From Armatimonadota bacterium (GTDB lineage Bacteria; Armatimonadota; SYMT01), in contig JAJFMS010000349.1 in assembly GCA_020696885.1 (NCBI GenBank), positions 1 to 5,116 on the forward strand: a stretch of DNA of 5,116 nt, in the 5' to 3' direction. The notes beneath the pieces were generated by a model. The model was not told the DNA's origin. It was given only the letters and a program-made list of their open reading frames with translations, and did no database searches. Each line of letters begins with the position of its first letter. Positions within the stretch are counted from its first letter, which is position 1. Both the position numbers and the translations under genes were made by a program. Positions 1-5,116 of this stretch are shown here, one piece after another.

Positions 1-244
<244 letters not shown>

Positions 245-248
245 TTAG

Positions 249-254
249 CCTCCC
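249..254 (-). promoter_or_regulatory. Shine-Dalgarno of dnaK
   Basis: Minus-strand GGGAGG lies ten bases upstream of the ATG at 238-236. It is the only good ribosome site nearby and fixes the dnaK start, which also matches the usual DnaK N-terminus. Confidence 0.8.
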
Positions 255-333
255 GAAATCTTGCCGCTGCAGCCAGGCTCCGTATACCCCCGGCCGGTGC
301 CCCTGAACCACCCTCGTGCCGCGGCCCCGCTAC

Positions 334-382
334 GAGTGATTTAGCACTGCGGTAGTATAACCATTGAGTGTAGCAGTGTCAA
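334..382. promoter_or_regulatory. Candidate operator dyads over the dnaK promoter (degenerate CIRCE-like)
   Basis: Arms at 341-350 (TTAGCACTGC) and 373-382 (reverse complement TTGACACTGC) match at 8 of 10 positions and flank the -10 box. The right arm contains the -35. The left arm matches 8 of 9 bases of the CIRCE half-site TTAGCACTC, the HrcA operator of many dnaK and groESL genes. CIRCE needs GAGTGCTAA nine bases further on, and that is absent; only GAGTG at 366-370 is present, at the wrong spacing. A small AGTG/CACT dyad (335-348) sits at the expected transcription start. This is therefore either a diverged CIRCE element or the site of another repressor. Confidence 0.45.
354..382 (-). promoter_or_regulatory. 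Sigma70-type promoter of dnaK
   Basis: On the minus strand a perfect -35 TTGACA (382-377) and a -10 TATACT (359-354, five of six consensus bases) are separated by exactly 17 bases. Transcription would begin near 347 and give a leader of about 109 nt before the dnaK ATG. No sigma32-type boxes were seen, so heat control, if present, would more likely act through a repressor at the adjacent dyads than through an alternative sigma factor. The motif match is seen directly; activity is inferred. Confidence 0.85.
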
Positions 383-467
383 CTGGGTTTACGCCGGGAG
401 AAGCGCGCTGTCCATAAGGGTCCTGCGGAGGCCGAGTGGGCGGTGGCACCCCTAGGGTCCGGACGTC

Positions 468-493
468 GAGTAAGAGTAAGAGTAAGAGTAAGA
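468..493. repeat. Tandem hexamer repeat (GAGTAA), 4.3 copies
   Basis: Four perfect GAGTAA units occupy 468-491, followed by GA. The tract lies between the two divergent promoters and outside any gene. It has no intervening spacers, so it is a short microsatellite-type array, probably variable in copy number by slippage. Confidence 0.95.
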
Positions 494-529
494 TTCCGGG
501 CGCTGACCGGTGCTGCCGAGTTCTCACCG

Positions 530-565
530 CACCTGAACACCTGAACACCTGAACACCTGAACACC
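530..565. repeat. Tandem octamer repeat (CACCTGAA), 4.5 copies
   Basis: Four perfect CACCTGAA units (530-561) are followed by a half unit CACC. Just beyond, AACCTGAGG at about 574-582 looks like one more diverged copy. Read on the minus strand the unit is TTCAGGTG. The array ends about 46 bp before the extended -10 of the CHAD operon, so length changes would alter the upstream region of that promoter. Confidence 0.95.
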
Positions 566-610
566 CTTCCTTAAACCTGAGGACCCCAGCGGGTCGGGCC
601 GGCTGTGGCG

Positions 611-619
611 TGGTATCAT
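611..619 (+). promoter_or_regulatory. Extended -10 promoter of the CHAD-HhH-ppx operon (candidate)
   Basis: TGGTATCAT matches the extended -10 consensus TGnTATAAT at all but one position. No good -35 hexamer is present 16-18 bases upstream, which is typical for extended -10 promoters. Transcription would start near 626. The ATG at 618-620 overlaps this box and would lie outside such a transcript, which supports translation from the ATG at 699 and a leader of about 73 nt. Confidence 0.5.
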
Positions 620-698
620 GCTTGTCAAGCAGATCCCGCGGCAGTGTGAATGCGTTCTCGCAGCCTCACACCATTCTCAACGGGCGGCGGTATTCACG

Positions 699-1781
699 AT
701 GGCGCTAACGGCAGACTACCCGCTCTGGGAATGGGCGTATGACGCGATCAGCGAGCGGCTGGACGCGATTTTCGAGCACCTGGAGGGCGTGCGGCTCGGT
801 GAGGACATCGAGGCCGTGCACGGCATGCGCGTCGGCTCGCGGCGCATCGTGGCTGCGATGCGCGTGTTCGGAGCCTGTTTCCCGGAGCCGGAGTTCCGGG
901 GACTTCTCAAGGAAGCCCGCCAGATCACCCGCCTGCTGGGTGCAGTCCGGGACCTGGACGTGCTCATCGAGTATGACGAGCACCGCCGGGACGAAGTCGA
1001 GCGCGAGGAGCGGCTGGCGATCGGCTACCTCCTGGCCCTTCGCCAACGAGAGCGCCGCCGGGTGCGCCGCCCGATGCTCCGCGGCCTGGACCGCCTGGAG
1101 CGCACCCGGTTTACCGACCGGCTCCGTGACTACCTGCGCCGGGAAGCGGATGAATACCGGGCCGGAATGGATCCGTTCACCTTGATCGCGCGTGCGCCGG
1201 CTTCCGCCCCGGCATCACCCGACGGGCCCGCGCTCGGTGGGAACGAGCCGTTCCGGAGCGCCGCACCCCGGCTGCTGGAAGAGCGGCTCCACGCGCTCTA
1301 TGCGTTCGAGGAGTTCACGAGCCAGCCCGAAGCGGTGACCGAGCTGCATGATATGCGGATCGCCGCGAAGTGGCTGCGCTACACGATGGAGCTGTTCGCG
1401 CCCGCCTACGCGGACGAGCTGAAGAAGTCGATTGCGGCGGTCAAGAAGCTGCAGGAACTGCTGGGCGACCTCCATGACAGCGATGTCCGCATCGATCTGC
1501 TCCGGGCGGCGCTGGGGGGCCGGCTTCGGGTGCGGGGTCTGGAAGCAATCGGGCAGCTCTCACCGGACCCGGTCCACGCGGGCCTGAACCAGCTCCTGGC
1601 GCGCGAATTGCGAACACGGCAGGGATGCTACCGGGCCTTCTACAAGGAGTGGAAGAAACTCCAGTCACGAGGCTTCCAGAAGACCTGCACCGAACGAATC
1701 AGAAACCCTGACGCGCCCACAGCGCCAGCAGGGGAGCAAGTGGCCGGCGCCGGAGCGCCAGGAACGGAGGGCGGGGTATGA
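699..1781 (+). CDS. Stand-alone CHAD-domain protein, probable polyphosphate-binding
   Basis: This 360-residue protein carries a complete CHAD (conserved histidine alpha-helical) domain at about residues 5-335, with no CYTH domain. Both halves of the internal duplication are visible. The first has VHGMRVGSRR at 40-49 (H41, R44, R48, R49) and LGAVRDLDV at 80-88. The second has LHDMRIAAKWLRY at 216-228 (H217, R220, K224, R227) and LGDLHDSDV at 255-263. A Pro/Ala-rich linker (about 165-184) separates the halves, and the last ~25 residues look disordered. Known CHAD proteins bind polyphosphate through these basic residues and several localise to polyP granules; an enzymatic activity is not established. 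The frame is open back to an ATG at 618, but that codon overlaps a promoter-like -10 and the extra 27 residues are not CHAD-like, so 699 is preferred although its ribosome site is weak. The stop overlaps the next start (ATGA), which indicates an operon. Confidence 0.9.
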   Translation: MALTADYPLWEWAYDAISERLDAIFEHLEGVRLGEDIEAVHGMRVGSRRIVAAMRVFGACFPEPEFRGLLKEARQITRLLGAVRDLDVLIEYDEHRRDEVEREERLAIGYLLALRQRERRRVRRPMLRGLDRLERTRFTDRLRDYLRREADEYRAGMDPFTLIARAPASAPASPDGPALGGNEPFRSAAPRLLEERLHALYAFEEFTSQPEAVTELHDMRIAAKWLRYTMELFAPAYADELKKSIAAVKKLQELLGDLHDSDVRIDLLRAALGGRLRVRGLEAIGQLSPDPVHAGLNQLLARELRTRQGCYRAFYKEWKKLQSRGFQKTCTERIRNPDAPTAPAGEQVAGAGAPGTEGGV

Positions 1782-2695
1782 GCGACCAGCAGGGCATAGG
1801 ATTGGACGAGGTCCCCGGGCTGGGACGGGTCCGCCGCGAAGCGCTGGCAGAGGTGGGCGTGGTCGACCTTCCCGGCCTCCTGGCCATGAAGGTGAACGAG
1901 CTGGCGGCCGTGCGGGGCATCGGCATCTGGCAGGCGCGCAAGATCCGTGAGTTCCTGCGGCAGCGCGGGCTCCTGGTAGAGGACGGCGCTCCGGATGATT
2001 GCGAAGTGATCGTAATCCACGCGCCGGAGACGATGGAGGAGGCCACCGCCGTGGCGGAGGTGGTGGCGGTGATCGAAGCCCAGGCCGAGGCCGAGGCGAG
2101 AGTTCAAGCGGAGGTTGAGTTGATTAGCGATGCTCTGGATACGGTGCAGGGAATGCACCTGGCTGCGGACGGGGCCGCGGGAGGCTCCGCCCCGCGAGAT
2201 CCCGGTGCCCAGCGCATTCCGGTGTCGATCGAGAGCCCGAACGGCAGCTCGAGTGCCAGCCCCTCGAACACTGACGAGGCGCCCGCCGGAACCGATGAGG
2301 CGGCTCCGGAGCCGGAGGCCCCCGCCGTTCACCCGGCCGAGGAGTCGGGAGAGGTGAGTGTGCTGGACGATCTCCGCGCCCGGCGCGAGCGATTGCCGGA
2401 GCTGGCGCTGACGCTGATCGAAGCGATCCGCCAGGCGGCTGTGAGCAAACAGCTCACCCGTCAGGTCACGCGCCTGCTGATCACTTCTGGCGAGTTCGCC
2501 TCCGGAGCGCCGCAGAGCACCGAAAAGCTGGCTGAAGCGGTGGAAGCGCTGGCGCAGGCCGAGGAGCTGCTGCAGCGGGCCGTGGAGAAAGAGGCGTTCA
2601 CGGATAAGGCACAGAAGGAGCTCGCGGAGCGGATCCGCAAGCGCCGGAAGTCCCTGGATCGCTTGCTCGCGGAGCCTGAAGTCGAGGATCGATGA
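1778..2695 (+). CDS. Helix-hairpin-helix protein with unrecognised helical C-terminal region
   Basis: This 305-residue protein is of unknown function. Residues 9-60 form a tandem helix-hairpin-helix unit: the hairpins are VPGLG at 12-16 and VRGIG at 45-49, separated by helices and followed by ARKIREFL. This resembles the (HhH)2 folds that bind DNA backbone without sequence specificity. Residues 85-115 are an Ala/Glu-rich predicted helix or coiled coil. Residues 130-192 are a Ser/Pro/Ala/Glu low-complexity linker, and 195-301 are strongly charged and helical, ending in a basic KELAERIRKRRKSLDRLL stretch. I do not recognise the C-terminal part. There is no signal peptide or membrane segment. 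GGAGG at 1766-1770, seven bases before the ATG, is a good ribosome site. The start overlaps the CHAD stop and the stop overlaps the Ppx start, so it is translated with two polyphosphate genes. DNA binding is inferred from the fold; any polyP link is inferred from context only. Confidence 0.85.
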   Translation: MSDQQGIGLDEVPGLGRVRREALAEVGVVDLPGLLAMKVNELAAVRGIGIWQARKIREFLRQRGLLVEDGAPDDCEVIVIHAPETMEEATAVAEVVAVIEAQAEAEARVQAEVELISDALDTVQGMHLAADGAAGGSAPRDPGAQRIPVSIESPNGSSSASPSNTDEAPAGTDEAAPEPEAPAVHPAEESGEVSVLDDLRARRERLPELALTLIEAIRQAAVSKQLTRQVTRLLITSGEFASGAPQSTEKLAEAVEALAQAEELLQRAVEKEAFTDKAQKELAERIRKRRKSLDRLLAEPEVEDR

Positions 2696-4281
2696 AGCCG
2701 TTCGCCCCGTTCGCCGTGGTAGACATCGGCACCAACTCCATTCGCCTGGGGGTGGTGCAGCCGGAGCCGGATCACACCTACACCATCCTGTCGCAGCAGA
2801 AGGAAGTGGTCCGGTTGGGAGAGGGTGAGTTCGCTACGAACCACCTGACCGCGGACGCCATCGCCCGTGGCGTGCTGGTGCTCCGCAAGTTCGCGGACGT
2901 GGCCCGCGGCTACGGGGTGTCGGACATCACGGTGCTGGGGACCTCTGCGCTGCGTGAAGCGGAGAACCAGGGAGAGTTCCTGCAGCAGGCGGAGCAGGAC
3001 GCCGGGGTGGAGGTGCAGGTGATCTCCGGCGCCGAGGAAGCGCGGTTGATCTATCTAGGCGTGCTGTCCGGGATCGACCTGCACGGCGCCCAGCTCGCAC
3101 TGGTAATGGACATCGGCGGCGGCAGCACGGAGCTGGCGGTGGGGGATAGCTCCGGCCCCGAAGTGCTGGAAAGCATGAAGCTCGGGGCGATCCGGGTGTC
3201 GGGGATCTTCACGGAGGGCGAGACCGGTATCATTGAGCCGCAGCTCTTCCGCCGGATCCAGGAGTACGCCCGCGGCGTGGCGGTGCATCCGATCCAGCGC
3301 GTCCGGCAGTCCGGCTTCGACGTGATGTACGGGAGCTCCGGCACGATTCTCAACCTCGCGGAGATCGTGGCGCGGTCCAAAGGAGAGAGCACCAGCGGCG
3401 TCCGCGGCTATACGGTGCGGCTGGACGAGCTGGAGGCTGCCGCGGTCCGGCTGTGCGCGCTGAACCTGGAGCAGCGGCGCAAGGTGCCCGGCATCAACCC
3501 GGAGCGCGCGGACATCATCGTGGGCGGCGCCGCGGTGTTGACCTCCATCATGGCCGCCGTCGGGGCGAGCAGCCTTACCACCAGCGAGCGAGCCCTGCGC
3601 GAAGGGATGATTGTCGACCGGCTGGGGCGTGTGGTGGTCGGCGGCCCGAACGCGCTCCTTTCGGACTCGGTGCGTCATCGCAGCGTGTTCCACCTGGCGC
3701 GCCGCTGCCAGTTCGAGGAAGGGCATGCGGAGACGGTGGCGCGCATCGCCTGCTCCATGTTCGACCAGTTCGGAGAGCTGCGGCTGCACACGTTCGGCGC
3801 CGAAGTCCGGGAGCTACTCTACTACGCCGCCATCCTGCACGATATCGGCGGCTTCGTGGCCTACACCGACCATCAGAAGCACGGCTACTACCTGGTGCGC
3901 AACAGCCCGCTGCTCGGCTTCGACGGCGGTGAGATCCAGATGCTGGCGGCCATGGTGCTCCACCACCGGAAGGCCCTCCCGAAGCGCAAGGAAGAAGCGC
4001 TGGCGGACCTGAGCAAGGCCCAGCGCGAGGTGGTGACCGTGGCCTCGACCCTACTCCGGATCGCCGAGTCGCTGGACCGGGGACACCTTTCGGACGTGGC
4101 CGATGTCCGCTGCAGCATTGAGGACAAAGGGGAGACGCTGGTGATCGAGCTGATCTCCGCCGGCGATTGTCACCTGGAGCTCTGGGGCCTGGAGAACCAG
4201 CGGAATGCCGTCCGGGAGGTGTTCGGCAAGCGGCTCGAAGCGCGGTGCAGCCCGCCGGCCCCGCTGGCGGCAAGCGCCTGA
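2692..4281 (+). CDS. ppx: Exopolyphosphatase, Ppx/GppA family, with C-terminal HD domain
   Basis: This 529-residue cytoplasmic phosphohydrolase is close in length to E. coli Ppx (about 513). It releases terminal phosphate from polyphosphate; the GppA branch also converts pppGpp to ppGpp. The actin-like/ASKHA fold shows phosphate-1 VVDIGTNSIRL (9-19; D11, G13, N15), ISGAEEARLI (111-120; E116 aligns with the catalytic Glu121 of E. coli Ppx as I recall it), phosphate-2 MDIGGGSTEL (139-148; D140, G142-S145), YGSSGT (213-218), and IVGGAAVL (276-283) with LREGM (302-306). The C-terminal third is an HD domain with H345, the H383-D384 pair in ILHDIGG, H424-H425 and D462, so a full set of possible metal ligands remains. 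The start overlaps the HhH stop (ATGA); GAGG sits only four bases upstream, so translational coupling is likely. The CHAD neighbour favours polyP over pppGpp as substrate, but sequence alone does not decide. Confidence 0.93.
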   Translation: MKPFAPFAVVDIGTNSIRLGVVQPEPDHTYTILSQQKEVVRLGEGEFATNHLTADAIARGVLVLRKFADVARGYGVSDITVLGTSALREAENQGEFLQQAEQDAGVEVQVISGAEEARLIYLGVLSGIDLHGAQLALVMDIGGGSTELAVGDSSGPEVLESMKLGAIRVSGIFTEGETGIIEPQLFRRIQEYARGVAVHPIQRVRQSGFDVMYGSSGTILNLAEIVARSKGESTSGVRGYTVRLDELEAAAVRLCALNLEQRRKVPGINPERADIIVGGAAVLTSIMAAVGASSLTTSERALREGMIVDRLGRVVVGGPNALLSDSVRHRSVFHLARRCQFEEGHAETVARIACSMFDQFGELRLHTFGAEVRELLYYAAILHDIGGFVAYTDHQKHGYYLVRNSPLLGFDGGEIQMLAAMVLHHRKALPKRKEEALADLSKAQREVVTVASTLLRIAESLDRGHLSDVADVRCSIEDKGETLVIELISAGDCHLELWGLENQRNAVREVFGKRLEARCSPPAPLAASA

Positions 4282-4313
4282 TGCGCCCCGGAGCACCGCA
4301 CGGAACCCGATGA
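4281..4313 (+). other. Ten-codon minicistron bridging ppx and the next gene (possible coupling element)
   Basis: The ATG at 4281-4283 overlaps the ppx stop (TGATG). It opens a frame MRPGAPHGTR whose TGA at 4311-4313 overlaps the ATG of the next gene at 4310. Ribosomes finishing ppx could reinitiate here and be delivered to the next start. No convincing Shine-Dalgarno is present for it, and such an arrangement can arise by chance, so the peptide itself may have no role. Confidence 0.3.
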
Positions 4314-4852
4314 GCACCCGCCTCTCCGACCGACCCTATCGCATCCAGTCCTGGGACTCCGCCCGGGAGCTGTCCGGGTTTCTATCCCGCTGCGACGCCG
4401 GGAGCGTCTTCCTGGGCCAGGAGCTGGCCCGTCCGGCACGCCTCTTCTCCATCACGCTCTACCTGGACGACCCGATCCGCGAGCGGTTCGGGATCGGCGT
4501 GGCTACGACGGGTGAGACCGGCGTTCCCCACCTCCTCGTCCGGCGCGACCTGGGCCTCGCGCTCGTGGCGGCCGACCGGGAAGTGCGGGGGGTCGACGTG
4601 GAAACCGCCGCGGTCAGCGTCCACCTCAAGCTGGACTCCCCGTTCTCGCAGTTCATCGAGACCGGCGAAGCCGGCGTGATCCTGGTGTTCTACCGCACCG
4701 GCGTCATCGCGATCGCGGACGGCTGGGAGCTGTGGCGCCACGTCACCGGCCGCATCCTGGACTGGGCGAGCGAGCAGGGCACGCTCTTCCTGCGCCTGGA
4801 AGGCGCCCCGACCCTGAAGCTGGACATCCGCACCGGTGCCGAGCTCGTATAG
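4310..4852 (+). CDS. Uncharacterised 180-residue protein, last gene of the polyP operon
   Basis: I do not recognise this protein. It has 180 residues, a single Cys (28), no signal peptide and no clear membrane segment. The pattern looks like a mixed alpha/beta cytoplasmic fold. An N-terminal helix (about 14-25) is followed by alternating strands with a turn at LYLDDPIRERFGIGV, VPHLLVRRDLGLALVAADRE, and a hydrophobic pair GVILVFYRTGVIAIA. A helix with WELWRHVTGRILDWA and a closing LFLRLEGAPTLKLDI hairpin complete it. Strand and residue assignments are by eye. The chosen start (MSTRLSDR) lies 28 bases after ppx. The frame is open back to 4205, but those codons lie inside ppx. The ribosome site is weak (GGA five bases upstream; GGAG at 4290-4293 is too far), so it probably depends on coupling to ppx. 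It could be a partner of Ppx or the HhH protein, or simply a co-transcribed gene. Confidence 0.8.
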   Translation: MSTRLSDRPYRIQSWDSARELSGFLSRCDAGSVFLGQELARPARLFSITLYLDDPIRERFGIGVATTGETGVPHLLVRRDLGLALVAADREVRGVDVETAAVSVHLKLDSPFSQFIETGEAGVILVFYRTGVIAIADGWELWRHVTGRILDWASEQGTLFLRLEGAPTLKLDIRTGAELV

Positions 4853-4873
4853 CTGCGGTAGCGGTCGATAGTA

Positions 4874-4891
4874 GGGACGGAGCTCCGTCTC
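4874..4891 (+). terminator. Palindrome/hairpin just after the operon (possible terminator or processing site)
   Basis: GACGGAGCTCCGTC (4876-4889) is a perfect 14-bp palindrome. As RNA it extends to a 7-bp stem (G4874-C4891, with one G-U pair) around an AGCU loop, starting 21 bases after the stop codon. No U-tract follows, so it is not a canonical intrinsic terminator. It could act as a 3' end stabiliser or a protein site. Confidence 0.4.
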
Positions 4892-4931
4892 GGCCCCGTC
4901 CGGCCCCCCACAACCCCTCGGCCAAGCAGCA

Positions 4932-4965
4932 CCCCGCGCAGGGGTAAACCGCATCCTGCGCGGGG
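4932..4965. terminator. GC-rich 11-bp inverted repeat downstream of the operon
   Basis: Perfect arms CCCCGCGCAGG (4932-4942) and CCTGCGCGGGG (4955-4965) enclose a 12-base loop that contains GGTAAACC. The stem is very stable in either strand. No T-run follows on the plus strand (CGGAGAGGG) or on the minus strand, so it may be a U-less terminator, common in high-GC bacteria, or a structured 3' end. The remaining sequence to 5116 shows only weak short dyads and no gene. Confidence 0.5.
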
Positions 4966-5116
4966 CGGAGAGGGACCTCCCGCTCTACCAACGGCCATTG
5001 TTGTCCGCATAAATCGGGGCCGCGAGAACCCTGTCCAAAACGTCCCTCCACTCCCGCAGGGAACCCCCGCCGCGGAGGATAACCGAGAAGGGCTTTGCAC
5101 CTGGTTTCGAACGGAG

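Follow-up and report, generated by a model that had tools for sequence, protein, structure and literature searches.

Organization of the Locus

The window, meaning the whole stretch of 5,116 nucleotides that was analyzed, contains four closely spaced genes on the + strand, from position 699 to position 4852, as read from the open reading frame list and the sequence. These genes encode a CHAD protein, an HhH protein, a Ppx/GppA phosphatase, and a protein of 180 residues. The features of the window are as follows:

2..238, − strand: 5' part of a divergent Hsp70/DnaK gene (Pfam HSP70, E 5.2e-34)
699..1781, + strand: stand-alone CHAD protein, candidate polyphosphate binder (Pfam CHAD; similar to solved CHAD chains)
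1778..2695, + strand: HhH protein, partner gene of CHAD (HHH_5; predicted model; family and neighborhood)
2692..4281, + strand: full-length Ppx/GppA phosphatase with domain III and HD, candidate exopolyphosphatase (Pfam and PDB matches)
4281..4313, + strand: 10-codon mini-ORF, MRPGAPHGTR, bridging a 28-bp gap
4310..4852, + strand: lineage-restricted 180-residue protein, perhaps beta-propeller-like (relatives, model, fold matches)
4932..4965, no strand: perfect 11-nt inverted repeat, a terminator-like hairpin without a T run, about 80 bp past the last gene

The CHAD gene starts at the ATG at 699, and a second in-frame ATG is located at 618. ATGA overlaps join CHAD to HhH (1778–1781) and HhH to Ppx (2692–2695), and the 28-bp gap between Ppx and the 180-residue gene corresponds to bases 4282–4309. 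The mini-ORF overlaps both the Ppx stop (TGATG) and the start of the fourth gene (ATGA), and is a possible re-initiation link between these two genes. An initial sequence-only reading of this DNA had reported these gene positions, both overlaps, and the gap with its bridging minicistron, all of which are present in the sequence. The family names given in that reading to the first three proteins (CHAD, HhH, and Ppx) also hold, as each scores above its Pfam cut-off; the 180-residue protein has no Pfam match.

The divergent Hsp70/DnaK gene has a sigma-70-like site on the − strand at 382–354, and is also found beside CHAD in the two closest genomes (L032 and L033), where it is 91 and 94% identical. 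The interval between dnaK and CHAD contains two perfect short tandem repeats, at 468–493 (GAGTAA x4.3) and 530–565 (CACCTGAA x4.5). The hairpin at 4932–4965 is absent from the output of a consensus terminator scan, no Rfam match was found in the window, and the defense-system scan returned a weak PADLOC match alone (E 0.016).

Domains of the CHAD, Ppx/GppA, and HhH Proteins

The CHAD protein matches PF05235 over nearly the whole profile (positions 2–228 of 228) with a score of 165.9 bits against a cut-off of 25.6 (E 1.8e-48), and is similar to the solved chains 3e0s, 6qv7/6qva, and 6qv5. PMC6537752 describes polyphosphate binding by CHAD domains and the frequent occurrence of CHAD in operons with polyphosphate enzymes. 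By likeness to the CHAD domains studied elsewhere, the window protein presumably binds polyphosphate as well.

The third gene encodes a protein with both parts expected of a Ppx/GppA enzyme, the core (219.2 bits, cut-off 27; Ppx-GppA E 1e-64) and domain III (108.6 bits, cut-off 27.3; E 4e-31), together with an HD match (E 6.5e-08). This combination of core and domain III is the same as in the exopolyphosphatases 8jgo and 1u6z, which are matched with E-values of 5.9e-61 and 1.2e-52. The protein has further matches to the GppA model and to solved guanosine pentaphosphate phosphatases. Its score with the NCBIfam exopolyphosphatase model TIGR03706 is 272.1 bits, below the cut-off of 307, and consequently pppGpp stays a possible substrate.

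The HhH protein passes the HHH_5 cut-off marginally (28.0 bits against 27, E 3e-06), and two relatives score higher, at 38.5 bits (L034) and 32.9 bits (L058). The predicted model (pLDDT 77.9) consists of an (HhH)2 domain (residues 1–62), a long helix (86–133), a low-confidence linker, and a four-helix C-domain (190–297). This layout agrees with an alignment of 34 HhH sequences, in which the HhH part and the helical C-terminal part are conserved and the linker is variable. The HhH part has weak but consistent matches to UvrC, RadA, DisA, and the RNAP alpha-CTD. Both hairpins of the window protein contain a GhG motif (PGLG and RGIG), a motif in hairpins that predicts DNA binding; RNA or protein can also be bound by HhH domains. 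The net charge is 0 over the C-terminal 110 residues and −24 in the linker, so the protein is no obvious polyanion binder; the C-part has a net charge of −3 or below in three of 33 family members. The possibility that the C-domain is one half of a CHAD domain was ruled out by profile comparison (probability 3.1%).

A protein search with the HhH protein returned at least 58 entries, the first of which is the window's own. Where names are given, these are mostly hypothetical or helix-hairpin-helix protein, and the few names that include an organism refer to Armatimonadota, Armatimonadetes, or Capsulimonas, which we take to be a member of Armatimonadota. The family is highly diverged, as members outside the two nearest genomes share just 15–29% identity with the window protein and 33 family sequences form 21 groups at 40% identity.

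Gene Neighborhood of the HhH Family

The neighborhood was surveyed in 291 genomes that make up the phylum set of one relative, the sole phylum set searched by genome. An HhH profile matched 83 of these genomes, from which 31 places were fetched, mainly with frames of 150–460 amino acids; iterated profiles identified the full HhH family in 28 of the 31. Among the other 55 matched genomes, 47 match only in frames of 591–811 amino acids and were left out, and the remaining eight include G258 and G270 (L060 and L061), which have an HhH stretch only. Eight places fetched later, two of them additional sites in carrier genomes, all lack the full family: six have an HhH stretch only and two have nothing. 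Another additional site in a carrier, L057, likewise has HhH only. Four further family genomes (L083, L088, L089, and L090) came from loci centered on CHAD and are excluded from the unbiased count, and the total is 32 of 291 genomes. CHAD occurs in 128 of the 291, including all 32 HhH carriers. The CHAD loci fetched for 119 genomes number 120, as G028 is counted twice because its gene is cut by a contig end; nine genomes with weak, unlisted places were left out.

The 28 full-family loci were all found from the HhH profile by itself, and HhH immediately follows CHAD in 25 of them, which is more than chance would give. The three exceptions are L044, where the order is CHAD, Ppx, and HhH 1.5 kb on, L052, where the contig ends 310 bases upstream, and L062, where the fetched sequence contains no CHAD gene. 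Downstream of HhH, a Ppx core is present in 17 of the 28 loci, within 100 bases in 13 and past one intervening gene in four. This intervening gene was scanned in L036 and encodes a metallophosphatase, and the other three are BLAST relatives of it. The sequence-only reading had staked its proposal on the genes being common neighbors in related genomes, and they are for CHAD with HhH at the frequency given above and, less regularly, for HhH with Ppx.

The converse count begins with CHAD, which is followed by HhH in 29 of the 120 CHAD loci and lacks it in 91. A sensitive search of the downstream ORFs for HhH proteins missed by the profile gave a best E of 0.2, such that the absence of HhH at these loci looks real. 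Where HhH is present, 20 of 29 CHAD loci have a Ppx core downstream; where it is absent, seven of 91 do (Fisher p 1.6e-10, a significance that is overstated because related genomes were treated as independent). In six of the 91 loci (L115–L120) Ppx is upstream of CHAD, and with both sides counted Ppx is near CHAD in 13 of the 91. Nine of the 29 CHAD-HhH loci have no nearby Ppx. The nearest genomes, G001 and G212, have the CHAD-HhH pair with no Ppx after it, and instead share a gene there that is tentatively read as an oxidoreductase. These results support a conserved core of CHAD and HhH, with Ppx as a frequent third member.

Several further arrangements were observed in the surveyed loci. CHAD is split into at least two adjacent pieces in 34 of the 120 CHAD loci (for example L035, L036, L037, L043, and L088), as a rule a gene for the N-half and a gene for the C-half, and this occurs in 18 of 29 loci with HhH versus 16 of 91 without; of the split loci, L076 has four pieces and L079 is interrupted by the end of its contig. 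One reading frame in each of L044, L068, and L091 combines matches to Ppx domain III and to CHAD, and may be a fusion. In contrast to 1u6z and 8jgo, Ppx core and domain III are separate neighboring genes, the latter with HD, in 13 CHAD-HhH loci (L034, L042, L043, L045, L049, L051, L053, L055, L056, L059, and L088–L090), and a second, full-length Ppx follows the split one in L034, L043, L049, and L051. In L114 and L122, CHAD is followed by a domain III gene without the core.

The genes flanking the pair also include recurrent types. A pair of related genes precedes CHAD in 14 of the 33 loci compared (L034, L035, L041, L042, L043, L045, L049, L050, L053, L055, L056, L059, L088, and L090), and the pair scanned, that of L034, encodes TrkA-type potassium-uptake regulators; potassium is a counter-ion of polyphosphate. 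Pairs of related genes occur near CHAD-HhH in L043, L044, L048, L054, and L058, and the scanned L043 pair is thymidylate-kinase-like, scoring under the dTMP kinase cut-off. A gene for a small protein follows HhH in five loci where Ppx is not near (L046, L047, L048, L054, and L083), with a weak zinc-ribbon match in L048 and a weak DUF2007 match in L083.

Link to Polyphosphate and Proposed Role of the HhH Protein

The genomes that carry the HhH family were also searched for polyphosphate kinases. All 32 carriers have at least one such kinase, with PPK1 present in 26 and PPK2 in 28. In 60 CHAD-negative genomes hand-picked from the same set, PPK1 is found in 30, PPK2 in 23, and at least one in 33; the difference between 32/32 and 33/60 (Fisher p 1.3e-06) is uncorrected for kinship and genome size, and many of the comparison genomes are smaller, which may lower their PPK count. 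The link of the CHAD-HhH operon to polyphosphate is well supported by gene context, and it is quite probable that the operon is a polyphosphate module.

Within such a module, the CHAD protein would bind polyphosphate chains or granule surfaces, the Ppx would release phosphate by trimming these chains, and the HhH protein would be the standing partner of CHAD. The (HhH)2 domain most likely grips double-stranded DNA without sequence preference, and the helical C-domain, extended on its flexible linker, may dock on CHAD or on polyphosphate. Docking on CHAD is the likelier of the two, given the uncharged C-part and the strongly acidic linker. The HhH protein would thereby hold polyphosphate bodies on the nucleoid, where Ppx could reach and digest them. 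The DNA binding, docking, and tethering by the HhH protein are proposed tentatively, as a plausible role that falls somewhat short of even credence, and the explanation as a whole, a polyphosphate operon with an HhH tether acting through CHAD, comes close to an even chance of being right. Counting against a tether next to Ppx, PMC9239181 reports that the Ppx of P. aeruginosa was confined to the lysate and absent from pelleted granules.

The most serious competitor is that the HhH protein regulates the expression of the operon or the activity of an enzyme, through a nucleic-acid contact like that of alpha-CTD or as an adaptor of Ppx, and has no part in placing granules. The resemblance of the HhH part to the RNAP alpha-CTD as well as to repair HhH domains would fit this role, as would the gene overlaps, which are like those of a translationally coupled complex, and the enrichment of Ppx beside HhH. 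However, the constant partner of HhH is CHAD rather than Ppx, which is missing from the vicinity in nearly a third of the CHAD-HhH loci, and regulation is considered unlikely, if still worth weighing.

A different concern is the substrate. If the Ppx/GppA enzyme acted mainly on pppGpp, the operon would serve stress signaling and not storage, a reading consistent with the GppA-type matches and with the score below the exopolyphosphatase cut-off. This is improbable, as the best solved matches of the protein are exopolyphosphatases, and the adjoining CHAD gene and the PPK1 or PPK2 in every carrier point to polyphosphate. It is more doubtful still that CHAD and HhH are an inherited pair with no functional tie, kept by common descent or shared expression. 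All surveyed carriers belong to one phylum set and the statistics are uncorrected for kinship, as such a pair would allow, yet the pair persists at 15–29% HhH identity while its flanks change among dnaK, TrkA pairs, kinase-like pairs, a metallophosphatase, and a zinc-ribbon protein.

The 180-Residue Protein

The sequence-only reading had placed both the HhH and the 180-residue protein in a polyphosphate module. For the HhH protein this is supported by the upstream CHAD gene and the polyphosphate kinases of the carriers, but the 180-residue protein had no counterpart among the ORFs of 125 loci, a search in which the window served as the positive control. No match was found in plasmids, or in the 291 genomes, where the search had no positive control and shows little alone. 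The four-gene module as a conserved unit was rejected on the basis of the locus and plasmid searches. Apart from the entry for the window itself, the matches listed in a protein search include eight relatives; one matches only partially, and the other seven, which are full-length, have the pattern S.RPYR.Q in common at the N-terminus. The predicted model has a pLDDT of 93.5 and matches beta-propellers in part. The 180-residue protein looks to be a lineage-specific, local add-on outside the conserved core. That all four genes form one obligate system, as the 28-bp spacing with its bridging mini-ORF and the 7103-base longest contig (ENA) listed for both HhH relative P0004 and 180-residue relative P0060, probably the same contig, might suggest, is very improbable in light of these searches and, indirectly, of the matches listed, among which no 180-residue relative is on the contigs of HhH relatives P0013 (143132 bases) and P0008 (24303 bases) and the 180-residue relative P0063 (contig of 113880 bases) has no HhH partner.

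Comparison with Known Systems

Phosin operons, in which a stand-alone CHAD protein is encoded with polyphosphate enzymes, are called frequent in PMC6537752, and the window resembles them in having CHAD beside a polyphosphate enzyme; in contrast to the window, no HhH protein is mentioned for these operons in the portion of that article available. In the literature on CHAD, exopolyphosphatase, and polyphosphate, on Armatimonadota polyphosphate, and on HhH phasins, as far as it was accessible outside most subscription papers, this operon is not described. These comparisons suggest that the polyphosphate operon is of a known kind and that the candidate DNA link is absent from the literature searched.

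Proteins that bind both a storage granule and DNA are known for PHB. A review (PMC13052382) names PhaM, PhaF, and PhaH, the last of which, from Caulobacter, is an HhH phasin that binds DNA through this domain and places PHB granules. The simplest model that joins polyphosphate binding by CHAD with DNA-binding granule proteins is one in which the HhH protein forms a bridge between the chromosome and polyphosphate bound by CHAD. PhaH and the window protein both contain HhH, but PhaH acts on PHB granules and its DNA-binding end is C-terminal, whereas the HhH domain of the window protein is N-terminal.

For polyphosphate, the part of the review's table that was available lists one granule positioning protein, AlgP of Pseudomonas aeruginosa. 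In PMC9239181, AlgP is described as a granule-associated, putative DNA-binding protein with an effect on the spacing of polyphosphate granules. AlgP contains histone H1-like KPAA repeats, whereas the window protein has an HhH domain and no KPAA repeat in its translation. It is conceivable, although doubtful, that an undescribed HhH family, whose genes adjoin CHAD in diverged genomes of one phylum set, uses CHAD to attach polyphosphate bodies to the chromosome, often with the degrading enzyme in the same operon, as a polyphosphate counterpart of PhaH and unlike AlgP.

The occurrence of the CHAD-HhH pair, often with Ppx, in some members of a little-studied bacterial group may point to a novel means of anchoring stored phosphate on the chromosome. 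A protein family mostly named hypothetical thus gains a likely process, polyphosphate handling, and the list of carrier genomes, along with the relative named Capsulimonas, offers places to study the positioning of a storage polymer, its partitioning between daughter cells, and its digestion. If the proposed role is true, the CHAD-linked HhH family would be a second solution to the positioning of polyphosphate granules, different from that of AlgP.
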